A stretch of 64,000 nt of DNA from Akkermansiaceae bacterium (lineage in GTDB: Bacteria > Verrucomicrobiota > Verrucomicrobiia > Verrucomicrobiales > Akkermansiaceae), in NCBI GenBank assembly GCA_013041925.1, contig JABDRB010000011.1, positions 124,001 through 188,000 of the forward strand, in the 5' to 3' direction. The notes beneath the pieces were generated by a model. The model was not told the DNA's origin, did not search any database, and saw nothing but the letters and a program-made list of their open reading frames with translations. Shown one piece after another: positions 1-64,000 of the stretch; the first letter of the stretch is position 1; each line of letters opens with the position of its first letter. Position numbers and translations under genes: made by a program.

Positions 1-1139
1 AGGTCATGCTTTTCCACCAAGGCATCACCCGCCTTAATAAAGGCACGAATGGCCGTAGGGGCGGTGTAGAAAATTGTGACTCCGTATTCTTCGACAATCT
101 GCCAGAATCGCGAGAAATCAGGGAAGTTTGGCGCGCCTTCATACATGACCTGAGTGACACCATTCAGCATGGGTCCGTAGGTAATGTAGGAGTGACCGGT
201 GATCCAGCCAACGTCCGCCGTGCACCAATACACATCATCATCACGCATATCGAAGATATACTTGCAGGTGGTGTAGGTGTTGATCATGTAGCCGCCGGTG
301 GTGTGAAGAATCCCCTTGGGCTTACCGGTGGATCCAGACGTGTAGAGAATGAAGAGTGGGTGCTCGCTGTCGAACGCCTTTGCCTTGTGGGTCGCAGGCA
401 CCTTCGCCGCCTCTTCATGCCACCAGACATCGCGACCACGCTTCATCTTCACCTCATTTTCCGTCCGCTTGAGAACGATGACTTTTTTAACCGTCTTGTC
501 CTTCTGCAGCGCTTCATCCACGTTGACCTTGAGATCAATAATACCGCCACGGCGCCAACCACCATCAGAGGTGATCACAACCGATGCCTTGGAGTCGTCG
601 AGACGGTCTTTGATCGACTCAGCGGAGAAACCACCAAAGACGATCGAGTGCACCGCACCGATGCGTGCGCAGGCGAGCATCGCAATGCTGGCCTCGGCAA
701 CCATCGGCATGTAAATGAGCACACGATCCTTGGATTTCACGCCATTGGCTTCCAACACGTTGGCAAACCGACAGACTTCACGCTGCAGTTGCTGGTAGGT
801 CAGGGTGCGTTTATCTCCAGGTTCACCCTCCCAGATGATGGCCGCCTTGTTGCCACGCCCCTCATCGACGTGACGGTCGACACAGTTGACACAAATATTC
901 GTTTTGCCACCGACAAACCACTTGGCGTAGGGGGCCTTCCAATCGAGCACCTTCGACCATTTTTTATCCCACTGAAGCTCCTTGGCTTCACGCGCCCAGA
1001 AGGTGCTTGGTTTCTCGATCGATTCTTTATGCAGGCGCTTATACTGCGCCATACTGGAAATACGGGCTTTTTTGGAAAATTCCTTACTGGGCTTAAATTC
1101 GCGGTCTTCGCTAAGATGGCTCTCGATGTTATTACTCAT
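1..1139 (-). CDS. acs: Acetyl-CoA synthetase, N-terminal 379 codons (runs off the window)
   Basis: AMP-forming acetate:CoA ligase, which activates acetate in the cytoplasm for central metabolism. Reading the minus strand from 1139 gives an uninterrupted frame to the window edge. It begins MSNNIESHL and contains the Acs landmarks [43 protein letters not shown] and the P-loop-like adenylation motif [11 protein letters not shown]. These match the N-terminal half of the roughly 650-residue family, so about 270 residues lie outside the window. An in-frame ATG at 1154 would add five residues; neither start has a strong ribosome binding site. The gene stands apart from the pseudouridine synthase upstream of it (gap of about 60 bases). 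Function is certain at family level. Confidence 0.93.
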
Positions 1140-1201
1140 ATTTGATCTACTCATTTAATAGGACTCAAGGAAGCTAAGCAGCCCGACTCAAAAGGGCAAC
1201 C

Positions 1202-2080
1202 TTACTTTTTTTTACGGCGGAAAACTTTTTTCCCCGTCGGCCGGCGGGCGGACTTTTTGGCCGGACGACCGGTGGATTTGCGGGTCGTTGATTTACGAGC
1301 GGACTTCTTGGCAGACGAACCACTCTTGGTTGCCCGCATGACATCCGCAGCGGGTCGGCGTGGTTTTGGGTTGAGCTGAAGCGCGGTAATTTCGTCCTCC
1401 TCAAGCGCACGCCAACTCCCGAGCTCAAGGCCACCACCCTGAAGCAATCCGATACGGGTGCGCACCAGCTTGGTCACTTTGAGGTGAACCGCCTCAAACA
1501 TATAACGGATCTGTCGCTTCAACCCCGTTTCAAGCACCACACTGACACGGCGTGGTGATATCCGCCGCATCGACTTCGCACTGGCGCGCCCCTCCGGCGT
1601 GTAAACACCCGAGATCAACTTGTCGATCACCTCATTAGAAAATGCCTGATTCACGGTGACCAGATATTCCTTTTCCACCTTTTGGCGCGGGTGCGTCAGC
1701 TTCAGCGCCAAGTCCCCGTCGTTGGTGAGAACAAGTAGCCCCTCAGATTCTTTATCAAGACGACCGACGTTTTTGAGATGGCGCAGGTGGGGCGGCAGGA
1801 TATGGTAAATCGTTTCCCGGCCAAGCTCGTCGCTGGAGCTGCAGACAAGCCCAGGCGGCTTGTTTAATAAAATGGTTTCGGTCGTTTTGGGCCGAACCAC
1901 TTTACGGCCAACGCGCACGATATCATCGGCATCCACACGGGTGGCGGGGTTGGAACAACTGCTGTTGTTGATGAAGACCCCCCCTTCCTGAATGAGTGCA
2001 TCACACGCACGGCGCGATCCGACGCCACAGGAGGCTAGGTATTTATTAAGGCGTGTTCCCTGCTGAGATCCTGTCGACAT
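1202..2080 (-). CDS. RsuA/RluB/RluF-family rRNA pseudouridine synthase with a lysine-rich tail
   Basis: Predicted to isomerise a uridine in ribosomal RNA to pseudouridine. The 292-residue product starts with an S4 RNA-binding domain (RLNKYLASCGVGSRRA, about residues 10-60). The catalytic core follows, with LLNKPPGLVCSS and the active-site segment GRLDKESEGLLVLTNDGDLA, which carries the family's catalytic Asp. The last 45 or so residues are almost only K, R, S, T and P (AKKSARKSTTRKS and similar), resembling histone H1-type tails; such basic extensions occur in some RluB-type enzymes and probably add RNA affinity. The target base cannot be told from sequence. It is followed by acs and preceded by the small basic protein operon on the same strand. 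Confidence 0.92.
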   Translation of the reverse strand: MSTGSQQGTRLNKYLASCGVGSRRACDALIQEGGVFINNSSCSNPATRVDADDIVRVGRKVVRPKTTETILLNKPPGLVCSSSDELGRETIYHILPPHLRHLKNVGRLDKESEGLLVLTNDGDLALKLTHPRQKVEKEYLVTVNQAFSNEVIDKLISGVYTPEGRASAKSMRRISPRRVSVVLETGLKRQIRYMFEAVHLKVTKLVRTRIGLLQGGGLELGSWRALEEDEITALQLNPKPRRPAADVMRATKSGSSAKKSARKSTTRKSTGRPAKKSARRPTGKKVFRRKKK

Positions 2081-2161
2081 GATGATGTGAGTTTATACGT
2101 TTAGCCTTCGATTCCAAATACAAAAAAAATGCTCTGCAGCCGACAAGAAATCGAGGGCGAC

Positions 2162-2194
2162 AAAAACCCGCCCGATGAGAACATGGGGCGGGTT
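2162..2194 (-). terminator. Rho-independent terminator of the rplM-rpsI operon
   Basis: On the minus strand a perfect 9-bp stem (AACCCGCCC / GGGCGGGTT) with a 12-base loop runs straight into a T tract. It lies about 70 bases past the stop of the small basic protein gene and separates it from the pseudouridine synthase gene. Confidence 0.85.
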
Positions 2195-2230
2195 GAGAAT
2201 AGAGATCGCCTGCTGGGCGTTGCCTTGGGC

Positions 2231-2280
2231 CTACGCTTCAGGCTAGGTTCGTTAAAAAACCTACGCTTCGGGCTTGGTTT
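2231..2280 (-). repeat. Imperfect 20-bp direct repeat at the 3' end of the small basic protein gene
   Basis: Bases 2231-2250 and 2261-2280 match at 17 of 20 positions with a period of 30 bases. The second copy encodes the last codons and the stop of the small basic protein; the first lies just past the stop. It looks like a local duplication of the gene's tail that has begun to diverge. Confidence 0.7.
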
Positions 2281-2416
2281 TCGGCAAGCCGATTGGGCTC
2301 TTACCTTCTTTCCACTGACCGCGCTCCTTGAGGAGTTTGATCCGCTCGAAACGTTTAAGAACAGAACGCTTTCCACCAGCTCCGCCGGCGATTTTGAGAG
2401 ATGCGTGTTTGGACAT
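2261..2416 (-). CDS. Small basic protein, Chlamydia/Verrucomicrobia type (51 aa)
   Basis: A short gene easily missed by size cut-offs. The product starts MSKHASLKIAGG and contains the diagnostic stretches GGKRSVLKRFERI and ERGQWKEGKSPIGLPKTKPEA. It matches the small basic protein family known from Chlamydiae, Verrucomicrobia and related PVC bacteria, in which the block LKRFERxxLLKxRGQWKEG is nearly invariant. Its molecular role is not established; the charge, size and place right after rpsI suggest a ribosome-associated protein. It starts 36 bases after the rpsI stop and is followed by a strong terminator, so it is the last gene of the rplM-rpsI operon. It is the best phylum marker in the window. 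Confidence 0.9.
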   Translation of the reverse strand: MSKHASLKIAGGAGGKRSVLKRFERIKLLKERGQWKEGKSPIGLPKTKPEA

Positions 2417-2452
2417 AATTCGTTAGTTTTAAAGGGTTGATGATCGTCTGGA

Positions 2453-2848
2453 TTAACGCTTGGAGAACTGGAACTTCTTCCGTGCACCTGGCTGACCGTA
2501 TTTCTTGCGCTCCTTCTGACGTGGGTCACGGCGCATCAGGCCAGCTTCCTTCAGTGCAGGGCGGAGTTCTTCGTCTTGCTCGCAAAGTGCGCGGGAAATA
2601 CCGAGGCGGATCGCTCCGACCTGACCGGCAATACCGCCGCCTTTGACCACGACGTTGACGTCGAACTTATTAACGAGCTTGGCATTTTGAAAGGGCTCAA
2701 GCACGAGGTTTTGAAGTGTCACCGTAGGGACATACTCCTCGAAGTTGCGTTTATTAACGGTGATCCGTCCGGTTCCAGGAGTAACCCAGACTCGGGCGAC
2801 AGATGATTTGCGGCGACCTGTGGCGCAATATGTGGTGGCTTCGCTCAT
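2453..2848 (-). CDS. rpsI: 30S ribosomal protein uS9
   Basis: Structural component of the small ribosomal subunit head, whose C-terminal tail reaches the P-site tRNA. The 131-residue product has the usual uS9 features: ATGRRKSSVARVWVTPGTGRITVN near the start is the family's opening block, followed by VKGGGIAGQVGAIRLGISRAL and the strongly basic end RRDPRQKERKKYGQPGARKKF ending in SKR. Length is typical. It lies 51 bases after rplM on the same strand, the conserved L13-S9 pairing of bacteria, and is followed by the small basic protein gene. Nothing unusual. Confidence 0.98.
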   Translation of the reverse strand: MSEATTYCATGRRKSSVARVWVTPGTGRITVNKRNFEEYVPTVTLQNLVLEPFQNAKLVNKFDVNVVVKGGGIAGQVGAIRLGISRALCEQDEELRPALKEAGLMRRDPRQKERKKYGQPGARKKFQFSKR

Positions 2849-2899
2849 GAGATTGTTTGGTAAGTATTAAAATGGGTGAATGAAAAAATGACCGCCGGA

Positions 2900-3334
2900 T
2901 TAGGCGATTTCATAGGATTCGGGCTGCTGCGCTTCGTAACCGTGATCGGCACCAACAACAACCTTGAGTTTCTTGTAAATAGCATCACCCAGCTTGTTGT
3001 GGGGAACCATTCCGCGGACAGCACGCTCGAGCAGAAGCTCTGGACGACGGGCACGAACCTTGCGAGGTGTCTCCACCTTCTGGTTGCCGACGTAGCCGGT
3101 GTAGTGAGTGTAGATCTTTTCCGACTCCTTGTTTCCTGTCAGGATGACTTTTTCAGCGTTGGTGATGATGACATAGTCACCGGTATCAACGTGAGGAGTA
3201 AAGATCGTTTTGTTTTTACCGCGCAGAAGATTGGCGGCTTCAACGGCGACTTGACCAAGCACCTTGTTTTCGGCGTCGATCACATACCATTTGCGCTCAA
3301 CATCTTGAGCTTTGGCTGAAAAAGTTTTTTTCAT
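2900..3334 (-). CDS. rplM: 50S ribosomal protein uL13
   Basis: Early-assembling protein of the large ribosomal subunit. The 144-residue product begins MKKTFSAKAQDVERKWYVID and contains the signatures LGQVAVEAANLLRGKNK, HVDTGDYVIITNAEKV and AVRGMVPHNKLGDAIYKKL that identify uL13. It is the first gene of the rplM-rpsI-small basic protein operon. A good vegetative promoter lies about 110 bases upstream, leaving a leader of roughly 100 nucleotides; autoregulation through such leaders is known for L13 in other bacteria, but no specific structure is shown here. Confidence 0.98.
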   Translation of the reverse strand: MKKTFSAKAQDVERKWYVIDAENKVLGQVAVEAANLLRGKNKTIFTPHVDTGDYVIITNAEKVILTGNKESEKIYTHYTGYVGNQKVETPRKVRARRPELLLERAVRGMVPHNKLGDAIYKKLKVVVGADHGYEAQQPESYEIA

Positions 3335-3738
3335 TGTGTTGTAGTGTTATTATTAAGTCAATGAGCGGGCCAATAAGCTGATGAGCCATGAACCCACTCG
3401 ATTCCCAGGGCAGAAAATTCCACCCACCCCGTGTTGAGGGGCGCGCAAACTAGGAGCGAGGCTACGAGATGTCAACCCAAATTTTACCCCCCGTTTTAAA
3501 TCGTCCGTATCGATCCCCCACCTGGAGGCAAGGCGCCCCCCCCGAAGCTGGTGATGAATGCGGGATAGGATCACCCACCTCGCGCGGTCATGGCGGCCTT
3601 CAAAGAACCCGTCAGAAAGGGACATCCAGCCGAAATGCTCAGCTTGGCATGGCTTCATTTGACAATCACCCATGAAGTTTGCATCATCCCCCTGTGCAAA
3701 AACCTCAGGAAGATTCAGATTACCCCCCAGAGGACCCC
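3335..3738. other. Gene-free stretch between rplM and the potassium channel gene
   Basis: Contains the rplM operon promoter (3447-3475, minus) and its leader on one side and the upstream region of the plus-strand channel gene on the other. Open frames here (for example 3353-3673 minus) have no recognisable domain and a composition unlike neighbouring genes. I see no RNA gene or repeat. Confidence 0.6.
3447..3475 (-). promoter_or_regulatory. Sigma-70-type promoter of the rplM-rpsI operon
   Basis: On the minus strand a consensus -35 box TTGACA (3470-3475) is separated by exactly 17 bases from TAGTTT (3447-3452), a 4/6 match to the -10 consensus. It points at rplM with a leader of about 100 nucleotides. 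Confidence 0.7.
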
Positions 3739-4572
3739 ATGAAAAGGCATCCCATCCGCTCGCTGAAGCACGAGCTTTGGGAAATCATCTTTGAGGCGGA
3801 AACCCCCATGGGCAAGCTCTTCGATGTCGCCCTCCTCGTCCTGATCGGTGCCAGCGTGCTCGCCGTGATGCTCGAAAGTGTCAGCTCCATCGAAGTGCAA
3901 TACGGACGCATCCTGATTTTCTCGGAGTGGGTATTTACCATTATTTTCACCCTTGAATACCTTCTCCGCATCTGGTTGGTGAGACGCCCAGCTCGCTACA
4001 TCTTCAGCTTCTATGGCCTTGTCGATCTATTGTCCTGCCTGCCCAGCTACCTGGCACTGATTTTTGCGGGCAGCAGTCACTTTGCGGTGATCCGGCTGCT
4101 TCGGCTACTGAGAATGTTCCGAGTTCTCAAAATGGTTGGGCACGTCAGGGGGGGAGATACCATCATGCGTGGGCTTGCCGCCTCACGGGCTAAAATCACG
4201 GTCTTTTTCTTTGCCATGAGCATCTTTGCCATGATTGCCGGCACCCTGATGTATATTGTCGAGTCCAATGAAGATGGCACCTCGGCCTTTACCAGCATCC
4301 CCATTGGTATCTATTATGCCATCGTGTCCATCACCACCGTTGGATACGGTGATATCACCGCCCATACCCCTCTGGGGCAGCTCATCACCTCGCTGATGGT
4401 GCTCGCCGGTTACGCCATCATCGCCGTGCCTACTGGGATCGTCGCTGGCGATATGGTGCGTCAAGCCATGCACGCTGACGAAACATCCGATGCCTGCCCC
4501 GGCTGCGGTGTGCATGGACACCTGACCGATGCCACGTATTGCAGGAAATGCGGTGAGCAGCTGGAGCCATAA
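3739..4572 (+). CDS. Voltage-gated-type potassium channel with C-terminal zinc ribbon
   Basis: Inner-membrane K+ channel of the six-transmembrane Kv/KvAP type. The 277-residue product has an arginine-rich S4 helix (VIRLLRLLRMFRVLKMV, residues about 115-131), a pore helix and the K+ selectivity filter TTVGYGD (residues 199-205), followed by the pore-lining last helix. After the channel come two CxxC pairs (CPGCG...YCRKCG) forming a probable zinc ribbon near the C-terminus. The ATG at 3739 is preferred to the upstream TTG because AGAGGA sits just before it and the added N-terminus is not conserved-looking. A tetrameric channel is expected; the role of the zinc ribbon (ligand or redox sensing, assembly) is unknown. 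Confidence 0.93.
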   Translation: MKRHPIRSLKHELWEIIFEAETPMGKLFDVALLVLIGASVLAVMLESVSSIEVQYGRILIFSEWVFTIIFTLEYLLRIWLVRRPARYIFSFYGLVDLLSCLPSYLALIFAGSSHFAVIRLLRLLRMFRVLKMVGHVRGGDTIMRGLAASRAKITVFFFAMSIFAMIAGTLMYIVESNEDGTSAFTSIPIGIYYAIVSITTVGYGDITAHTPLGQLITSLMVLAGYAIIAVPTGIVAGDMVRQAMHADETSDACPGCGVHGHLTDATYCRKCGEQLEP

Positions 4573-4641
4573 CACCGCGGAAGGTGAGTTTGTTGATGAT
4601 TTTGATTCACGTCCCCTGCACCTTTGTGCTTAGTTGAAGCC

Positions 4642-5499
4642 ATGTGGATATGGTCAAAATTATCGGGAGCCCAGTGGATGGATGCTTGGGAGGACCGTTT
4701 CTACGGAAACCCCAACACCGTGATCTCCAAGTTAAAGACAAACAAAACCATCAGGGTGGAAGTCTACACCGAAACCGAAAAGGAGGCGGTTGAAATCCAA
4801 CAACAATTCGGTGGCAGCATCCGTAAGCTGGTGCACAAAAATTGGGCCGCGGTCACCGAGCCCACCCGGCCACCCATCCGCATCCGCAGTTCGTTGATCA
4901 TTTCAGGTTCCCGGGATGAGGATGCCCGTAAGAAACTCAGCCATGAGTTCCCCGGTCGACACATCATCCAGATTCCTGCCGATATGGCATTCGGCACCGG
5001 AGACCACGCCACCACGTCCACCTGCATGCGGTTTCTGGTCGATATCGCACAGGATAAAAAAGGTCAGGACTGGGACATGCTCGACCTCGGCACCGGCAGC
5101 GGCGTCATTGCCATTGCCGCTCGGATGCTCGGCGCCCGCCATTGCCACGGCATGGACTTCGACCCTCAGGCCGTGAAGGTTGCCCGCAGAAATGTGCGCC
5201 GCAACGGCGTCAACCTCGTGAAAATGAGCGAGACCGACGTGCTTAAGTGGTCCCCAGACCGACAGTGGCCGGTCGTCGTCGCCAATATGTTTTCCACCAT
5301 TCTCCAGCAAGCATTCCCCGTCATTGCCGAGGCCCTGACCGATGACGGCACGCTCATCATCTCAGGTATCCTTAAGGACCAGTGGGACGAAACCCGCAAG
5401 GTGGCAGAACAATATGGACTCTCGTTCTCCAAGGTTATCCGTAAAGGAAAGTGGGTCACTGCCTGCGGAGGCCATTTCACAAAGGCCAATAAGAATTAG
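4642..5499 (+). CDS. prmA: Ribosomal protein L11 methyltransferase
   Basis: SAM-dependent enzyme that trimethylates ribosomal protein uL11 at lysines and the N-terminus. The 285-residue product starts MWIWSKLSGAQW and has an N-terminal substrate-recognition domain, then the Rossmann methyltransferase domain with DMAFGTGDHATTSTC, motif I DLGTGSGVIAIAA and the PrmA-type motif VVVANMFSTIL. The TTG start at 4624 would add only six residues; the ATG at 4642 is preferred. The C-terminal strand pair (ISGILKDQW ... WVTACGGHF) is typical of the family. It follows the channel gene on the same strand with a 69-base gap; no functional link between the two is evident. Confidence 0.9.
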   Translation: MWIWSKLSGAQWMDAWEDRFYGNPNTVISKLKTNKTIRVEVYTETEKEAVEIQQQFGGSIRKLVHKNWAAVTEPTRPPIRIRSSLIISGSRDEDARKKLSHEFPGRHIIQIPADMAFGTGDHATTSTCMRFLVDIAQDKKGQDWDMLDLGTGSGVIAIAARMLGARHCHGMDFDPQAVKVARRNVRRNGVNLVKMSETDVLKWSPDRQWPVVVANMFSTILQQAFPVIAEALTDDGTLIISGILKDQWDETRKVAEQYGLSFSKVIRKGKWVTACGGHFTKANKN

Positions 5500-5617
5500 A
5501 CTTGCATCGGAGAAATCATCAGATAACTAATCCCTCTCCACCTCGAAGGGGGGGTGCGCGTGAAAATCACTGTTATCCCCTTTTCTGGGAAAATAACACA
5601 TTCAATCACTCAGCACC

Positions 5618-6787
5618 ATGGAATCCATCTCTTCACGCGTCGATAAGGTCGCCCCATCTCTCACCCTCTCCGTCACCAACCAAGCCAAAGCCATGAAAGC
5701 CCGTGGCGAGGAGGTTTACGGACTGGCCGGCGGCGAACCCGATCAGGACACCCCCGACTTCATTAAACAGGCCGCCGTCGAGGCACTCAGCCAAGGGAAA
5801 ACCAAATACACTCCCGCCGCCGGTATCCCCGAGCTCCGCGAAGCCATCGCCACCAAACTCAAAGAGGACAACGGCATCGATTACGATCCTCGCCAAGTCG
5901 TCGTTAACAGCGGCGCCAAGCAGTCATGTTTCAACGCCATCCTCGCCGTCTGCGAAGAAGGTGACGAGGTCATCATCCCATCCCCTTACTGGGTGAGCTA
6001 CCCTGAAATGGTCCGCCTCGCCGGCGCCGAGCCGGTTTTTGTCGAAACCACCGCCGAAAATAACTGGAAAATCACTCCCGAGCAGTTCGAGGAGAACATG
6101 ACCGGCCGCACCAAAATGATCATCCTCAACACACCGGGCAACCCAACCGGATCGGTTTACTCCGCGGATGAACTGCGCGCTATTGGTGAGGTCGCCCTCT
6201 ACGAGGACATCATCATCCTCTCTGATGAAATCTACGAACACCTCGTCTACGGCGACACCCAACACACCAGCATCGCCTCCCTCAGCAAGGATCTTTACGA
6301 TCTCACCATCACCGTCAACGGGTTCTCCAAGGCCTACTCCATGACTGGGTGGCGAGTCGGCTACACCGCCGCTCCCCTGCCGCTGGCCCAAGCCATCTCC
6401 AAAATCCAAGGACACACTTCGTCCAATGCCACCAGCTTCGCCCAATACGGTGCGCTCGCCGCACTCGGCTCCCAAGGTAAGGATTTCATCAAGGACCTCA
6501 ATGCCGAGTATGATGTCCGCCGACAGTTTGTCCACGGCCGGCTCAGCGCCATCCCCAACATCAAGGTCACTGAACCCCAAGGCGCATTCTACTGCTTGGT
6601 CGATACCGAGCAACTCGGACTCACCTCCGTCAACCTCTGCGATAAACTTCTGACTCGCTACCGTGTTGCAGCCGTCCCTGGCGTCGCGTTTGGAAACGAC
6701 AACAGCATGCGCATCAGCTACTGCACCACACTCGACGTCCTCAACGAGGGCCTCAGTCGCATCGAGGAATTCTGCAAGGCACACTAA
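5618..6787 (+). CDS. Class I pyridoxal-phosphate aminotransferase, aspartate type
   Basis: Transfers amino groups between aspartate (or a related amino acid) and 2-oxoacids in the cytoplasm. The 389-residue product matches the Ib subgroup of aspartate aminotransferases: GLAGGEPDQDTPDFI at the start, NSGAKQSCFNA, PSPYWVSYPEM, LNTPGNPTGS, the DEIYEHLVY block and the PLP-binding lysine in NGFSKAYSMTGWRVGY (Lys238), with RISY near the C-terminus providing the carboxylate-binding Arg. Some Ib members also act on prephenate or glutamate, so aspartate is the likely but not proven substrate. It is followed by a strong terminator. Confidence 0.93.
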   Translation: MESISSRVDKVAPSLTLSVTNQAKAMKARGEEVYGLAGGEPDQDTPDFIKQAAVEALSQGKTKYTPAAGIPELREAIATKLKEDNGIDYDPRQVVVNSGAKQSCFNAILAVCEEGDEVIIPSPYWVSYPEMVRLAGAEPVFVETTAENNWKITPEQFEENMTGRTKMIILNTPGNPTGSVYSADELRAIGEVALYEDIIILSDEIYEHLVYGDTQHTSIASLSKDLYDLTITVNGFSKAYSMTGWRVGYTAAPLPLAQAISKIQGHTSSNATSFAQYGALAALGSQGKDFIKDLNAEYDVRRQFVHGRLSAIPNIKVTEPQGAFYCLVDTEQLGLTSVNLCDKLLTRYRVAAVPGVAFGNDNSMRISYCTTLDVLNEGLSRIEEFCKAH

Positions 6788-6814
6788 GCATTGCTCAGCA
6801 TCCCGAATCTTCAG

Positions 6815-6848
6815 CGCGACCCACCTCTCTGGTGTGTCGCGTTTTTTT
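6815..6848 (+). terminator. Rho-independent terminator after the aminotransferase gene
   Basis: CGCGAC / GTCGCG plus an inner CACC / GGTG stem with a TCTCT loop, followed by seven T residues. It reaches into the last bases of truA, which converges from the other strand. Confidence 0.9.
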
Positions 6849-7605
6849 AGGTATAATCGACAGCATTCAACACAAGCCCATCCGCGGGCGCGCAGTAGGG
6901 GGATCGGCCATGTGGCAGCTCAGCCGTTTGATCGAGCAACATCGCTAGGTCATCGAGCCGCAATCGCCCCTGAGCCGCATACACGGCGGCCCCCGTCAGA
7001 AGACGCGCCATTTTGTAAAGAAAACCGTTCCCCGTGAAGCTGATCCGATACCCGTTTTCGATCGTTTCTAGGTCACAACGACTCAGCAGACGGACGAAAC
7101 TCGTATCGTCCGTTTCGTTCCCACGCATCGCGGCAAAGGCACGGAAGCTGTGCTCGCCACGGAGAAGATCCAGCGCCTGCTCGAGCGACATCGGGTCGAG
7201 CTGCCTCGGAAGGTGCCAAGCCAACCCAGCCAGCAAAGGGGGCAGCACCGGTGCAAGGCATAGGTCGTAGGTATAGGTTTTTGCCACCGCGGAAAAGCGG
7301 GCATGAAAATCGGTGTCGACTTCCTCACAGCCCATCACCCTGATGGTCGCAGGCAACTTGGTATTCAGCGCTGGCACCCAGTTGAAGGGGTTCATACGCC
7401 ACCCCTCGGGCGCATCAAAATGAGCCACCTGCCCGATCGCATGCACCCCCGTATCGGTCCGACCCGATCCATGGATACGGACAGGTGTTTTAGCCACCTC
7501 CGAGACCGCATGTTCAAGTAAATCCTGCACCGTGTTGCCACTCGGTTGTGTCGCCCACCCTTCGTATGGCCGACCATCATAAGCTATCGTCAGTTTTAAT
7601 CGCAC
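6847..7605 (-). CDS. truA: tRNA pseudouridine(38-40) synthase TruA
   Basis: Converts uridines 38-40 of the tRNA anticodon arm to pseudouridine. The 252-residue product carries LTIAYDGRPYEGWATQPSG at the start and the catalytic block SGRTDTGVHAIGQVAHFD, whose Asp is the family nucleophile. The later segments AKTYTYDL, SFRAFAA and ISFTGNGFLYKMARLLTG are also TruA-typical. Length is normal. It is the last gene of a minus-strand group with tetR, tsaE and an rfbB relic, and its 3' end overlaps the terminator of the convergent aminotransferase gene by two bases. Confidence 0.96.
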   Translation of the reverse strand: MRLKLTIAYDGRPYEGWATQPSGNTVQDLLEHAVSEVAKTPVRIHGSGRTDTGVHAIGQVAHFDAPEGWRMNPFNWVPALNTKLPATIRVMGCEEVDTDFHARFSAVAKTYTYDLCLAPVLPPLLAGLAWHLPRQLDPMSLEQALDLLRGEHSFRAFAAMRGNETDDTSFVRLLSRCDLETIENGYRISFTGNGFLYKMARLLTGAAVYAAQGRLRLDDLAMLLDQTAELPHGRSPYCAPADGLVLNAVDYT

Positions 7606-7646
7606 AGCGAAATCCTAGGCAGATTCTTGAAAAGAAACAACCCCAC

Positions 7647-7884
7647 CTAGGACGGATTCAACTTCAGCCACCAGTCACGGTTCTCCAAATACCACTCCAC
7701 CGTTTGCCTCAACCCTTGATCAAGCGGCACCACCGGATCCCAACCTAACTCAGTGCGTATCTGGGTGGCATCCATGGCATACCGCATGTCATGACCCGGT
7801 CGATCCTCCACATAGGTGATCAAGAAGTTGATGCACAAGATAGGAACCAATAAACCCAGCACCGCCTGTGAGAAAAATTTTCAT
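7647..7884 (-). pseudogene. rfbB: dTDP-glucose 4,6-dehydratase relic with large internal deletion
   Basis: From the ATG at 7884 the minus strand encodes MKIFLTGGAGFIGSYLVHQL, the Rossmann start of an RfbB/RmlB-type dehydratase. Directly after it, but in another frame, comes a good RfbB C-terminus (ITYVEDRPGHDMRYAMDA, then ELGWDPVVPLDQGL and VEWYLENRDWW). About 20 N-terminal and 57 C-terminal residues remain of a family of roughly 350, so some 270 codons including the catalytic YxxxK are gone and the ends are out of frame. The remaining coding sequence is otherwise clean, suggesting a recent deletion. No other dTDP-sugar gene is in the window. Confidence 0.85.
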
Positions 7885-7952
7885 ACGTGAAATAGAGTTG
7901 CCCTCACTTCAAATCAAGATGTCGCCATTGATGCGCGTTACCTCAGTGGTTC

Positions 7953-8396
7953 TCATGAAATCACGCCTCCTCCCCCCTTGGTCACCACCCGACCCTCACC
8001 CGCCGTGGTAAGCTTCAACCAAATAGCCCCCATCGGCAACAAATCAGGAAACTTGTCAGGCCACTCAACCACCATAATTCCGTCCTCATCTAAATACTCG
8101 TCCCAACCAATTCGCAGCACTTCATTCTCGGTTTCCATCCGGTAAAAATCAAAATGAAACAGAGGCAGACGCCCGCCACTGTATTCATGCGCCAAACTAA
8201 AAGTAGGGCTCGTGACCTCACCATGACACCCTAAACCCTCCGCTATCCCTTTCGTAAAATGGGTCTTACCTGCACCAAGACCACCTTGAAGCGCCACGAC
8301 ATCTCCCGCCACAAGCCCCTCAGCCATCTCGACTCCCAGAGCCATCATCTCCTCGGCCGATGCCACCTGCCTCACAAAATTCTCGTCCACCATCAT
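7953..8396 (-). CDS. tsaE: tRNA threonylcarbamoyladenosine biosynthesis ATPase TsaE
   Basis: P-loop ATPase that works with TsaB and TsaD to place the t6A modification on ANN-decoding tRNAs. The 147-residue product has the Walker A motif GGLGAGKTHFTKGIAEGLG, the TSPTFSLAHEY threonine-rich switch and FHFDFYR followed by GWDEYL and VVEWPDKF, all characteristic of TsaE. Length is typical. It starts six bases after the stop of the TetR gene, implying co-transcription with it, and precedes the rfbB relic and truA, so two tRNA-modification genes share this strand. Confidence 0.95.
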   Translation of the reverse strand: MMVDENFVRQVASAEEMMALGVEMAEGLVAGDVVALQGGLGAGKTHFTKGIAEGLGCHGEVTSPTFSLAHEYSGGRLPLFHFDFYRMETENEVLRIGWDEYLDEDGIMVVEWPDKFPDLLPMGAIWLKLTTAGEGRVVTKGGGGVIS

Positions 8397-8402
8397 CTCT
8401 TT

Positions 8403-9056
8403 TTAGTCCACATTATGTCGCCGCCCACCAAATCCACAAAGCGTATACTCGACAACATCCTGCAGCATCTCCTCTCGGTCAATCTCCCCGATGTCTTCCT
8501 GGGATCCTGAACTCAGCTGAAGCGCCACCTTACCCAAGCCGTGATAGAGCATCACCGAGCCCGCCGCAAACACCATATGCTTCACAAGGGTCAACGGATC
8601 AACACCCGGAAACTTCACCATAAACGCCTTGGCATAAGCCTGGATCATTTCCGTGTAAAGACTCCTGCTGGCTGGGGGGATCGTGTAGTCGCTTTCAATC
8701 AGGTAACGCGCTAACATACGCAACATCAGACCCGACCGCACTCCGCACTCGTCAGGCATCACCACCGGCCTCATAAAGGCCGTTACCAGTTCCACCAACG
8801 GCACCTCATCCACAGAACCATGCATGGTCACCAGCTCGTTAAGAAGCTTGATCCGATATTCATTGATCGGGTTCATGCAATGCTTCACCGTCTCCTGAAT
8901 CAATCCCTCCTTTCCTCCAAAATGATAACTCACACTCGCCAGATTCACACCGGCGGTATTGGTGACATCACGCACAGATACATCCTCAAAACCCCGCTCA
9001 GCAAACAGGTTCCAAGCCGCATCCAGTATCTGATCTCTCGTCTCCACTAGTCTCAC
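8403..9056 (-). CDS. TetR-family transcriptional regulator
   Basis: DNA-binding regulator with an N-terminal helix-turn-helix (ILDAAWNLFAERGFEDVSV, then VNLASVSYHFGGKEGLI, the TetR recognition helix) and a C-terminal ligand-binding and dimerisation domain. The 217-residue form from GTG 9056 is preferred because GGAAGGGGAG lies nine bases upstream of it and a TATAAT box lies just upstream at 9085-9090; a TTG at 9083 would give 226 residues. A perfect palindrome overlaps that -10 box, so self-repression is likely. It is divergent to a DNA methyltransferase gene 76 bases away, which may share the control region. The ligand is unknown. Confidence 0.88.
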   Translation of the reverse strand: MRLVETRDQILDAAWNLFAERGFEDVSVRDVTNTAGVNLASVSYHFGGKEGLIQETVKHCMNPINEYRIKLLNELVTMHGSVDEVPLVELVTAFMRPVVMPDECGVRSGLMLRMLARYLIESDYTIPPASRSLYTEMIQAYAKAFMVKFPGVDPLTLVKHMVFAAGSVMLYHGLGKVALQLSSGSQEDIGEIDREEMLQDVVEYTLCGFGGRRHNVD

Positions 9057-9084
9057 AATAGGCAACTCCCCTTCCGCGGTCAAT

Positions 9085-9099
9085 ATTATACGACCGTAT
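9085..9099 (-). promoter_or_regulatory. Probable TetR operator over a -10 box
   Basis: The perfect inverted repeat ATACG-AC-CGTAT (9088-9099) overlaps a consensus TATAAT read on the minus strand (9085-9090). It sits in the gap between tetR and the divergent methyltransferase gene, the usual place for a TetR autorepressor site. No good -35 box accompanies it. Confidence 0.5.
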
Positions 9100-9131
9100 T
9101 AAAATGCGACTCCCTGCTTTTCATTCATGCC

Positions 9132-9989
9132 ATGATGTGCAAACCCTCAGCCATGCCCACCGACATCCATATCATCCACAATGATTGTCTCCTCGGCATG
9201 AGCCAAATCCCCGACAACTCGATCGATCTCGTTGTCACCTCGCCCCCTTATAATTTGGGCATCCAATACGACACCTACCAGGACAAAGCTGATAGAGCAT
9301 CGTTTATCGACTGGTGCCTCGCATGGGCCGCTCAGGTCAAGCGTGTCATGCGTGACGATGCTTCATTTTTTCTTAACCTCGGAGCTGCCCCTAAAAACCC
9401 ACTCCTCCCTCATCAACTCCTGCTCGCTCTCGCCCAAACCGACGACGCACTCTTCACCCTGCAAAACACCTTCCACTGGGTGAAATCCATTTCAATCAAA
9501 ACACGCCAAGGGGAAACCATCAGCGCCGGACACTTCAAACCCATCAATAGCAAACGCTACGTCAACGATTGCCACGAATACATCTTCCACCTCACCCAAT
9601 CAGGGTCCGTCCCACTCGAACGCCGCGCCGCAGGTGTCCCTTATGCCGATAAATCTAACATAAGTCGATGGAGCCATACCGACGGTGAAGACAAACGCTG
9701 CCGAGGAAACAATTGGTTTCTCCCCTACGACACCATCAGCAGTCGTGACAAAGACCGCCCCCATCCCGCCACCTTCCCCATCGGCCTGGTCGAACAATGT
9801 ATCCGCATCCACGGTAAAGGTGAGCAAACCCACCTCTTAGACCCCTTCAACGGAATCGGCACATCCGCCATCGCCGCCCACAGAATGCACGTCGCCAGCT
9901 ACACCGGATTCGATATCGACGCTGGCTACATCGCCACCACCCACGAACGACTTGCCACCGAAAAAAATAAGCCCCCCGAGCTAATCTAA
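9132..9989 (+). CDS. Solitary DNA methyltransferase, beta-type motif order (N4-cytosine or N6-adenine)
   Basis: SAM-dependent methylation of an exocyclic amino group in DNA. In the 285-residue product the catalytic motif TSPPYN (residues 36-41) comes before the SAM-binding region (DPFNGIGTSAIAAHR, from about residue 237), the order of beta-class enzymes such as YhdJ. No restriction endonuclease or specificity subunit is adjacent, so it is an orphan, possibly regulatory, methyltransferase. ATGs at 9132, 9135 and 9153 are all possible; the last, giving MPTDIHIIHND, fits family N-termini best. The gene is divergent from a TetR regulator. SPPY is compatible with either base, so the modified base is not decided. 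Confidence 0.88.
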   Translation: MMCKPSAMPTDIHIIHNDCLLGMSQIPDNSIDLVVTSPPYNLGIQYDTYQDKADRASFIDWCLAWAAQVKRVMRDDASFFLNLGAAPKNPLLPHQLLLALAQTDDALFTLQNTFHWVKSISIKTRQGETISAGHFKPINSKRYVNDCHEYIFHLTQSGSVPLERRAAGVPYADKSNISRWSHTDGEDKRCRGNNWFLPYDTISSRDKDRPHPATFPIGLVEQCIRIHGKGEQTHLLDPFNGIGTSAIAAHRMHVASYTGFDIDAGYIATTHERLATEKNKPPELI

Positions 9990-10018
9990 TTCCGTGCCCT
10001 CCCCAACTTCATGACATC

Positions 10019-11032
10019 ATGGAACTAACTCGCCCCACCCTCGTCCTCGCCCCCATGCAGGACATCACCAATCTGCCCTTCATGCGCGTGATGCAGCGCC
10101 GTGGTGGGCCCGACTACTATGTCACGGAATACTTTCGCGTGCATGCCGACTATCATTTGGAAAAAAAGATCCTTCGCAGCATCACTGAAAACCAAACAGG
10201 CCGGCCGATCTACGCGCAGCTGATTGGTCAAGACATCAACGCCTTGGTGCGGGTCGCCAAGGAGCTTCACCATTACCCCATCGCCGGGATCGACCTCAAC
10301 CTCGGCTGCCCCGCTCGAGTCGTCTACAACAAGGATGCCGGTGGTGGATTGTTAAGAAAAAAAGACCACATGGAAGCCATCATCGCCGCCCTGCGGGATG
10401 CTGTCACCAGCAAGTTCACCGTAAAAACACGCGTAGGTTTCGATCGACATGACGAGTTCGGCCGACTCCTTGAGGTCTTCACCCGCCACGCCATCGACAC
10501 CCTCACCATCCACGGCAGAACCGTCAAAGAACGTTATCAGACAGCTGTGCATACCGACTGCATTCAGCAGGCCGTCTCAGAGATGAACTGTCCCGTGATC
10601 GCCAACGGCAACGTCGTTGATGTGAGCACCGGGCAAGGCATGATACGGCGCACCGGTGCCGACGGCCTGATGATCGGCCGAGGTGCCATCCGTAACCCAT
10701 GGATCTTCGACCAACTCCGCGCCGCCCATGCCGGACATCAACCCCAACATGTCTCTCGCGCTGATCTCTTGCATTACATCATGGACCTCTATCAGGAAGT
10801 AGCCACCCATGCCCATGCATTCGATGAGCCCAAACATGTCAACCGGATGAAAAAATACCTCATTTACATCGCTCAGGGGCTCGATGACGATTTCGAACAC
10901 CAAATCCGACGCGTCACCAGCGCTAAATCCTTCCACCATGTTTGCCATGATTTTCTCGATAACGCAAAACCCATCCCCACCCACCCGCCCAACGATTCCA
11001 AGCTGTTCTGTGGTTTCGATGCATTGCGCTAG
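10019..11032 (+). CDS. dus: tRNA-dihydrouridine synthase
   Basis: FMN-dependent reduction of uridine to dihydrouridine in tRNA. The 337-residue TIM-barrel protein has LAPMQDITNLPFMRVM at the start, AQLIGQD, the catalytic block GIDLNLGCPARVVYNKDAGG with the proton-donating Cys, TVKTRVGFD, LTIHGRTVKERY, PVIANGNV and DGLMIGRGAIRNPWIF. This is a complete Dus; it cannot be assigned to DusA, B or C with confidence from motifs alone. It lies 29 bases after the methyltransferase and 28 bases before mlaF on the same strand, so the three may be co-transcribed. Confidence 0.94.
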   Translation: MELTRPTLVLAPMQDITNLPFMRVMQRRGGPDYYVTEYFRVHADYHLEKKILRSITENQTGRPIYAQLIGQDINALVRVAKELHHYPIAGIDLNLGCPARVVYNKDAGGGLLRKKDHMEAIIAALRDAVTSKFTVKTRVGFDRHDEFGRLLEVFTRHAIDTLTIHGRTVKERYQTAVHTDCIQQAVSEMNCPVIANGNVVDVSTGQGMIRRTGADGLMIGRGAIRNPWIFDQLRAAHAGHQPQHVSRADLLHYIMDLYQEVATHAHAFDEPKHVNRMKKYLIYIAQGLDDDFEHQIRRVTSAKSFHHVCHDFLDNAKPIPTHPPNDSKLFCGFDALR

Positions 11033-11060
11033 GCCGAGCCGTGTGCTATAAACAGATCTC

Positions 11061-11828
11061 GTGTCTGAATCCTCTCCAGATGTCCCCCTCATCCGCGTGC
11101 GGGGACTCCACCAACACTTCGGCGACAACCACGTGCTACGCGGTGTCGATCTCGATGTGCACAAAGGCGAAACTCTCTGCCTCCTCAGCAGCTCCGGCGG
11201 TGGCAAAACCGTGCTCGTCAAACATATGCTCGGACTGATGCAACCCGACAAAGGAACCATCGAGGTCGACGGCGTGGATATTTCCCACATGCGCGAACGC
11301 CACCTCGGCCCAGTCCGCAAGAAACTCGGCATGATGTTTCAAAACAGCGCCCTGTTCGACTCCATGACCGTGGCCCAAAACATCGCCTTCCCCCTGCATG
11401 AACAAGGCATCAAGGACATCAATGAATTGAACCGCCGCGTCAGCGATGTGCTCGAAATCGTCCGCCTCCCCGGACAGGAGAATAAAATGCCCTCAGACCT
11501 CTCTGGCGGCATGAAAAAACGTGTCGCTCTCGCACGCGCCATCGTCGATCGCCCTACCTGCGTCTGCTATGATGAACCACACGCAGGACTCGACCCCATC
11601 ACTGCGGGATCCATCGATAAGCTCATCAAACGCCTGCAACACGACTTCGGCATCACCAACATCGTCATCACCCATGAATTACGCAGTGTTTTCCGCATCG
11701 CCGATCGAATTATCTTCATGAAAGACGGCACCGTCTACTGGCAAGGAACCCCCGCCGAAATGCAAGTCAGCCAGGACCCCGTGCTCACCAGCTTCCTCAC
11801 GGGTGACGACAGCGAAACCCATGCCTAG
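11061..11828 (+). CDS. mlaF: MlaF-like ABC transporter ATPase (phospholipid/MCE system)
   Basis: Cytoplasmic ATPase of an MlaFEDB-type complex that moves phospholipids between the inner membrane and an MCE protein. The 255-residue product (GTG start) has RVRGLHQHFGDNHVLRGVDL, a Walker A region LLSSSGGGKTVLVKHMLGL, Q-loop MMFQNSALFDSMTV, signature LSGGMKKRVALARAI and Walker B CVCYDEPHAGLDPI. The SALFDSMTVxxNIAFPL stretch is MlaF-typical. Unusually, the first glycine of GxxGxGK[ST] is serine here. The matching MCE protein gene mlaD lies 1.8 kb downstream, beyond an opposite-strand GH29 gene; no permease (mlaE) is in the window. Confidence 0.9.
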   Translation: MSESSPDVPLIRVRGLHQHFGDNHVLRGVDLDVHKGETLCLLSSSGGGKTVLVKHMLGLMQPDKGTIEVDGVDISHMRERHLGPVRKKLGMMFQNSALFDSMTVAQNIAFPLHEQGIKDINELNRRVSDVLEIVRLPGQENKMPSDLSGGMKKRVALARAIVDRPTCVCYDEPHAGLDPITAGSIDKLIKRLQHDFGITNIVITHELRSVFRIADRIIFMKDGTVYWQGTPAEMQVSQDPVLTSFLTGDDSETHA

Positions 11829-11829
11829 A

Positions 11830-11849
11830 CCCGAGCCATTAAGCTCGGG
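11830..11849 (+). terminator. Hairpin after mlaF
   Basis: CCCGAGC / GCTCGGG perfect 7-bp stem with loop CATTAA two bases past the mlaF stop, with a smaller CCCGT / ACGGG hairpin shortly after. There is no T tract on either strand, so it is a weak or structural terminator between convergent mlaF and the GH29 gene. Confidence 0.4.
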
Positions 11850-11983
11850 GGGCACTAATCCCGTTGCTTACGGGGAAGCATGTTGAAAAAATACGACACA
11901 CTGCAGACGCCACCAAAAAAAATCTTCCACTAGAACATAGTCTTCAGAGCGTTGAGTTTACCCTCTATTAACCAGTGAATGGT

Positions 11984-13393
11984 TTATTTAATTTCAATAC
12001 GATAAACCAAGCCATGGGGGTTAGGGGCTTGGTCTGGAATGGAGATTCGTAGCCCCTCTGCCGCGTGTTTCCATTCGGTTTTCTCTTTTGATCCGAGGAG
12101 TTTGACTGAGCTGATATTTAAATCAGGCTGTGCGGCGCGGCTGAATGTCTTGAGGAGAAGCTTATCTTTCGGCCACTCTGTGCAGATGGCGTAGACGATG
12201 TTTTTCTTTGCTGTGAAGTAGATTGCATCTCCCTCGTTACTGACCTTCCATGCGGATGCACCACGCAGTGCCTCTTCGTTAATATCCATCCATTTTCCCG
12301 CATCCTGAAGACGGTCAATACAAGGCTGAGGCAGTGTTCCCTCAGCTGTTGGGCCTACGTTAAGCAGGTAATTGCCACCTTTACTTACGATGTCCGCTAA
12401 TCGACGAATGATCTCTCCGGGCTCCACCCACTTGTGATCGTTTTTATTGTAACCGTAGCTGGTATTCATCGACCCTGGATTCTCCCACTCAAAGTTGATC
12501 GAGTTATCAAGAATTTTGTTATCCCCTGAGGAAATGTAGTCGCAGTAGGGCGGCGGGACTTCTTCGGGAAAGGCGGGACTCCAGATCCGACTATTGATGA
12601 TTGTGTCTGGGCTGAGCTCGCGGATTAAATGATAGGTGCTCTCGATCTGATCGGGAGATTTCATCTCAATGGCGTCAAACCAGAGCAGGTCAATATCGTA
12701 TTGAGTGATGAGCTCTTTGACCTGGGGCAGTGCTATTTCTTCAAAATAGCGGTCGAAATCCTCGTCGGTAGAATTCGGGAAATCCCAGGTGTTCGTCTGC
12801 TTATAACGATTGCCTTGCCCTGTGGGACGATACCAGTCGCGATCCACCGAATAATAAATTCCAAACTTGAGGCCGGCACGGTGGCAGGCTTTTTCTAATT
12901 CTGCGATGATATCACGTTTGTAGGGTGTGGCATCCATCACATCATAGTCCGTAACCTTGGAATCAAAGATGCTAAAGCCGTCGTGGTGTTTGGCTGTGAT
13001 GACCACATACCGCATACCCGCCTTCTTCGCTACATCAACCCAAGCGTCGGCATTGAATTGTTCAGGATTAAAACGCTTCGCGAGCCCCGCATATTCATCG
13101 CGTGGGATTTTCTCACTAAACATGATCCATTCCGAGTAGCCATGGTCATACACCTTGTCCTTCCATGTGCCGGCGGGTATGGCATAAAGCCCCCAATGAA
13201 TAAACAAGCCATAGCGCGCGTCTTTCCACCATGCGATGCGCTCTTGACGCGCATCTTGGCTATCGACCGCGGTGGCTACTTCTCCTGAGGAGGATTCTTC
13301 TGAGCTGGCATCTGCTGAGGACGGGCTGCTTTTGCATCCTGAGAGGATCGTAACGATCAGCGAAACGTGGAGGAGTTGAATGAGGAATTTCAT
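11984..13393 (-). CDS. Alpha-L-fucosidase, GH29, lipoprotein
   Basis: Retaining exo-fucosidase expected to release terminal L-fucose from fucose-containing glycans. The 469-residue product starts MKFLIQLLHVSLIVTILSGC; the LSGC lipobox predicts a lipid-anchored exported enzyme, followed by a serine-rich linker. The GH29 catalytic domain shows WWKDARYGLFIHWGLYAIPAG, VVITAKHHDGFSIFDS, GIYYSVDRDWYRP, LLWFDAIE (nucleophile Asp in WFD) and GGNYLLNVGPTAEG. The in-frame ATG at 13438 is not used because it would spoil the signal peptide. It lies on the opposite strand between mlaF and mlaD and is more AT-rich than they are, suggesting insertion. Confidence 0.92.
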   Translation of the reverse strand: MKFLIQLLHVSLIVTILSGCKSSPSSADASSEESSSGEVATAVDSQDARQERIAWWKDARYGLFIHWGLYAIPAGTWKDKVYDHGYSEWIMFSEKIPRDEYAGLAKRFNPEQFNADAWVDVAKKAGMRYVVITAKHHDGFSIFDSKVTDYDVMDATPYKRDIIAELEKACHRAGLKFGIYYSVDRDWYRPTGQGNRYKQTNTWDFPNSTDEDFDRYFEEIALPQVKELITQYDIDLLWFDAIEMKSPDQIESTYHLIRELSPDTIINSRIWSPAFPEEVPPPYCDYISSGDNKILDNSINFEWENPGSMNTSYGYNKNDHKWVEPGEIIRRLADIVSKGGNYLLNVGPTAEGTLPQPCIDRLQDAGKWMDINEEALRGASAWKVSNEGDAIYFTAKKNIVYAICTEWPKDKLLLKTFSRAAQPDLNISSVKLLGSKEKTEWKHAAEGLRISIPDQAPNPHGLVYRIEIK

Positions 13394-13598
13394 AATTAGG
13401 TTGTGAAAAATCAGATAGGAAGACGGCGTCATTGTCAAAACCCTTTTTGATCGGTTCTGGGCGCACTAAGGGAGGGGGGAGATTTTCGGAAGATCGGGTC
13501 GGTTAGCAGCTCACCGCCGCCGCGATCCACCCTCCCCTGATTTGAACTCGATTTTTTTGCCACTTGCATGAGTTGGCAATCCAAGGGAAACTGTGCAC

Positions 13599-14630
13599 AT
13601 GCCCGCGAGGGAAAAACGACGCGAAAGAACGGCCGGACTCTTTGTCCTCATCGGCCTCCTATTACTGGGGGTGCTGATTGTGGAGTTTGGGCGCTTTGGG
13701 GATCGATTCAAAGGGCACTACCCGCTCTACATTGAATTTCCTGACACGGCGGGGATCATCAAAAACAGCGAGGTCCGACTCCGCGGCGCCAAGATCGGGC
13801 GAGTTGCCACCCAGCCTACACTCACCGCCAGCGCGGCAAGCAGCACCGTCAGCATGGAAATGCGCATCCGTAACGAGGTGCAAATCCCGCGTGATTCCAC
13901 CTTCCAAATTGGTTCGTCTGGCCTGCTGGGTGACAAGTTTATCGAAATCATTCCTCCGGAGCATGAAGCCGGTGGGTATTACCAAGCGGGTGAAACGATC
14001 ATGGGAGTTGGCGCGGGCGGCTTCGACTCCATCAAATCCGACGCACAAAGCATTGCACGTGATGCCAGCCTGCTTATCAAGGACGCCAAGATCACCTTTC
14101 AAAAAATCGATGACGCGCTCGAATCAATCAATCGCATTGGCAAGAGCGTGAACCACACGATGACCAAGGTGAACCAAGAGTTTCTCTCAAAGGAAAACCT
14201 CGGGCATTTTAACACCGCCATGGCGAACTTCGAGACCTCGAGCCAAAACCTCAAGGGGGCCACGGAAAACCTCAACCCGACCATCACCGACGCACGCGAC
14301 ACACTGGCGAGCATTAAAAAAGCCGCCGATGGCGCCCAGAACCTGATGGCCGATGCTCGGAGCGAAATAAAACACATCAAACCCGCCCTGCGCGATATCC
14401 CCAAAGCCGTGCGAAGTATCGACCGCGCAGCTAGCCAAGCTGAAACAACCATGGCGGCACTTCAAAACAAAGATAGCTTCGTAGGCACCATGGCATACGA
14501 CCGCGAAACCGGCTCCCATGCCAAGGAGTTCATGCGTAACCTCAAACGTTACGGCATCCTGCGCTACCGTGATGACGCCACCAAGGACGAACGCGACCCG
14601 CGTCATCATTTCCGTGGTAGCCGCCGTTAA
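13599..14630 (+). CDS. mlaD: MCE-family protein, MlaD-like
   Basis: Inner-membrane-anchored periplasmic lipid-binding subunit of an Mla-type phospholipid transporter. The 343-residue product has a single N-terminal transmembrane helix (AGLFVLIGLLLLGVLIVEF), an MCE domain (about residues 35-125, with FPDTAGIIKNSEVRLRGAKI and SSGLLGDKFIEI) and a long alpha-helical region up to about residue 300 (NLNPTITDARDTLASIKKA and similar heptads), as in MCE proteins that form needles. ATG 13599 is preferred to GTG 13593 because AAGGGAA is suitably spaced. It follows the GH29 gene (opposite strand) and precedes pssA, so a phospholipid theme persists on this strand. Confidence 0.9.
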   Translation: MPAREKRRERTAGLFVLIGLLLLGVLIVEFGRFGDRFKGHYPLYIEFPDTAGIIKNSEVRLRGAKIGRVATQPTLTASAASSTVSMEMRIRNEVQIPRDSTFQIGSSGLLGDKFIEIIPPEHEAGGYYQAGETIMGVGAGGFDSIKSDAQSIARDASLLIKDAKITFQKIDDALESINRIGKSVNHTMTKVNQEFLSKENLGHFNTAMANFETSSQNLKGATENLNPTITDARDTLASIKKAADGAQNLMADARSEIKHIKPALRDIPKAVRSIDRAASQAETTMAALQNKDSFVGTMAYDRETGSHAKEFMRNLKRYGILRYRDDATKDERDPRHHFRGSRR

Positions 14631-14724
14631 TGGCGCGTCACCCACGGTTTATTTTTCGACTGTCTATTTGCCTCAAATTGTGGTTCAAGCAGCTCCGCCG
14701 AGCACATTCTCACCCCAAGCATCC

Positions 14725-15549
14725 ATGTCTGATTCCAGCCAAGAACCCAAAATCTACCTCCTGCCCAACCTGATGACGGCAGGCAACCTCTGCTGTGGAT
14801 TTTTCGCCGTGCTCACCATCTTCAAGGGGATGCAAATGGCTGAATTTGCCGACGCCTATCCCTTTTATGAAAAAGCCATCCTGCTGATTTTTGGGTCCTG
14901 CTTGTTTGACCTACTCGATGGTCGACTCGCCCGCATGGGCGGCCAAGAATCCCCTTTCGGCCAAGAGTTTGACTCGCTCGCCGACGTCGTCTCCTTCGGG
15001 ATGGCCCCCGCCCTGCTTGTCTCCAAGGCCGTGCTTTTTAACCTGGAAGGGCGCATCGGCTGGGCCATCGCCTTTGTCTACCTACTCTGCGGAGCGATGC
15101 GCTTGGCGCGCTTCAACTGCCTCGCTAATATGCCAAAAAAAGAAGGCGAATCCGTCGACTTCCGCGGCATCCCCATCCCGATGGCCGCCGGCTTCATCGC
15201 ATCCGTTACCTTCCTGCTTATCTCCTTCAGCAAAAACGACCAAGGAAGCGACCTCGGCTACTGGAACTACGTCCTCGGTGCTGCCATGCTCGGTCTCTCC
15301 GGACTCATGATCAGCAACGTCCGCTACCCGAGCTTTAAAAAAATCGATTTCCAAACACGCGGCACGCTCTGGGGGATCGTCTGTGGCGCCCTGCTCATCG
15401 TATTACTCATCAACGAGAACACGCGCTGGTATACCCCCACCGTCATATTCTCTCTCTACCTGAGCTACGGGCTGGTCCGACCACTCATCTCGAAACGTTG
15501 GCGGCGAAACTTCGAACAAGCCGTCGACGGCAACGAGCCACCTCGTTAA
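14725..15549 (+). CDS. pssA: CDP-diacylglycerol--serine O-phosphatidyltransferase
   Basis: Integral membrane enzyme that makes phosphatidylserine, the precursor of phosphatidylethanolamine. The 274-residue product begins MSDSSQEPKIYLLPNLMTAG and holds the CDP-alcohol phosphotransferase signature DGRLARMGGQESPFGQEFDS plus LAD (DGxxAR...G...D...D), with about seven hydrophobic helices after it. YLLPNLMTAGNLCCGF is typical of the Bacillus-type PssA. The frame is open upstream to 14518 but that part overlaps mlaD and has no PssA similarity. It follows mlaD by 94 bases and precedes the amidase. Confidence 0.93.
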   Translation: MSDSSQEPKIYLLPNLMTAGNLCCGFFAVLTIFKGMQMAEFADAYPFYEKAILLIFGSCLFDLLDGRLARMGGQESPFGQEFDSLADVVSFGMAPALLVSKAVLFNLEGRIGWAIAFVYLLCGAMRLARFNCLANMPKKEGESVDFRGIPIPMAAGFIASVTFLLISFSKNDQGSDLGYWNYVLGAAMLGLSGLMISNVRYPSFKKIDFQTRGTLWGIVCGALLIVLLINENTRWYTPTVIFSLYLSYGLVRPLISKRWRRNFEQAVDGNEPPR

Positions 15550-15568
15550 ATCGATCTCAGTTAATCCA

Positions 15569-16303
15569 TTGACTCCACTCGGTGGGAACGTAAACTCATC
15601 GGGAGTATCCCACGCCGTCGTTTTGCAAGCACCCAGCCACGCCCACCCCCGATCCGTCCTCCGATCCCCTTTCCGATCGTGCGCCCAGTCATCCGCCCGG
15701 TGCCTTGGCAGGATCATACTTCTGGTTGTTTTTCTGCTGGCTGGGACGTGGCAGGCCGAGGCACGGAAAATATCGCGGGTCGTCATCGACGCCGGCCACG
15801 GTGGCAAGGATAAGGGAGCCAACCGAGGTGACACCTACGAAAAACACCTGACATTAAAAGTTGCCCGCCTCGTAGAATCCATGCTCAAGGCCAAGGGCAT
15901 GCCGGTCACGATGACGCGCCGCAGCGACCAGTTCGTCTCCCTCAGCAGCCGTGCCGCGATTGCCAACCGCTACAGCAATGCCATTTTTATCAGTATCCAT
16001 TTTAATGCCCATACGGGAACCAAGCTCAAAGGCGTCGAGACCTACTACTACGGAAAACAAGGGCAAAAGCTCGCCGCCCACGTCCACCTCCGGATGTTGA
16101 GTCGACTCAAGCCACGTAATGGTGACACCCGCCAGCGCAAGGACCTCGCGGTGCTCAATAAAACCCGCTGCCCAGCCATCCTCGTCGAGTGTGGCTATAT
16201 CAGCAACCACGCCGAACGAAAACGCATCCTCAGCGCGAGCTATCAGCGCGACTGCGCCAAGGCCATCGTCGATGGCATCTGGGCGTATAAAACATACCGG
16301 TAG
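15569..16303 (+). CDS. N-acetylmuramoyl-L-alanine amidase, Amidase_3 family
   Basis: Zinc amidase that cleaves the bond between muramic acid and the peptide stem in peptidoglycan. The catalytic domain (from about residue 70) shows VVIDAGHGGKDKGA (first zinc His), a TYEKHLTL segment (zinc Glu), FISIHFNAH (second zinc His) and PAILVECGYISN (catalytic Glu). A hydrophobic stretch IILLVVFLLAGTWQAEA just before it is the signal sequence. The TTG at 15569 gives 244 residues with a long odd N-terminus; no ATG or GTG lies closer to the signal peptide, so the true start is uncertain. It is 19 bases after pssA. Length of the catalytic part is normal. Confidence 0.9.
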   Translation: MTPLGGNVNSSGVSHAVVLQAPSHAHPRSVLRSPFRSCAQSSARCLGRIILLVVFLLAGTWQAEARKISRVVIDAGHGGKDKGANRGDTYEKHLTLKVARLVESMLKAKGMPVTMTRRSDQFVSLSSRAAIANRYSNAIFISIHFNAHTGTKLKGVETYYYGKQGQKLAAHVHLRMLSRLKPRNGDTRQRKDLAVLNKTRCPAILVECGYISNHAERKRILSASYQRDCAKAIVDGIWAYKTYR

Positions 16304-16315
16304 ATAGATCGGCAG

Positions 16316-16336
16316 AAAAATCTACCCGTGACGGGT
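16316..16336 (-). terminator. Terminator after mpl
   Basis: Minus strand: ACCCG-TCA-CGGGT hairpin followed after two bases by five T residues, nine bases past the mpl stop and between the convergent amidase and mpl genes. It may act on both strands. Confidence 0.6.
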
Positions 16337-16345
16337 TCCCGCCTG

Positions 16346-17725
16346 TTACGGTTCTAATCGATCCAGCAACTTCTGGTGGATCCCACCAAAGCCGCCATTG
16401 GTAAGCACCGCTACGGTATCCCCTTCTTGACTCTCCTGAGCAACCAGATCCACGATGTCTGCCACACTTTCGCAGAACCAGCAGCGGGTGCCAGTCGCCT
16501 CGACATCACGCACAAGCAACGCGGGATCGAGACGATCCTCCACCGCGACTTTTTCAGGGTCGGGAACCGCGGGCACCACGGCGAGGTCTGCCTTACTGAG
16601 CGCGACAGCTAATTCATTTTGAAAAATATTCCGGCGCGTTGTGTTCGACCGTGGTTCAAAGATCACCCAGACGCGAGAATCTGGGTATTGCTGACGGAGG
16701 CTATCGATCGCGAGCGCAATCGCGGTCGGGTGATGCGCGAAGTCATCAATCACCCTCACCCCGCCGGCCACCCCGCGAACTTCCTGCCTACGGGCGATCC
16801 CCTCAAAGGACAACAAGCCTGCTCGGATTTGGTCGGCTGAAAAACCTGAGAACCGAGCCGTGCAGATTGCCATGGCCGCGTTCCGCACATTAAATTCCCC
16901 CGCCATCGGTAATGCGTAAGTTTCGCCATCCAGATCGAAGGAGGTCAACTCACTTCCGTAATCGACCTCGGTGATTCTCAGGTCACAGTGGTCACCGAGG
17001 CCCACGGTCTTGATCGGCGCCGGCGCACCCGAGCTTACATCCATGCTGTTGGGGCAATCCCCATTCACAAAAGCGATCCCATTGCGCGGCACGATATTGA
17101 GCAGACGCTTGAAGGTGAGTTTGATTTCGTCCAGAGAATCATAGATATCCGCGTGGTCGAATTCGATGTTATTGATAATCACCACCTCTGGTAAGTAATG
17201 CAGGAACTTCGATCGTTTATCAAAAAATGCCGTATCGTATTCATCCCCCTCCAACACAACAAAATCGGAATCCGTAAACGCGGCCCCCTTGCCGAGGTTG
17301 CGTGGAATACCTCCAATCATATGACTCGGATCAACGCCCGCCGACTTCAACAACCACGCCAACAGCGAGCTCGTCGTTGTTTTCCCATGGGTGCCACTGA
17401 CCACCAAATTACGTTTCCCGCGCAGAAAATGTTCTTTTAAAATCTCGGGGAGCGAGACGTAGAGCAGCTTGCGCTCGAGCGCCGCTTCCGCCTCTTCATT
17501 GCCACGGCTAATCGCATTCCCCACCACAATCACATCGGCGCTCGCCGGTATATTGTCCGCTTTAAAACCAGGGAAAATGCGCACTCCCTGCTGTTCCAGA
17601 AATGTCGACATCGGCGGGTAGACGTTTTCGTCTGATCCCGTCACCGTAAAACCCTTGGCGTGCATCGCTGCAGCCACCGAACCCATGGCCGTGCCGCAGA
17701 TACCAATAAAATGAATGTGTTGCAT
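16346..17725 (-). CDS. mpl: UDP-N-acetylmuramate:L-alanyl-gamma-D-glutamyl-meso-diaminopimelate ligase
   Basis: Mur-ligase-family enzyme that reattaches recycled murein tripeptide to UDP-MurNAc. The 459-residue product begins MQHIHFIGICGTAMGSVAAA, with the ATP-binding motif SGTHGKTTTSSLLAWLL, EGDEYDTAFFDKRSKFLHY, NNIEFDHADIYDSL and FNVRNAAMAICTA, the pattern that separates Mpl from MurC. C-terminal VIDDFAHHPTAI and VIFEPRSNTTRRNIFQ are also Mpl-typical. A cell-wall amidase lies convergently next to it, so peptidoglycan turnover genes are clustered. The HAD phosphatase gene is 54 bases upstream on the same strand. Confidence 0.95.
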   Translation of the reverse strand: MQHIHFIGICGTAMGSVAAAMHAKGFTVTGSDENVYPPMSTFLEQQGVRIFPGFKADNIPASADVIVVGNAISRGNEEAEAALERKLLYVSLPEILKEHFLRGKRNLVVSGTHGKTTTSSLLAWLLKSAGVDPSHMIGGIPRNLGKGAAFTDSDFVVLEGDEYDTAFFDKRSKFLHYLPEVVIINNIEFDHADIYDSLDEIKLTFKRLLNIVPRNGIAFVNGDCPNSMDVSSGAPAPIKTVGLGDHCDLRITEVDYGSELTSFDLDGETYALPMAGEFNVRNAAMAICTARFSGFSADQIRAGLLSFEGIARRQEVRGVAGGVRVIDDFAHHPTAIALAIDSLRQQYPDSRVWVIFEPRSNTTRRNIFQNELAVALSKADLAVVPAVPDPEKVAVEDRLDPALLVRDVEATGTRCWFCESVADIVDLVAQESQEGDTVAVLTNGGFGGIHQKLLDRLEP

Positions 17726-17779
17726 AAAGTCGTATTCGCTTGGAATGATTCCGTGATCAGAGCAGGTGACCTCAAGCCA

Positions 17780-18661
17780 TTAAAACCCAGGTGCCGAGAC
17801 GGTTCCGCCCTCGATCTCGTCCGTGCGGCGGCGGAGGATGGCATTCGCCACCTCGCCGACCATCTGCTCCAACAATAACCTCAGGTGACTCCCTTCACGG
17901 TAATCGGCAGGGGCGATGTGTTTAACTCGGTCGGCCTTGGCACAAAGCTGATAACACTTCTGGAAGCTACGTCGGGTAGGGTCATCGGGGTTGTAGACGG
18001 CAATGGCATTCCCCCCATTTTTACGCATCACGGTAAAACAGGGGACATCGGTAGGCCCATCACCCACATAAATCATATTTTCAAATGGGATCGGCCTAAG
18101 CTCGCGCGCGAGATGATCATTGACGTCCTCTTTATAATCGAGCAGCCCCTTGTTGATCCGGAAAAGATACTGGGTTTTGGTGGTGTGGGAAATCGTCCGC
18201 TTCGAGTATCGGATCCGCCCCTGATCGTCCTCACCAAACTCACAGCCGTAGACCGCGCGGAAATCATCCTTGAGTCGACTCCCTTCCAGCAAGGCCTTGA
18301 GCCCCGATGATACAATGTAATATTCAATGGTAATGTCTTGGGCGTGGTGATCATCACCCAGACACTTCCGCCGTAGCTCGTCAAAAATCTCAGGCACCCC
18401 AGGGAAAAATTGGAGGTTGGCACCGAGCTCGGTGAGTCGGGCATTGGAGACCTGATCCATTTCTAAATAATCGAGCAGGCACTGCATGTAGGCGAGCTCG
18501 CCGTCCCAGTCATGATCGACAACGAGAGCATTGCATTTTTTCCAGAATGCCTCTGGGTTGATACCGAATTCGGGGAAAAGCACATCGTCTTGCATATAGC
18601 TCGGGCTCAGTGTCTGATCGTAATCAAATACGAGTGCGATGGTGTTTTGTGCAATGGCCAT
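17780..18661 (-). CDS. HAD-superfamily phosphatase
   Basis: Predicted cytoplasmic phosphohydrolase with unknown substrate. The 293-residue product opens with ALVFDYDQTLSPSYM, the HAD motif I (DxDxT, nucleophile Asp), has a helical cap region (about residues 30-110), motif II around IEYYIVSSGLKALLEGS and motif IV in MIYVGDGPTDVPCF, with the acidic pair needed for Mg2+. The fold resembles phosphoserine-phosphatase-like HAD enzymes, but the sequence is not specific enough for a substrate call. It precedes mpl on the same strand with a short gap and could be co-transcribed with it. Confidence 0.85.
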   Translation of the reverse strand: MAIAQNTIALVFDYDQTLSPSYMQDDVLFPEFGINPEAFWKKCNALVVDHDWDGELAYMQCLLDYLEMDQVSNARLTELGANLQFFPGVPEIFDELRRKCLGDDHHAQDITIEYYIVSSGLKALLEGSRLKDDFRAVYGCEFGEDDQGRIRYSKRTISHTTKTQYLFRINKGLLDYKEDVNDHLARELRPIPFENMIYVGDGPTDVPCFTVMRKNGGNAIAVYNPDDPTRRSFQKCYQLCAKADRVKHIAPADYREGSHLRLLLEQMVGEVANAILRRRTDEIEGGTVSAPGF

Positions 18662-18727
18662 GGTATCAACTTCCTCGCTCCGAGGTGCGTCCTAGCAAAC
18701 CAAGAGTAGCGCGTATCCGCAAGCGTG

Positions 18728-18772
18728 AAAAAACCGCACCCCCCACGGATCAAGCAGGTGAGGGTCGTGCGG
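18728..18772 (-). terminator. Terminator after the YegP-like gene
   Basis: Minus strand: CCGCAC (18767-18772) pairs with GTGCGG (18734-18739) across a long partly paired loop and is followed directly by six T residues (18728-18733). It lies 21 bases after the stop of the YegP-like gene. Confidence 0.65.
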
Positions 18773-18792
18773 CTAAATGTTATGGTGTCGTA

Positions 18793-19119
18793 TTACGCCG
18801 TCAGGTCTTTGCAGTCGGCGTCACAATTCTTGCCAATCGAGGCGATTCCATTTTTCAGGCCAGACGCAGATTTATACATCTGGCTCTGGCCGATGATCTG
18901 ACCATTCCCCGCCTTCAACACAAAATACTGCTTGCCATTGGTGGACTCCTTGATTTCGAAATTAGAGGCATCCGTGCCATTCTTTTTGACCGAGGCCACG
19001 CCATTCTCACAGCCCGATTTATCTTTGTAGGCTTGGCCGGTAAAAATAATTTCACCATTGCCCGCTTTCAGGCGGAAATGGAACTTCTGTGTCTTTTCAC
19101 TTTGATAGATTTCAAACAT
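18793..19119 (-). CDS. YegP-like DUF1508 protein (two tandem domains)
   Basis: Small soluble protein of the UPF0339/YegP family; the biological role is not established. The 108-residue product consists of two repeats of about 50 residues, MFEIYQSEKTQKFHFRLKAGNGEII with KSGCENGVASVKKN, and FEIKESTNGKQYFVLKAGNGQII with SGLKNGIASIGKN. The [FY]xLKAGNGxII and xNGIxSVKKN elements define the family. Length and duplication match E. coli YegP. It stands alone on its strand, followed by a terminator. Confidence 0.92.
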   Translation of the reverse strand: MFEIYQSEKTQKFHFRLKAGNGEIIFTGQAYKDKSGCENGVASVKKNGTDASNFEIKESTNGKQYFVLKAGNGQIIGQSQMYKSASGLKNGIASIGKNCDADCKDLTA

Positions 19120-19151
19120 AATGGTGGTAGGTGTGTTTTAGTAGAAAACAG

Positions 19152-19166
19152 GGGGACTATATCCCC
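19152..19166 (-). terminator. Possible terminator after the cyclophilin gene
   Basis: Minus strand GGGGA-TATAG-TCCCC hairpin followed by CCTGTTTTC. The stem is short and the T tract broken, so only a weak call. It lies about 65 bases after the cyclophilin stop. Confidence 0.4.
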
Positions 19167-19231
19167 AGCACGCGACAGCACAAGCTTACAATGCTATTCC
19201 GTTGGTTATACCCGAGCTGCCCAAGATCGCA

Positions 19232-19906
19232 CTACTCGTTGCCTCCAAGCACGGCATTCCACTTGGCGAGGTTTTCCTTCTGAGCCGTAAATAGAGCATC
19301 AGTCGCATCTAGCACCTTGATCCCCTTGATGACATCACCAGCACGTATCGCATTCACCACATCCATCCCTTGGGTCACTTTGCCAAACACACTGTGCTTT
19401 CCATTTAGCCACGTCGTGTCTTTGTGAGTGATGAAAAATTGCGAACCATTCGTGCCAGGTCCCGCATTCGCCATCGAGAATACACCGGGTCCATCATGCT
19501 TCAGCTCAGGGTGAAACTCATCCGCAAAACGATAGCCAGGGCCGCCCCGGCCACTCCCTTGAGGGTCACCCCCTTGAATCATAAAATTCGGAATCACACG
19601 GTGGAATTTTAAATGATTATAATACCCACGCTTCGCGAGATTGAGGTAGTTCGCCACCGTCATTGGCACCATCGAGGCGTAGAGGGTCGCCTCAATATCC
19701 CCTTTATTAGTGCTGATGATGATACGCACATCCTTGATCGCCGCCACATCGGCAACCGCAGGCGCCACCGTGGATGCATCACCCGTCGCGACACCTTGAT
19801 TCGGCGCCTCGTTCTTCTCCTCGGCGCAGGATAGCATCAATCCTGTCAGAGCCGCCATCAGTGTGCACGCACACGCTTTCATTCTTAATTTCATGTCGGC
19901 ATTCAT
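19232..19906 (-). CDS. Cyclophilin-type peptidyl-prolyl isomerase, lipoprotein
   Basis: Exported prolyl isomerase that assists folding of envelope proteins. The product (224 residues from ATG 19906) has a basic N-region, hydrophobic core [13 protein letters not shown] with a lipobox Cys, a short linker and the cyclophilin domain: [59 protein letters not shown] and [18 protein letters not shown]. The catalytic Arg (FHRV), QGGD and GTNGSQFF residues are all present. Starts at 19894 or 19882 are also possible; 19948 would put a long tail before the signal. It begins 56 bases after the AraC gene stop on the same strand. Confidence 0.92.
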
Positions 19907-19961
19907 TACGCGCCAATCACCCCGACTGCAAGCGAGATTCTCGGACATTTTATCACCCACG

Positions 19962-20819
19962 TTATTCTTGCAACAACGATTTCCGGTAATGCACCGGCGC
20001 AAGACCGCAACACGCCTTGAACTGCCGACTGAAAAAATAGATGTCCTTATACCCAAGCGCCTCCGCAATCTCACCCACCCTGAGGCTACTGCTCTCTAAT
20101 AACCTACGCGCGTGAATCATCTTACAGTTTAATAAAAACTGCTTCGGCGGCTGCCCGACCTGCTTGGAAAAGGCCCGATCAAAATGCGACCGCGACACCC
20201 CCAAACTGCGGGCAAACGCATCCATCGACCGCACCGAGGCGGGAGCTTCACGAAACACGCGGATTGCTTCGGCCACGCGCGGGTCGAGGGATGCACCCGC
20301 ACCCATATCCACCTGCCCACACGACTGCACAATCAATCGATGAATCAACCCCGCTAGCTTGACGTCATTTTCACGCCGAATCGCCATGCGCATCACCACA
20401 TCAACCTGCCGCTGAAGCAAGGGCAACGAGGCCACCACACCACCCAGCACAGGAAAACCATCCACCGCATCCAATACCTGCCCCGCAAGCAACGGATGAA
20501 AGTGCGCTGAAAACCGCGTGATCCGTGGACCCGAATAGTGCGCCGCCAAGATTTCTTGCTGGGGAGAAAAGACAAAAAAACTTCCAGGCTCGACCGGATA
20601 GGTCTCACCATCGCAACTCAGATACCCTTCTCCCGACAAGGCCACCCAGAAATTAAAATGCGCCTCACCATGCGTCTCCCAACGCCAATGCTCAACCTCC
20701 GTACACAAATACGGGAACCATGGACGGTCGACCAATTGGACGCCGTCAAAGCCGTGAGGGGTGATGGATTGTGAATCTTCGATAGAATGATGAAATAGTG
20801 CAAATGGATGATTAAGCAA
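19962..20819 (-). CDS. AraC-family transcriptional regulator
   Basis: Probable carbohydrate-responsive regulator. The 285-residue product has an N-terminal cupin-like sensor ([28 protein letters not shown] region, about residues 50-110) and a C-terminal double helix-turn-helix ([20 protein letters not shown], then [27 protein letters not shown]), with the family end PVHYRKS. The start is a TTG at 20819; no ATG lies nearby in frame. It is divergent from the SDR-dehydrogenase-kinase cassette with only 40 bases between, and an 8-bp inverted repeat overlaps its start codon, so it very likely controls both itself and that cassette. Confidence 0.92.
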
Positions 20820-20826
20820 TCCATTT
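20802..20826. promoter_or_regulatory. Inverted repeat between araC-type gene and sugar-acid cassette
   Basis: AAATGGAT (20802-20809) and ATCCATTT (20819-20826) form a perfect 8-bp inverted repeat with a 9-base spacer. It covers the TTG start of the AraC gene and lies about 35 bases before the SDR gene, a plausible operator for divergent control. Confidence 0.5.
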
Positions 20827-20859
20827 TCAATCTTTCCTCACTTTGCTACGTTCCCCCGC

Positions 20860-21645
20860 GTGAAACCTTCCGATTACCTCCGTTCCGTCTTTAGTCTCGA
20901 AAACAAAGTTGCCGTCGTCATCGGCGGCACCGGTGAGCTCTGTGGCGCCATGGCCGAAGGGCTTGCAGCCGCTGGCGCAGAAACCGTCCTCGTTGGACGA
21001 AGCGAAGAAAAAGCCAAGGCACGCCTAGCCAAAATCGAAGCCGCCGGCGGCAAGGCCTACTTTGAAAAAGTTGATGTGAACTCGAAGGCGTCCATCGAGG
21101 CGCTCTTGGGCAACGTTCTCGCCCAGTCGGGTAAGGCCGATATCCTGATCAATGGTGCGGGCGTCAATTCAGCCACACCCATCCTCGATATCGAGGAGGA
21201 CGAGTTCGACATGATTTTAAACACCAACCTGAAAGCCGTCCTCTTTGCATCGCAAATTTTCGGTAAATACCTCGTCGATCGCGGCGAAGGCGGCAGCATC
21301 ATCAACATCGGATCCATGAGCGGCATCATCCCACTCTCCCGCGTCTTTACCTACTCGGCCACCAAGGCCGCCGTCCACAACCTCTCCAAAAACCTCGCCC
21401 GCGAGTGGGCCGAGCAAAATGTCCGTGTCAACACGATCGTGCCCGGCTTCTTCCCAGCCGAGCAAAACAAGAAAGTGCTCAACTCAGAACGCATCGCCAG
21501 CATCATGGGCCACACACCGGCCAACCGCTTTGGCGAAGCCAGCGAGCTCATCGGCGCCACCCTCCTACTCGCCAGCGATGCCAGCAGCTTCATGAATGGC
21601 GCCGAACTCGTCGTCGACGGCGGATACGCGTCCATGACCATTTAA
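20860..21645 (+). CDS. SDR-family oxidoreductase (sugar or sugar-acid dehydrogenase)
   Basis: NAD(P)-dependent classical short-chain dehydrogenase. The 261-residue product (GTG start) has [21 protein letters not shown] (cofactor-binding glycine motif in GGTGELCG form), [10 protein letters not shown], catalytic Ser in IINIGSMSG, and [11 protein letters not shown] with the YxxxK pair; C-terminal [12 protein letters not shown] is typical. The glycine motif and overall pattern resemble SDRs annotated as D-mannonate oxidoreductases or gluconate 5-dehydrogenases, but the substrate is unproven. First gene of a four-gene plus-strand operon under a divergent AraC regulator. Confidence 0.9.
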
Positions 21646-21691
21646 CCCACTCAGCTGAGTCCTCACCAACACATCACCCACCGAATCCATC

Positions 21692-22669
21692 ATGAAAATC
21701 TTACTCACCACCACATCCTACCAAGATTGCCCAGGCGACCACCACGAACTTCTCAAAAGCACCGGTGCCGAGATCGTCCGCGAACGTGGACCGCTCTCCG
21801 AAGCCCGCATGCTCGAGCTCGCCGGCGACTTTGACGCCTTCCTCTGTGGCGATGATGAAATCACCCAAGCGGTCATCGATAAGTCATTACCGAAACTCAA
21901 AATCATCTCGAAATACGGTATCGGCGTGGACAAAATTGATGTCGATTACGCAACCCAATCCAACATCCCCGTCAGCTTCTGCCCCGGCGTCAATCACACC
22001 ACCGTCTCCGAGCACGTGATGATGCTCATGCTCGCACTCCAGAAAAACCTGATGGAACAAGCGAATGCCACCGCAGCCGGCGGCTGGAAACGAATGACCG
22101 GTCACGAAATCATGGGTAAAACCATCGGTATCATCGGCCTCGGCCGCATCGGCCGCGAGGTCGCCATCCGAGCCAACGCCTTTGGCATGAAATGCATCGG
22201 CTACGATATCTACTGGCCCGATGAGTTTGCCAAGGAGCACAACATCGACCGCGCCCACGGCGTCACCCAGGTCCTGCAAGCCAGCGACATTGTCTCACTG
22301 CACACCAACCTCACCGAGGAAACACGCGATATGATCTGCGAGGCGTCCATCAAAAATATGAAGGACGGCGCCATCCTTGTAAACTGCGGACGCGGAGAAC
22401 TCACCCACACCACCGACATCGCGGCCGCACTCGAAAGCGGTAAACTCGGCGGCTACGGGACCGACGTGCTCGACCAAGAACCACCGCCCGCCGACCACCC
22501 ACTGCTCGGTGCCAAAAATTGTATCGTCACCCCGCACGTCGGATCACGCACCTACGAGAGCGTGCAACGCCAAGCCGGCATGGCCACCCAAAACCTCATC
22601 AACCTGCTCAAGGGCGAAAAAGCACTCGCTCAGGTCAATGACGTCGCACCACCCGCCGCCCTCATTTAA
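21692..22669 (+). CDS. D-isomer-specific 2-hydroxyacid dehydrogenase (SerA-like)
   Basis: NAD-dependent oxidoreductase interconverting a D-2-hydroxyacid and its 2-oxoacid. The 325-residue product has the catalytic-domain segment LKIISKYGIGVDKIDVDYA, the cofactor-binding motif GKTIGIIGLGRIGREVAIRA, LVNCGRGELTHTTDIAAAL (Arg of the active site), DVLDQEPPP (Glu) and TPHVGSRTYESV (His). It lacks the regulatory ACT domain of true phosphoglycerate dehydrogenases, and its operon context argues for a catabolic hydroxyacid. It starts 46 bases after the SDR gene. Confidence 0.9.
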   Translation: MKILLTTTSYQDCPGDHHELLKSTGAEIVRERGPLSEARMLELAGDFDAFLCGDDEITQAVIDKSLPKLKIISKYGIGVDKIDVDYATQSNIPVSFCPGVNHTTVSEHVMMLMLALQKNLMEQANATAAGGWKRMTGHEIMGKTIGIIGLGRIGREVAIRANAFGMKCIGYDIYWPDEFAKEHNIDRAHGVTQVLQASDIVSLHTNLTEETRDMICEASIKNMKDGAILVNCGRGELTHTTDIAAALESGKLGGYGTDVLDQEPPPADHPLLGAKNCIVTPHVGSRTYESVQRQAGMATQNLINLLKGEKALAQVNDVAPPAALI

Positions 22670-22699
22670 CGCCCTACCCACCACCCACCACCCACTTCC

Positions 22700-23788
22700 A
22701 TGTCTGAACAATTCTACATCGTCCCCTTCGAGCAACACAACGCACTCGTCGCACAGGCCTACCAACACCGTGGCTACACCGCCAGCGAAGCAGCCCAAGC
22801 TGCCCGCTTCTCGGATCTCGCCGCCCAACACGGCATCCGCACCCACAATGCCATCAAGGCATTACACCTCGACCACCTCTTCGGTAGCGCCACCGACGGC
22901 TGCGTCCCCGGCGCCGAAATCGAAAAAATCGACTCCCGCTTCGCCGCCAGCGAAACCTGGAACGCCAACAAAAAACTTGGCCAAGCGACAGCCTACGACG
23001 CCATTGATCAAGCCATCGAACTTGCCGACAAGTATGGCATCGGCCAAGTCTCCGTCGATAATGCCTTCCACTACCTCTGGGGCGGTGGATACGTGATGGA
23101 AGCAGCCAAACGTGGCTACATCGCTTACACCAACTGCACCGCAGCCCTCGCGGAGGTGGTGCCCTTCATGGGCAAATTTCCGACACTTGGCACCAACCCC
23201 CACAGCTGGGGGTTCCCCACCACGGATGCGATTGGTTTCCCCATTGTCATCGACTGGGCGACCTCCGTCATCGCGATGGGCCGCGTCCAGCAGTTCCAGC
23301 GTGAAGGCATCGCCTTACCGCCCAACGCCGCTGTCGATCAAGATGGCAACCCTACCACCGACGCCAACGCCGTCAACGCACTCATGCCCTTCGGTGCCCA
23401 CAAGGGATACGGCCTCAGCCTGATCAACGAAATCGTCGGCGGCTTCATCGGTGGCAGCCTGCCCACCCTCCGCAGCCGCGAAATCCCAGAAGGAGAAAAA
23501 CGCACCCCCGCCTTTTACTTCCAAGTCATCCACCCAGACGCCATCAGCGGCGGGGCCTTTGCCCAAGGCCGTAACCAAACCGAAAACGTCAAAGCCGTCA
23601 TCGACGACATCCTCGGCCACGGTAACGAAAATTGTTTACTCCCCGGACAACTCGAAGCCCAGTGGGCCGAACGTGTCGCACAGTCCGGTGGCCTCCTCTT
23701 CTCCGCGGCAGAAATCGAAGCCTTCAATGAAATTGCTGAGGAATGCGGCGCCCCCACTTGGGACATCAAGCAATTCCAAACCGAATAA
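22700..23788 (+). CDS. Ldh-family (malate/L-lactate type) oxidoreductase
   Basis: NAD(P)-dependent dehydrogenase of the YlbC/ComC/YiaK family, which acts on 2-oxoacids such as sulfolactate, ureidoglycolate, 2,3-diketo-L-gulonate or malate. The 362-residue product carries SDLAAQHGIRTHNAIKALHL (substrate-binding region with the family His), VSVDNAFHYLWGGGYVMEA, LGTNPHSWGFPT, MPFGAHKGYGLSLINEIVGG and AFAQGRN. The motif FGxHKGYGL is the family hallmark. It begins 30 bases after the hydroxyacid dehydrogenase, making a translationally close pair of two unrelated hydroxyacid dehydrogenases. Confidence 0.9.
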   Translation: MSEQFYIVPFEQHNALVAQAYQHRGYTASEAAQAARFSDLAAQHGIRTHNAIKALHLDHLFGSATDGCVPGAEIEKIDSRFAASETWNANKKLGQATAYDAIDQAIELADKYGIGQVSVDNAFHYLWGGGYVMEAAKRGYIAYTNCTAALAEVVPFMGKFPTLGTNPHSWGFPTTDAIGFPIVIDWATSVIAMGRVQQFQREGIALPPNAAVDQDGNPTTDANAVNALMPFGAHKGYGLSLINEIVGGFIGGSLPTLRSREIPEGEKRTPAFYFQVIHPDAISGGAFAQGRNQTENVKAVIDDILGHGNENCLLPGQLEAQWAERVAQSGGLLFSAAEIEAFNEIAEECGAPTWDIKQFQTE

Positions 23789-23834
23789 TCTCACCCTATC
23801 AACCATCTATTCATCCATCAACGAACCAACCATC

Positions 23835-24932
23835 ATGGCCATCCAAATTAAACCATCCGACACCTGTAAATACGCCTGCGTTTCGCTCGGCGAAGTGATG
23901 CTCCGTCTCGACCCCGGCGAGGGACGCATCCACACCACCCGACAGTTCAACGCCTGGGAAGGTGGCGGCGAATACAACGTCACCCGCGGCCTACGCCGAT
24001 GCTTCGGACTTAAAACCGCCGTCGTCACCGCCTTTGCCGACAACCCCGTCGGACGCATCGTGGAGGACTTCATCATGCAGGGCGGCGTCGATACCGATCA
24101 CATCCAATGGGTCGACTACGACGGAATCGGACGCACCGTCCGCAACGGCCTGAACTTCACCGAGCGTGGCTTTGGTATCCGTGGCGCCGTCGGCTGCCCC
24201 GACCGTGGCAACACCGCCGCCAGCCAAATCCAGCCTGGCGATATCGATTGGGAGGAAATCTTTGGCAATCAAGGTGCCCAGTGGTTCCACACTGGAGGGA
24301 TCTACGCCGCGCTCAGCGCCACCACCCCGGACGTCGTGCTCGAAGCCGTCAAATGCGCTAAAAAACACGGCACCATCGTCAGCTACGACCTCAACTACCG
24401 CCCGTCACTCTGGAAAGACTTCGGCGGACTGGAAAAATGCCAGGAGGTCAACCGCGAAATCGCCAAGTATGTCGATGTCATGATCGGAAACGAGGAAGAC
24501 TTCACCGCCTGCCTCGGGTTTGAGGTCGAGGGCGTGGACGAAAACATCTCCCACATCCCCGTCGAGTCATTCAAAAAAATGATCGAGACCGCCACCTCGC
24601 AGTTCCCTAATTTCCAAGCCACCGCCACCACCCTGCGTGCGGTAAAGACGGCAACGGTAAACGACTGGAGCGCCATCGCATGGCACGACGGCAAGTTCTA
24701 CGAATCCATCAAATTCCCCGCCTTGGAAATCCTCGACCGCGTCGGAGGTGGTGACAGTTTTGCCTCCGGTCTCATCTACGGGTTCCTCTCCGAGAACGAC
24801 CCTCAACAGGCGGTCAACTACGGCTGCGTGCACGGCGCGCTCGCCATGACCACCCCTGGTGACACCACCATGGCGTCACTCAAGGAAGTGAAAAAAATCA
24901 TGGCCGGTGGCGGCGCCCGCGTCGACCGCTAA
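23835..24932 (+). CDS. kdgK: PfkB-family sugar kinase, probable 2-keto-3-deoxygluconate kinase
   Basis: ATP-dependent kinase of the ribokinase fold. The 365-residue product starts MAIQIKPSDTCKYACVSLGEVMLRLDPGEGRI, has the substrate-binding GGGEYNVTRGLRR, FADNPVGRIVEDFI, SYDLNYRPSLW (typical of KDG kinases) and the C-terminal ATP/anion-hole signature DRVGGGDSFASGLIYGFL with the catalytic Asp in GGGDSF. An insert with FGIRGAVGCPDRGNTAAS lengthens it relative to E. coli KdgK. Last gene of the cassette and followed by a strong terminator. The KDG assignment fits sequence and context but a related keto-deoxy acid is possible. Confidence 0.8.
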   Translation: MAIQIKPSDTCKYACVSLGEVMLRLDPGEGRIHTTRQFNAWEGGGEYNVTRGLRRCFGLKTAVVTAFADNPVGRIVEDFIMQGGVDTDHIQWVDYDGIGRTVRNGLNFTERGFGIRGAVGCPDRGNTAASQIQPGDIDWEEIFGNQGAQWFHTGGIYAALSATTPDVVLEAVKCAKKHGTIVSYDLNYRPSLWKDFGGLEKCQEVNREIAKYVDVMIGNEEDFTACLGFEVEGVDENISHIPVESFKKMIETATSQFPNFQATATTLRAVKTATVNDWSAIAWHDGKFYESIKFPALEILDRVGGGDSFASGLIYGFLSENDPQQAVNYGCVHGALAMTTPGDTTMASLKEVKKIMAGGGARVDR

Positions 24933-24952
24933 GCTAGCCACTCCCCATCATC

Positions 24953-24997
24953 ACCCGATCTCGGTGGAATTTCCTCCACCAGGTCGGGTTCTTTTTT
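24953..24997 (+). terminator. Terminator of the sugar-acid cassette
   Basis: ACCCGA / TCGGGT outer stem and GGTGGA / TCCACC inner stem, followed by C and six T residues. It lies 20 bases after the kinase stop and ends the four-gene operon. Confidence 0.92.
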
Positions 24998-25034
24998 GCC
25001 CTCATCTTCCTTGTCGGCTAGGGTCGTAATCCCA

Positions 25035-28000
25035 CTACGGATCAATCAATACGTTGAGGCGACTGAAGAACCTATCGCCCGTCACGAGGGTGCGCTTCAC
25101 CTTCACCTCCACCTTGTCCACACCCGTTTCGTAGCCGTCATCGGTCGGGGTGATGATGATATTCGTGCCATCGTGCACGGCATTGGTCCAAGTTCCCAAG
25201 TCGCTGCCGTATTGCGGGGTGATGGTGGTATTGGAGTCAGCATTAGCGGCATCGCTGCGGCGGAAGTTAAAGATGTAAAACTCAGCATCCGTGTTGCTAT
25301 CCAATGTTGGCAATAAGGCGGCAGCGTCGGCTGAGATGCCGCTTGCCCCCAATACCCACGCCAACCCATTATCGATACCGTCGTTGTTACCATCGACCTC
25401 CGAATGAACCCCACCTGCCCAAATGCTATAGGGAGTGGGATCGTTCACCGTAATCACCACATCATCATAGACTTGGACATGACCATCGTCTATGGTAAGG
25501 CGAAGGATATAGGTTCCCGAACCAGAGAAGCTCACATCAGAATTGAGGTCGTTGACATCTGCGAAGGTAACGGTCCCCGTGCCCGTGCCTGTGCCCGTGT
25601 CTGACCAGGTTACGCTCGGAGTGTCGTCTGAATCCGTTACCACACCGGCAAGGGTTACCGTCGCCGAAGCAACAGACTTCATCGGAGGGGCTGACTTATA
25701 TGAATGGCCTGAAGGGAGTTTAGCTGTCATTCCCCATTGATGGGCAAGATAGCCTTCAATCTTCTGCTGGGTGGCAAGGTCTTCTGTTCCATCTGTGAAA
25801 ATAAGTTCAGATAAACCACCCCAATAATTATTCCAACCACTTGTTCCACTTCCGAGAACTCTCCACGTCTTATCGTGTGCGGTGTTACTGTTCACCTTCC
25901 ATAAGGTCAAAGGCAGTGCTGCTGATGTGCCACCATCGACATCGGTCGTGCTTCCATTCACATATGTTTCTCCACCACTGTTATTAAAATTATCAAAGTT
26001 TTTACTATCGCCAATATAATCCCACAAAGTTGCTTCGTTCCCCCTACCCGTAAGTCTGACGGAACCATCTGTAGATGAAAAAAGCGGAGGGTGGTCTTTG
26101 ACGGCTGTTTGAGCCCCATCTGCATAATAACAGACAAAATAAGCGGTCTTGACTGAAGGGGCTTGGGTGGAAGCGATTAAATGCTGAACGACAGCATCAC
26201 CCGAGAAAACTGAGGGTAAATTATTTGCAAGAGGATCATTAGAAATAAGTGTAGGTTTTCTAGCTGCCGTGCTTTGTAATAAATGATTTCCATTTCCGCT
26301 TTTATCATCCCATCGACCAACTGATGTCGTTGCCGGAGTTAATCCACCTGTATCTCCCCAAAGAGAATTACTATCTTGGGCATCAAACCAAGCCGATGTC
26401 GTAGCATCCGCAGGTGTCCACGCAACATCATTGCCCGTCATGTATACCGTCTCGTCATTATCTGCGTTCACAACAGGATTAGCATTCCATTGCGCATACA
26501 CCGTGTGGTTGGAAGCATCTGTGACACTTGTTGACGTTTGCACCTGGCTACCACCGGATGCTTGGGTAAACCAACCGATGAAAGCGTATCCCGTACGGCT
26601 GACCGTTGCCAGAGTTCCGTAGGCAGAATCAAATGTGACGGCTTTACTGGTTGGGCTGGGCGCACCACCACCATTGGCGTCGAAAGTAACCGTATAGTCA
26701 TTCGGCGTCCACTGAGCATACAGCGTGTGATTTGAATCCGTGGCGACTGTGGTAGATGCTAGAACTTCTGTTCCACCAGATGCCTGAGTGAACCATCCGT
26801 TCAAGGTATACCCTGTTCGTGATACTGTTGCCAGTGTGCCATAGGTGGAATCATAAGTCGCCGACTTGCTTGTGGGGCTCGGAGTCCCTCCTCCATTAGC
26901 ATCGAATGTGACGGAGTAGCTTGTCGCAGACCACTGTGCATATAGTGCAAGAACGGCATTGGTTGAATAGGTTCCGCTTGCAGCGTATGAAGTTCCACCG
27001 CCTCCGGAAGCAGTGTTCCAGCCCGTAAATGTATAGCCTTCCTTAAGCAGAGACCCCATCGTTGCGAGAGTCAGGTTGGTGTCATGGATCTTTGCCTGAT
27101 TGCTCGGCGCCGCTCCTCCGGTATTCCCGTTGCCATTGTAGCTTACTGCATAGGTCTGAAGCGCTGTCCACTTGGCATAAAGGGTGACATTCGAGGTGCC
27201 CATCGAAAAGGTCGATGTAGGATTACGATCGGTTCCGTTTCCATTGGCCTGGGTATTCCATCCCACAAATGTGTTTCCTGATTTTACTAGGGTGCCGGTA
27301 TTTCCGAGAACGGTTACCGTATCATCTGTGTCGTAGTTATTTGCATCAACTGGCACGGATCCCCCGTCGCTCTGGTTGTCATCGTAGCTTACGGTGTAGG
27401 TGGATTGATCGACGGTGATGCTCACGGTTGCAAAAGAACTGATCTTGCCGTCATCTACTTTAAAAACAAAGCTGTCCGATCCGAGGTAGCCGTTGCTTGG
27501 GGTGTAGGTGAGGTTGGGCGCAGTCCCCGAAAGGGATCCGTTCGACGGATTGGTCACAACAGAATAGGTCAACGTATCGCCGCTGTTTGCGTCACTTCCA
27601 GTGAGGGTGATTGCCGTCGGGGCATTCATGGCAACATCAGGAGACTGTGCATTTGCCACTGGCTTGGTGTTGCCATCGGCCAGATCAAAGCTGACAGTAG
27701 CGTAGCTCTTGCCTGTATCTCCATACCTCTCAAATTTTATGGCAACGTTACCTGCGTTGTAGGTTCCTCCCTCGTTGATATAACCAGCGAGGGAAGAAGT
27801 ATTATTTACAAAATCTGTATTGGTGTAAACGACGATCTTATCTATTTTCGCCGAATCATTGCTCCATATCTTGCCATAGGGCAAAACGTTTCTTCGATAG
27901 GAGATGTAGTAATCTTTTCCCGCGAACGTGACACAACGCACCCCCGTCTGAGTATCTGGACTGATCGCAAGAGGATACATATCCAGGGTGTCATCTGCTG

Positions 28001-29141
28001 AAAGATTGATCTTTGAACCAGGATAAGCGTCGTAAACACCGAGTTGCGCTTTCTTGACGGGGTTGAGGGTAGCAATGGCATTTTTGCTTGAGCTGGAATG
28101 GGATAAACCCATGACACAGGTTTCATCTCGATATTCTTGTCCCCCTTCATTGGAATGTTGAAAACCAAAGTTATGACCACACTCGTGAGCATGCCCATCA
28201 AAGAACTTCCCAGTCCAATTGTAGCTGTAAACCGAATGGCCCCATTCCCCTCCGATCTCATCGATCCAAGCCCAGGCCGTCCAGTTGGTTGACCCACCTT
28301 CCGTGACGCCGTCTGGCATGAAAAAGAAGACTCTTTGGTACTCATTCGGGGAATCTGTATAGACATCATAGCCAAGGGCTTCAGCTTTGTATAGCATGTC
28401 ATAATACATGTCTTCCGACGTGGTGCCTGATGCCGTTTTGTTGGTCATGTTCAAAATCACTGAGTCTCCTTGCTTCAGTCGATAATGACCATAGGTCGAG
28501 TCGAACATAGCATCGCTGACATTGCCGCCCGATCCGAACAGAAAAGTCTCGCTCGCTGCCTTTTTGGCCGCATTAACGGTGTAGTCACTGGTATTGGCGA
28601 ACAGGAGCAGGCATTTGAGCTCGGTGACTGCCACGGCTCCGGCTTTTTGGGGTGGGGCCGTCGCGCCTTGCGATGAGGAAGGTGTTGCCCCTTCGGTGGC
28701 AGACTCAGACTCTGAAGTTGTCGGTTGAGCCTGGGCCAGTTTGATGGATGTCGCCTTTACGACCCTCCTCGCCCTTTGGTTCTCAGCTGTTGCGGCATAG
28801 GTTTTCAAGCTGCCAGTGACAGTCACTTGCCTCCCTGTTTTGATTTCCGCCATATCCAGACCAGTCACGTCCAACTCAGTGCCTCCACGGATATTTCGAT
28901 CCATCAGCATGTGGGTGTTTCTCTCGCCTGTAAAATTAGGCTGAAAACAGTCGTTTGGTTTGACCACGTAGTAGCCAGTGATTTCAGTAGCATTTTGACT
29001 GGGGTTGGGGCGGTTATTGCCCTGATTTCCAGAGCTCTCCGCGTTTTGGGAGTGCGCATTACCAGCCCACAGGAAAGTGAATGCAACGATCCCCGTGAAG
29101 ACGAGTAGCGGCTTAATGAAATGGCTTTTGATGTTAGTCAT
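25035..29141 (-). CDS. Large secreted metzincin-type metalloprotease with InlB repeats and LamG-like domain
   Basis: A 1368-residue exported protein. From ATG 29141: signal peptide (PLLVFTGIVAFTFLWAGNAHSQ), a small beta-domain (to about 140), then a protease domain with HECGHNFGFQH (H319, E320, H323, H329: HExxHxxGxxH) and a Met-turn CVMG (M344), both needed for a metzincin fold. Next come a cadherin/Ig-like domain (about 500-575), four InlB B-type repeats (582-885, each ending in YAxW), a LamG/concanavalin-like domain (about 890-1140, DDKSGNGNHL), a PKD-like domain with a TG repeat and a C-terminal DGNNDGIDNGLAWVLGA tail common in Verrucomicrobial exported proteins. Resembles M11 gametolysin-like proteases; substrate unknown. 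Divergent from a GntR-type regulator. Confidence 0.85.
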   Translation of the reverse strand: MTNIKSHFIKPLLVFTGIVAFTFLWAGNAHSQNAESSGNQGNNRPNPSQNATEITGYYVVKPNDCFQPNFTGERNTHMLMDRNIRGGTELDVTGLDMAEIKTGRQVTVTGSLKTYAATAENQRARRVVKATSIKLAQAQPTTSESESATEGATPSSSQGATAPPQKAGAVAVTELKCLLLFANTSDYTVNAAKKAASETFLFGSGGNVSDAMFDSTYGHYRLKQGDSVILNMTNKTASGTTSEDMYYDMLYKAEALGYDVYTDSPNEYQRVFFFMPDGVTEGGSTNWTAWAWIDEIGGEWGHSVYSYNWTGKFFDGHAHECGHNFGFQHSNEGGQEYRDETCVMGLSHSSSSKNAIATLNPVKKAQLGVYDAYPGSKINLSADDTLDMYPLAISPDTQTGVRCVTFAGKDYYISYRRNVLPYGKIWSNDSAKIDKIVVYTNTDFVNNTSSLAGYINEGGTYNAGNVAIKFERYGDTGKSYATVSFDLADGNTKPVANAQSPDVAMNAPTAITLTGSDANSGDTLTYSVVTNPSNGSLSGTAPNLTYTPSNGYLGSDSFVFKVDDGKISSFATVSITVDQSTYTVSYDDNQSDGGSVPVDANNYDTDDTVTVLGNTGTLVKSGNTFVGWNTQANGNGTDRNPTSTFSMGTSNVTLYAKWTALQTYAVSYNGNGNTGGAAPSNQAKIHDTNLTLATMGSLLKEGYTFTGWNTASGGGGTSYAASGTYSTNAVLALYAQWSATSYSVTFDANGGGTPSPTSKSATYDSTYGTLATVSRTGYTLNGWFTQASGGTEVLASTTVATDSNHTLYAQWTPNDYTVTFDANGGGAPSPTSKAVTFDSAYGTLATVSRTGYAFIGWFTQASGGSQVQTSTSVTDASNHTVYAQWNANPVVNADNDETVYMTGNDVAWTPADATTSAWFDAQDSNSLWGDTGGLTPATTSVGRWDDKSGNGNHLLQSTAARKPTLISNDPLANNLPSVFSGDAVVQHLIASTQAPSVKTAYFVCYYADGAQTAVKDHPPLFSSTDGSVRLTGRGNEATLWDYIGDSKNFDNFNNSGGETYVNGSTTDVDGGTSAALPLTLWKVNSNTAHDKTWRVLGSGTSGWNNYWGGLSELIFTDGTEDLATQQKIEGYLAHQWGMTAKLPSGHSYKSAPPMKSVASATVTLAGVVTDSDDTPSVTWSDTGTGTGTGTVTFADVNDLNSDVSFSGSGTYILRLTIDDGHVQVYDDVVITVNDPTPYSIWAGGVHSEVDGNNDGIDNGLAWVLGASGISADAAALLPTLDSNTDAEFYIFNFRRSDAANADSNTTITPQYGSDLGTWTNAVHDGTNIIITPTDDGYETGVDKVEVKVKRTLVTGDRFFSRLNVLIDP
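25575..25598 (-). repeat. Four 6-bp tandem units encoding a Thr-Gly run
   Basis: On the minus strand ACGGGG, ACGGGC, ACAGGC, ACGGGC (one substitution each) encode a TGTGTGTG run in the PKD-like domain of the metzincin. Unit changes would keep the frame. Confidence 0.75.
26480..27400 (-). repeat. Four InlB B-type repeats inside the metzincin gene
   Basis: Four direct repeats of about 225-230 bases, each encoding Y-x-V-[ST]-[FY]-x-x-N-G at the start and G[YN]-x-F-x-G-W-x-T, LYAQW at the end. Units 3 and 4 are the most alike at DNA and protein level (for example both carry VSRTGY and GWFTQASGG), indicating recent duplication. Confidence 0.88.
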
Positions 29142-29313
29142 TTGTTTTTTATGTGAAATGGTTGAGCTCCCCATGTTGAGGCGATGATTCACCTTCGTCA
29201 CTCCCCGACGAAAGCGGCAATGTTGAGAAGATGAACCACTTATAGAACACGCATCGGATTCGACCACCATTTACAGACTCGACAACTATCCCTTAATCAA
29301 GGAGGTTGGGCGT

Positions 29314-30375
29314 ATGTCCTTGAAGTTATTGTCCCATGCCGAACAGGTTGCTGAGTATTTACGTTCCGAGCTGCTGCATGGCCGCTGGATCGGCTCCATG
29401 CCGGGTGCCTTGGCCTTAAAAGCGGAGCTGGGAGTGGGCCATAACACGATTGATCTGGCACTCAGGCAGCTTGAGGCGGAGGGGATTCTTGTGCACCAAG
29501 GAACAGGGAAGTGCCGCCGCATTATCTTACCGGAACGTCACGTCTCACCAAGAATGCGGATAGCGATCCTGCTTTACGAGCCAGATAACAGCAAGGTCGG
29601 TTACCACCTCGAACTCCTACAGCAACTCCGCGAGCGAGGTCACACCGCCTTCTTTACCACAAAAAGTCTGACTACATTGGGAATGGATGTGAAGCGGGTG
29701 GCCCAGTTCGTGAAGCAAACCGAAGCCGATGCCTGGGTAGTGGTGGCTGGCTCACGTGCTGTGCTTGGGTGGTTTGCGGAGCAGCCATTCCCTGTATTCG
29801 GTTTTTTCGGGCGTACTATGAATCTGCCAATTGCAAGCACCAGCCCAAAAAAAATACCCGCCCTCGTTAGCGTGGTGCGGCGCTTAGTATCCCTCGACCA
29901 TCGTAGAATCGTGTTGATTGCTCGGGAGGAACGCCGCAAACCCGTTCCCGGATTTATCGAACAGGCATTCCTCAATGAACTCGATGCGCATGGCATCCCG
30001 ACGGGCTCCTACAACCTGCCTGACTGGGAGGAGACTCGGGAGGGACTGCACCGTATGCTCGATACGCTCTTCCTTCACACTCCGCCCACTGCTCTACTGA
30101 TTCAGGGAACACCGTTCACCGTTGCGGCGCTGCAATACTTCGCAAGCCGTGGTCTTGAGGCACCACAAGACATTTCGTTGGTTGCTATGGATCCCGATCC
30201 TGCATTTGCCTGGTGTGATCCTCCTATCTCCCATATCAGCTATGACAGCCGACCCTGGTTGCGCCGGATTATCCGCTGGGCTGAAAACGTGGCTAACGGC
30301 AAGGACGACCTCCGCAAGAGTTCCTCACCGGCCAAATTCGTCGAGGGCGGGACAATCGGACCAGTGAAAAAGTGA
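29314..30375 (+). CDS. GntR-type HTH regulator with LacI-like sensor domain
   Basis: Transcription factor combining an N-terminal winged helix (HAEQVAEYLRSELLHGRWI, LKAELGVGHNTIDLALRQL, LVHQGTGKCRRI, residues about 5-75) with a C-terminal periplasmic-binding-protein-like ligand domain (from MRIAILLYEP at about residue 87). The 353-residue product ends in a typical sensor tail. An exceptionally good ribosome binding site AAGGAGGT precedes the ATG. The gene is divergent from the metzincin gene (172 bases between starts) and may regulate it; sugars are the usual ligands of this architecture. Its 3' end overlaps the terminator of the convergent 5S-like gene. Confidence 0.88.
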   Translation: MSLKLLSHAEQVAEYLRSELLHGRWIGSMPGALALKAELGVGHNTIDLALRQLEAEGILVHQGTGKCRRIILPERHVSPRMRIAILLYEPDNSKVGYHLELLQQLRERGHTAFFTTKSLTTLGMDVKRVAQFVKQTEADAWVVVAGSRAVLGWFAEQPFPVFGFFGRTMNLPIASTSPKKIPALVSVVRRLVSLDHRRIVLIAREERRKPVPGFIEQAFLNELDAHGIPTGSYNLPDWEETREGLHRMLDTLFLHTPPTALLIQGTPFTVAALQYFASRGLEAPQDISLVAMDPDPAFAWCDPPISHISYDSRPWLRRIIRWAENVANGKDDLRKSSSPAKFVEGGTIGPVKK

Positions 30376-30396
30376 CCCCATGCTGGCATAGGGGTC
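30367..30396 (-). terminator. Terminator of the 5S-like subunit gene
   Basis: Minus strand: GACCCC / GGGGTC stem extended by ATGC / GCAT with one bulge, followed by AC and five T residues. It lies about 35 bases beyond the stop of the carboxyltransferase gene and overlaps the end of the convergent regulator gene. Confidence 0.85.
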
Positions 30397-30428
30397 GGGT
30401 GGGACCCTCGCCTGTGCGGCATGCTGGG

Positions 30429-31910
30429 TTACGAGACCACCTCAACGGCCACCTTGTGGGCTTGTCCGTTGACCGTGAGAATCATTTTTTGTTCCTTACC
30501 GGTTTGTTTACCTGGGTCAGCTTGTGGAGCGGGCTCTGGCGCGGGATCGGGCTCTGGCGCGTTTTTCTTTTTGTAATACTCTGCAAGTTGCATCGGGAAC
30601 ATCGCGTGAATAACGCAGTGTTCATCGTCGCTTGGAAGGCCGAGGTCTTCGAGTTCTGCGCGTAGGGCATCCATGCCGGGCTCCTTGAGATCGGCAGGTC
30701 GGCAGGTGATGGGATCTTTTTTTGCCTGCTTGGCGGCGAGCGCTTGCACATCCTTATCGACGGGGGCCGGAGTCTGGCCGTAGTATCCGAGAGCAATATC
30801 CATCGCCTGAGGGGAGAAGTTTTTCCATCGGCCGAATTTAACGTTCAACATCGCCTGCACGCCTACGATCTGAGAAGTAGGGGTGACAAGGGGAATCCAT
30901 CCGAGAGCTTTGCGCACGACTGGGATTTCAGCAAAGACGTCCTCAAATTTATCTTCCATACCCTGCTCCTTGAGTTGGTTGCGGAAGTTACTGAGCATCC
31001 CTCCGGGGACCTGGTAGCGAAGCGTGTCACTATCGACGACTTCGTTTTTGTGGCTGGTAAAATCAGAAAGCTGCTCGTAGACGGGGGTGAGAATTTGGCG
31101 GAGGCGTTCGAGTTTTTCGGTTTCGACCCCCCGGGGTTTTCGTGGGTGGCCATCCAGCATGGCGAGCATTCTCAGGGCGTCAGGCTGCCCAGTGCCGTTG
31201 GCAAAGGGGGCGATGGAGACGTCGATGGCGTCAACACCCGCGTTGATAGCGGCAAGGTAGCTGGCGGCTCCGAGGCCTGCGGTCTCGTGTGTATGGAACC
31301 ATACCGGAATTTTGATTTTCTTTTTTAATCCCTTGATGATCTTTTTGGCCGCAACTGGGGGGATGAGACCCGCCATATCCTTGAGGACAATGGCATCAGC
31401 TCCCATTTTTTCCAACTCCACCCCCATTTTGACAAAACTCTTTGCGTTGTGAACGGGGCTGGTCGTGTAGCAGATCACGCCATGGGCTTGTTTGCCCGCA
31501 GCCTTGGCCGCATTGATGGCACACTGCATGTTGCGGGGGTCATTCAAGGCATCAAAAATACGGAAAATGTCCATGCCATGCTTGGCGGAGCAGTGGATGA
31601 AGGCCTCAACGATGTCGTTGGGAAAGTGGGCATACTGGACGATGTTTTGGCCCCGAAGCAACATCATGTGAGGTGTGTCAGGACATGCTTTTTTCAGCGC
31701 ATCCAATCGATCAAAGGGGAACTCATTCAAGAAACGCAAGCCGGCATCGATGGTCGCCCCCCCCCAAGTTTCCAGCGCTCCATATCCCATGCTATCCAGG
31801 ATGGGGGCCGCCTCGAGCATTTGCTCGGTTTTCATACGCGTTGCGGCGAGCGATTGGTGACCATCACGCAGGACGGTATTGTTGAATATGACGGGTTTGG
31901 TGGTGATCAT
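30429..31910 (-). CDS. Pyruvate/oxaloacetate carboxyltransferase subunit, transcarboxylase 5S-like
   Basis: Moves a carboxyl group between biotin and pyruvate or oxaloacetate. The 493-residue product has an HMGL-like TIM barrel with LRDGHQSL (Asp16), the carbamylated-lysine motif IVLKDMAGL (Lys177) and the metal-binding HTHETAG (His206, His208), then the conserved carboxylase C-terminal domain. It ends in a Pro-rich linker and MILTVNGQAHKVAVEVVS and has no biotinyl domain. Oxaloacetate decarboxylase alpha continues into such a domain here; Propionibacterium transcarboxylase 5S stops at the same point. A separate biotin carrier and 12S-like mmdA lie 18 kb away on the same strand. Could also serve an oxaloacetate decarboxylase. 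Confidence 0.88.
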   Translation of the reverse strand: MITTKPVIFNNTVLRDGHQSLAATRMKTEQMLEAAPILDSMGYGALETWGGATIDAGLRFLNEFPFDRLDALKKACPDTPHMMLLRGQNIVQYAHFPNDIVEAFIHCSAKHGMDIFRIFDALNDPRNMQCAINAAKAAGKQAHGVICYTTSPVHNAKSFVKMGVELEKMGADAIVLKDMAGLIPPVAAKKIIKGLKKKIKIPVWFHTHETAGLGAASYLAAINAGVDAIDVSIAPFANGTGQPDALRMLAMLDGHPRKPRGVETEKLERLRQILTPVYEQLSDFTSHKNEVVDSDTLRYQVPGGMLSNFRNQLKEQGMEDKFEDVFAEIPVVRKALGWIPLVTPTSQIVGVQAMLNVKFGRWKNFSPQAMDIALGYYGQTPAPVDKDVQALAAKQAKKDPITCRPADLKEPGMDALRAELEDLGLPSDDEHCVIHAMFPMQLAEYYKKKNAPEPDPAPEPAPQADPGKQTGKEQKMILTVNGQAHKVAVEVVS

Positions 31911-31974
31911 GGCCTTGTTGTGGGTTGGGGTGTTTTGATGGGCTCTGTTGTCGTTAGTGGGGAATCAGAATTGA

Positions 31975-32004
31975 TTCATAATGGAGAGAGTGGACGTTTG
32001 GCAA
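31975..32004 (-). promoter_or_regulatory. Possible promoter of the 5S-like gene
   Basis: Minus strand TTGCCA (31999-32004) and TATGAA (31975-31980) separated by 18 bases, 65 bases before the start codon. Moderate matches only. The rest of 31911-32209 shows no gene. Confidence 0.35.
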
Positions 32005-32209
32005 GGCTTGTTGGGGATTTATGTCACAAACAAGTAAAAAAGCTCTTTTAATAGCGTGATCTTGGATGACTTGGAATACTGGGGAGCACCGATCAGACAC
32101 CCACTCGCGCGCGCCAATTCCTGCGATGATCCTTTAAATGCTCACAAATCTCTTGCGCGCCTCCGCTTTTCCGACAACATCCCGCGCTTTAAGCCATCAC
32201 CATCTCATC

Positions 32210-33043
32210 ATGGGCGAAAACGATCTCAAAAACCTCATCAGCCAGACCGGTGTCTCCGCTGCCCGAATGCGCCTTGCGCACTGGGTCGAGTCACCCGCCG
32301 TCCAGTATTTTGTCATTGCCGTCATTCTCTTGAATGCGGTGATTCTCGGGTTGGAAACCAGCACGGAAATCATGGCGCGCTGGGCTACGCCGCTGATCAT
32401 CGCCGACAAGCTGTGCCTTTGTGTCTTCGTGGTGGAGCTCTCGATCAAGCTTTTCTGCTACCGCCTCTACTTCTGGCGCACGGGGTGGAATATCTTTGAT
32501 TTTGTGGTCGTCGCGATTGCACTCACGCCGGGTGCAGGCGTGTGGGCGGTGCTGCGTTCGCTCCGTGTCCTGCGTGTCCTGCGCCTACTCACCGTGGTGC
32601 CATCACTGCGCAAAGTGGTCGCCGCCTTTATCCACGCCATCCCAGGTTTATCGGGTGTCATGGCGGTGATGGCCATTTTTTTCTACACCGCGGGTGTGCT
32701 TGCCACACGGCTTTTCGGGTCGGCGTTCGGCGACTGGTTTGGCACGCTGGGTCGCAGTCTCTATTCCCTCTTTCAGATTATGACGCTGGAGAGCTGGTCG
32801 ATGGGGATTGTGCGTCCAGTGATGGAGGTTTACCCGTGGGCATGGGCGTTTTTTGTCCCGTTCATCATCGTGGCAACCTTCACCATCTTAAATCTCTTTA
32901 TTGGTATCATTGTCTCGACGATGCAGGAACTCGCACTCACACCGGAAGTGGATCACACCGACCCAGAAGTGCGGGCGCTGCTGGAGCGGATTGATAACGA
33001 TTTACGCACGCTCAAGAACCAGCTTGAAAACACCCCAAGGTAA
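32210..33043 (+). CDS. Bacterial voltage-gated sodium channel (NavBac type)
   Basis: Six-transmembrane channel forming a sodium-selective homotetramer in the inner membrane. The 277-residue product has S1-S3 (YFVIAVILLNAVILGLE onward), a positively charged S4 (LRSLRVLRVLRLL), a pore loop with the filter TLESWSM (residues 192-198) and a long S6 (FTILNLFIGIIVSTMQE), then a C-terminal helix suited to a four-helix bundle. TLESWSM is identical to the filter of the structurally solved NavAb channel. The frame is open to 32138 but MGENDLKN at 32210 is the natural start. Next genes are a universal stress protein and the Mrp antiporter. Confidence 0.95.
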   Translation: MGENDLKNLISQTGVSAARMRLAHWVESPAVQYFVIAVILLNAVILGLETSTEIMARWATPLIIADKLCLCVFVVELSIKLFCYRLYFWRTGWNIFDFVVVAIALTPGAGVWAVLRSLRVLRVLRLLTVVPSLRKVVAAFIHAIPGLSGVMAVMAIFFYTAGVLATRLFGSAFGDWFGTLGRSLYSLFQIMTLESWSMGIVRPVMEVYPWAWAFFVPFIIVATFTILNLFIGIIVSTMQELALTPEVDHTDPEVRALLERIDNDLRTLKNQLENTPR

Positions 33044-33189
33044 TTCGCCTCCCTTGATCCTTGGGGCGAATCCCCCCGAATTAATGCGACATTCATTCCT
33101 GATTGGGTTGACAGAATGCGCGATCGTGTAAGATTGGCGCGACTGGCCCCAAACGGGTCGATCGTCCGACCATCCATCTCACCTGAGCT

Positions 33190-34089
33190 ATGAAACGTTT
33201 CCGCAAAATCCTCGTCCCACTTACCTTCACCGAAGCTGACGCCTCGGTGCTCGCCATGACCAGCCACCTCGCCAAGTGGTCGCAGCCCGATGAAATTGTT
33301 TTTTGCCATTTTAACCCGAAGGTGAAAATCCCAGCCGCCTTGCAAAAAAGCCACCCTTGGCTGCTCGAGCCGATGGATGAAGCCGCCCGCGAGCGCATGA
33401 AGGAATTCGTCCATCAACACAGCGAGTTGCCCGAAAATACAACCATCGGCTTCCATGTCGAGGAGGCAAACCCAGTGCTCCGGACCCTCTCGCTGGTGCT
33501 TGAAATGGACTGCGACCTCGTCATCACTGGCGCCGACACACCTGAAATCGCGATCCGACTCGCCCGCAAAGCTCCGTGTTCGGTCTGTATCGTTCCAGCA
33601 GGGGCGCCCACCAGCGTGCGCAAACCGATGGTGGCCGTGGATTTCTCCGATTACTCGCGCTACGCCTGTGAGATCGGCCTCGCCCTCTCCGATGCCTCTC
33701 AGGGGGAAAAACCTGTGTTACTCCACCTGAGTAAGATTCACCGTGGCTACCACTGGGGGGCGATCTCACGTGAGGAATTCATCGCCAACAATGAATCTCA
33801 CGCAGCGATGAAAATGGATGAATTTAGCCAGAGTCTCGACGCCCCGAAGGACTCGTTCACCACCGCCGTGCATCACCACGAGTTTGTCCCCTATGGCATT
33901 CTGGATTATGTGAATGAAAATGACATCGACTGCATTGTCGCGGGATGCCGGGGCAAGGACGCGCTCTCTGCGATCTTATTAGGAAGCGACATCGAGCAAA
34001 TCATGCATCACTCCTCGGTCCCCGTGCTCGCCGTCAAGACCAAGGGCACCGGTCGCAGCTTCCTTGAGGGGTTGCTGGGTAAGGGGTAA
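33190..34089 (+). CDS. Universal stress protein with two Usp domains
   Basis: Cytoplasmic stress or signalling protein; the 299-residue product is a tandem of two UspA-fold domains (about 1-140 and 145-290). The second keeps the ATP-binding pattern G-2x-G-9x-G[ST] (GCRGKDALSAILLGS), while the first lacks it (ITGADTPEIAIRLARKAPC), so one half probably binds ATP and the other is structural. It lies between the sodium channel and mrpA, 21 bases before the latter, so it is likely the first gene of the mrp operon. A regulatory link to the antiporter or channel is inferred from position only. Confidence 0.9.
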   Translation: MKRFRKILVPLTFTEADASVLAMTSHLAKWSQPDEIVFCHFNPKVKIPAALQKSHPWLLEPMDEAARERMKEFVHQHSELPENTTIGFHVEEANPVLRTLSLVLEMDCDLVITGADTPEIAIRLARKAPCSVCIVPAGAPTSVRKPMVAVDFSDYSRYACEIGLALSDASQGEKPVLLHLSKIHRGYHWGAISREEFIANNESHAAMKMDEFSQSLDAPKDSFTTAVHHHEFVPYGILDYVNENDIDCIVAGCRGKDALSAILLGSDIEQIMHHSSVPVLAVKTKGTGRSFLEGLLGKG

Positions 34090-34110
34090 TACATCCCCTC
34101 CCCTGTCACC

Positions 34111-36447
34111 ATGACATTGTATCTCCCCATACTTCTGACATTTTTACTGGCGGCGCTCTCACCTTGGTGGGTCGCGCGTCACCGTGGCAGCTTTATGCTT
34201 ACGGGCGCGCTGGTGCAGGTCGGCATGGCTGTGTATTTTGTTCAATTGCTGGTGGCCACCGTTGCCGGAGCGCCCACGCCGACAAGTCGAGCCGATAACC
34301 TTTTTCCGACGGATCTTATTGAGTGGAGTTTCATGGCGGGCCCGTGGAATCTCCTTTTTGCCATCATGATCACAGCCATTGGGCTGTTGGTGTTTCTTTA
34401 TGCACATGGCTACTTTGGCAATGCGCAAAAAGGTCACCGATTTTACGCCTCGCTGCTGGCCTTTGAGGCGGCCATGCTTGGGGTTGTGCTGGCGGATCAT
34501 GCCGTCCTTTTGTTCCTTTTCTGGGAGCTCACCAGCATCAGCTCATTTTTCCTGATCGCTTATAACCACAAGGAAAACGAAGCCCGCTGGAATGCACTTC
34601 AAGCGCTTCTGGTCACGGGCATCGGCGGCGTCTGCATGCTGGCGGGGTTCCTAATCCTTGGCGATAGCTGGGGCGGGTATTCGATCGGTGCCTGGCGCGA
34701 CATGGCGCTCGGAGGCATGTCGCCACCCCTCGCCGCCCTGATCCTGATCCTTCTGGGGGCGGTCTCCAAGTCCGCCCTGTTTCCATTTTTCTTTTGGCTA
34801 CCGAATGCGATGAGCGCGCCGACTCCGGTGAGCAGCTACCTACACTCCGCGACGATGGTGAAAGCGGGGATTTTCCTGATCGGCGCCTTGCACCCCCTCT
34901 TGGAAACATCACGTGGCATCATGATCTGCCTCGTCGTCATGGGCGGCCTGACCTCCGTCACAGGACTGATCCTCGGCTGGGTGCAAACGGATCTGAAAAA
35001 AATCCTCGCCTACACAACGCTGAGCATTCTCGGCATGCTCGCCTTACTGATGGGTCTCGGTTCCCCCGAAGCCCTCAAGGTGGCGGTGCTGGTCATGATC
35101 GGGCACGCTTGTTACAAGGCGGGGCTGTTTATGGCGGCAGGCGCGGTGGATAAAGCGACCGGCTGCCGCGACCTGCGCAGGCTTGGCGGTTTAAAGACTG
35201 CGCTGCCAGTGCTGGGGATCGCAAGCCTCGGGTTGGCGCTCTCCAAGTCAGGGTTCCCGCCGCTACTTGGATTTGTTGGCAAGGAATATGCCTACAAACT
35301 CGGCTTTGCGAGTGCGGGTGAATCCTACGTCTTGCTGGTCTTTCTCTTCATCATCAACACAGGGCTTATGGCACTTGCCTTACGGGTAGCTTGGACGCCA
35401 TTTCGTGGCGAGGCCCCCGCTGATGGCCCTGACCCATCGGCGATCAAACCGCTCAGCCCTCTGATGCTTGCGGGGCCCGTCGTGCTTACCATCGCGGGCG
35501 TGCTTTTAGGGTTATTTGCCCCCATGCTCATCTCGCCGATGCTCGGGGCGGTGGTCAGTCAAATCCACGGTCACGATGTTTCCTTCTCCCTGAAGTTATG
35601 GCATGGCTTCCAACCTGCCCTCTTCCTCAGTCTCGTTACGCTTGCCTCTGGCTGGTGGATATTCCGCAGCACACGCGCCACGGAGTCGAACCATCGAGTC
35701 ATCCAATTTCTCGGCTATTTCGAGGGGACATACAGCGCCTGTCACCGCGGGCTGATGCGTGGGGCCTCGTGGCTCAGTGGAGTTTTACAAAATGGCGACC
35801 TTCGTTTCTACCTGCGTTGTTTCTTCATCGGCGTGTTGACTCTCGTCGTTTACAAGTGGTGGAGCTCTGGTTTTGCCTGGGTCTCACTCCCAGAAAATGA
35901 CGGACCTGTCGCGTGGGTCGAGTGGTTGATGCTGCCTGTTTTTGCCGTGTTCCTCTATCTTATCATCACCTCCCGATCGCGGATTTTTGCGTTACTGGCG
36001 CTCGCGGTGATCGGACTGGCCATTGCGTTTCTTTTTGCCCGACTGGGCGCACCGGATTTGGCACTCACTCTTTTATTGGTGGAGACGTTTACCGTTGTGC
36101 TCTTTATCCACATGGTCCGAGGTCTCCCCAAGATCCGGACGATCGTCCGTCTGCGCTCGCGGCTGGTCGACATCGCGATTGCTTCAGGCATGGGTGTGAC
36201 GATGACGCTGCTCGCCCTCAAAACCCAATCGGTGCAGACCCATGATACGATTTCCAACACACTGACGGATTGGAGTTACGCCCTCGCCAAGGGTAAAAAT
36301 GTCGTCAACGTGATCCTCGTTGATTTTCGAGCCCTTGATACACTTGGAGAAATCACGGTCATCGCGCTGGCTGCGGTGGGTGTGCACATGCTCTGGGCCA
36401 AAGGCAAACCAAGCACCCAGTCCGACTCCGACGCCCCGCGCCCATGA
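34111..36447 (+). CDS. mrpA: Na+/H+ antiporter subunit A
   Basis: Largest subunit of the Mrp (Mnh, Sha) cation/proton antiporter, related to complex I NuoL. The 778-residue polytopic protein has the proton-translocating antiporter domain (LFLFWELTSISSFFLIAYNH, KSALFPFFFWLPNAMSAPTPVSSYLHSA split motif, DLKKILAYTTLS) and the C-terminal MbhD/MbhE-like domains (FLFARLGAPDLALTLLLVE, NVVNVILVDFRALDTLGEI) that mark full-length MrpA rather than a NuoL. First of seven mrp genes; its stop overlaps the mrpB start (ATGA). Exports Na+ in exchange for H+. Confidence 0.96.
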   Translation: MTLYLPILLTFLLAALSPWWVARHRGSFMLTGALVQVGMAVYFVQLLVATVAGAPTPTSRADNLFPTDLIEWSFMAGPWNLLFAIMITAIGLLVFLYAHGYFGNAQKGHRFYASLLAFEAAMLGVVLADHAVLLFLFWELTSISSFFLIAYNHKENEARWNALQALLVTGIGGVCMLAGFLILGDSWGGYSIGAWRDMALGGMSPPLAALILILLGAVSKSALFPFFFWLPNAMSAPTPVSSYLHSATMVKAGIFLIGALHPLLETSRGIMICLVVMGGLTSVTGLILGWVQTDLKKILAYTTLSILGMLALLMGLGSPEALKVAVLVMIGHACYKAGLFMAAGAVDKATGCRDLRRLGGLKTALPVLGIASLGLALSKSGFPPLLGFVGKEYAYKLGFASAGESYVLLVFLFIINTGLMALALRVAWTPFRGEAPADGPDPSAIKPLSPLMLAGPVVLTIAGVLLGLFAPMLISPMLGAVVSQIHGHDVSFSLKLWHGFQPALFLSLVTLASGWWIFRSTRATESNHRVIQFLGYFEGTYSACHRGLMRGASWLSGVLQNGDLRFYLRCFFIGVLTLVVYKWWSSGFAWVSLPENDGPVAWVEWLMLPVFAVFLYLIITSRSRIFALLALAVIGLAIAFLFARLGAPDLALTLLLVETFTVVLFIHMVRGLPKIRTIVRLRSRLVDIAIASGMGVTMTLLALKTQSVQTHDTISNTLTDWSYALAKGKNVVNVILVDFRALDTLGEITVIALAAVGVHMLWAKGKPSTQSDSDAPRP

Positions 36448-36869
36448 ATTCAATCTTGCTCCATATCGCCGCACGTTTCCTGTCGTGGCCCTTATTGATC
36501 GTCTCGATCTGGATCCTTTACCGCGGGCACAACTTGCCTGGGGGTGGATTTATCGGCGGACTCCTCGCGGCCGCAGGTTTTCTGCTTTATGACCTCTCCG
36601 GCCACGGCCGACCCGATCGCGGATTTTTCTCGCTCTCACCCTTTTTCTTTCTGCCACTCGGGTTAGGGCTTGCCGTTTTCAGCACCCTTCCGGGAATGTT
36701 GGGTGCGGGGACCTTTATGCAGGGCGTCTGGCTCCCAGCATTTGAACTCCCACTGCTCGGCAGCATCCATCTCGGCACGCCACTCATTTTCGATATCGGC
36801 GTCTGGTTCGCCGTCATCGGGTTTATCCTTCTTTTAAATGGAACACTAGCCGGAGAGGAACCGTCATGA
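36444..36869 (+). CDS. mrpB: Na+/H+ antiporter subunit B
   Basis: Membrane subunit of the Mrp complex. The 141-residue product has four hydrophobic segments and the MnhB-type sequence ILYRGHNLPGGGFIGGLLAAAGF (short form GHNLPGGGFIGG), characteristic of the family. Start and stop overlap neighbours by four bases (ATGA with mrpA and mrpC), implying translational coupling and fixed stoichiometry. Confidence 0.96.
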   Translation: MNSILLHIAARFLSWPLLIVSIWILYRGHNLPGGGFIGGLLAAAGFLLYDLSGHGRPDRGFFSLSPFFFLPLGLGLAVFSTLPGMLGAGTFMQGVWLPAFELPLLGSIHLGTPLIFDIGVWFAVIGFILLLNGTLAGEEPS

Positions 36870-37216
36870 CCCTTGTCTTATCCTTGATCATCGGGCTGCT
36901 CTTTGCCGCCGCCACCTACTGCCTGCTAAGGCGCAACCTGATGCGTGTGTTGCTGGGTATCCTGCTGCTCGGCCACGCCGTCAACCTGCTCCTGCTCTCG
37001 GCCAGCGATCCACTCTCGCGCCTACCTTCCATCCTCGGCAAGGACGGCACACCGGAGTTTCCCGAAACGGCGGACCCCCTGCCGCAAGCGCTCGTCCTGA
37101 CCGCCATCGTCATCGGCTTCGGCCTCAGTGTGTTCACCCTCGTGCTTGCGCGGTCCTGTTTCCAGCAGTCACCCATCGATGACGTGCGCGACCTTGGAAA
37201 GGAGGATCGATCATGA
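36866..37216 (+). CDS. mrpC: Na+/H+ antiporter subunit C
   Basis: NuoK-like membrane subunit of the Mrp complex. The 116-residue product has three transmembrane helices with LLRRNLMRVLLGILLLGHAVNLLLLS and DPLPQALVLTAIVIGFGLS, the conserved MrpC/NuoK blocks including the TAIVI segment. It overlaps both mrpB and mrpD by four bases. Confidence 0.96.
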   Translation: MTLVLSLIIGLLFAAATYCLLRRNLMRVLLGILLLGHAVNLLLLSASDPLSRLPSILGKDGTPEFPETADPLPQALVLTAIVIGFGLSVFTLVLARSCFQQSPIDDVRDLGKEDRS

Positions 37217-38724
37217 ACGACTTACTTCTGATTTCACCGATTCTGCTGCCGTTGTTGCTGCTGATCGGATGCCTTGCGAGCTCGAGACATGAACGGAGAT
37301 CGAGCGTGATCTCGCTGGTCGGGACCGCCGTGCTGCTGGCCGCCTGTTCCGTCTTGCTTTTCAAGGTGAGCACCCACGGCACCCTCACCCTAGCTGTCGG
37401 CGGGTGGATGCCTCCCTTTGGTATTGTGCTCGTCGCCGACTTGCTGTCGGTTTTAATGTTATGGATCAGCGCATTGGTCGGGCTGGTGGTCCTGATCTAT
37501 GGCATAAACGTGGGGTCAGCCGGCACCCGACCCGGGCATGTCTACGTGCTCATCCAAGGGTTATTGTTGGGAGTCAATGGATCGTTTTTAACAGGTGACC
37601 TTTTTAACCTCTATGTCTGGTTTGAGGTGATGCTTATCTCATCCTTCATCTTGATGGTGCGCGAACGCCGCAAAAAACAACTCGCTGGCGGCCTGACCTA
37701 CGTGATTTTAAACTTGTTGGCATCGGCGATGTTTCTCTGCGGTGCCGGCATGCTCTACGGCAAACTAGGCACCCTCAACCTAGCTGATATGGCCGTCAAG
37801 CTCAGCAGCGTCGGCGACCCTGAGTTTGTTAATACAACCGGTGCCTTACTCTTTGTTGCCTTCGCCGCAAAGGCAGGGCTGTTCCCGTTTCACTTCTGGT
37901 TACCCGCCTCCTATCACCACGCTGGGCCTGCAACCTCTGCTCTCTTTGCTGGGCTGCTGACCAAGGTCGGTGTCTACGCCTTACTGCGTATCTTCACCCT
38001 CGTCTTTACAGCTGAAAACGGATTCTCCAGCACCCTCATCCTCTATCTCTCCATGGCCACCATGCTCATTGGTGTGCTTGGCGCGGTGGCGCAGTATAAC
38101 GTGAGGCGGTTGCTTGCCTTCCATATCATCAGCCAGATCGGCTACATGACCGCCGGTCTTGCGCTCGGCACCCATCTCGCACTCACCGCCGTGGTGTTCT
38201 ACATCCTCCATCACATCGCCGTGAAATCGACCTTGTTTCTGGTTGGGGGAGTGCTCGAGATGAAAACGGGCACCGCCGATATCCGCAGACACGGCGGCTT
38301 CTACCAAAGCCAACCCCTGCTCGCCTTCTGCTTCCTCGTCCCTGCCTTTTCGCTTGGCGGCATCCCACCCCTTTCTGGATTCTGGGCAAAACTTAACCTG
38401 CTCCAAGCCGGTGTCCAAAGCGGCGAGTGGTTATTCCTCGCCATGGCATTGGGTGTGGGTATCCTTACCCTGTTTTCCATGGTCAAAATCTGGAATGAAT
38501 CCTTCTGGAAGGCACAGCCCTCAACAAGTGACGGGCAACCCAACACCAGCGACTTACCCCTCGCACGGGGAAAACCGTATCTCGCCATGCTTCTGCTTTG
38601 TGCGCTCACGCTGGTCTTCAGCCTAGGCGGTTACTTCGTGTTCGAGCTCTCTGCCCGTGCAGCCGCCAACCTGGCTGACCCCACGCTCTACATCAATGCC
38701 GTTATGAAAGGAGTCACACCATGA
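37213..38724 (+). CDS. mrpD: Na+/H+ antiporter subunit D
   Basis: Second antiporter-like subunit of the Mrp complex, related to NuoM/NuoN. The 503-residue polytopic protein has LFNLYVWFEVMLISSF (membrane Glu region), AKAGLFPFHFWLPASYHHAGPAT (split around HFWLPASYHHA), NVRRLLAFHIISQIGYMTAGL and GGIPPLSGFWAKLNL, all typical of MrpD. Overlaps mrpC and mrpE by four bases each. Both MrpA and MrpD are present, as required for a working complex. Confidence 0.96.
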   Translation: MNDLLLISPILLPLLLLIGCLASSRHERRSSVISLVGTAVLLAACSVLLFKVSTHGTLTLAVGGWMPPFGIVLVADLLSVLMLWISALVGLVVLIYGINVGSAGTRPGHVYVLIQGLLLGVNGSFLTGDLFNLYVWFEVMLISSFILMVRERRKKQLAGGLTYVILNLLASAMFLCGAGMLYGKLGTLNLADMAVKLSSVGDPEFVNTTGALLFVAFAAKAGLFPFHFWLPASYHHAGPATSALFAGLLTKVGVYALLRIFTLVFTAENGFSSTLILYLSMATMLIGVLGAVAQYNVRRLLAFHIISQIGYMTAGLALGTHLALTAVVFYILHHIAVKSTLFLVGGVLEMKTGTADIRRHGGFYQSQPLLAFCFLVPAFSLGGIPPLSGFWAKLNLLQAGVQSGEWLFLAMALGVGILTLFSMVKIWNESFWKAQPSTSDGQPNTSDLPLARGKPYLAMLLLCALTLVFSLGGYFVFELSARAAANLADPTLYINAVMKGVTP

Positions 38725-39068
38725 AAACTCGTCTTTCCCCAACGCAAAAAATGATCGGCTGGGTCCGCTTTGCCGGGTTTTACCTCACGGAAATTTTCAA
38801 ATCAAACCTATCGATCGCATGGGACGTGCTGACACCAGAGGATAAATCGAGCCCTGGCATCATCGCTCTCGACCTCCCCGACGGCCTGAGCGACGCCCAG
38901 ATCCTCCTCATTTCCAACCTCATCACCATGACACCTGGCTCGCTGAGTCTCGATCTTTGTGCTGACCGCCGCACCCTTCTGCTTCACATCCTCTACCTCG
39001 ACGACGTCGAGAAAACCCGCCAACATTTCCTAGAAAACTATGTGCATCGTGTCCTCCATCTCTCCTGA
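38721..39068 (+). CDS. mrpE: Na+/H+ antiporter subunit E
   Basis: Accessory membrane subunit of the Mrp complex. The 115-residue product has an N-terminal hydrophobic segment (FAGFYLTEIFKSNLSIAWDVL) and the family block DAQILLISNLITMTPGSLSLDL. It is shorter than the common 158-residue MrpE because the leading pair of helices is missing, which is a known variant. It overlaps mrpD by four and mrpF by 29 bases. Confidence 0.92.
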   Translation: MKTRLSPTQKMIGWVRFAGFYLTEIFKSNLSIAWDVLTPEDKSSPGIIALDLPDGLSDAQILLISNLITMTPGSLSLDLCADRRTLLLHILYLDDVEKTRQHFLENYVHRVLHLS

Positions 39069-39345
39069 AGTTATCCCCGCACCTGTTATCTTGTTATCGG
39101 CTGGCATGCTTGGGCTGTCCGTCGTCTTCGCGTTGATCCGCATCATCCGAGGACCCACAACGCCGGACCGCGTCATCGGTGTCGATCTCTTGGCGGGTCT
39201 CGTCATGGCGGGCTTGCTCATCGCAGGGATCTCCAGCGGCAACCCCTACTACCTCCAAGCTGTGCTCGGGTTTGCGGTGATTCTTTTTCTCGGCACCATC
39301 GCTATCGCCCGCTACCTCAGTCCTGCAAATGATAACGATTCCTAA
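39040..39345 (+). CDS. mrpF: Na+/H+ antiporter subunit F
   Basis: Small three-helix subunit of the Mrp complex. The 101-residue product contains RIIRGPTTPDRVIGVDLLAGL, the conserved MrpF motif RGPTxPDRV, and a final helix AVLGFAVILFLGTIAIARYL. The ATG used lies inside mrpE; a GTG at 39049 is an alternative. Twelve bases separate it from mrpG. Confidence 0.95.
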   Translation: MCIVSSISPEVIPAPVILLSAGMLGLSVVFALIRIIRGPTTPDRVIGVDLLAGLVMAGLLIAGISSGNPYYLQAVLGFAVILFLGTIAIARYLSPANDNDS

Positions 39346-39357
39346 CCCCTGAATCCT

Positions 39358-39696
39358 ATGACCTGGCTCATCTCCATCATCATGATTGCCGGCAGCTTTT
39401 TCTGCCTCCTCTCTGCACTCGGCTGCCTCCGCATGAAAGACAGCTACGCTCGGATGCACGTCGCCACCAAAGCCGTCGCCTTTGGCGGCGCTTTACTCAC
39501 CCTGTGCCAAATCATCGCAGCCCCGACCACGACCAATCTTGTTTTTGGCATCCTGATCATCGGCTTTTTCTACATGACCCTCCCACTCGCCGCACACATG
39601 CTCGGCCGCGTGCTCTACGGACGCGGCATCCAACCGGCAAAACCCTTTGTCACCGACGAGTCAGATGGCCGAATCCCACGTATCGACAAAACGTAA
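39358..39696 (+). CDS. mrpG: Na+/H+ antiporter subunit G
   Basis: Last subunit of the Mrp complex. The 112-residue product has three transmembrane helices and the family block LGCLRMKDSYARMHVATKA followed by FGGALLTLC, which is typical of MrpG. A short hydrophilic C-terminal tail follows the last helix. With it, the complete mrpABCDEFG set is present in canonical order, as in group 1 Mrp operons. Confidence 0.95.
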   Translation: MTWLISIIMIAGSFFCLLSALGCLRMKDSYARMHVATKAVAFGGALLTLCQIIAAPTTTNLVFGILIIGFFYMTLPLAAHMLGRVLYGRGIQPAKPFVTDESDGRIPRIDKT

Positions 39697-39816
39697 TGGT
39701 GACCACTCTGAGCTCAAAGGCTGGGCTCTAATAGAGCGCGAAGCACAATCACCCTAACCAATACCCCCTATTGCAAAATTGGATTGCGAGAAGAAGAATC
39801 CATGAGTCATTGCCCA

Positions 39817-39836
39817 ATAAAAAGGCCAGACCTTTT
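39817..39836 (-). terminator. Terminator after the FkbM-type gene
   Basis: Minus strand AAAAGG-TCTGG-CCTTTTTATTG: 6-bp stem, five-base loop and T tract, about 40 bases after the stop. Confidence 0.6.
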
Positions 39837-39877
39837 CATCATCGGATGTGATAACCTGTGCGCCATGGGTGCTTTCT

Positions 39878-40939
39878 TCAAGTAAGATATGCACCGTCGA
39901 TTCGTGAGAATATGACATCCGTTTGTTTATCCGGCAATACTTCCATTTTAGCTAGCCTATGATCTTGTTGATGCGACAAGTAGTATTCGACTTCATATTT
40001 GTTTTCTAACTTATACGAGAAAAATCCAGCATCCTTAAATTTGGTAAAGATTTCCAGCATCTCATTTTCATCAAGAGCGGAAGGAGTTATTTCGACAACT
40101 ACTTCTGCATCCTTAGGAAAGAGATGAAGTATCGGAAACATCCCCTTGAGAACTGAATATTCTGCACCTTCGGTATCTATTTTGACGAGTCTTGTGGTTC
40201 TTATTTTCAATTCTGAAAGAATACCAGAAAGGGGTCGTCCTTCAACAACTGTAGGCGCCGAATCAAAAATACCTTTGATTGATGTGGTAGCACCCTCATT
40301 GCTACGATCCGCGTGATACATGGCGATAGGATGTGAGTCATCCGTCGCGGCGCAGTTAACAACTTCAATGTTGTCATATCCATTCATCTGGACGTTTTCT
40401 TTTAGCCGATCATAAATGCAAGGGAAAGCCTCGATAGCGACCACTTTTCCATTTGGCATGCATCGTGCAGCAAGAAGGCTAAAGTAGCCAATGTTAGCGC
40501 CCACATCAATAAACGTGCGCTCACTTAACCCTTCAAGCCTTCCCTGTATAAACCTCGTTAGATTGGGCTCCCACATACCGAAGCAGTAAATATATCTCTG
40601 GATTAAATCATTAGTTCGACCTTTCATTATTGATCCAAACGACGTGCGTGTTGTGTAAGCAACTTTTAGAGATGAGATTACCCTCACGCAAAAGACCTTC
40701 CCAACTAACAATGGCGAATATCGAATATACGAGCGTGCGATCGCAGCTAAAATCGGAGCGACCGGGATTAAAATTACCCGTATTACTTTCTTTGTCCTTC
40801 TAAGCATTTTTATTGATGTGCATGTATTTATAATACGGCGTGCTTTTATATACACAAGAAATCCATCTAATGCGATGCCCTTATCGTTACAGTCTAGATC
40901 CACTAAATCAAAATTTCGATAAGGTGACATCAAGTGCAA
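39878..40939 (-). CDS. FkbM-family SAM-dependent methyltransferase
   Basis: Predicted O-methyltransferase, a family often acting on sugars of surface polysaccharides or natural products. The 353-residue product has a hydrophobic N-terminal segment (VIRVILIPVAPILAAIARS, about residues 50-68) and the FkbM domain: TFIDVGANIGYFSLLAA (SAM motif I), VVAIEAFPCIYDRLKENV, and RLVKIDTEGAEYSVLKGM, the family's most typical block. GC content, about 43 % in the part sampled, and codon use are lower than in flanking genes. It stands alone between the mrp operon and a GDSL gene, consistent with acquisition by transfer. The start could also be an internal ATG nearer the hydrophobic segment. Confidence 0.88.
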   Translation of the reverse strand: MHLMSPYRNFDLVDLDCNDKGIALDGFLVYIKARRIINTCTSIKMLRRTKKVIRVILIPVAPILAAIARSYIRYSPLLVGKVFCVRVISSLKVAYTTRTSFGSIMKGRTNDLIQRYIYCFGMWEPNLTRFIQGRLEGLSERTFIDVGANIGYFSLLAARCMPNGKVVAIEAFPCIYDRLKENVQMNGYDNIEVVNCAATDDSHPIAMYHADRSNEGATTSIKGIFDSAPTVVEGRPLSGILSELKIRTTRLVKIDTEGAEYSVLKGMFPILHLFPKDAEVVVEITPSALDENEMLEIFTKFKDAGFFSYKLENKYEVEYYLSHQQDHRLAKMEVLPDKQTDVIFSRIDGAYLT

Positions 40940-41287
40940 AAACCCCTCGCTTTAGTAGAATTGTTCATCGCCGAGCGTAGCTGCCAGAGATGAAATCTGT
41001 GTGAAGGATAACGTTTCTAGCGTGTTGCGACAAGCGGGAAAGGGTCAAGAACCTTGAGTTTAATGGGTAGCATCTCCCAAAGCACGAGCCATCGGCAATG
41101 AGGGGGAGGACCCTGACCTGATGGGGCGCAGCTAAGGGCATGGAGAGTCGAGAATGAAAGCGGGATATCTGACAGGAACTTTGTGTTTCTAGTCGAGCAT
41201 TTGCTTTCCCGTGGATTGCATGAAAGCCGAGCCCGTCAACTACGTATAAAAACCACGCCCGCACCATCGCACACCACGCTCCTCACC
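40940..41287. other. Gene-free stretch before the GDSL esterase gene
   Basis: No plausible gene, RNA or long repeat. A TATAAA box at 41245-41250, 38 bases before the esterase ATG, may be the -10 element of its promoter but has no convincing -35 partner. Upstream of it also lies the minus-strand control region of the FkbM gene. Confidence 0.5.
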
Positions 41288-42034
41288 ATGATCATGAAGT
41301 CGCTCATCCTCATCGCTACACTCATTCCCTCCGCTCTCTTTGTCCAAGCAGCCGCGCCTGCCGCCGTAGCACCGGCCAAGGCCAAACACACTGCCATGAC
41401 TCCGGCCCACAGGCTTAACGCTGGCTGGTGGAAAAATCGGCACGAACAAAAAGTGACTGCTGCCCAAGGGTTCGACTGCGAGCTCCTATTCATCGGCGAC
41501 TCGATTACTCACGGCTGGGAGGGTGCTGGGAAAAACGTCTGGAATCTATACTACGCCGATCGCAAACCCTTCAACATTGGGTTTTCAGGTGATAAAACCG
41601 AACACGTCCTCTGGCGTTTCCAGCACGGCGAGCTGGCTCAATTCAAACCCAAGGTGGCTGTCATCATGATCGGCACCAACAACACGGGTCACATCATGCA
41701 AAAGGCCGAGGAGACCGCGGATGGGATCAAGGCCATTATCACCCAGCTTCACCTACACAGCCCGCAAACCAAGGTCCTCCTGCTCGCCATCTTCCCACGT
41801 GGTGAAAAACCTGATCATCCAATGCGTGTGCTCAATACCCAGATCAACAACATCATCAAAACGTATGACGATGGAAAATCCGTCCACTTCCTTGACCTTG
41901 CACCCGCCTTTCTCACGCAAGAGGGAATGTTGACCAAGGAGGTGATGCCCGACCGCCTCCACCCGCGCGAGCGCGGCTATCAAATCTGGGCAAAATCCAT
42001 GGAACCGAAGTTAAAGGAACTTCTTGGGAAGTGA
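41288..42034 (+). CDS. Secreted SGNH/GDSL-family esterase
   Basis: Exported hydrolase of the SGNH fold, related to platelet-activating-factor acetylhydrolase beta/gamma-type and carbohydrate deacetylases. The 248-residue product begins MIMKSLILIATLIPSALFVQA (signal peptide), then an Ala-rich linker, block I LLFIGDSITHGW (catalytic Ser), block II around NIGFSGDKTEHVLWR (oxyanion Gly), block III VIMIGTNNTGH (Asn) and block V MPDRLHPRERGY (Asp and His). All catalytic residues are present. Substrate unknown, perhaps acetylated glycans. A terminator follows. Confidence 0.92.
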   Translation: MIMKSLILIATLIPSALFVQAAAPAAVAPAKAKHTAMTPAHRLNAGWWKNRHEQKVTAAQGFDCELLFIGDSITHGWEGAGKNVWNLYYADRKPFNIGFSGDKTEHVLWRFQHGELAQFKPKVAVIMIGTNNTGHIMQKAEETADGIKAIITQLHLHSPQTKVLLLAIFPRGEKPDHPMRVLNTQINNIIKTYDDGKSVHFLDLAPAFLTQEGMLTKEVMPDRLHPRERGYQIWAKSMEPKLKELLGK

Positions 42035-42083
42035 GACAGGTCCATGTGATTGGAGAAAAACTCAATGGCCACCAGCCTCTAGG

Positions 42084-42104
42084 CACTGGATGCCAGTGGT
42101 TTTT
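42084..42104 (+). terminator. Terminator after the GDSL esterase gene
   Basis: CACTGG-ATG-CCAGTG perfect stem followed by G and five T residues, 50 bases after the stop. Confidence 0.75.
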
Positions 42105-42354
42105 AAAACAACGACTCCGTCTGGCAGTCGCCCGACTCGGAGGTGCTCGGTGGCGGTAAACTTGCGCTGGAGAACCAGCAGCTATTACGCATGAGCTGTT
42201 GTGCGGTTTCTTGAATCTGCCGGTCGATATCTTCAGCGGCGAGGCACAGCAGCGCGTAGGATTCACGGCTGTCGATATCACCCAACTCCCTGACGGTATC
42301 GAGTCGTTCTTGGTGACTCCCTATTTCTAGGCGGCGTTGGTGGTCGGCGAGCAT
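42103..42354 (-). CDS. Hypothetical protein, helical (83 aa)
   Basis: I do not recognise this protein. From ATG 42354 it reads MLADHQRRLEIGSHQERL, then VRELGDIDSRESYALLCLAAEDIDRQIQETAQQL, which has the spacing and composition of a HEAT-like helical pair, and a polar tail. It sits between the GDSL esterase terminator and the mutAB terminator, opposite to no other gene, and its stop touches the esterase terminator. Codon use is normal for the window, but the small size and lack of a clear ribosome binding site leave it uncertain; it could be a remnant of a longer helical-repeat gene. Confidence 0.45.
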   Translation of the reverse strand: MLADHQRRLEIGSHQERLDTVRELGDIDSRESYALLCLAAEDIDRQIQETAQQLMRNSCWFSSASLPPPSTSESGDCQTESLF

Positions 42355-42442
42355 GGTGGATCGTCAATTCGAGGCTACAGGTTCGTTGAGGGGTGACTTT
42401 TTATATGGGTGCTACGACGAGTTTTCAGGTTCGGCTTTTTAC

Positions 42443-42482
42443 GAAAAAAGGTCTTATAGGACAGACGTGACCTATAAGACCT
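42443..42482 (-). terminator. Strong terminator of the propionate operon
   Basis: A perfect 12-bp inverted repeat (AGGTCTTATAGG / CCTATAAGACCT, 10-base loop) followed on the minus strand by six T residues. It lies about 20 bases after mutB and closes the eight-gene minus-strand operon. Confidence 0.95.
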
Positions 42483-42503
42483 ATTTGAGCGGTCAATTTA
42501 CCG

Positions 42504-44677
<2,174 letters not shown>

Positions 44678-44681
<4 letters not shown>

Positions 44682-46762
44682 GAGATTACTCCTGCTCCTT
44701 TCAAAAGTTGTTGGTTCATTTCGTAGTTATTGACGCGGACATTAACGAAGTTGTCGACTCCGGCCTCGCGCCATGTTTCTTCCTGATCTCCGGGGGCACC
44801 GGCGACGAGAAGAACGGTATCTGGCTGGCTGGCTTTGATGGCCTTGGCGAGGGACTCGACGGATTCTTTGTAAGTGGCGTCGTCCGAGGTGATGACCGCA
44901 ATGGTTGCGGGTGAGGCGGCAAGCGCGGCGACGGCGGCGTCCTCGGTTTCAAAGTCGGTGGCTCCATCGATCTTAAATCCGCCAGCTTCGAAAAAGGCGG
45001 CCGTCCAGTCGGCTCGAAGGCGATAACGGCGTGATGGCCCGATGTTGAGCTGAAGAATCGTCGGCGGAGCGCCGGTCTTTTCTTCAAAGGCGGCAGCGGC
45101 ATCGCGCAGCGCCTCGTATTCCTCGGCGGCACGGCGTTGAGGAACCTGATGGATGTTAAAGGTGCGACCCTCGTGAATCCCAGAAGCCTCTCCGATCTGT
45201 CCGACCGTTGCGCCTTGTTCGGCAGCGACAATGGCTTGCTCCACCATCTCAGCCTCTGTGGATGGCGTGATAGCGGCGAGTGCGGGAACGTCTTTACGAT
45301 CGCTCACGGTGCTGGTTGCCGTATCGACCTTTCTGGCCACGAGGCGGGTTCCTTTGAGATCGGGATACATATTTGCACCGACGATGCTGTCTTTCCGGCG
45401 ACGGACGTTTTGGCGTTTTTTCTGATACGTGGCGTCGATTTGTTTTTGAATCGATCCATCTTCCAGAGTGGCGATCATGCCGCCAGCTTCGTCGATGCCT
45501 TGAAAAATCTCCCACGACTTACCAGCAATCTGGTCGGTGAGCCATTCGATGTAATTCGAGCCGCCTGCGGGGTCGATCACTTGGTCCAGTCCGCACTCCT
45601 CGCGGAGGATGATATGGATGTTGCGGGCGATGCGGCGGGAGAACTCATCGGATGATCCTGCGACTTCATCGTAGGGGCCGATGTGCATACCATCGACACC
45701 GGCGACGACGGCGGCGAATGCCTCTGACGTGACGCGGAGCATGTTGCTATTGGCATCGTAACAGGTTTTATTCCAGAGTGAGGTGCGTGCGTGGATATAA
45801 ACGGAAGCTTCCTCAACCCCATAGGCCTCAGCCATTTTACTCCAAAGCCAACGGGTCGCACGGATCTTGGCGATCTCCATGAAATAATCCGATCCAATCG
45901 ATAGACTGACACGCATGTGTGGTATGACCTCAGCGGGTGAGATGCCACGCTTTTTCATCTTCTCAATGTAACAAACGGCGGTCGAGATAATGTAGGCCAG
46001 CTCCTGAGTGGCGCTGGCTCCGCTATCGTGGTAGAGATTTCCCTGCACGCAAATGGTTTGCATTTGCGGGGCATGTTTGATGGCAAACTTCGTGAGTGCT
46101 GCCATGTGATCGAGGCGAGTTTTTAAATTCTGACGTAGGTGACCGTTGAGGCCCATCTCTGCGAGTGGGTCGATATCGAAACATCCGCGTATGTCCTTGA
46201 GTGCAATCCCCTGCTTCTTGGCGGCGGCAAAGAAAAGTGCCGCGACGGGAACAGAGCCGGCACCTGAGCGCCAGAAGGTGGAGATGGAATCAATGGCAAT
46301 CCCATCGAGACTGACTTCCATGTCTTTCAGGTTTTCCAAGCTGAGCCCGCTGACCTGCTGCTCGGTCTGACCGAGATCGTAGCCGTTGCTGGTGACGTCA
46401 CTGAGGACGACGTTGAGCTCGGTCTGTCCTCCATTGAGCCCCTGATGGGCGATGGTGTTCCACTGATCGGGTTGACTTTTTTCAAGCTCTTGGGAGATTT
46501 CCCAACCTGCTTTGAGGAATCCACCGCTCTGGCTACCTCGGACAAGAGAACCTGAGCCAGGAAGATGTTTTCGGTGTTCGAGATCGGCGATGTCCTCGCG
46601 GCGATATATCGGTTGGATTGTGATGTCCTCGTAGGTTTTACTGACGAGAAGCTTTTCAAAGGGAGCTCCTTTGAGGAGGGCCTCCGCAGCGTCATGCCAC
46701 TGGTCATATGTATGAGGAGGAAACTCGGCCAGTAGGCCATCCGTTTGTGGTTCAGTGCTCAT
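44678..46762 (-). CDS. mutA: Methylmalonyl-CoA mutase, small (beta) subunit
   Basis: Non-catalytic partner of MutB that stabilises the heterodimer. The 694-residue product starts [16 protein letters not shown] and has a degenerate mutase barrel ([59 protein letters not shown]) and a C-terminal B12-like fold lacking the DxHxxG motif, as expected for MutA. The open frame extends further upstream into the CoA-transferase gene, but MSTEPQ at 46762 is the clear start. It lies 25 bases after the CoA-transferase gene and overlaps mutB by four bases. Confidence 0.96.
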
Positions 46763-46787
46763 TGTGTGTTTCGGTAATGATTCGTCG

Positions 46788-48275
46788 TTAGATAATGGCA
46801 TCCTGCATGTTGCCCGTTTCCATGAATGCCTTATGGAAGGAAAAGGCGGAATCGAGCGACTGGCGGGTGTGGCCGGATTTGGCCGTGTTGTAATACTTAT
46901 TGAGCAGGCCTTTGTATTCAGGGGCAGCGCAGTTATTGATAATGCTGTGGGCGCGTTCCTCGGGGCTCTTGCCGCGCAGGTCGGCGACCCCTTGCTCCGT
47001 GATGAGAACCTGAACCGAGTGCTCACTGTGATCCATGTGAGAACAAAGTGGTGCAATTGCAGAGATGGCACCTCCTTTGGCGGTGGATGGGCAGGTGAAG
47101 ATCGAGATGTAGGCGTTGCGCGTAAAGTCACCTGAGCCACCGATTCCGTTCATCATTTTCTGACCAAGGACGTGGGTGCTGTTGACGTTACCAAAGATAT
47201 CGGTCTCGAGGGCGGTATTGATCGAGATGATACCGAGTCGGCGTGCAATCTCGGGGTTGTTTGAAATCTCTTGGGGCCGGAGGAGAAGCTTACCCTGAAA
47301 CTCTTCGAGGTTGGCGTAGACCTCCTGCAGAACATCGGGCGAAACGGTGAGGGATGAGCCAGAGGCAAAACCAATGTTGCCGTCCTTCATCCCTGCAATC
47401 ACGGAGTCTTGAATCACCTCCGTGTAGAGCTGAAACACCGGAATGTCGGGGTGCGCACCCATGGCACCTAAGACGGCATTAGCCACATTGCCGACACCGG
47501 ATTGGATGGGAAGAAATGTCTCAGGCACACGGCCTGCTGCCATTTCTGAAGCAAGAAACTCAGCGACATTTTCACCAATTTTCTGTGTGATGTCGGATGT
47601 TGGAGTGAAGCCACCAATTTCGTCGGGCAGGTTGGTTTCGACCACACCGACAATTTTTTTAGGATCGACCCAGACTCGCTGGCTACCGATACGGTCTTCT
47701 GCGTTACAGATTGGGATTGGCTGGCGGTGTGGTGGGTCACAGGGTTCATAAATATCATGAAACCCGAGCAGTTGCCTTGGGTGATAGCTGTTGAGCTCAA
47801 TGATGACTTTATCCGCCTGATTCAGGTAGGTCGGTGACGCACCCACGCTCGAGGTGAGCAAGACCTTTCCGTCGGCAGCCACATCAGCAGCCTCAACCAC
47901 GGCAAAATCAATATTTCCAAGAAACCCGTAGCGCACATGTTGCTGGAGCTGCGATAAGTGCATATCGAAAAAGCGGGTCTCACCTGCGTTGATGCTTTTC
48001 CGCATATCCGGATTGGATTGATATGGGGTGCGGAATTTAACGGCATTGGCTTTGGCCAGCTCGCCATCAAGTGAAGCGCCTGTGGATGCACCCGTCAGCA
48101 CACCGACTTTAAAGTCGCGGCCGGCTTCGTGTTCGCGAATTGCTTTTTGGGCAATGGCCGTGGGCACAGCCTTGGCGGCACCAGCGGGAGTAAATCCGCT
48201 AAATCCGATATTCTGCTCGTGTTGGATTAATTCGGCTGCCTCTTCAGCAGTCAGGGTTGGGAATGGATAGCTCAT
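46788..48275 (-). CDS. Acetyl-CoA hydrolase/transferase family, probable succinyl-CoA:acetate/propionate CoA-transferase
   Basis: Family I-type CoA-transferase that can swap CoA between succinate and acetate or propionate. The 495-residue product has NIGFSGFTPAGAAKAVP (substrate-binding region), LTGASTGASLDGELA, the catalytic glutamate segment QLYTEVIQDSVIAGM, GFASGSSLTVSP, GIGGSGDFTRNAYISIF and ITEQGVADLRGKSPEERA, matching AarC/Ach1/Cat1. Placed between the sodium-pump genes and mutAB, it would regenerate succinyl-CoA from propionyl-CoA and succinate, closing the Wood-Werkman-type cycle. An acetate-specific role is possible. Confidence 0.93.
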   Translation of the reverse strand: MSYPFPTLTAEEAAELIQHEQNIGFSGFTPAGAAKAVPTAIAQKAIREHEAGRDFKVGVLTGASTGASLDGELAKANAVKFRTPYQSNPDMRKSINAGETRFFDMHLSQLQQHVRYGFLGNIDFAVVEAADVAADGKVLLTSSVGASPTYLNQADKVIIELNSYHPRQLLGFHDIYEPCDPPHRQPIPICNAEDRIGSQRVWVDPKKIVGVVETNLPDEIGGFTPTSDITQKIGENVAEFLASEMAAGRVPETFLPIQSGVGNVANAVLGAMGAHPDIPVFQLYTEVIQDSVIAGMKDGNIGFASGSSLTVSPDVLQEVYANLEEFQGKLLLRPQEISNNPEIARRLGIISINTALETDIFGNVNSTHVLGQKMMNGIGGSGDFTRNAYISIFTCPSTAKGGAISAIAPLCSHMDHSEHSVQVLITEQGVADLRGKSPEERAHSIINNCAAPEYKGLLNKYYNTAKSGHTRQSLDSAFSFHKAFMETGNMQDAII

Positions 48276-48333
48276 GTTGATTCTTCAGTAAAAATTAGGA
48301 GGGTCTGGGGTGGGTGAACAAAAACGGGGGGAG

Positions 48334-49476
48334 TTAGTTGGAGAACATCGCGAGGAAGTATCCTGCGGCGAGTGCGCTACCGATCACGCCGGCAACGTTG
48401 GGCCCCATAGCGTGCATAAGGAGGTAGTTCGACGGGTCGGCCTTCTGGCCTTCGTCTTGGGAAACCCTAGCGGCCATAGGCACGGCGGAAACTCCAGCCG
48501 ATCCGATCAACGGGTTGATCTTATTTTTGCTAAACACGTTGAGGAGCTTGGCCATCAACACACCTGCGGCAGTGGCGATGGCAAAAGCGGTAATACCCAG
48601 CCCGAGGATTTTAAGTGTCTCGGGGTTGAGGAAATTGTGAGAGTCGCCATAAAAACCACCCATCTTCAGGCCGACACATAGGCCGAGGAATATGGTGATC
48701 ACATTGATAATCTCATTTTGGGCCGCCTTGACGAGACGCTCCGTCACTTTGCTTTCACGAAGGACATTACCCAGGAAGAACATCGAGATCAGCGGGGCGG
48801 ATGAGGGAATGACAAGAAGGCAGAAAACCATCACCACGACAGCAAAGATCATCTTCTCCAGCTGACTGACCTTACGCAAGGTCTTCATCTTGATCTTGCG
48901 CTCTTTTTCCGTGGTCAGCGCACGCATGATCGGTGGCTGGATCATCGGCACCATCGCCATGTAACTGTAGGCCGCCACCGCAATGGCGCCAAGCAACTCA
49001 GGCGCCAAACTATTGGCGACATAGATCGACGTCGGACCATCAGCTCCACCAATGATCCCAATCGCCGCAGCTTGTTTCAGAGAGAAACCAAACATGGGCG
49101 CACAAACGAAGGTAAAGAAGATACCGAACTGCGCTGCAGCACCTAATAAAAGGGTCCGCGGGTTGGCGATAAGTGGACCGAAGTCCGTCAGTGCCCCGAC
49201 CCCCATAAAGATGAGAGGAGGGAATATTTCCAACTGGATGCCTTGGTTGAAATAATAGAACAACGTCCCATCTCTCAAGTGCCCTGTGGCATCGTAAAGA
49301 TCAATGGGAAGGTTTCCAATGAGGGCACCCATGGCGATGGGAACAAGTAGCAGTGGCTCAAACTTTTTAACGATCGCGAGGTAGAGTAGCGCAACGACGA
49401 CTACCCACATCACCATCATCTGCCACTGCAGGTTGGCAAATCCCGTGTCTAACAGGAGGCGTTTCAAATCTTCCAT
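48334..49476 (-). CDS. mmdB: Sodium-pumping decarboxylase, beta subunit (MmdB/OadB)
   Basis: Integral membrane subunit that decarboxylates carboxybiotin and exports Na+. The 380-residue product has about eleven hydrophobic segments with the family hallmarks [26 protein letters not shown] (ion-coordinating Asp), [13 protein letters not shown] and [19 protein letters not shown]. All matches to the oxaloacetate/methylmalonyl-CoA decarboxylase beta family. It lies 40 bases after the biotin carrier gene and 58 before the CoA-transferase. Confidence 0.97.
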
Positions 49477-49516
49477 GGAAACCTATTGTTATGAGTTAAT
49501 GAATTGATGTCTCAGC

Positions 49517-49894
49517 TTAACTGAATGAATAAAGTGGCGCCCCTTCATCAACAGCATCACCTGGCTTGACGTGCACAGCACCAATCGTGCCATCTGCTGG
49601 CGCATTGATCTCGGTAAACATCTTCATCGCCTCAAGCGTGACAATAAGATCGCCCGCTTTCACAGACGCTCCAGCTTCAACTTCTACAGCTTGAACAACG
49701 CCAGCCAGCGGGCTGGTGATGTCTCCTTCTGCCGCGACAGGGGCGGCGGCGGGGGCAGCGACGGGGGCTGCGGCAGCTGCGGCTGAAACGACGGGAGTTT
49801 CCGTCCTGACGGTTTGTGGGCTTGTGCCCTCATCGAGCATTTCGACTTGGACGTCATAAGTTTTGTCCTCTACGGTGATACGAAGTTTTTTCAT
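49517..49894 (-). CDS. mmdC: Biotin carrier protein of the decarboxylase (MmdC)
   Basis: Small biotinyl carrier that shuttles the carboxyl group between the transferase and the membrane pump. The 125-residue product has an N-terminal beta segment, an Ala/Pro-rich flexible linker (AAAAAPVAAPAAAPVAAEGD, about residues 38-57) and a C-terminal biotinyl domain with the attachment motif EAMKM (LEAMKMFTEINAPADG). In the operon it lies between the gamma and beta subunit genes. It is the only free biotin carrier in the window and so the likely carrier also for the 5S-like subunit at 30.4-31.9 kb. Confidence 0.96.
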   Translation of the reverse strand: MKKLRITVEDKTYDVQVEMLDEGTSPQTVRTETPVVSAAAAAAPVAAPAAAPVAAEGDITSPLAGVVQAVEVEAGASVKAGDLIVTLEAMKMFTEINAPADGTIGAVHVKPGDAVDEGAPLYSFS

Positions 49895-49918
49895 AGTGTT
49901 CGGTGGTGATGGATGATG

Positions 49919-50281
49919 TTATCGGATATTGTGAGATGATTGAATTTGTTGGCGTCCGGCCTGACTCCACACGGGGTTGTGAGGTTGGACTGAGACAATG
50001 CGTCGATGTGTCCCGGTGACGGCTGTGACGGCCGCAGCGATGACAACGAGGGTTTCTGGGGCCACTGCGTCATCGGCCACCGTCTTCCTGCTAGCGACGA
50101 CGGGTGAAGCCTCTGGGGTGGCTGGCATTAACTTTTTGATTACCGCACCGGTGATGACACAGAGTGCCCAGAGGACGGCCAAGGTGACGACCACCACGGC
50201 AAACCCCATCACGTGAGGGAGAGCGTCGGAGACAGTCGAATTTTCCGCCGCAGCGGCGATGATAATAGGAAACGGGATCAT
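49919..50281 (-). CDS. mmdD: Sodium-pumping decarboxylase, gamma subunit (OadG/MmdD-like)
   Basis: Small membrane-anchoring subunit that holds the soluble carboxyltransferase on the pump. The 120-residue product has one transmembrane helix (HVMGFAVVVVTLAVLWALCVI), a charged linker and a C-terminal soluble tail (VVIAAAVTAVTGTHRRIVSV), typical of OadG-like proteins. It starts 20 bases after mmdA. Sequence conservation in this family is low, so the call rests on topology plus context. Confidence 0.85.
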   Translation of the reverse strand: MIPFPIIIAAAAENSTVSDALPHVMGFAVVVVTLAVLWALCVITGAVIKKLMPATPEASPVVASRKTVADDAVAPETLVVIAAAVTAVTGTHRRIVSVQPHNPVWSQAGRQQIQSSHNIR

Positions 50282-50301
50282 GAGAATAGGGTGTTCGTCC
50301 T

Positions 50302-51855
50302 TTAGAGTGGGATGTTTCCGTGTTTCTTCGCGGGACGGCTTTCCCGTTTACCCAGCATGCCCCGGAAGGCCATGGCGAGCGTGGAACGAGAAGAACTCGG
50401 GTCGATCACATCGGTGATCATGCCATTGCTGGCGGCCTGATACGGTGAGGCAAATTTCTCACTGTAGGCCTCGCGAAGTTCCTCTTCGAGTTTTTCAGGG
50501 TTCTCAGCCTCGGCAAGTTCACGACGGTAAAGGACTTTCATCGCTCCCTGAGCCCCCATGACCGCGATCTCAGCGGTGGGCCAAGCAAAGACGAAGTCGG
50601 CTCCGAGGTCGCTAGGACACATGGCGAGGTAGGCACCGCCGTAGGCCTTACGGCAGATCAGGGTGATTTTTGGCACCGTTCCTGATGCCCATGCGAAGAG
50701 CATTTTGGCACCGTGACGGATGATTCCGCCGCGTTCTTGGGCGAGTCCGGGCATAAAGCCGGGAACATCCACCAAGGAAAGAATCGGGATCGAGTAAATA
50801 TTACAAACTCGGATGAAGCGCGCGGCTTTGTCGGAGGAATCGATATCGATGCAGCCAGCTTTCACGGTTGGCTGGTTGGCCACGATGCCGATGACGAGCC
50901 CTTCGATGCGGGCAAATCCGGTCAGCATGTTGGGCGCAAAGTCAGGCATGATTTCAAACCAGCTGCCCGGGTCGGTGACACGGGCGATGACCTGCTGCAT
51001 ATCCAGCGGGCTCCTTGAGTCGGCTGGGATGATCTCATTCATGCCAAGGTCCTCAGTGATGGCGATTTCATCAGAAAGCTGGTGAGGCGGCTCGGATGCG
51101 TTATTGGATGGCAGGTAGGAGAGCAGACGCTTACTGAGCTCAAGGGCGTGATGATCGTCTTCTGCAATCAAGTGGATGTTTCCGCTGACCTGAGCGTGGG
51201 CATCAGCACTGGCAAACTGATCCAGTGACGCGGTTTGTCCCGTCGCCGCCTTAATCACATCGGGGCCACAGATGAACATGTTCGCATTTTTCCGCGTCAT
51301 GATGAGGAAGTCGGTCAGCGCTGGTGAGTAGGCCGCACCACCAGCACAGGGGCCTGAGATGATGGAAATCTGGGGCACCACACCGGAGAGCAGCACGTTG
51401 CGGAAGAACACCTGGCCGTAACCAGAAAGCGCTTCGATCCCCTCTTGAATACGGGCACCGCCAGAGTCGTTGATTCCAACCACGGGCATCCCCGCCTTGA
51501 CGGCAAAGTCGAGCAGGTCACAGATTTTTTTGGCGTGGATCCGTCCTACAGCTCCGCCGCCGACGGTGAAATCCTGAGCGAATGCGGCTACGGTTCGGCC
51601 TTCCACCGTTCCGGTGGCGCAGACGACGCCGTCACCTGGCATCTTACGTTTTTCCAAGCCGAAGTTGGTGCACGAGTGGTGGGCGTGCATGCCAAATTCA
51701 ATGTAGGATCCTTGGTCAAAAAAGGCATCCAGACGCTCACGAGCGGTCAGCTGGCCTTTTTTGTGGCGTTTTTCGATGCGCTCCTGACCACCGCCTAACA
51801 AGGCCTCCTCTCTGCGGTCGTTGAGTTTTTCTAGTAGTATTGGGTCAATAGCCAT
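50302..51855 (-). CDS. mmdA: Methylmalonyl-CoA carboxyltransferase, decarboxylase alpha subunit
   Basis: Soluble acyl-CoA carboxyltransferase that moves CO2 from methylmalonyl-CoA to biotin; homologous to the transcarboxylase 12S subunit. The 517-residue product has two crotonase-like halves with the oxyanion-hole glycines in SGPCAGGAAYSPAL and CRKAYGGAYLAM, NDSGGARIQEGIEAL, VDVPGFMPGLAQE and the family C-terminus KRESRPAKKHGNIPL. It follows the epimerase gene by 39 bases. Context with biotin carrier, gamma and beta subunits indicates the Na+-pumping decarboxylase; a propionyl-CoA carboxylase role is less likely because no biotin carboxylase is present. Confidence 0.97.
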   Translation of the reverse strand: MAIDPILLEKLNDRREEALLGGGQERIEKRHKKGQLTARERLDAFFDQGSYIEFGMHAHHSCTNFGLEKRKMPGDGVVCATGTVEGRTVAAFAQDFTVGGGAVGRIHAKKICDLLDFAVKAGMPVVGINDSGGARIQEGIEALSGYGQVFFRNVLLSGVVPQISIISGPCAGGAAYSPALTDFLIMTRKNANMFICGPDVIKAATGQTASLDQFASADAHAQVSGNIHLIAEDDHHALELSKRLLSYLPSNNASEPPHQLSDEIAITEDLGMNEIIPADSRSPLDMQQVIARVTDPGSWFEIMPDFAPNMLTGFARIEGLVIGIVANQPTVKAGCIDIDSSDKAARFIRVCNIYSIPILSLVDVPGFMPGLAQERGGIIRHGAKMLFAWASGTVPKITLICRKAYGGAYLAMCPSDLGADFVFAWPTAEIAVMGAQGAMKVLYRRELAEAENPEKLEEELREAYSEKFASPYQAASNGMITDVIDPSSSRSTLAMAFRGMLGKRESRPAKKHGNIPL

Positions 51856-51894
51856 AATGATAATTGGTGATAAATGCGCTGAATAAAAGGGGGG

Positions 51895-52299
51895 TTACTT
51901 GGCGTCTTGGCAAAACTCCGTGAGGACGCCAAACGTCGATTTAGGGTGCAGGAAAGCAACAAGCTTGTCCCCTGCCCCTGCAAAAGGAACCTCATGGATC
52001 AAACGTGCCCCCTTCTCCTTGGCTTGGCCAAGCTGGCCGGTGATATCGTCCGTGGCAAACGCGATATGGTGAATCCCTTCGCCATTTTTCTCGATGAACT
52101 TCGCGATCGGACTCTCGTCTGAGGTCGGCTCCAGTAACTCGATGTGCACGTCACCCGCAGCAAAGAAGGCGGTGCGCACCTTTTGAGATTCTACTTCTTC
52201 ACGTCCTTCACATTCCAAACCAAGAACATCCTCATAGTAGGGGATGACGGCTTCCAGCGATTTTACGGCGACTCCCAAGTGGTCTATTTTTGTAATCAT
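51895..52299 (-). CDS. mce: Methylmalonyl-CoA epimerase
   Basis: Interconverts (S)- and (R)-methylmalonyl-CoA, linking the mutase to the decarboxylase or carboxylase. The 134-residue glyoxalase-fold product begins MITKIDHLGVAVKSLEAVIPY and has the metal ligands in DHLGVAV (His), VHIELLEPTSDESPI (Glu) and GIHHIAFATDD (His), plus the typical LIHEVPFAGAGDKLVAFLHPKST end. It is the first gene of the minus-strand propionate operon. Confidence 0.97.
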   Translation of the reverse strand: MITKIDHLGVAVKSLEAVIPYYEDVLGLECEGREEVESQKVRTAFFAAGDVHIELLEPTSDESPIAKFIEKNGEGIHHIAFATDDITGQLGQAKEKGARLIHEVPFAGAGDKLVAFLHPKSTFGVLTEFCQDAK

Positions 52300-52505
52300 T
52301 TCAGATAGGTAGTGGTGTGCTACGGTTGGAACATATACTGATCAATGCACGCTTTGCTCTGCGCCGCCTCTTTCATGCTCCGCATATTTTGCTTAGCAGG
52401 CAAAACGTCATTAAATACGACATCTGGGACTCTATGGGAAGAAGATTCTTCGACATTTTTCATTCAGGGCAAGTTAGTAGAATCGCGGGACCCTTTTCGT
52501 CATTT

Positions 52506-53429
52506 CTACCGATTAATCGGCAGGCGATGGATCATGGTCTGACTGGCCTCCGAGAGCTGGCTGATATCATAGACGAAGCTCTTGGATCGGGTCTTAAAAT
52601 AGACCTTCGTTTTTGAGCGTCCTGAGATCGAAGCTTCGATCTTGTGGCCCTCTGCGTTGGTCAACGTGCGGTTTGTGGGGAAGGCGCGCGGTTCGGGTTT
52701 TCCCGCAGGGCTCCCGACCGCTTCGAGAATCACCTTGGTTTCGCTTTCGGGATGCCCGCTTTGATAGGGCAGCGACGCAGGGGATTTTTCGAAAAGAGTG
52801 GCATAAAACACACAGGCTGCGAGATAGGCACCTTGGCTCGATGGGTGACTCCCGTCTCCCTTATAAAGGGCATTGCCAAGTTCGGGGTTGGCTTTTCGAA
52901 CTTTCGCCCAGGTATCCCCGACGGGCACCAGCACGGCATCACAACGTTTCGCCACCTTGCGGTAATTCGTGCTGAGCACTTTCTGCATTTTTTGATAATC
53001 AGGAAAGAGGTGTCGGTTATGCTTATCGCCGTCCCTACGCCCCCAAGTTTGGTAAAACACGGTTTTTGCGCCGGCGGCATCGATCATCTTGTCGAGATTG
53101 ACGGCTGCACGTTCAAACTTATCGGGAAAAATGGCAGGGGTTTGGCTTTGATCCTGCAGCACCACGTAATCCCAGTTTCCTTTCTTGATTTTCTCGGTGG
53201 TTGATTTTGTTTGCTGATGAAAATCAAGGGTTTTACCGCCTGGGCAGATGAACTCCATCTGGGTGGAATCCCCTTCCGGTGAGCTTTTGATCAAATTCTT
53301 CACGGTGTTCCGAATCTGAGCGGTGTAGCTGTTTCCGATAAACAGAATTCTCGTGGTCTCCTCAGCGTATGCCTGCCATGGGACAAGACACGCGAGGAAA
53401 GATAAAATGAGGGGTTTGTGCATCATCAT
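52506..53429 (-). CDS. Exported SGNH-hydrolase-like protein with C-terminal SHD1-like domain
   Basis: The 307-residue product has a signal peptide (PLILSFLACLVPWQAYA), an SGNH-type hydrolase domain (ILFIGNSYTAQIRNTV with a Ser at block I; DYVVLQDQSQTPAI; DGSHPSSQGAYLAACVFYA as the Asp-His block) and a C-terminal 55-residue segment (FPTNRTLTNAEGHKIEASI to DISQLSEASQTMIHRL) that matches the SLA1-homology SHD1 domain, frequent on exported Verrucomicrobial and Planctomycete proteins. The typical SGNH block III Asn is unclear. Substrate unknown; possibly an ester or acetyl group on polysaccharide. Between the epimerase start and this stop (52300-52505) I see no gene. Confidence 0.82.
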   Translation of the reverse strand: MMMHKPLILSFLACLVPWQAYAEETTRILFIGNSYTAQIRNTVKNLIKSSPEGDSTQMEFICPGGKTLDFHQQTKSTTEKIKKGNWDYVVLQDQSQTPAIFPDKFERAAVNLDKMIDAAGAKTVFYQTWGRRDGDKHNRHLFPDYQKMQKVLSTNYRKVAKRCDAVLVPVGDTWAKVRKANPELGNALYKGDGSHPSSQGAYLAACVFYATLFEKSPASLPYQSGHPESETKVILEAVGSPAGKPEPRAFPTNRTLTNAEGHKIEASISGRSKTKVYFKTRSKSFVYDISQLSEASQTMIHRLPINR

Positions 53430-53742
53430 CGTGAGTGGGTGGATTTTTTATGCAGGGGAGGGAGGGAAAGAGATAGCGGGACGCCATAACGCGGAGGAAC
53501 GGCATCGGAACCATGGCGTGGATGGATCCCGCCAGCAAGGGATAAGATTGAAAAGTAAGCCATCATCCCGCCGCGGCCCACATGCACGATCCGTTGACTC
53601 GCCTGCGGCGTTGCCTGACCCCAAGAGATTGCACGTGACATCCATGGCGAGTGACGTATTTCTGATCGGGCTCGATTTCTGCATCTTTTTCGATGAATGA
53701 GGTCAAAGACCTCGACCTAGTAAACCAAGGGCAATCGCAAAC
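53430..53742. other. Gene-free stretch upstream of modA
   Basis: Holds the upstream regions of the SGNH gene (minus) and modABC (plus). Open frames in 53353-53700 on both strands have no recognisable domain. GAGGTC-AAA-GACCTC (53699-53713) is a perfect inverted repeat 30 bases before modA. I could not recognise a molybdenum-cofactor riboswitch. Confidence 0.5.
53699..53713 (+). promoter_or_regulatory. Inverted repeat before modA
   Basis: GAGGTC and GACCTC separated by three A residues, perfect 6-bp arms, just upstream of the modA start. It could be an operator or a hairpin; it does not resemble the E. coli ModE site. Confidence 0.3.
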
Positions 53743-54585
53743 ATGAAACCACCGAAACCCAAGTTGTTCTTGTTTGTTGGCTGTTGGCTGTTGGTGACCG
53801 CGATCGGCATGTGGCTACTGCCAGAGAGGAAGCCGACGGGTGAGCGTATCCACATCGCGGTGGCGAGCAATTTCACTGGCGCCATGGAGCCGCTGGCCCA
53901 GCGGTTTGAGGCAATGACCGGGTATGAGGTGGTGATCAGCTCGGGTTCCACGGGGTTGTTGTATGCGCAGATTCGGAATGGTGCACCCTTTGATGCTCTG
54001 TTTGCCGCCGACAAGGATCGCCCAGCACGGCTTGTAGCGGATGGATACGCGCTGCCGGGAAGCCGATTCACGTATGCGGTGGGTCGGCTTGCTTTATGGA
54101 GTCCACGGGTGGGAGTGGTGGAATCCGACGGAAACCTATGCGATTCCAAGAGGTTACGGCACATGGCCATCGCCAACCCCCAACTCGCCCCGTATGGCAA
54201 GGCCGCCCGTGCTGTGTTGCAAGCAAGGGGGCTATGGAAGACCCTCGAGAAAAAGAGGGTCATGGGACAAAACATCGCGCAGACATACCAGTTTGTCGAA
54301 AGCGGTCATGCGGATGTGGGTTTTGTCGCGTATTCACAGTTGCGGCGCGCAGGGCATACGGCGGACGGCGCCGACGGATCGTATTGGCTGGTGCCAGAAT
54401 CGATGCATTCTCCCATTGCACAACAGGCGGTTGTATTGAATGATGGCGCAGGAGTCTCGGCATGGATGGATTTTATCATGAGCGATGAAGCCCAAGAAAT
54501 GATACGTAGCTTCGGCTACGGAACCCAGCTTGATACGGGATCAGCACCCAACATCGAATCAGGTGCGGACATCAAAAAGAGATGA
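53743..54585 (+). CDS. modA: Molybdate ABC transporter, substrate-binding protein
   Basis: Periplasmic receptor for molybdate or tungstate. The 280-residue product has an N-terminal signal or anchor (LFLFVGCWLLVTAIGMWLL), then HIAVASNFTGAMEPLAQRFE, SSGSTGLLYAQIRNGAPFDALFAADKDRP (the oxyanion-binding SGSTG), IANPQLAPYGKAARAVL and VGFVAYSQL, the ModA family pattern. Ligand-binding Ser residues (SNF, SSGST) are present. First gene of modABC; its stop overlaps modB by four bases. Confidence 0.93.
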   Translation: MKPPKPKLFLFVGCWLLVTAIGMWLLPERKPTGERIHIAVASNFTGAMEPLAQRFEAMTGYEVVISSGSTGLLYAQIRNGAPFDALFAADKDRPARLVADGYALPGSRFTYAVGRLALWSPRVGVVESDGNLCDSKRLRHMAIANPQLAPYGKAARAVLQARGLWKTLEKKRVMGQNIAQTYQFVESGHADVGFVAYSQLRRAGHTADGADGSYWLVPESMHSPIAQQAVVLNDGAGVSAWMDFIMSDEAQEMIRSFGYGTQLDTGSAPNIESGADIKKR

Positions 54586-55265
54586 TACTCAATGCACATG
54601 ACCTCACCGCTTTGGCCATCTCGGTGAAACTTGCCGCGATCACCGTGCTGCTGCTGTTGCTGATCGGGACGCCTCTGGCCTGGTGGTTGGCGCGGACTCG
54701 CTGCCGGTTTAAATTTTTACTGGAGGCGGTATTTGCGCTCCCCTTGGTGCTCCCACCCACCGTGCTTGGTTTTTATTTGCTGATGGTTCTCGGGCCACAA
54801 GGGGCCATGGGAAAAGCGACTGAGGCCATCGGTGGACAGCCGCTGGCATTTACGTTTTCAGGTTTGGTGATCGGGTCCATGGTCTACTCGCTGCCCTTTG
54901 TGGTGCAACCCCTCCAATCGGCTTTTTCAGCATTGGGGAGCCGCCCCCTCGAGGTGGCCGCCACCCTCAGAGCATCACCCATCGATCGGTTCCTCACCGT
55001 TGGCGTGCCGCTTGCACGGTCGGGGTTTCTCACGGCTACAGTGCTTGGTTTTGCGCACACACTCGGGGAGTTCGGCGTGGTTTTAATGATTGGCGGCAAT
55101 ATCCCGGGTCGGACGCAGGTCGCGTCGATCGCTATCTACGATCACGTCGAGTCGCTGCAATACACCCAAGCACACATGTTGGCAGGTGTGATGCTCCTTC
55201 TTTCCTTCCTCATGCTCATCGTTGTCTACGCCGCGAATGGTCGATTTAACCCCGGGAATCTATGA
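54582..55265 (+). CDS. modB: Molybdate ABC transporter, permease
   Basis: Inner-membrane permease of the molybdate importer. The 227-residue product has five hydrophobic helices and the ABC-binding EAA loop (EVAATLRASPIDRFLTVGVPLARSG region), with ALPLVLPPTVLGFYLL and FAHTLGEFGVVLMIGGNIPG that are typical of ModB. Four-base overlaps with modA and modC indicate tight coupling. Confidence 0.95.
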   Translation: MILNAHDLTALAISVKLAAITVLLLLLIGTPLAWWLARTRCRFKFLLEAVFALPLVLPPTVLGFYLLMVLGPQGAMGKATEAIGGQPLAFTFSGLVIGSMVYSLPFVVQPLQSAFSALGSRPLEVAATLRASPIDRFLTVGVPLARSGFLTATVLGFAHTLGEFGVVLMIGGNIPGRTQVASIAIYDHVESLQYTQAHMLAGVMLLLSFLMLIVVYAANGRFNPGNL

Positions 55266-56359
55266 GCATCGAAGCACGCTTTCATATTGACCGAGGTGAT
55301 TTCTGCTTGGATGTCGATACACGCTTTCCTCGCCGTGGGGTGTCCGCCGTGTTTGGCCCCTCTGGGAGTGGTAAGACGACCTTTTTACGCGCTATCGCGG
55401 GACTGGAGAAATCAGATCCTGGCTACCTGAAGGTAGGGGATGCCCTCTGGCAGGACGAAACACAATTCATCGCACCGCACCGCCGCGCAATCGGTTATGT
55501 TTTCCAAGAGCCTAGCCTGTTCGACCACTTGGATGTGCGCCGCAATATCGAATATGGACGTAAACGGGTCGCGGAGGATCAACGCAAGGTCTCCGTGGAC
55601 GATGTCGTCGATCTGTTGGGTTTGGGGGACTTACGGAGACGCTTCCCACACCAACTTTCCGGGGGCGAACAACAACGGGTCGCCATTGCGCGCGCTCTAG
55701 CAACAAGTCCCGCCGTGATGTTGATGGACGAGCCACTGGCATCCCTGGATGAGGCAAGGAAACACGAGATCCTTCCGTATTTTCAGTCATTGCATCAGGA
55801 ACTCAATATCCCGATGCTCTACGTCAGCCACTCCAAAGACGAGGTCATGCGACTAGCCGACCACATGGTGGTTCTGCACCAAGGCCGCATTCAAGCGACG
55901 GGAAATGTGGCAGATGTCTTTGCTCGGATGGATCTACCGCTCGCGCACGAACCTGATGCCAAGTGGATGATTGAGGGCGTCGTGGCCGATCAGGACGCGG
56001 AGTTTGGCCTCTCATATGTCGACTTCTCTGGCGGGCGATTTGCCGTGACCCATCATGACCCAGCCGACCACCAACGTCTCGATCTGGGCAACTCCGTGCG
56101 TTTACTCATCAGGGCCAGCGATGTCAGCATCACACACACACATGCCGCAGACACCAGCATCCTGAATGTTTTCCCCGCCACGGTCGAAGAGATCACGCAA
56201 GAGGGGAACGCCCATGTCACCATCGGCTTACTGCTTGGCTCCAATCCGATCCTTGGAAAAATCACCCGCAAATCTGCCGCCACCCTCGGACTCACGCCAG
56301 GCATGGATGTTTTTATCCAAATCAAGAGCGTCGCCGTGCTCAGCTCATCCAAGCGCTGA
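55262..56359 (+). CDS. modC: Molybdate ABC transporter, ATPase with molybdate-binding C-terminal domain
   Basis: Energises molybdate import. The 365-residue product has Walker [21 protein letters not shown]-loop [13 protein letters not shown], signature [15 protein letters not shown] and Walker [13 protein letters not shown], followed by a C-terminal TOBE/Mop-type domain (about 290-365: [39 protein letters not shown]). The Mop domain suggests oxyanion trans-inhibition as in known ModC proteins. Last of the modABC operon; the convergent EamA gene follows after 11 bases. Confidence 0.95.
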
Positions 56360-56370
56360 TCGGGCCACCT

Positions 56371-57294
56371 TCAGGTTGTTTTAAGCTGATAGCGCTGCAG
56401 CCCAATCAGAGCGACAACCACCAGCGCTCCACCGAGCCAGATCCCGGCACCGGGCGACTCACTCGATACCAGCAGTGACGACTCGACCACCGCACACATC
56501 GGCACAAGAAAGCGGTAACCAGCCAGCAAGTTCACTGGGAACAATCGCGTCAGATGATTCCATAATCCAAACCCAAGCGCAGAAACAAACGCGAGGTAAG
56601 CCGTGAGTAAAATCACCTTGGGAGGAAATAGACACGCAAAATCAGGCCATGCCATCACACCCGTAAGAAGCAACATCACCCCACCCAAAAACAAACCATA
56701 GCCAGTGGCAGCACGCGCTCCCATCGTGACTAGGATTTTTTGCAAGCTAATCAACCCGAGTGCTCCGCTCAACGTGCTCAGACAAAAAAGAACCCCACCG
56801 AGCACGGGCTGACCGCTGCCAGCACCGGGACGGTAAACCGCCACCAGCACACCGGCGGCCCCCACCCCCATCAAGGCCCATTGCCAACGATTCGGCCACG
56901 GCGTTTTCAAGATCAAGGGAGCCAACACCAACCACCAAAAACTCCCCGACGATACCAACAAGCCACCTAGCACCGCACTCGCCGTCGCCAAGGCCGTATA
57001 AAACAGCGCGTATTGCACATAGGTCTGCGCACAGGCAAACACCAACACCCTCTTCCATGAGGTTTTTTTCATCTCAACCCACGGGTGCTTCGCCATCAGT
57101 AATAGCACCGCACCACCTAACACAAACCTCACCCCCGCCAACAAAAATCGGTTCGACATGTCCGGCTCCACCCCGTGCCTCGCCCACTCGGCATAGATCG
57201 CCTTAATCGCTGGAAAGGCACTCCCCCAAAGCAACGCACACAACAGCACGGCCACGGGAAGCAATCGAGTGGAAATTTTCACAGCTCGCGTCAA
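56371..57294 (-). CDS. EamA/DMT-superfamily transporter
   Basis: Ten-helix inner-membrane exporter of the drug/metabolite superfamily; the substrate is unknown. The 307-residue product contains two EamA repeats (about 15-150 and 165-300), with LLWGSAFPAIKAIYAEW, FVLGGAVLLL, FYTALATASAVLGGLL and a second half ending in GAGIWLGGALVVVALIGL. Its start overlaps the stop of the spermidine-synthase-like gene by four bases, so the two are translationally coupled. Confidence 0.88.
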   Translation of the reverse strand: MTRAVKISTRLLPVAVLLCALLWGSAFPAIKAIYAEWARHGVEPDMSNRFLLAGVRFVLGGAVLLLMAKHPWVEMKKTSWKRVLVFACAQTYVQYALFYTALATASAVLGGLLVSSGSFWWLVLAPLILKTPWPNRWQWALMGVGAAGVLVAVYRPGAGSGQPVLGGVLFCLSTLSGALGLISLQKILVTMGARAATGYGLFLGGVMLLLTGVMAWPDFACLFPPKVILLTAYLAFVSALGFGLWNHLTRLFPVNLLAGYRFLVPMCAVVESSLLVSSESPGAGIWLGGALVVVALIGLQRYQLKTT

Positions 57295-58058
57295 GCATGC
57301 GTTTTCGTCACATAAACCGTGCTCTCAGAATCACGCCCGAGGATCGGGTTCTGAAACGGGACAACATGCGTTTCTGATGATGCAAATACCTCGTTGAGCG
57401 CTTTCATAAATTCCGCTTCAGGCGGGTCATCCGACCACAGCGCAAAGACCCCACCTGGGTGAAGCTGTTCCGTCATTTTGCGAAGCCCGTCCGCCTTGTA
57501 AAAATCAGCATGTCGCTCGTTGAGCAGATGATCCGGCGAGTGGTCAATATCGAGCAAAATAGCGTGAAATTTCCGATCAGGTGATTTCGAGTCAAATCCC
57601 AGTCCGGCCCCTTCCGCCGGCCCCGCCATCACCGCACGTTTAAAAAAATCGCCATGCTCAAATCGGCAGCGTGGGTCTGCCGTCAGGCCCGCCCCGAGAG
57701 GAACCATCCCCTTACGATGCCAGTCAATCACCGGTTGCAGGTAATCCACGACAATCAATTCGCCCACTGAAGCATGATCCAGTGCTACCTTCGCCGTGTA
57801 ACCCAGCCCGAGCCCGCCGACCACCACATCGAGACGCGATTCGTCAGGGAACGATGCCTCCGCCGCCGCTAACCCAAGCGTCGATAACGCCTCTTCCACC
57901 ACCGTAAACAAACTGGACATCAAAAACTCCTGACCCAGCATGATTTCGTAAACCTCAAGATCGTCGAGCGTCATCATCGTCCGCCGACGCAAGATCACTT
58001 CTCCCAGATCCGTTTGCTGGTAATCAATTTCTTCAAATCGTGGTCGCATAGGTTGCAT
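57291..58058 (-). CDS. Spermidine-synthase-like SAM-fold protein
   Basis: Rossmann-fold protein of the spermidine synthase (SpeE-like) superfamily. The 255-residue product begins MQPMRPRFEEIDYQQTDLGEVILRRR, with a beta-rich N-terminus, a glycine-rich loop DVVVGGLGLGYTAKVALD (motif I), IVVDYLQPVIDW, RFEHGDFF, ILLDIDHSPDHLL and FALWSDDPPEAEF. True spermidine synthases have D-x-D[GS] and other residues that I cannot confirm, so aminopropyl or methyl transfer is only inferred. Starts at 58058 or 58049. It is coupled to a DMT exporter, hinting that a product may be exported. Confidence 0.75.
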   Translation of the reverse strand: MQPMRPRFEEIDYQQTDLGEVILRRRTMMTLDDLEVYEIMLGQEFLMSSLFTVVEEALSTLGLAAAEASFPDESRLDVVVGGLGLGYTAKVALDHASVGELIVVDYLQPVIDWHRKGMVPLGAGLTADPRCRFEHGDFFKRAVMAGPAEGAGLGFDSKSPDRKFHAILLDIDHSPDHLLNERHADFYKADGLRKMTEQLHPGGVFALWSDDPPEAEFMKALNEVFASSETHVVPFQNPILGRDSESTVYVTKTHA

Positions 58059-58182
58059 GCCAAGCTTTGTAACCACGCATCCCAAAGATGGATAGCGAAT
58101 AATTAAACTGCACAAGGAACATATCCCCCATTACATCTAACCTCGCCATATTCCATGCCCAAGGAATCCGACCAACTCACCT

Positions 58183-58244
58183 TCTATCTTCTTCCACATC
58201 TTTTTGACCTGTTTATTATTCTTCGTTTATAAAAGGCCTGTCCC
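58183..58244. repeat. 62-bp direct repeat, copy A (left of GH43)
   Basis: Matches copy B (59654-59715) at 58 of 62 positions, in the same orientation. It contains the TTTATAAAAGGCCTGTCCC core and ends 16 bases before the GH43 stop codon. It marks one edge of an AT-rich 1.5-kb island. Confidence 0.92.
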
Positions 58245-58259
58245 TTTATTACATACTAT

Positions 58260-59336
58260 TCATTTTTTGGGGAGCACGCCACCATACGCGTCAATGGTCA
58301 TTATTTTCCCTTCAGCATCATGTTTAAGTTCAGTCATTTTAATTGAGCGTAAGTTGGTGTTACCATTTGAAAGTATACTGTCGTGATAAAATAAATACCA
58401 TTTCCCTTCAAACTCACAAATTGAATGGTGATTGGTCCAGCCCAAAACAGGTTTTAAAACAATACCCTGATAGGTAAATGGTCCATATGGATTATCGCCT
58501 GTTGCATAACAAATTAGGTGCGTGCCACCTGTTGAATATGAAAAGTAATAGGTGCCTTTATACTTATGAACCCATGCCGCTTCAAAAAAACGTTTAGCAC
58601 CATCGCTACCTTTTAATAATTCTCCATTTTTATCAATTATCTGTACTTCCTTAGCAGGTCCCGCAAACTCAAGCATATTGTCGCTCATTTTGGCTATACG
58701 CGGTAGTAAAGCAGGTTTATTCTCATCAGGAAATCTGTAGTGCACTCCAAATTTATTTCCACGATAATGTTGTAATTGACCACCATCAATTCCTCCAAAG
58801 TACATATAGTGAGATCCATCATCATCTTTAAATACACTCGGATCAATTGAGTAACTTCCCTTAATAGCATCTGGTTGCGCTTTAAATGGTCCTGTTGGTG
58901 AATCACCTACGGCCACACCGATTCTAAATAAGTCTAAATGATCTTTAGCTGGGAAGTATAAATAATACTTGCCCTCTTTTTCAGCTGCATCGGGAGCCCA
59001 CATTTGCTTGGTGGCCCATGGCACATCATCAACATGTAAAACTGGACCATGATCGGTAACTTCAGCCCCAACTTTATCAATTGAAAAAACATGGTAATCA
59101 ACCATACGAAAAGCCCCACCGGGACTATCGTATACTTTGCCTTCATTGACATCGTGTGATGGGTATATATAAATTTTACCATCGAACACATGAGCCGAAG
59201 GATCAGCTGTGTGTATCTCTGTTACTAAAGGTTCTGAGATCTGATGCTTTTTGAATTTTTCTATTTTGCCATCTTGAGCATTTATGCCCGATGCAAAAAT
59301 GAATGACCCTGCTAAAATTGATATGCTTTTGTTCAT
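58260..59336 (-). CDS. GH43-family glycoside hydrolase, AT-rich import
   Basis: Inverting five-bladed-propeller hydrolase, a family that mainly holds arabinofuranosidases and xylosidases. The 358-residue product has a signal peptide (ISILAGSFIFASGINAQ) and the three carboxylates: base Asp45 in TADPSAHVFDGKIYIY, modulator Asp in GSYSIDPSVFKDDDG (about 167) and acid Glu in RFFEAAWVHKYKGTYYFSYS (about 243). Two 60-base samples of the gene are only about 32 and 37 % G+C, far below its neighbours, and its codon use resembles Bacteroidota. It lies between two 62-bp direct repeats, so it was probably acquired by transfer. Subfamily and exact substrate cannot be told. Confidence 0.92.
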   Translation of the reverse strand: MNKSISILAGSFIFASGINAQDGKIEKFKKHQISEPLVTEIHTADPSAHVFDGKIYIYPSHDVNEGKVYDSPGGAFRMVDYHVFSIDKVGAEVTDHGPVLHVDDVPWATKQMWAPDAAEKEGKYYLYFPAKDHLDLFRIGVAVGDSPTGPFKAQPDAIKGSYSIDPSVFKDDDGSHYMYFGGIDGGQLQHYRGNKFGVHYRFPDENKPALLPRIAKMSDNMLEFAGPAKEVQIIDKNGELLKGSDGAKRFFEAAWVHKYKGTYYFSYSTGGTHLICYATGDNPYGPFTYQGIVLKPVLGWTNHHSICEFEGKWYLFYHDSILSNGNTNLRSIKMTELKHDAEGKIMTIDAYGGVLPKK

Positions 59337-59877
59337 GATTATTCTATATTGCTGCTAGGAATTTGCTTTTTGAGTGAGGTGGCACGAGAGCATCGTGCAA
59401 GGGAGAGAGAAAGGGGGCAGAGGGGTGGCGGGTAAAACTGAAACGTAGAAAGTTGAAATTCTGAAATGGATCAGGCCCCGGAGAGACACGGAATGAGGCT
59501 GAGTTGAGCAAAAAAAACTCAACACGAATATATTCCCCTTACCCGCCGTGCCAAGGAGATTCTTCGCAGCGGGTATTTTTGAATGCTGTTTGCAAATGGT
59601 GTTATGTCGGATCAAGAACCAGTGTGCAAAAAAGGGGTCAGCATAGAAATCCCTCTATGTTCTTCCACACCTGTTTGACCTGTTTATTATTTTTCGTTTA
59701 TAAAAGGCCTGTCCCGAATGGCACTTGATTAAGATCTATCATCGGCGAGGTACGCGAAGTAGTGCTGCTCGGTGCCGTTGAGTGCCCAGCCTGTGGGACG
59801 GAGGAAATCGTCCACAGAACGATCAAGTGTGTGAGTGTATGATCAGGTAGTCACCGAAGGTCTGGCCGGGGAGTCCA
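59337..59877. other. Gene-free stretch upstream of GH43 and downstream of GH95
   Basis: Contains copy B of the 62-bp repeat, a GTTGAG / CTCAAC hairpin around 59502-59525, and a CATAGA-AATCCC-TCTATG hairpin (59642-59659) directly abutting copy B with GGGGTC before it. No transposase, RNA gene or plausible coding sequence is visible; open frames here carry no domain. It includes the GH43 promoter region. Confidence 0.6.
59654..59715. repeat. 62-bp direct repeat, copy B (right of GH43)
   Basis: 58 of 62 positions identical to copy A (58183-58244), same orientation, 1471 bases apart. It is preceded by a short hairpin and AAAAAAGGGGTCAGC, a combination reminiscent of the ends of REP-associated (IS200-like) elements; no transposase is present. 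Confidence 0.92.
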
Positions 59878-62169
59878 TCACCAAGAAATGGTGTAGGTGG
59901 TTCCTGCCTTGGTGGGAAATGGGAAGGTGCCGTCTTTGGTGCGGTCGATAGAAAACGCATTACCCCCAGCCTTCGGAGTGACTAAAAGGGTATCTTTCTC
60001 GAGCAACGGCATACGCAGCGTGATCGGGTTGCCGTGCAGGGACTCGATGGTGGCGGTGGTGATAGTGCGCTTGTCCCAGCTGGCGCCGACCTCAAATCCT
60101 CCGCGGGCACGCAAACCGCTGAATGATCCACTCCGCCATTTGCGTTTGATCGGGATGGCGGGAAGGAGTGAGACTTCACCCGCGTGGCTTTGAACAAGCA
60201 TTTCGCAGACACCCGCGGTGATACCTGAGTTGCCATCCATTTGAAATGGCGGGTGCGAGGCGAGCAAGTTGGGCAACGCGTTCCATGTCAACTGGCCACG
60301 GATCATGTCACTGGCTTGCGAGGATAACCCGAGCCGCGACCACAATGCGCAGCGCCACCCCCACGTCCATGAGCGACGTGAGTCGCCTGCATTACCACGC
60401 GCGGCAAGTGAGAGGATCGCTGCTTGGGCAAGCTTCGGATCCTCGTAGAGAGAAATTTGTTCGCTCGGGTAGACGGCGTAGAGGTGTGATGTGTGGCGGT
60501 GTTGCGATTTTTCGAGAACGGGACGCTCTTCTAACCACTCCTTAATTTGCCCCCACGACCCGAGTTCTGGACCCATCAATTTTTTACGAGCCATGCGGAC
60601 TTGATCGACGAATGCATTGTCGATACCAAGGACATGGGCGGCTTTCAGCGTGTTGGTAAAAAGGTCCCAAACAATTTGGTGATCGTGGGCGACACCATCT
60701 TCGCGCGGGCCGTGCTCAGGTGACCAACCATCGTGAACGATCAGCTTGCCCTCATTTTCGATCAGGTGGTGAAGCCAAAATTTTGAAACGTCCTCAAAGA
60801 TCGGCCAGGCACGTTCGCGCAGGAATTTTTTGTCCCCAGTGAACGCGTATTGATCCCAGTAGTGGCGGGATAACCATGCGGATGAGGGTAAGTTCCACTC
60901 CCAGCCATTACCGCCGAAGATGTTCACCGAGGTGCGCATCGTCCAACCCGGGGTGCCCTCACCAAAGGCCTTTGTGGTGGCTGCGCGGCTGCTCGGGACT
61001 GATGCATCAACCCAATTGAGCAACGGCATGGCGCATTCCGCGAGGTTAGCGGGGCCCGTCGGCCAATAGTTCATCTGGATGTTGATGTTGGTGTGGTAAT
61101 CGCAATACCACGCTGGGTGATTCATGTCATTCCACAGCCCCTGAAGGTTGGCCGGAAGGCGATGGCGCGATGACGCAATGAGAAGGTATCGACCAAACTG
61201 AAATAGCAGCATTTCGAGATGCGGGTCTTCCTTTCCCTGTCGGTAGCGCTCAAGGCGCTGGTGCATGGCGACGCCATCAGGTGCTTTTCCTAAATTGACC
61301 ACGACCCGATTCATCAGGGCTGAAAAATCGCTTACGTGGGATTGACGCAAGGCATCGTACCCTTTTGCCATAGCCGCTTTCGCGTGACCGTCGATGGTTT
61401 GATTCGGGTCGATTCCGCTGCGAAATTTTTTCTTCGGGTTCATCGCGTAATCCGTGGCTGCATTGAGCACGAGCAGCACGCTATCGCCCGTCACCTGGAG
61501 CTGATCTCCCTCCACCTTGACTTCACCTCCACAGCTCATGGATGTGAGCGCGGCGGCGTAGCGCAAATCGTTGTCGAGGCGTCCAGAGAAACGGATTTGA
61601 TGGGTAGCGCCTTGCGTCGTTTCCCCATGTGAACCTGCGAGAGTGATGGTGGCATCAATCCTGCCAGGCTTATCAGCTTTGATCAGGATCAAAATGGATT
61701 CATCAGGATGACTTGCAAACACTTCGCGTGTGAAAGCAACCCCATTGCTTGTCCAACTTGTGGTGTGAATGCCTGTGGCGAGATCAAGTGTGCGACGGTA
61801 ATTCTCGTAGGTGCTGGCGCCATTCATCTTGATACGCAGATCCCCAAAATTTTGGTAGGAGCCAAAGCCTCCAGGCTCTTTGACACTGTATTTCCCTGAC
61901 TCATTGGCACCGCCTGTCCACAGACTGATGTCATTGAATTGAATGCGTTCACGGAGCGGATCCCCGAAGACCATCGCACCGATACGGCCATTGCCGATGG
62001 GTGACGCTTCACGCTCCCAATCCGAATGCGGAAAGGTCACAGAGGGGTCCATGTACTGGGTCGAGCGCTCGAGCTTGCGGTATTCGGGCGCTTGATCGTA
62101 ACTGAGAAGCAATGAGGGGTCCGCTGCCATTGCAGTGAGTGGCAGCCATGCGATCATGAGAAATTTCAT
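59878..62169 (-). CDS. Secreted alpha-L-fucosidase, GH95
   Basis: Inverting fucosidase, typically alpha-1,2-specific. The 763-residue product has a signal peptide (FLMIAWLPLTAMAA), an N-terminal beta-sandwich (ASPIGNGRIGAMVFGDPLRERIQFND region) and the (alpha/alpha)6 catalytic domain: LQGLWNDMNHPAWYCDYHTN followed by INIQMNYW (catalytic Asn region), HDGWSPEHGPRED (acid Glu) and PFQMDGNSGITAG (Asp). The pattern is typical of GH95 such as bifidobacterial AfcA. Start 62169 gives a clean signal; the frame is open to 62277 but that part is poor. It is next to the repeat-flanked GH43 gene, and another fucosidase (GH29) lies at 12-13.4 kb. Confidence 0.94.
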   Translation of the reverse strand: MKFLMIAWLPLTAMAADPSLLLSYDQAPEYRKLERSTQYMDPSVTFPHSDWEREASPIGNGRIGAMVFGDPLRERIQFNDISLWTGGANESGKYSVKEPGGFGSYQNFGDLRIKMNGASTYENYRRTLDLATGIHTTSWTSNGVAFTREVFASHPDESILILIKADKPGRIDATITLAGSHGETTQGATHQIRFSGRLDNDLRYAAALTSMSCGGEVKVEGDQLQVTGDSVLLVLNAATDYAMNPKKKFRSGIDPNQTIDGHAKAAMAKGYDALRQSHVSDFSALMNRVVVNLGKAPDGVAMHQRLERYRQGKEDPHLEMLLFQFGRYLLIASSRHRLPANLQGLWNDMNHPAWYCDYHTNINIQMNYWPTGPANLAECAMPLLNWVDASVPSSRAATTKAFGEGTPGWTMRTSVNIFGGNGWEWNLPSSAWLSRHYWDQYAFTGDKKFLRERAWPIFEDVSKFWLHHLIENEGKLIVHDGWSPEHGPREDGVAHDHQIVWDLFTNTLKAAHVLGIDNAFVDQVRMARKKLMGPELGSWGQIKEWLEERPVLEKSQHRHTSHLYAVYPSEQISLYEDPKLAQAAILSLAARGNAGDSRRSWTWGWRCALWSRLGLSSQASDMIRGQLTWNALPNLLASHPPFQMDGNSGITAGVCEMLVQSHAGEVSLLPAIPIKRKWRSGSFSGLRARGGFEVGASWDKRTITTATIESLHGNPITLRMPLLEKDTLLVTPKAGGNAFSIDRTKDGTFPFPTKAGTTYTISW

Positions 62170-62327
62170 AAAAAAAACATGCAACGATGATGGCAACAAT
62201 TCAAGTGAAACCGAGCAGGGTAGTGGCCGCGCGGGGGCATCCCTCTGCGGAGCAGGCTGCATAGAAGCCATTGGCACGACACGCTTCTATTCGGCCACAA
62301 AAAAAAGCTAATTTGGTTGTCGTCGCA

Positions 62328-63404
62328 ATGAATTTCATCGATTATGGCTCACTCGTGAGCACGGAAACAACCATCGACAAGTCTGACGTCTACAAAGATC
62401 CTAAGGCATGGCGGAAAATTGTGGTGAAATACCAGAAGCCCTGCCGCAAAAAAGCCATCGGGCAGATTGCCAACACCCTGCTCCCAATGCTCGCGCTTTG
62501 GGTGGCGATGGCCTTTGTCTACGATATTTCCTACTGGCTGACTATTCCCCTAATCCTCCTCACCGCAGGTCTGACCGTGAGAACCTTTATCATTTTTCAT
62601 GACTGTGGCCACCAGTCGTTTTTTAAATCCCGTAAAGCCAACGACATCGTGGGTTACTTCATGGGGGTTCTGACCTTTACTCCCTACCGGTTCTGGCATT
62701 GGGAACATGGCATCCACCACTCAACGGCAGGCGATCTAGACGGGCGCGCCGAAGGCGACATCTGGACCATGACGGTAAAGGAATACGAAGCCTCCTCCAA
62801 GGGCATGAGATTCGCTTACCGTCTCGTCCGCAGCCCACTCATTCTGTTTACGATCGCACCGATGTTCCTGTTTCTGGTCTGGCAGCGGTTTTCATCGAAA
62901 AAAGCCAAGAGAAAAGACCGCCTGTCTGTGGTCTGGACCAATATCGGCATCGCCGCCATGGTCGCCATCGGCTGCTACCTGCTCGGGTGGCAAAAATACG
63001 TCATTTTGCAACTCAGTGTCTGCGCAATATCAACCACGGCAGGCGTATGGATGTTCTATGTCCAACACCAATTTGAGGACGTCTACTGGGCCCGCAAAGA
63101 AGAGTGGAACTTCGCCGCAGCCGCGCTCGAAGGCAGCTCATTTTACAAACTCCCCAAAATCCTCCAGTGGTTCTCTGGCAACATAGGATTCCACCACATC
63201 CACCACCTCAGTTCCCGTATTCCCAACTACCGGCTTGAGGAGTGCCATAACGCTGAACCCTTGTTCCAACAAGTCCCCTGCCTAACGATCCGGACCAGCT
63301 TGACATGCACCCAATACCGACTCCTTGATGAAGACAATAACCGTCTGGTCGGATTTAACTACCTCAAGGAATACCGGAAAAATCAGCAGGAAAAAGCGGC
63401 CTAA
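62328..63404 (+). CDS. Fatty acid desaturase (membrane, three histidine boxes)
   Basis: Di-iron membrane enzyme that introduces a double bond into acyl lipids. The 358-residue product has the three His boxes HDCGHQSFF (from His91), HWEHGIHH (from His124) and HHIHHLSSRIPNYRL (from His289), with paired transmembrane segments between. The box pattern resembles omega-6/Delta-12-type desaturases of the DesA group, so membrane fluidity control is likely. The in-frame TTG at 62271 is less likely than ATG 62328. It precedes truC by 19 bases. Confidence 0.93.
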   Translation: MNFIDYGSLVSTETTIDKSDVYKDPKAWRKIVVKYQKPCRKKAIGQIANTLLPMLALWVAMAFVYDISYWLTIPLILLTAGLTVRTFIIFHDCGHQSFFKSRKANDIVGYFMGVLTFTPYRFWHWEHGIHHSTAGDLDGRAEGDIWTMTVKEYEASSKGMRFAYRLVRSPLILFTIAPMFLFLVWQRFSSKKAKRKDRLSVVWTNIGIAAMVAIGCYLLGWQKYVILQLSVCAISTTAGVWMFYVQHQFEDVYWARKEEWNFAAAALEGSSFYKLPKILQWFSGNIGFHHIHHLSSRIPNYRLEECHNAEPLFQQVPCLTIRTSLTCTQYRLLDEDNNRLVGFNYLKEYRKNQQEKAA

Positions 63405-63423
63405 TCACCGTCAGGTTTTCCCA

Positions 63424-64000
63424 ATGGACGATGCCTCACCTCCTCTGACCATCCTCTACCAAGACGATTGGTTGGTGGCCGTGGATAAACCCGCAGGGCA
63501 CCTTGTCCACCCCGCGAACACCCCCACCGCCGGCGATCAGGTCACCATGAAGATCCTCAGGGATCAGATCGGCCAGCACGTCCACCCGATTCACCGGTTA
63601 GATCGCCCCACAACCGGCGTCTTACTCTTCGGGCTCGATCCAAAAATAGCCCACCAGCTGCACAAAGCACTGGAACGGCATCAAATACAAAAATCCTACC
63701 GTGCTATTGTCCACGGCCTCGCCCCGTCTGAACCATGGCATTGCCGTGAGCCGATCCAAAAATCAGCCCAAGCACCTGCCCGCGAGGCTCACACAAGCTT
63801 CAAACGTCTGGACATCTGCCAACCCCAATCTCTACAAGATCTAGAAACTGACACCCTCTCGCTGATCGATGCCACACCGCACACGGGACGCTACCACCAA
63901 ATCCGCCGGCACCTCCTGCACGCCGCCTTACCCATCGTTGGCGACTACCGTTATGCGGGTATCGAAATATCAAACCAGTTAGGGAGCTTACTCGGCACCG
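63424..64000 (+). CDS. truC: tRNA pseudouridine(65) synthase-like (RluA family), 5' part
   Basis: Partial gene running off the window; 192 codons are visible. Begins MDDASPPLTILYQDDWLVAVDKPAGHLVHP and has the RluA-type catalytic block DQIGQHVHPIHRLDRPTTGV, in which the Asp of HRLDRPTTG is the family nucleophile, and TGRYHQIRRHL. The sequence DQIGQHV before it matches E. coli TruC, which modifies U65 of tRNA-Asp, better than RluA, C or D. The substrate is inferred from that resemblance only. It follows the desaturase on the same strand. Confidence 0.85.
   Translation, partial: MDDASPPLTILYQDDWLVAVDKPAGHLVHPANTPTAGDQVTMKILRDQIGQHVHPIHRLDRPTTGVLLFGLDPKIAHQLHKALERHQIQKSYRAIVHGLAPSEPWHCREPIQKSAQAPAREAHTSFKRLDICQPQSLQDLETDTLSLIDATPHTGRYHQIRRHLLHAALPIVGDYRYAGIEISNQLGSLLGT

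Follow-up and report, generated by a model that had tools for sequence, protein, structure and literature searches.

A foreign GH43 gene directly behind an IS91-family remnant and between RAYT-gene relics in an Akkermansiaceae genome

The window analysed here is a 64,000-nucleotide stretch of an Akkermansiaceae chromosome (GenBank assembly GCA_013041925.1, contig JABDRB010000011.1, positions 124,001 to 188,000), and the features surrounding its intact GH43 glycoside hydrolase gene are compiled in Table 1. The assembly of the source genome (G000; 3,280,152 bases, 3.28 Mb) comprises 33 contigs and is 98 % complete and 0.5 % contaminated. The gene to the left of the locus served as its anchor and was found near full-length in 10 of the 13 same-genus genomes and in partial form in 2 more. 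In the search for an empty site, none of the 18 stretches fetched from relatives carried this gene together with the GH95 gene of the right side; the relative with the closest EamA neighbour (G010) breaks off within the left neighbour gene.

Table 1. Features of the GH43 locus (positions in the window)
Feature	Position	Strand	Basis or remark
Left neighbour gene, no Pfam match, left locus anchor	57291..58115	-	genus comparison
Left 65-nt repeat: REP-like GGGACAGGCCTTTTATAAA joined to RAYT (Y1) C-terminal coding tail	58180..58244	-	stops before RAYT right end
Foreign AT-rich block: GH43 ORF plus its 15-bp margins	58245..59351	-	composition, DE65 edge
GH43 glycoside hydrolase, 358 aa, intact	58260..59336	-	ORF, Pfam, structure relatives
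DE65, dispersed element of ~65 bp, 3' end toward GH43	59352..59416	-	36 distinct copies
Hairpin directly 3' of the IS91-family transposase stop codon	59540..59575	-	z -2.66
3' remnant of an IS91-family (Y2) transposase gene: seven codons and stop (TLVLDPT*), rest missing	59602..59627	-	blastn, translation
RAYT-element right end, TTTCTATGCTGACCCC type	59628..59650	-	only at right repeat
Right 65-nt repeat, fusion as in left copy	59651..59715	-	base-by-base comparison
REP-like half AAGTGCCATTCGGGACAGGCCTTTTATAAA	59697..59726	-	also C29:49007-49043 (95 % over 37 nt)
GH95 gene, right side, ordinary composition	59878..62277	-	Pfam, composition

The GH43 protein matched Pfam family PF04616 with 92.4 bits (cut-off 32.2). 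Its closest solved relatives, 5glk (GH43), 6xn0 (xylosidase) and 4mlg (beta-xylosidase), align with it over nearly the full length (E 3.6e-142 to 7.3e-125); the predicted product, which is similar in sequence to GH43 beta-xylosidases, is apparently a xylan-type sugar-cutting enzyme. As the initial annotation had pointed out, the gene is AT-rich compared with its flanks: its G+C content is 38.8 % (54 % for the window) and its GC3 is 28.7 %, against 57-65 % in the four neighbouring genes that were measured. The source genome was sampled over 850,899 bases, and none of the 428 ORFs of 250 aa or longer found there has a lower GC3 (mean 0.608, sd 0.08). A second AT-rich gene, encoding an FkbM-type methyltransferase, lies at positions 39881-40930 of the window and ranks fourth lowest of the 428 (GC3 0.371). 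The edge of the foreign block was placed by a dispersed element, DE65, whose end is 15 bp away from the GH43 start codon; the block begins at the first base past this element. It had been proposed that an AT-rich island occupies the space between two repeats; the AT-rich block is real but runs from about 58245 to 59351, and other material makes up 59352-59650.

Homologues of the GH43 gene were sought in 58 genomes, namely the source genome, 13 of the same genus and the remainder of the same family or order. Matches at E 1e-3 or below were obtained in 11 of them, the source genome included, and the best non-self match reached E 4.8e-16, compared with 7.3e-254 for the gene itself. The same-genus match, among the 13 genomes searched, was confined to G012 and was weak (E 6.6e-5). 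A one-genome-per-species collection, which may omit records very near the source genome, yielded 285 relatives; the best 80 of these are 57-67 % identical to the window protein, and their titles name 55 Bacteroidota, 23 Pseudomonadota and 2 Balneolota. In a quick tree with 88 rows, the window GH43 fell inside the Bacteroidota/Pseudomonadota/Balneolota group, in a 29-row set with a support of 87. Seven rows from four relatives of the source genome, representing part of the GH43 matches found in the 58 genomes, sit past a branch with 99 % SH-aLRT support. Clustering with homologues of its own lineage, named in the initial annotation as the counter-evidence to look for, was not seen in this tree. 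The end branch of the window GH43 measures 0.87, no starred set of the tree contains the gene, and its top identity is 64 % over 330 columns; the highest identity to any of the best 80 relatives is 67 %, a distance that counts against a pinned donor. By composition and tree position, the GH43 gene is foreign. The initial annotation had asked for a phylogeny to check for a Bacteroidota origin: the enzyme groups among Bacteroidota and gammaproteobacterial sequences, and the donor was apparently a Bacteroidota-like bacterium, as judged from these comparisons.

The gene is enclosed by two direct repeats. Initially described as 62-bp copies in the same orientation around one GH43 gene, they do agree at 58/62 positions over 58183-58244, and a base-by-base count extended their true length to 65 nt (60/65 identical, 92 %). 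A repeat search returned this pair as the longest repeat within the surrounding 6 kb. When the whole assembly was searched by blastn, the second copy was recovered at E 2.7e-21. Further copies had been suggested as a genome-wide target; among the 8 matches listed for the whole assembly there were two full copies of the fused repeat, 1.47 kb apart, and no third full-length one, and the ends of contigs C18 and C30 gave a weaker match (81 % over 42 nt). Besides the source genome, none of 385 order-level genomes contained the fused repeat (E 1e-6, at most two candidates scored per genome), nor did any of 383 class-level genomes, a sample that overlaps the first.

The alignments of each repeat show a REP-like end that runs into the C-terminal coding tail of a RAYT transposase gene (IS200-like, Y1). 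On the strand opposite to the window plus strand, the frame at C18 and C30 reads ...LKNNRQVKRMWKKM..FYA, with TKNNKQVKKMWKKIE in the left and TKNNKQVKQVWKNIE in the right window repeat. The RAYT tail was matched in 7 of 98 genomes, the source genome included, and it ends full-length Y1 transposases in the same-genus genomes G008 (360 aa) and G013 (348 aa). These two proteins scored 36.6 and 39.8 bits with Y1_Tnp (PF01797, cut-off 23), and 43.8 and 45.4 bits with the NCBIfam model for REP-associated tyrosine transposases (NF047646), below its cut-off of 80. The Y1/HUH domain is present in the full-length relatives and missing from the window repeats, which retain the tail only. The REP-like end GGGACAGGCCTTTTATAAA stands ahead of the tail in both window copies and recurs at C29:49025 and C29:54311. 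As both repeats bear the same fusion of REP and tail, they stem from one ancestor. Comparison of their five differences with aligned RAYT genes indicated three changes in the right copy and one in the left, with one undecided. The left repeat lacks both the RAYT right end and the REP half carried by the right repeat.

A close form of GGGACAGGCCTTTTATAAA and the REP-like half AAGTGCCATTCGGGACAGGCCTTTTATAAA each belong to a palindromic pair in the relative G125. This pair (L179, 1475-1535) is REPIN-like and has the form GGACAGGCCCGAATGGCACGGG..CCCGTGCCATTCGGGACAGGCC. An 18-nt REP core searched with up to 2 mismatches was found in 28 of the 58 genomes, and the reversed pattern gave 2 matches in all. 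Internally deleted RAYT copies with inverted ends of the AAAGGGGTCAGGCATAGAAATG type, a miniature derivative, were observed in G008 (L190, ~1370-1620, and L195, ~210-440), so that such relics exist elsewhere in the genus; the REP half fused in the window is of another type than the 5' end of these mini-elements. In the source genome itself, contigs C18 (1-140), C30 (both ends) and C19 (end) stop inside copies of a RAYT gene, which suggests that there are several near-identical copies that the assembly did not separate. According to two papers (PMC8266576, PMC3116915), RAYTs are IS200-like, and TnpA-REP proteins are HUH enzymes with REP sequences as their substrate. The locus resembles this family in the Y1 RAYT-like tail shared by both repeats, in the right end of the right copy, and in the REP-like halves and the palindromic REP pair found here. 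Unlike RAYT/TnpA-REP elements, the window holds a dead fragment only.

The DNA between the right repeat and the GH43 gene has a different history. We compared 58060-60000 with the 58 genomes by blastn, scoring at most five candidates per genome. The segment 59352-59627 proved not to be foreign: contig C234 of G001 matches 59355-59627 at 81 %, and parts of the segment match many same-genus sites. The G001 counterpart is the end of a 506-aa open frame with Y2_Tnp (79.8 bits) and Zn_Tnp_IS91 (61.3 bits) domains, both above cut-off, which identifies the short coding remnant in the window as the 3' end of an IS91-family transposase gene. The hairpin behind its stop codon is possibly part of oriIS. 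In two G010 copies and in G007, the conserved IS91 3' flank ends at about window 59525-59533; the IS91 terminus may therefore sit there, and DE65 would then perhaps be unrelated to it. The initial annotation had taken the mobilising machinery to be elsewhere or extinct. In agreement with the first of these, RAYT gene pieces lie at contig ends of the source genome, and the open IS91-family transposase frame was found in a relative.

DE65 was detected as 36 distinct copies in 2,293,503 bases examined at E 1e-4, with 0 in a reversed control. Its edges are sharp across the copy set, and a few copies share up to ~190 bp of additional sequence on the 5' side (C20:138-393 with C29, 85 %). At E 1e-3, a first sample (20 stretches and the window, 464 kb) contained six copies; five were clustered within 8 kb of C22. 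The 850,899-base sample of the source genome, partly picked for already known copies, contained 18, distributed over C20 (5 in 8 kb), C22 (5), C4 (3), C29 (2), C2 (2) and the window. The window copy has private differences, its best matches in the compared arrays spanning 31-41 nt at 88-97 %. IS91 3' ends followed by DE65 ~30-250 bp downstream were seen in the window, in G001, G007, G012 and C29, and weakly in C2. The cases in G012, C29 and C2 are not independent pairs, since they were found via DE65 or in stretches chosen for it. Among the four other places reached via the transposase 3' end, DE65 was close by in two (G001 and G007) and not in the two of G010. A transposase piece was found beside 1 of the 18 copies of the source-genome sample, in which the seven codons of the window are too short for detection. 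The link between IS91 and DE65 is thus thin, and DE65 may be independent of IS91.

Several candidate identities for DE65 were rejected. As an integron attC site it fails on folding: the folds of the C20 copy (L271; z -0.08 on one strand, 0.45 on the other) and of the C4 copy (L272; likewise 0.45) are no more stable than those of shuffled sequences, and a 6-bp hairpin (z -2.78 and -1.91) occurs in the window DE65 alone. No Rfam family matched at gathering score in L264, L244, L199 or L233, and an exact 20-mer was absent from viral_contigs, which disposed of a phage origin. DE65 often reads as ATG followed by 16 codons (MKAPPTTSPKKQIPSS); differences between copies fall mostly at first and second codon positions (by eye), and the DNA is still conserved where the frame is broken (window, L235), so that a coding function was rejected too. 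DE65 may be a promoter only. Narrow searches of the literature on IS91 in Verrucomicrobi, ISCR/oriIS and RAYT/REPIN brought no report of DE65 to our notice, and equally narrow ones found nothing linking Verrucomicrobi, dispersed repeat and sulfatase, or Akkermansiaceae, transposase and glycoside hydrolase.

We consider the following account the most likely one, at a probability of about one half: the GH43 gene was acquired horizontally, without a promoter, and captured at the downstream end of an IS91-type remnant in an ISCR-like layout. We favour it because ISCR elements have this layout: a lone gene that brings no upstream DNA of its own and follows directly on the 3' end of a Y2 transposase gene. 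The piece supplied by a Bacteroidota-like donor would have been short and promoterless, made of the ORF and ~15 bp on each side, and would have lodged at the downstream end of the transposase remnant and the adjoining DE65, so that host DNA upstream (IS91 remnant/DE65) would supply it with an upstream region. The two RAYT-element relics that flank the whole are transposase-gene fragments of one ancestor and not transposon ends. We infer the rolling-circle (IS91/ISCR-like) capture step and the order of events. An account of ISCR1 (PMC6218425) describes the oriIS side of ISCR elements as variable and often bearing passenger genes and outward promoters. If the 3' side of the transposase gene is taken as the oriIS side, the GH43 gene has the position of such a passenger.

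The resemblance to IS91/ISCR elements lies in the 3' end of a Y2 and zinc-binding transposase gene upstream and in the same orientation, in the cargo downstream of it, and in the lack of upstream DNA of the gene's own past 15 bp. Unlike these elements, the one in the window is a relic whose transposition is putative, and DE65 stands between remnant and gene, yet also occurs alone in arrays. The absence of a complete IS91 element at the site, where seven codons, the hairpin and the 3' flank remain, counts against capture by IS91. The 65-nt relic may have come to lie on both sides by duplication at the site, or by a single crossover of a resident copy with one on incoming DNA. Nothing observed points to RAYT as having moved the GH43 gene, and we think that the RAYT relics are secondary or the product of a recombination that closed the left side.

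A serious competitor to IS91-type capture, which we nevertheless judge appreciably less probable, is that the gene arrived by homologous recombination or transformation and that the IS91 fragment, DE65 and the RAYT relics gathered in the intergenic space before or later. RAYT-derived pieces are indeed present in genus genomes, the thin link between IS91 ends and DE65 fits such a gathering, and a similar set (REP half, RAYT tail, IS91 3' end, two DE65) surrounds a sulfatase gene at C29:49.0-54.4 kb. Random accumulation would not be expected, however, to make the foreign block start at the first base after DE65, nor to leave the two full copies of the fused repeat listed for the genome 1.47 kb apart.

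It is unlikely that GH43 was the cargo of a composite unit (RAYT or IS200-like) bounded by the two 65-nt copies, as the initial annotation had supposed. The copies have the same orientation, derive from a mobile-element gene and, as two full copies among the matches listed, both lie around one foreign gene. A composite transposon would carry a complete copy of the element at either end, whereas the left copy here is cut short, without the RAYT right end and the REP half of the right copy. The outer flanks do not match either: 20 bases beyond each outer repeat end, compared by eye, revealed no target-site duplication. We know of no target duplication produced by IS200/605 or IS91, so its absence does not exclude these families. 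Y1 elements usually do not act as composites. Moreover, the IS91 3' end and DE65 stand between the right repeat and the cargo, inside the supposed unit, and both are present in genus genomes that lack this GH43. The guess that a mobile element was involved was right in kind, and the repeats are relics of a transposase gene rather than the limits of a mobile unit.

A misjoin at short repeats that placed GH43 here by assembly error is very improbable. Repeated sequence does occur at both borders of the foreign block, and some of the 33 contigs end in RAYT copies; against this, the foreign DNA adjoins at the left border a relic that is known in full form from this locus alone, the DE65 at the other border has its private differences, and the assembly is 98 % complete and 0.5 % contaminated. 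Nothing was found to suggest that GH43 was inherited vertically in the lineage from early on and drifted to low G+C, and with a weak match in 1 of 13 same-genus genomes and both tree and composition contradicting it, we dismiss this possibility.

The case shows a single carbohydrate-active gene crossing from an apparently Bacteroidota-like source to a distant chromosome, directly behind mobile-element DNA of the host. ISCR-type capture is known mainly from antibiotic-resistance genes. If genes for polysaccharide degradation in other bacteria had the same ISCR layout, this would account for the assembly of such gene sets, and the DE65 arrays make this idea testable. We regard these arrays as the most unusual lead of the analysis and its best candidate for something new. 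DE65 could conceivably mark an unrecognised gene-cassette system in the genus and its kin, although we hold this to be improbable: a 65-bp non-palindromic end, perhaps recognised in trans by a rolling-circle transposase of IS91 type, would capture single promoterless genes (sulfatases, esterases, glycoside hydrolases, GH43) serially into arrays, in an integron-like manner with other chemistry. Similarly to integron cassettes and CALINs, a short repeated element lies between same-strand genes in C20, C22 and C4. Unlike attC, DE65 from C20 and C4 shows no folding beyond that of shuffles, and unlike integron cassettes it faces the start of the next gene.

The clusters are located in C20 (L271), C22:233-242 kb (L264), C4 (L272) and C29:40-60 kb (L274). 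In C20, C22 and C4 the copies lie between genes that are mostly, though not all, on the same strand. Within C29, positions 49000-54400 (L018, L274) contain a sulfatase gene amid a REP half, an IS91 3' end, two DE65 copies and a decayed RAYT tail. The genes behind DE65 encode sulfatases, a sialate-esterase-like protein, a 3-keto-disaccharide hydrolase, an oxidoreductase and a GH16 protein; several products of the arrays are secreted or carbohydrate-active enzymes, and 2 of 10 scanned proteins had no Pfam match. Considering the 27 copies flanked by 700 bases or more on either side, an ORF of at least 150 aa starts between -50 and +120 of the 3' end in 14, and 1 has a divergent ORF on the 5' side. 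A gene start fell within the same reach at 690 of 2000 random positions; this figure is raised by internal start codons, and the excess at DE65 is thus modest. Besides GH43, seven genes adjacent to DE65 were tested for composition; GC3 was low in two (ranks 0.007 and 0.07) and ordinary in the other five.
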